DNA from: Nitrospirota bacterium
GTDB taxonomy: Bacteria; Nitrospirota; Thermodesulfovibrionia; Thermodesulfovibrionales; SM23-35
Direction: 5' to 3'
DNA length: 5,912 nt
Assembly (NCBI GenBank): GCA_018262395.1
Contig: JAGSYM010000080.1
Location: forward strand, 1-5,912
The translations under genes were made by a program, and so were the position numbers. How positions within the stretch are numbered: the stretch's first letter is position 1; each line of letters opens with the position of its first letter. The notes beneath the pieces are model-generated. The model was not told where the DNA came from and made no database searches. It saw only the letters and a list, made by a program, of their open reading frames with translations. Shown piece after piece: positions 1 to 5,912 of the stretch.

Positions 1-48
1 ATGTATTTATGATTTGAATCTCAGAAACTGAAACACTGATATCTATGA

Positions 49-297
49 TCATTTCTTTTCCATAACCGCTTTCTCAATATCCTCCAAGGTTGGTTCTGCG
101 CCAAGTAATCTGTCATCTACGGCTATATTGGGCGGCTTAATGGTATCCCCCCTGTGGCCAAAACCGAGGAAACCTGAATACACTATTTCTACTTCTACAT
201 CATCGGGATATTTTTCTTTGACTCTCCCGGCCAAAGCACAGAGATTGGTTCACCGTTTTCCGGGAGGGCGGTTGGAATAAATCTTGATTTTAATCAT
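49..297 (-). CDS. Thioredoxin-fold selenoprotein with in-frame UGA (possibly SaoT)
   Basis: I read this as an 82-residue redox protein with selenocysteine at codon 16. The ATG at 295-297 lies just behind the arsR stop and has a consensus ribosome site. From it the frame reads MIKIKIYSNRPPGKR, then TGA (250-252), then TNLCALAGRVKEKYP and on to a TGA stop at 49-51. The layout is that of a small thioredoxin fold: strand beta1 (residues 2-7), a redox loop with U16 and C20 (UxxxC), helix, strand (VEVEIVYSG), a PPNIAV segment carrying the expected cis-proline before the next strand, and a C-terminal helix (TLEDIEKAV). A conventional gene finder would start at the internal TTG (codon 22), which has no ribosome site and loses beta1 and the active site. 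The ArsR-linked, GFLGFGHRG-containing small protein recalls SaoT of the proposed SAO organometal neighbourhoods. That name is from memory and unconfirmed. The alternative is a Cys-to-stop nonsense mutation. Confidence 0.8.
223..252 (-). promoter_or_regulatory. Sec UGA codon with candidate bacterial SECIS hairpin
   Basis: The UGA is at 250-252. Five bases downstream (minus strand) a 5-bp stem can form, UCUCU (240-244) with GGAGA (223-227), enclosing a 12-base loop GUGCUUUGGCCG. Bacterial SECIS elements lie directly 3' of the UGA and carry a G/GU-containing apical loop, so the position fits. The stem is short and the structure is inferred by eye, so the hairpin is much weaker evidence than the protein architecture. 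Confidence 0.4.
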
Positions 298-304
298 GGT
301 GCTT

Positions 305-311
305 CACCTCC
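305..311 (-). promoter_or_regulatory. Shine-Dalgarno site that fixes the selenoprotein start
   Basis: On the minus strand GGAGGTG (305-311) begins right after the first base-triplet of the arsR stop region and sits 7 bases before the ATG at 297. It is a near-perfect anti-16S match with good spacing. It supports initiation at 297, upstream of the in-frame TGA, rather than at the internal TTG at 234, which has no such site. The arsR stop (312-314) abuts it, so translational coupling is likely. Confidence 0.85.
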
Positions 312-653
312 TCATCTTCTTCGCTCTCCGGGATATACTCCCTTCTTTGTGACAGGACAGCACGCCGGTCTTGGAAGTGTGTCATAGTAATCCTTATTGA
401 GGAGTTCCAGGAGGTCAGGGATGAGCGCATTCACGAGAAAGTAGCACCTGAGCCTTCCGTCAATATAGAAGTCGATGATTCCAAAGTGTCTGAGCAGCGA
501 AAGATGTTGGGATATATTGGGCTGACGCAATGACAGAAATTCCTCAAAGTCACTCACGCACTTGACCCCCTTCACAAGCTCCTCAAGGATTCTGATTCTG
601 ACCGGGTGGGCTATAACCTTCAAAAGCTCCACTTTTTGTCCTAAAGAAAGCAT
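312..653 (-). CDS. ArsR/SmtB-family metal(loid)-type transcriptional repressor
   Basis: A 113-aa winged-helix repressor of normal ArsR/SmtB length. The N-terminal helices contain the family signature LLKVIAHPVRIRILEEL (10-26). The recognition region is RQPNISQHLSLLRHFGII (43-60), followed by the beta-wing DGRLRCYFL (65-73). Cysteines are at 32 (VKCVSD, close to the position of the ArsR alpha3 metal-site cysteines), 70, and a vicinal pair 98-99 (RPACCPV) in the C-terminal tail. A soft-metal, arsenic or organometal inducer is plausible but not shown. The start ATG (651-653) has GGGAGGT a few bases upstream. The gene is first in an operon with the selenoprotein (14-bp gap) and its promoter overlaps palindromic half-sites, so it is probably self-regulating. 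I see no truncation. Confidence 0.93.
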   Translation of the reverse strand: MLSLGQKVELLKVIAHPVRIRILEELVKGVKCVSDFEEFLSLRQPNISQHLSLLRHFGIIDFYIDGRLRCYFLVNALIPDLLELLNKDYYDTLPRPACCPVTKKGVYPGERRR

Positions 654-670
654 TTATACCTCCCACTTTA

Positions 671-716
671 ATATATTCTTATTATTGAATATATCAGCAT
701 TGGAATATATTTTCAA
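671..716 (-). promoter_or_regulatory. arsR promoter with overlapping operator half-sites
   Basis: On the minus strand a -35 TTGAAA (711-716) is followed, after 17 bases, by a -10 TATATT (688-693). Overlapping it is a perfect inverted repeat, ATATATTC (671-678) and GAATATAT (687-694), separated by 8 bases. A further GAATATAT occurs at 703-710 inside the spacer. Half-sites start at 671, 687 and 703. AT-rich imperfect dyads over the -10 are typical of ArsR/SmtB operators, so autorepression is the likely role. Confidence 0.75.
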
Positions 717-719
717 TAG

Positions 720-1016
720 AACAACCTAAGAAAAGCAGAGGCACGGGAAGATGATATGTCACATTGCATGAAAGTGGCCGAAAAGGCTATCGAGATAAGC
801 GGGCAGACAGAATAATGCTCAACACGGAATTTGTTAGCAGGGAAGCCTTATTCCATGATCTCGGTAAAGCAATAATTCTCGACTTAGAATATGGCTGCTC
901 GATGGCGAAATTGGCAGAGATATCCGACTCCTCCTATCGAACACTGACATTACGGAGAAACATATCCGGGGAAGACTAAAAGAGGAAGAACTTCTCGATG
1001 GCAGAACAGACTTCTG
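720..1016 (+). pseudogene. Decayed HD-domain phosphohydrolase
   Basis: The relics are found in three different plus-strand frames. Frame one (720-815) reads ...LRKAEAREDDMSHCMKVAEKAIEIS before a TAA at 813-815, like the first helix of HD-domain proteins with its metal-binding histidine. Frame two (from about 815) gives LNTEFVSREALFHDLGKA, carrying the HD dyad, and continues to EISDSSYR near 940. Frame three (from about 949) gives ITEKHIRGRLKEEELLDG, resembling the ERHIGxGLTxEE region of the small HD family often annotated TIGR00295. The order matches an intact HD protein, so at least two frameshifts and a stop have accumulated, and much of the middle may be missing. A 71-aa ORF at 764-979 is only the middle fragment with an out-of-frame N-terminus. 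No ribosome site was seen. It ends against the convergent minus-strand gene. Confidence 0.72.
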
Positions 1017-1805
1017 TCAGATGATAAGAAGTTTCATTATCACTTTTTCAGCTGTTTGAAAGGCAAATTCTTCAAAATATTGAATAATAGCTTCTTCAGA
1101 AAAAGAGACTGAACCATCTGCTTCGAGATAATTCTTGCTCAAAACACATTCAAGCTGCTCGTCCCCTTCATTCCATGGCATATTGAGAATAGACTCGATA
1201 TCCTGGCCTGACTTCACATATCTGATCGGGAGAAAAAGTTCTATATCGAACTTCTTCATAAATGACTGGTAGGCATCCAGAGATACCTTAATCTGGTTCA
1301 CTTTGAGCTTCCCATTGTGAGATTCTCTCTCCCCGCCAATGATCATAGTGCTATGAATTTTTTTAGCAAGGGGGACGCGCATTGCATGAAAATAGAAATG
1401 GCATCCGACACAGTGAGAATAAAAACCGAATTTTTTCATGAAATGTGTCGTGTACCTGCCGCACAACTTCCACCAGAATTTAGGCGATCCTATGATAACC
1501 GGATCAAAAAGCCTGATATTATCCCTTTGTAATCTGTCTCTTAGTACCTGTATCTTCTCGAAGGGGGTCGTCCAGTTGCCATATTCGGTACCGGTATATG
1601 CTACTGTCGGCAGAACCGCCGTGATCGTGCGAAGTTCACAGGCTCGGAGAACTGCTGCGATGCTGTCTCTCCCCGCAATCTCCGCTACAGCAAGGTTTTC
1701 AGTCTCCCTCATCTCACGAATTGCTGAAGGTGGGAGCATCCACTCAGGAAAATTGCTGATCAAATCAGGCTTGCTTACAAGTATTTCAAGAAGTTTCTCA
1801 TCCAT
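1017..1805 (-). CDS. PP-loop ATP-pyrophosphatase (alpha-hydrolase)-like protein
   Basis: A 262-aa protein that looks like a divergent member of the adenine-nucleotide alpha-hydrolase/PP-loop superfamily (QueC, TtcA, PAPS reductase and relatives), which adenylate a substrate before amination or thiolation. The N-terminal segment VAEIAGRDSIAAVLRA (40-55) matches a PP-loop (normally SGGxDS) with AGRDS at 44-48. It follows a beta-strand and precedes a helix. A CxxC-His cluster, CVGCHFYFH (132-140), could bind zinc or iron-sulphur, and IIGGERESHNGK (155-166) recalls the late nucleotide-binding loop of these enzymes. It starts only 6 bases after the ApgM-like gene and in the same frame, so the two are surely cotranscribed and perhaps coupled. 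No strong ribosome site is visible. The substrate is unknown. Superfamily assignment is fairly secure, and function is not. Confidence 0.82.
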   Translation of the reverse strand: MDEKLLEILVSKPDLISNFPEWMLPPSAIREMRETENLAVAEIAGRDSIAAVLRACELRTITAVLPTVAYTGTEYGNWTTPFEKIQVLRDRLQRDNIRLFDPVIIGSPKFWWKLCGRYTTHFMKKFGFYSHCVGCHFYFHAMRVPLAKKIHSTMIIGGERESHNGKLKVNQIKVSLDAYQSFMKKFDIELFLPIRYVKSGQDIESILNMPWNEGDEQLECVLSKNYLEADGSVSFSEEAIIQYFEEFAFQTAEKVIMKLLII

Positions 1806-1811
1806 ACTATT

Positions 1812-3110
1812 TCACAATTTCAAAGGCCTGTAATTACCCGGGTAATACGGCTGATCAACCGGGGTGTCCATAAGACCCTGCATTTTTGCCCGGTCGAGAA
1901 AGTTGAGGATCATATGCATCAATTCCTTTCCCTTTATGATACCGAGTGACCCTTGGGCACAGGCTATTTCATTAAAATAGCCAACCTCATCTCTTCTCAC
2001 ATACTTGCCAACCATGGTGAGAGGCACTGTTTCACCTGTATGTATCATACTGCCGGAACTTGCTGTTGAATGGTCTGCACTCACAACCAGCAGAATTTGA
2101 CTGTCAGGTATTATTTCATTGACAGCAACAGACATCGCACGGTCAACGGCTTCAATCACCTCTTTTTTAAACCAGGGATTTTTTGTATGGCCTGCTTCAT
2201 CAGGCATCTTTGTATGGACATGGACAAAATCATAATCGCGTGCATCCCTTGCATAACGTAAACGGTATTTCAGATCTTCCTCTATGTTTCCCGTATCTTT
2301 CACTTTTACTACATCCATCCCCAGTTCTTTACAGAGTCCCCAATAAATAGCGCCTGAAGAGATCGACAGGCCTCTCAAACCCCATTTCTCATTGAAAGAT
2401 TCCAACTGATTATATTTGCCTGGTCTCTGCGTAACAAGTGCATTTACCGACGGCTGGTTATGTGACATACGATTCTTGTTTACAGGATGTTCAGAAAGCA
2501 TGTGATTGCACCAGACAAGATATTTATTCAACGCATCTGAAGTATTTTTTGAAGATGTAAGAATGTTTTTCTGGAATGTCGGCACGACTGCAAGAACCGG
2601 TTTGCCCTCATAGATAGGATCTGAATCAGTTATCTTATCCGAAACCTCGCCATCTAAAATGATAAAGCCATCAATACCGTTCGAGGTGATAAGTCGGATT
2701 GTTATTCCATCTGATTCAAATAATTCTATTGTTTTCTTAAGCGTTTCTGATTCCTCGTGTGAAATTTCGGGTCTTCCCCATCTGAGAAAAAGATTGCCAT
2801 CCCTGTTTTCAACACAGCACAGGTGACATAGTATAGCCACGTTATTATCTTTTAACGGTATCCCCTTCCCTTTAGCCTCAATATAGCCTCTTCCCGGAAA
2901 GTCTTCTCTTTCATACCCGAAGATGATAAAGTGAGCTGTCTCACTTGACATAGGAATGCCCTGCATCACCGTGTGATATAAGCCGTTCATACCTAATGAT
3001 GCAAGATGATCTAAATGAGGCGTATAGGCAGCATAAAGGGGTGTTTTACCCGAAAAACACTCCAGGCCTCTGTCTCCGATTCCATCCAGGATCACTAAAA
3101 TGCAGCGCAT
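1812..3110 (-). CDS. ApgM-type cofactor-independent phosphoglycerate mutase-like protein
   Basis: A 432-aa alkaline-phosphatase-superfamily protein of the archaeal-type 2,3-bisphosphoglycerate-independent phosphoglycerate mutase family, about the usual length. It opens with the metal-binding strand CILVILDGIGD (3-13; Asp9). GKTPLYAAYTPHLDHLASLG follows. The catalytic-serine segment is PMSSETAHFIIFGY (53-66), where typical ApgM has GSDxAHL..LGY, making Ser56 the likely phosphoserine. GRGYIEAKGKG (73-83) corresponds to the conserved GRGPFEA. The second metal cluster shows HVHTKMPDEAGH (297-308; Asp304, His308), SADHST (344-349; Asp346, His347) and HTGETVPLTM (357-366). All metal ligands seem present. 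The changes GSD to SSE and the lack of the usual glycolytic context leave room for a different phosphonate or phosphosugar mutase. The ATG has no Shine-Dalgarno site. It is first in an operon with the PP-loop gene. Confidence 0.88.
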   Translation of the reverse strand: MRCILVILDGIGDRGLECFSGKTPLYAAYTPHLDHLASLGMNGLYHTVMQGIPMSSETAHFIIFGYEREDFPGRGYIEAKGKGIPLKDNNVAILCHLCCVENRDGNLFLRWGRPEISHEESETLKKTIELFESDGITIRLITSNGIDGFIILDGEVSDKITDSDPIYEGKPVLAVVPTFQKNILTSSKNTSDALNKYLVWCNHMLSEHPVNKNRMSHNQPSVNALVTQRPGKYNQLESFNEKWGLRGLSISSGAIYWGLCKELGMDVVKVKDTGNIEEDLKYRLRYARDARDYDFVHVHTKMPDEAGHTKNPWFKKEVIEAVDRAMSVAVNEIIPDSQILLVVSADHSTASSGSMIHTGETVPLTMVGKYVRRDEVGYFNEIACAQGSLGIIKGKELMHMILNFLDRAKMQGLMDTPVDQPYYPGNYRPLKL

Positions 3111-3115
3111 ATATT

Positions 3116-3137
3116 TTTATACCACATACTATGTCAA
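3116..3137 (-). promoter_or_regulatory. Candidate apgM-like gene promoter, leaderless
   Basis: On the minus strand an extended -10 TGGTATAAA (hexamer at 3116-3121) ends 5 bases before the ATG at 3108-3110. A TTGACA is present at 3132-3137 but only 10 bases from that hexamer. At normal spacing it would point to ATATAT overlapping the start codon. Either reading puts the transcription start at or near the ATG, consistent with the missing ribosome site. Confidence 0.45.
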
Positions 3138-3177
3138 TTGCACTAATAGATATGCCCTATGTATTCTGATACTTTTA

Positions 3178-3220
3178 TTGACAATACTTATTTGACAACA
3201 ATTTATTGAGAACAAATAAT
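3178..3220 (+). promoter_or_regulatory. Candidate promoter of PHP gene, leaderless
   Basis: Two TTGACA hexamers occur at 3178-3183 and 3192-3197, within a TTGACAA direct repeat. The second is 17 bases from AATAAT (3215-3220, five of six to consensus), which ends 6 bases before the ATG at 3227. The predicted transcript would begin at the start codon. The first hexamer has only a weak -10 (ATTTAT, 3201-3206) at 17-base spacing. Confidence 0.5.
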
Positions 3221-3226
3221 ATACGT

Positions 3227-3817
3227 ATGAGAATAGACATGCACGTTCATACCCGTTTTTCTCCGTGCAGTATAATTCGAGTGCGGCAACTTTTAAAAAA
3301 AATTCAGGAGGCCGGTATAGATGGAGTTTGTATTACCGACCACGATACAACTGGTTCACGTTCTTTACTGCAAAGCATCTCTCATTCGTCTGGCCTGAGC
3401 ATCATCGTCGGGCTTGAATACACAACGATTCAGGGCGATTTTCTCATTTTTGGCCCTGTTGAACATATCCCTCAGGGAATGGATGCGAAAACACTTCTCA
3501 CATGGACAAAAGAACTGCGTGGCGTGGCCATTCCCGCTCATCCGTTTCGCAGCAGCAGGCCGGCTGATCCACAAATTCTTCCTCTTTTTGATATCATCGA
3601 GGTGCTGAACGGCAGAAACCAAAACTATGAGAATGAACTCTGTATGAATTGGATTAATACTAATGGGAGCAGCAAAAAATGCATTGGTGGAAGTGATGCT
3701 CATACGCTTGATGAAATAGGCCGGATAGTTACCGTATTTGAGAGGGATATTTATTCTTCCGACGACCTCATTCGCGAACTTCGGGATGGGAACTATACTA
3801 TCCAGCAGAGATATTAG
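3227..3817 (+). CDS. PHP-domain metal-dependent phosphoesterase
   Basis: A 196-aa protein of the polymerase-and-histidinol-phosphatase (PHP) superfamily, which hydrolyses phosphoesters with two or three bound metals. The conserved blocks come in order: MRIDMHVHTRFSP (1-13; His6, His8), ITDHDTTG (36-43; Asp38, His39), VGLEYTT (61-67; Glu64), PAHPFR (103-108; His105) and GGSDAH (154-159; Asp157, His159). It is shorter than the YciV/TrpH-type nucleotidases (about 280 aa) and has no polymerase or other fused domain. An in-frame TTG at 3206 would add 7 residues. I chose the ATG because PHP proteins typically begin MRIDLHVHT and because neither start has a ribosome site. It is divergent from the ApgM-like gene and convergent with the small gene ending at 3839. 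The substrate cannot be read from sequence. Confidence 0.92.
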   Translation: MRIDMHVHTRFSPCSIIRVRQLLKKIQEAGIDGVCITDHDTTGSRSLLQSISHSSGLSIIVGLEYTTIQGDFLIFGPVEHIPQGMDAKTLLTWTKELRGVAIPAHPFRSSRPADPQILPLFDIIEVLNGRNQNYENELCMNWINTNGSSKKCIGGSDAHTLDEIGRIVTVFERDIYSSDDLIRELRDGNYTIQQRY

Positions 3818-3838
3818 CAGGCACTGAATGATCTTTGC

Positions 3839-4219
3839 TTATTTTTTATTGTACTTAATGGTTATTTCGTAATCGATGCTTGCGTGCTCAGAGGCAGGGG
3901 GGATCACACTTCCATGACAATTCAGTTTTCCCTTTGCGGATTTCTTTTGATGTTTGATCATATTAATAATCACAGAAGTAAGGTCAAAACCACCGTCAAC
4001 ACAGTCTTTTTTCATACAATCCATATTGAAATAGGCATGATGTGTGGGCCAGAAATTAATTGTTCGTGACATCAGAACCGGATTAACTGCCTTCTGATAG
4101 TAGGTCATATGAACAACAATATCTGAAACTTCGGGAAAGCGTTCAGAAATCAATCCAGATTCAAGCTTCCTCTGTTTGTTTCGTTCCATTCTTTCCAGGT
4201 AATTCTGTTTATGAGCCAT
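3839..4219 (-). CDS. Conserved-looking hypothetical protein downstream of csp
   Basis: A 126-aa protein that I do not recognise as a named family. The N-terminus is basic and helical (MAHKQNYLERMERNKQRKL). A mixed alpha/beta body follows, with SDIVVHMTYYQK, NFWPTHHAYFNMDCMKKDCVDGGFDL (a CxxxxC pair near residues 67-72) and a C-terminal strand pattern (ASIDYEITIKYNKK). No signal peptide or membrane segment is seen. I chose the ATG at 4217-4219, preceded by GAGGGTGAG. An in-frame ATG at 4268-4270 would add 17 residues, but they are encoded by the perfect hairpin at 4237-4267, better read as a terminator or leader structure. It follows csp on the same strand (58-bp gap) and may be co-expressed in the cold by readthrough. 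It reads as a real gene from its composition and ribosome site. Confidence 0.75.
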   Translation of the reverse strand: MAHKQNYLERMERNKQRKLESGLISERFPEVSDIVVHMTYYQKAVNPVLMSRTINFWPTHHAYFNMDCMKKDCVDGGFDLTSVIINMIKHQKKSAKGKLNCHGSVIPPASEHASIDYEITIKYNKK

Positions 4220-4236
4220 CTCACCCTCAAAATGCA

Positions 4237-4267
4237 GAAGTCCCCCTTTGTAGTTCAGGGGGACTTC
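4237..4267 (-). terminator. Hairpin after csp, partial terminator
   Basis: A perfect 10-bp stem, GAAGTCCCCC (4237-4246) with GGGGGACTTC (4258-4267), has an 11-base loop. It begins 9 bases past the csp stop codon. On the minus strand it is followed only by TGCATTTTG, a weak U-run, so it is probably a leaky terminator or an mRNA 3' stabiliser controlling the downstream gene at 4219. Confidence 0.65.
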
Positions 4268-4276
4268 CATCGTCTA

Positions 4277-4477
4277 TTAATGTTTAACTACATTAATTGC
4301 CTTGAGACCTTTTGGACCATTCTCGTTATCGAAGGTGACTAAGTCACCTTCAGCAAGGGATTTAAATCCACTTCCCTGAATAGAAGAATGGTGGACAAAA
4401 ATATCAGTACCGTCGTCTCTTGTGATAAAGCCGAATCCTTTAGAGTCATTAAACCACTTTACTTTGCCTTGAGCCAT
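4277..4477 (-). CDS. Cold-shock-domain protein (CspA family)
   Basis: A 66-aa single-domain RNA/ssDNA chaperone of exactly typical length. It has the full CSD signature: [15 protein letters not shown] (4-18, RNP1 KGFGFI), DIFVHHSSI (25-33, RNP2) and the C-terminal [21 protein letters not shown] (43-63). Such proteins melt RNA secondary structure and can act as transcription antiterminators. The start has an ideal ribosome site (AAGGAGGT, 4485-4492) 7 bases upstream. A strong intrinsic terminator lies about 50 bases upstream on the same strand, and another hairpin follows the stop codon, so both flanks carry structures of the type this protein is known to melt. I cannot tell which numbered csp paralogue it is. 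Confidence 0.97.
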
Positions 4478-4527
4478 TGCTTTTACCTCCTTACGTATAA
4501 ATTAAAATCGCAGAATGAGCAATAAAA

Positions 4528-4559
4528 AAGGCCACAAAGCTAAAAGTCTTTGTGGCCTT
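4528..4559 (-). terminator. Intrinsic terminator in the csp leader
   Basis: A perfect 12-bp stem, AAGGCCACAAAG (4528-4539) with CTTTGTGGCCTT (4548-4559), has an 8-base loop. On the minus strand the stem runs directly into TTTTTTATT, a classical U-tract. On the plus strand no T-run follows, so it works leftward, toward csp. It either ends a short RNA started around 4585-4620 or is an attenuator in the csp 5' leader. Confidence 0.88.
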
Positions 4560-4594
4560 AATAATACAAAAACTTCTGGACTTCGTCTATAGAA

Positions 4595-4620
4595 TGACAT
4601 ATATCATCATATTATGTCAA
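4595..4620 (-). promoter_or_regulatory. Candidate csp promoter with palindromic operator
   Basis: On the minus strand a perfect -35 hexamer TTGACA (4615-4620) overlaps an inverted repeat: TGACATA (4595-4601) and TATGTCA (4613-4619), 11 bases apart. No ideal -10 stands at 17 bases. TATAGA lies 23 bases away. The promoter call rests mainly on the -35, on the palindrome and on the lack of any other plausible promoter between the upstream repeat and csp. Confidence 0.4.
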
Positions 4621-4691
4621 CATCTTGATGCTCATAATTCCAAAAAATGGGTCCATTCGTAAAAAAGTTGAAAAGCATCTAAGGAGAAGAA

Positions 4692-4801
4692 TGTCTGGAT
4701 TCCCGCCTTCGCGGGAATGACGAAAACAAGCATTTAAGAATGTCATTCCCCGACTTGCTTGCCCGCCGTTCTTTTGGAGGGATCGGGGAATCCAGGATGT
4801 C
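4692..4801. repeat. Two head-to-head copies of an interspersed palindromic repeat
   Basis: Copy A (4695-4721) starts CTGGATTCCC and ends GGGAATGAC, with an internal hairpin TTCCCGC (4700-4706) to GCGGGAA (4711-4717). Copy B (4742-4795) is inverted: GTCATTCCC at its left end, GGGAATCCAG at its right end, and an internal 9-bp pairing ATTCCCCGA (4745-4753) to TCGGGGAAT (4783-4791). The whole pair can fold on itself. This CTGGATTCCCG...CGGGAATGAC element is a common intergenic repeat in many environmental bacteria, recognisable when translated as HSREGGNP. Copy B has a longer insert than copy A. I see no transposase or clear target duplication. Confidence 0.85.
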
Positions 4802-4833
4802 TTCAACTTAAATATGAAAGACAAAAAAATAAA

Positions 4834-4861
4834 TTGACAAACTATTTTTTTCAGCTATCAT
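4834..4861 (+). promoter_or_regulatory. Promoter of the short ORF at 4929
   Basis: A perfect -35 TTGACA (4834-4839) lies 16 bases from TATCAT (4856-4861). The predicted start near 4868 gives a leader of about 60 bases that contains small inverted repeats, ATTAC/GTAAT (4886-4898) and AGATAA/TTATCT (4864-4869, 4898-4903), before the strong ribosome site at 4911-4922. Confidence 0.6.
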
Positions 4862-4928
4862 TTAGATAAACTATCGATATAGAAGATTACATAGTAATTA
4901 TCTATAATTCTGAAAGGAGGTGAAGACA

Positions 4929-5033
4929 ATGAAAAAACCGCTCAGTAAGCAGAGTATCCTGAAAGAGGCATCTTTCTGGGATGGTCTTAAAACGGTAATC
5001 AAGGAAAATCCTGGGAAGTCATGTCACAAATGA
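4929..5033 (+). CDS. Short ORF with strong ribosome site, probably frameshifted
   Basis: A 34-codon frame starts MKKPLSKQSILKEASFWDG and ends PGKSCHK at TGA 5031-5033. Initiation looks genuine: AAAGGAGGTGAAG lies just before the ATG, with a good promoter upstream. I recognise no family. In the -1 frame from about 5003 the sequence continues as WEVMSQMKELKELTLLVKQ, a coherent charged helix with further basic residues. One missing T near 5012 (CCT TGG) would give a continuous protein, KENP-WEVMSQ. The gene may therefore be a recently broken small helical protein, or a real short peptide. After the first stop come a tandem TGAAAGAGC repeat and TAA (5049-5051). No canonical slippery heptamer is present, so programmed frameshifting is less likely than a mutation or a sequencing error. 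Confidence 0.55.
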   Translation: MKKPLSKQSILKEASFWDGLKTVIKENPGKSCHK

Positions 5034-5051
5034 AAGAGCTGAAAGAGCTAA

Positions 5052-5070
5052 CGTTGCTGGTCAAGCAACG
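5052..5070 (+). other. Perfect 7-bp hairpin with GGTCA loop
   Basis: CGTTGCT (5052-5058) pairs exactly with AGCAACG (5064-5070) around GGTCA. No T-run follows, so it is not an intrinsic terminator. It lies 9 bases after the second of two in-frame TGA codons of the short ORF, and its loop recalls the GGUC loop of the E. coli fdhF SECIS. The likeness may be chance. Confidence 0.6.
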
Positions 5071-5074
5071 AATG

Positions 5075-5131
5075 ATTAAAACAAAATGGCAGGGATGTGT
5101 TTCTATACATCACTTGCCATTTTGTTTTAAT
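5075..5131. terminator. Long A-stem/T-stem hairpin, likely bidirectional terminator
   Basis: A perfect 17-bp stem, ATTAAAACAAAATGGCA (5075-5091) with its complement at 5115-5131, encloses a second small stem GATGT/ACATC (5094-5098, 5107-5111). The 3' arm ends TTTTGTTTTAAT on either strand, so it can act as an intrinsic terminator in both directions. It closes the short-ORF transcript before mutS. The long uniform stem is also compatible with a remnant of a small inverted-repeat element. Confidence 0.7.
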
Positions 5132-5222
5132 GTTACCGCGCCACACCTGGTTTTCAATACATAATAATCTTTGTCCACAGCAAGATTGGTAGAACGGCAT
5201 GAGAACCTCGCCATTTTCCATA

Positions 5223-5250
5223 TTGCACTTTCATTGTCTCATGGTATTAA
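5223..5250 (+). promoter_or_regulatory. Candidate mutS promoter
   Basis: TTGCAC (5223-5228) is followed after 16 bases by TATTAA (5245-5250), 9 bases before the mutS ATG. The match is modest. The start codon has no Shine-Dalgarno sequence, so a very short or absent leader would be consistent. Nothing else I can name lies in 5132-5222. Confidence 0.35.
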
Positions 5251-5259
5251 ATATCCGTT

Positions 5260-5912
5260 ATGACTGAACTAACCCCCTTAATGAAGCAATATTTCAGCAT
5301 GAAGGAGCGATACAAGGACGCTATCATCCTTTTCAGACTCGGAGACTTCTATGAGATGTTCGGAGAAGATGCTGAAAAAGCTTCCAAAATACTTCAGATA
5401 GCACTGACATCAAGAGACAAATCCAGTAAAGAGCCTATCCCCATGTGTGGCGTTCCGCATTTTGCAGCTGATTCTTATGTCTTAAAGTTGATCAAGGCAG
5501 GTCTTAAGGTAGCCATCTGCGAACAGATGGAAGATCCAAAAGAGGCAAAGGGAATTGTTGACAGAGATATTGTAAGGGTGATCACACCCGGAACATACAC
5601 GCCTGATAACCCGAAGGAAAATGTCTATATCATCAGCATCTTTCCTTCTGCCGATAAACATGGAATTGCGTTGTCTGACATCTCAACTGGCGAGTTCATA
5701 ATGTATGAGACATATGACAATATTCAGGACGAAGTCTACCGCTTTGAACCGAGAGAAATCCTGATACCCCAGAGTATTCATACTGATATCCATTACCAGG
5801 AGGCCTTTCATGATTTCTTTGTATCTGTTTACGAGGACTGGTATTTCGATTATGCCGACGCTTACAAGACACTCTTGCAGCATTTAAAGGTATCCTCCCT
5901 GGACGGGTACGG
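5260..5912 (+). CDS. mutS: DNA mismatch-repair protein MutS, N-terminal part
   Basis: This is the first 217 codons of MutS, which binds mismatches as a dimer and recruits MutL. The frame is open to the window edge, so the gene is 3'-truncated by the window. MTELTPLMKQYFSMKERYKDA is followed by ILFRLGDFYEMFGEDA, containing the Phe-X-Glu mismatch-reading motif (Phe30, Glu32; E. coli Phe36, Glu38). The rest of domain I follows: TSRDKSSKEPIPMCGVPHFAADSY, GLKVAICEQMEDPKEAKGIVDRDIVRVITPGT. The connector domain starts near residue 118 (NVYIISIF...GIALSDISTGEF). The ATG at 5260 was chosen because it precedes the conserved TPLMKQY and an in-frame TAA (5248-5250) blocks any earlier start. Methionines 8 and 14 are less likely. 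It has no ribosome site. Confidence 0.97.
   Translation, partial: MTELTPLMKQYFSMKERYKDAIILFRLGDFYEMFGEDAEKASKILQIALTSRDKSSKEPIPMCGVPHFAADSYVLKLIKAGLKVAICEQMEDPKEAKGIVDRDIVRVITPGTYTPDNPKENVYIISIFPSADKHGIALSDISTGEFIMYETYDNIQDEVYRFEPREILIPQSIHTDIHYQEAFHDFFVSVYEDWYFDYADAYKTLLQHLKVSSLDGY

What the first reader, a model, noticed from the sequence alone, without database searches (positions are those of the whole stretch)
49..297. Hidden selenoprotein: thioredoxin-fold gene read through an in-frame UGA
Seen: an ATG with a near-consensus ribosome site just after arsR, 15 sense codons, TGA, then 66 codons of the same frame. The join completes a thioredoxin fold: beta1 before the TGA, the helix, strands and PP (cis-Pro) after it. 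The TGA falls at the redox-active position after beta1 and forms UxxxC with Cys20. Standard gene calling would report a 61-aa protein from an internal TTG and lose the active site. Known: Sec commonly replaces the catalytic Cys in thioredoxin-like folds, and SaoT-type selenoproteins have been proposed in organometal-handling neighbourhoods. Inference: this is such a protein.
Basis: partly seen in the sequence, partly recalled or inferred. Interest (0 to 1): 0.88.

Follow-up and report, generated by a model that had tools for sequence, protein, structure and literature searches.

The report
TsoC-like selenoprotein hidden by UGA
A small thioredoxin-like protein in these Nitrospirota bacteria is very probably read through a UGA that inserts selenium (selenocysteine), so gene-finding programs tend to miss its active site; it is a new branch of a recently named selenoprotein family rather than a wholly new kind of protein.

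Summary
Selenocysteine decoding is strongly supported by relatives. All 4 close relatives found carry TGA at codon 16; tRNA-Sec, SelB, SelA and SelD occur in all 4 of their genomes. In 58 family rows from the phylum (2 of 60 dropped) the codon is TGA (45) or Cys (13). Of genomes with a Cys form 6 of 11 lack selA, against 2 of 37 with a Sec form. A hairpin after the TGA meets the four published bacterial SECIS criteria; in a related clade it covaries and it decays in Cys forms. The fold is thioredoxin-like, but the motif is GxxU (Gly for the first Cys of CxxC, Sec at the second), not a conserved UxxxC. It is not SaoT: the only selenoprotein model hit is TsoC, below cut-off, and TsoB adjoins it in the 4 relatives (3 full matches, 1 cut by a contig end). 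I call it a divergent TsoC-like clade (NRPxGKRU) in an ArsR-linked operon. I favour a sulfane-sulfur/thiol relay over organometal handling; function is inferred. 118 of 120 listed database copies are short and lack the active site.

The parts
49..297 (-). TsoC-like selenoprotein gene, 82 residues with Sec16, stop TGA at 49-51
250..252 (-). in-frame TGA, codon 16, read as selenocysteine
   Evidence: TGA in 4 of 4 close relatives; TGA or Cys codon in 58 of 58 family rows kept
216..236 (-). bacterial SECIS-type hairpin CTTTGGC-CGGGAGA-GTCAAAG; loop starts 20 nt after the UGA
   Evidence: meets the model in PMC13188914 section 5
305..313 (-). ribosome binding site GAGGAGGTG, 7 nt before the ATG
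   Evidence: sequence
49..234 (-). 61-aa ORF from internal TTG that standard gene calling reports (lacks the active site)
312..653 (-). ArsR/SmtB-family repressor (HTH_metalloreg 65.3 bits, cut-off 55; TsoR 29.4 and BigR 47.4, both below cut-off) with four conserved Cys
671..694 (.). putative ArsR operator ATATATTC-N8-GAATATAT upstream of arsR; ATATTC-N6/8-GAATAT also in 4 of 4 relatives

Best explanation
Window 297..49(-) encodes an 82-residue thioredoxin-fold selenoprotein of the TsoC kind. SelB, tRNA-Sec and the hairpin after codon 16 decode UGA as selenocysteine (shown by comparison, not by experiment). Sec sits at the start of helix 1 where thioredoxins have the second Cys of CxxC; the first Cys is Gly (GKRU). 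It is therefore a one-selenol redoxin, not a CxxC or CxxU one. It is probably co-transcribed with an ArsR repressor carrying four conserved Cys. In close relatives the unit also holds TsoB (rhodanese/DsbD/thioredoxin fusion with UxxxxU) and, in some, DsrE and TauE. Inferred mechanism: the repressor is released by a thiol-reactive signal, most likely sulfane sulfur/persulfide, and the selenol relays sulfane sulfur or electrons with TsoB.
Against: No genome for the window and no peptide or 75Se data. Two Sec-form genomes, G088 and G221, lack a selA hit (completeness not told). Four database proteins show Trp here (P0002, P0003; P0125, P0127); I read these as code-4 gene calls on short contigs, but their DNA was not seen. 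When 60 nt from the TGA on are folded whole, the window's lowest-energy structure is another one (-9.2), and its hairpin score is only 1.8 SD above mononucleotide shuffles. That hairpin is nearly invariant within its clade, so covariation is shown only in another clade; rows are related, so the p-values are optimistic. Cys exchange is seen only in distant clades (20-34% identity to the window). Codons 2-15 are not strongly conserved at amino-acid level (nonsynonymous 0.19-0.25 per site, synonymous 0.2-0.6). TsoB at E <= 1e-100 is in only 5 of 49 genomes searched (the 4 close relatives and G371), so the pairing is a feature of the window clade, not of the family. The sulfur role rests on neighbours alone, and the window ends 48 bases after the gene.
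Confidence: 0.85

Rival explanations
1. Same selenoprotein, but the system handles a thiophilic metal or metalloid (arsenite, mercury, organometals): Sec binds the metal and ArsR senses it.
For: ArsR-type regulator with Cys32, Cys70, Cys98, Cys99 conserved in 39-40 of 40 sequences; 15 of 60 aligned family members match TIGR00412 MTH895/ArsE thioredoxin-like; many distant members have a Cys just before the conserved Pro.
Against: Neighbours in the window clade are sulfur-type (rhodanese, DsrE, TauE/SafE). Among the neighbours scanned in L001 and L003 none matched a metal-resistance pump or MerB-like family. The window clade has PP, not CP, at that place.
Confidence: 0.35
2. The TGA is a real stop; the functional protein is the 61-aa ORF from TTG, and the upstream codons are a leader.
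For: 118 of 120 listed database entries are of about this length; TTG codon 22 is invariant in 5 of 5 DNA copies; codons 2-15 vary in amino acids.
Against: The TTG encodes Leu22 inside predicted helix 1; the strong ribosome site is at the ATG; YSNRPxGKR before and TNLCALAG after the TGA are unchanged in 5 of 5 copies apart from x; Cys replaces TGA in distant homologues as one continuous protein.
Confidence: 0.03
3. Sequencing error or pseudogene.
For: A single TGA interrupts the frame.
Against: Same TGA in 4 other MAG loci and in 45 of 58 family rows, with a hairpin after it.
Confidence: 0.01
4. Genetic-code reassignment, TGA = Trp.
For: P0002, P0003, P0125, P0127 carry Trp at this position.
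Against: No TGG at this codon in any of 58 rows; the gene ends in TGA in the window and L003; in P0003 a second Trp stands where L001 stops, as expected if code 4 had been applied.
Confidence: 0.01

Closest known systems
TsoC, NEPxGxxU motif selenoprotein (NCBIfam NF045708)
   Same: Small thioredoxin-fold selenoprotein, NxPxGxxU motif, ArsR-type gene upstream, TsoB beside it in the 4 close relatives.
   Different: NRPxGKRU instead of NEPxGxxU; 25.8 bits against cut-off 45; separate clade of 4 rows, support 100/98, on a long branch; no TsoA over cut-off in 49 genomes.
MTH895/ArsE thioredoxin-like family (TIGR00412; PDB 1ilo)
   Same: Same fold; family profile matches 1ilo at E 3.7e-4 and 15 of 60 members match TIGR00412.
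   Different: Thioredoxins 1fo5 and 1nho have Cys where this family has Gly; here Sec takes the second position. The window protein itself shows no TIGR00412 match.
SaoT thioredoxin-like selenoprotein (NF040730)
   Same: Thioredoxin-like selenoprotein.
   Different: No match reported; the review lists UxxC for SaoT, here GxxU; the neighbour in relatives is TsoB.

Membership tests
Bacterial selenoprotein gene | In-frame UGA conserved or exchanged with Cys in homologues | tested here: met
   58 of 58 rows kept (60 found, 2 dropped): 45 TGA, 13 Cys
Bacterial selenoprotein gene | SECIS: 3-9 nt loop, 4-16 bp stem, G in first two loop positions, 16-37 nt spacing, MFE <= -7.5 (PMC13188914 section 5) | tested here: met
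   7 nt, 7 bp, CGGGAGA, 20 nt, -7.5 for a 35-nt piece; not the lowest-energy fold of the whole 60 nt
Bacterial selenoprotein gene | Sec machinery in the host | tested here: inconclusive
   Window genome not held; 4 of 4 relatives' genomes have selA, selB, selD, tRNA-Sec
Bacterial selenoprotein gene | Selenium in the protein | not testable with these tools
   needs 75Se or mass spectrometry
TsoC (NF045708) | Model cut-off 45 bits | tested here: not met
   25.8 bits; L001 28.8, L003 26.9
TsoC (NF045708) | NEPxGxxU motif | tested here: not met
   NRPxGKRU: the GxxU part is met, Glu is Arg
TsoC (NF045708) | Neighbour of TsoB | tested here: met
   in 4 of 4 close relatives; the window itself ends before it, and 44 of 49 genomes searched have no TsoB at E <= 1e-100
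TsoC (NF045708) | Operon with TsoA | tested here: not met
   0 of 49 genomes over cut-off, weak in 4, none of them G001-G004
SaoT (NF040730) | Model match | tested here: not met
   not among matches at E <= 0.1; presence of that model in the library not checked
Thioredoxin fold | beta-alpha-beta-beta-beta-alpha with cis-Pro | tested here: met
   cis geometry of P56 not measured

The most novel reading that the evidence does not exclude
An unnamed TsoC-like selenoprotein clade, TGA at codon 16 in all 5 DNA copies seen, in which the attacking Cys of thioredoxin is Gly and Sec occupies the resolving position. It would work as a single-selenol carrier in an ArsR-controlled sulfane-sulfur relay with the double-Sec rhodanese/DsbD protein TsoB: a selenium-based reactive-sulfur system in Nitrospirota.
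Probability: 0.4. Interest if true: 0.72.

Novelty: new variant of a known kind. Interest (0 to 1): 0.5.

Why it matters
It shows a selenoprotein clade that is stored in databases mostly without its active site (118 of 120 listed copies are 61-73 aa) and that scores below the cut-off of the current TsoC model. It extends the Tso system to a lineage where TsoB occurs beside a different TsoC-like protein and without recognised TsoA. Neighbours with rhodanese, DsrE and TauE domains make a concrete, testable proposal for what Tso does.

Tried and rejected
SaoT and organometal filing: rejected as best reading (no SaoT match, TsoB neighbour). UxxxC as the catalytic pair: rejected as family motif, though Cys20 is conserved in 5 of 5 DNA copies of the clade. 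Rfam finds nothing in the window and no tRNA-Sec trace at 600-1100. Pfam gives no match for the window protein at E <= 0.01. Foldseek alone gave no match at E <= 0.001 for the model; the fold claim rests on the profile and VIA-align. Trp copies were examined and set aside as probable code-4 calls; their DNA was not seen. The paper that named Tso (Haft and Tolstoy 2025, doi 10.1128/msystems.01417-24) is not held (title search); I know it only through PMC13188914's table, passages and reference list. Searches for TsoC, SaoT and Nitrospirota selenoproteins (listings) showed no description of the NRPxGKRU clade, which says little given that gap.

Full report
The observation. The frame lies on the minus strand, window 297..49: ATG, 15 codons, TGA (252..250), 66 codons, TGA stop. 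GAGGAGGTG stands 7 nt before the ATG. ORF listing under code 11 gives only the 61-aa piece from TTG at 49..234.

Homologues. A search with Cys at codon 16 gave 125 proteins, 120 listed; 118 of those listed are 61-73 aa (one of them the window's own ORF), and the ten short ones I fetched all begin at codon 22. Two listed ones are full length with Trp at 16. A scan of the genome collection gave four loci, L001-L004, all from MAGs titled Thermodesulfovibrionales, Nitrospira or Nitrospiraceae; all four have TGA at codon 16 behind a ribosome site. L004 has an NN gap that shifts its frame later. The only selenoprotein model matched is TsoC, NF045708: 25.8 bits for the window, 28.8 and 26.9 for L001 and L003, cut-off 45.

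Sec or Cys. Searching 395 genomes of the phylum of G001 with the window protein gave 19 with a match, two of which (G289, G283; L029, L030) look like unrelated frames and did not enter the family rows; the TsoC model matched 45 of 390, one of them (G027) an unrelated frame. From the loci fetched I collected 60 rows and dropped two (L095, that unrelated frame; L004, the gapped piece). In the remaining 58 the codon is TGA in 45 and Cys in 13, and nothing else. By genome (48): Sec form 35 with selA and 2 without (G088, G221), Cys form 5 with and 6 without, one-sided Fisher p 8.5e-4. All four genomes of the close relatives have SelB, SelA, SelD and tRNA-Sec over cut-off, SelD only in part in G003. 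The window's own genome is not held.

SECIS. The 21-nt hairpin CTTTGGC-CGGGAGA-GTCAAAG begins 13 nt after the TGA, with its loop at 20 nt. Taken alone it meets the four criteria given in PMC13188914 section 5, which I read; folded as part of 60 nt the window's lowest-energy structure is a different one, and its score is 1.8 SD above mononucleotide shuffles. Within the window clade it is nearly invariant: 6 of 8 amino-acid-invariant codons in 21-28 are also nucleotide-invariant against 13 of 47 elsewhere, one-sided p 0.016. Across the family, stem scores are higher after TGA than after Cys codons (p 1e-4; rows are related, so this is optimistic). In one TGA clade of 23 sequences the five-pair stem is formed in 114 of 115 cells, 12 cells with changes on both sides; 0 of 500 shuffles reach the pairing, the number of double-change cells or the covariation score, and sliding the partner by one gives about 41% paired. 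The number of pairs with double changes and of further pair types did not exceed the shuffles (87 and 418 of 500 reach them). In the 7 Cys relatives of that clade the loop-closing pair is formed in only 2.

Neighbourhood. In L001-L004 the unit contains ArsR, the TsoC-like gene, TsoB with UDGLTU, and, in various orders, DsrE (L001, L003, L004), TauE/SafE (L001, L004) and a VTT-domain protein (L001-L003). TsoB scores 838.8 and 840.7 against a cut-off of 805 in L001 and L003 and 847.9 in G002; L004 is cut by its contig end. Elsewhere TsoB is rare: 5 of 49 genomes searched have it at E <= 1e-100, and over cut-off only G001-G003. Pfam assigns DsrE, TauE, rhodanese, DsbD and VTT over cut-off in L001. 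Within 1.5 kb of the 58 rows an ArsR homologue lies on the same strand in 37 and on the opposite strand in 3, and TauE in 21; many loci are short, so these are lower bounds. The ArsR has Cys32 and Cys70 in 40 of 40 and Cys98 and Cys99 in 39 of 40 sequences. An ATATTC-GAATAT palindrome precedes arsR in the window and 4 of 4 relatives. TsoA is over cut-off in 0 of 49 genomes.

Placement. A tree of 57 rows puts the window clade (4 rows, support 100/98) on a long branch apart from the canonical NEP group and the other groups; the tool warns that long branches meet and columns are few. With the sub-cut-off score and different motif I call it TsoC-like, not TsoC.

Mechanism. Shown by comparison: Sec decoding, fold, Gly-Sec replacement of CxxC, ArsR linkage. 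Inferred: repressor release by a thiol-reactive signal and a selenol relay with TsoB. Sulfur is favoured because of rhodanese, DsrE and TauE; the ArsR also shows a below-cut-off match to BigR (47.4 bits, cut-off 155). Listings (titles and starts of abstracts only) describe repressors that respond to sulfide or sulfane sulfur, such as BigR (PMC5823870) and the ArsR-type sHdrR and SoxR (PMC12423496). Metalloid handling is the main rival because of the ArsR cysteines and the MTH895/ArsE similarity of 15 of 60 members.

Literature. PMC13188914 (passages and section 5 read) lists TsoA, TsoB and TsoC and calls Tso a three-selenoprotein operon. The original paper is not held.

Noticed in passing
window 1017-1805 (-): Uncharacterised 262-aa protein with invariant GRDS, CxxCH and GxRExH residues. 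Predicted fold (pLDDT 82.6) matches PP-loop ATPases: YcfA (E 2.1e-7), QueC, TrmU/MnmA, TtuA. No Pfam or NCBIfam family over cut-off. Found in 3 of 16 genomes searched: in G002 beside tRNA-Sec and selB, in G001 in the stretch with selB, tRNA-Sec, selD, yedF and a cysteine-desulfurase/SclA-like gene. A possible sulfur- or selenium-transfer enzyme.
   Followed up: partly
window 1017-3817: The block 262-aa gene / phosphoglycerate-mutase-like gene / PHP gene is syntenic with the stretches that carry selB and tRNA-Sec in G001 and G002 (L100, L101). In the window arsR and the TsoC-like gene stand on that side instead.
   Followed up: partly
L076 (G004:C398): G004 also holds a canonical NEPxGxxU TsoC after a second TsoB-like fragment, besides the window-type copy.
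   Followed up: no
P0029, P0055: Short copies of the window protein are named translation elongation factor EF-1beta by JGI: probable misannotation.
   Followed up: no
window 764-979 (+): A 71-aa ORF between arsR and the 262-aa gene looks like a possible gene remnant.
   Followed up: no
window about 4690-4800: Inverted-repeat-like stretch (GGATTCCCGCC...GGGAATCC), possibly a small mobile repeat, seen by eye in the sequence.
   Followed up: no
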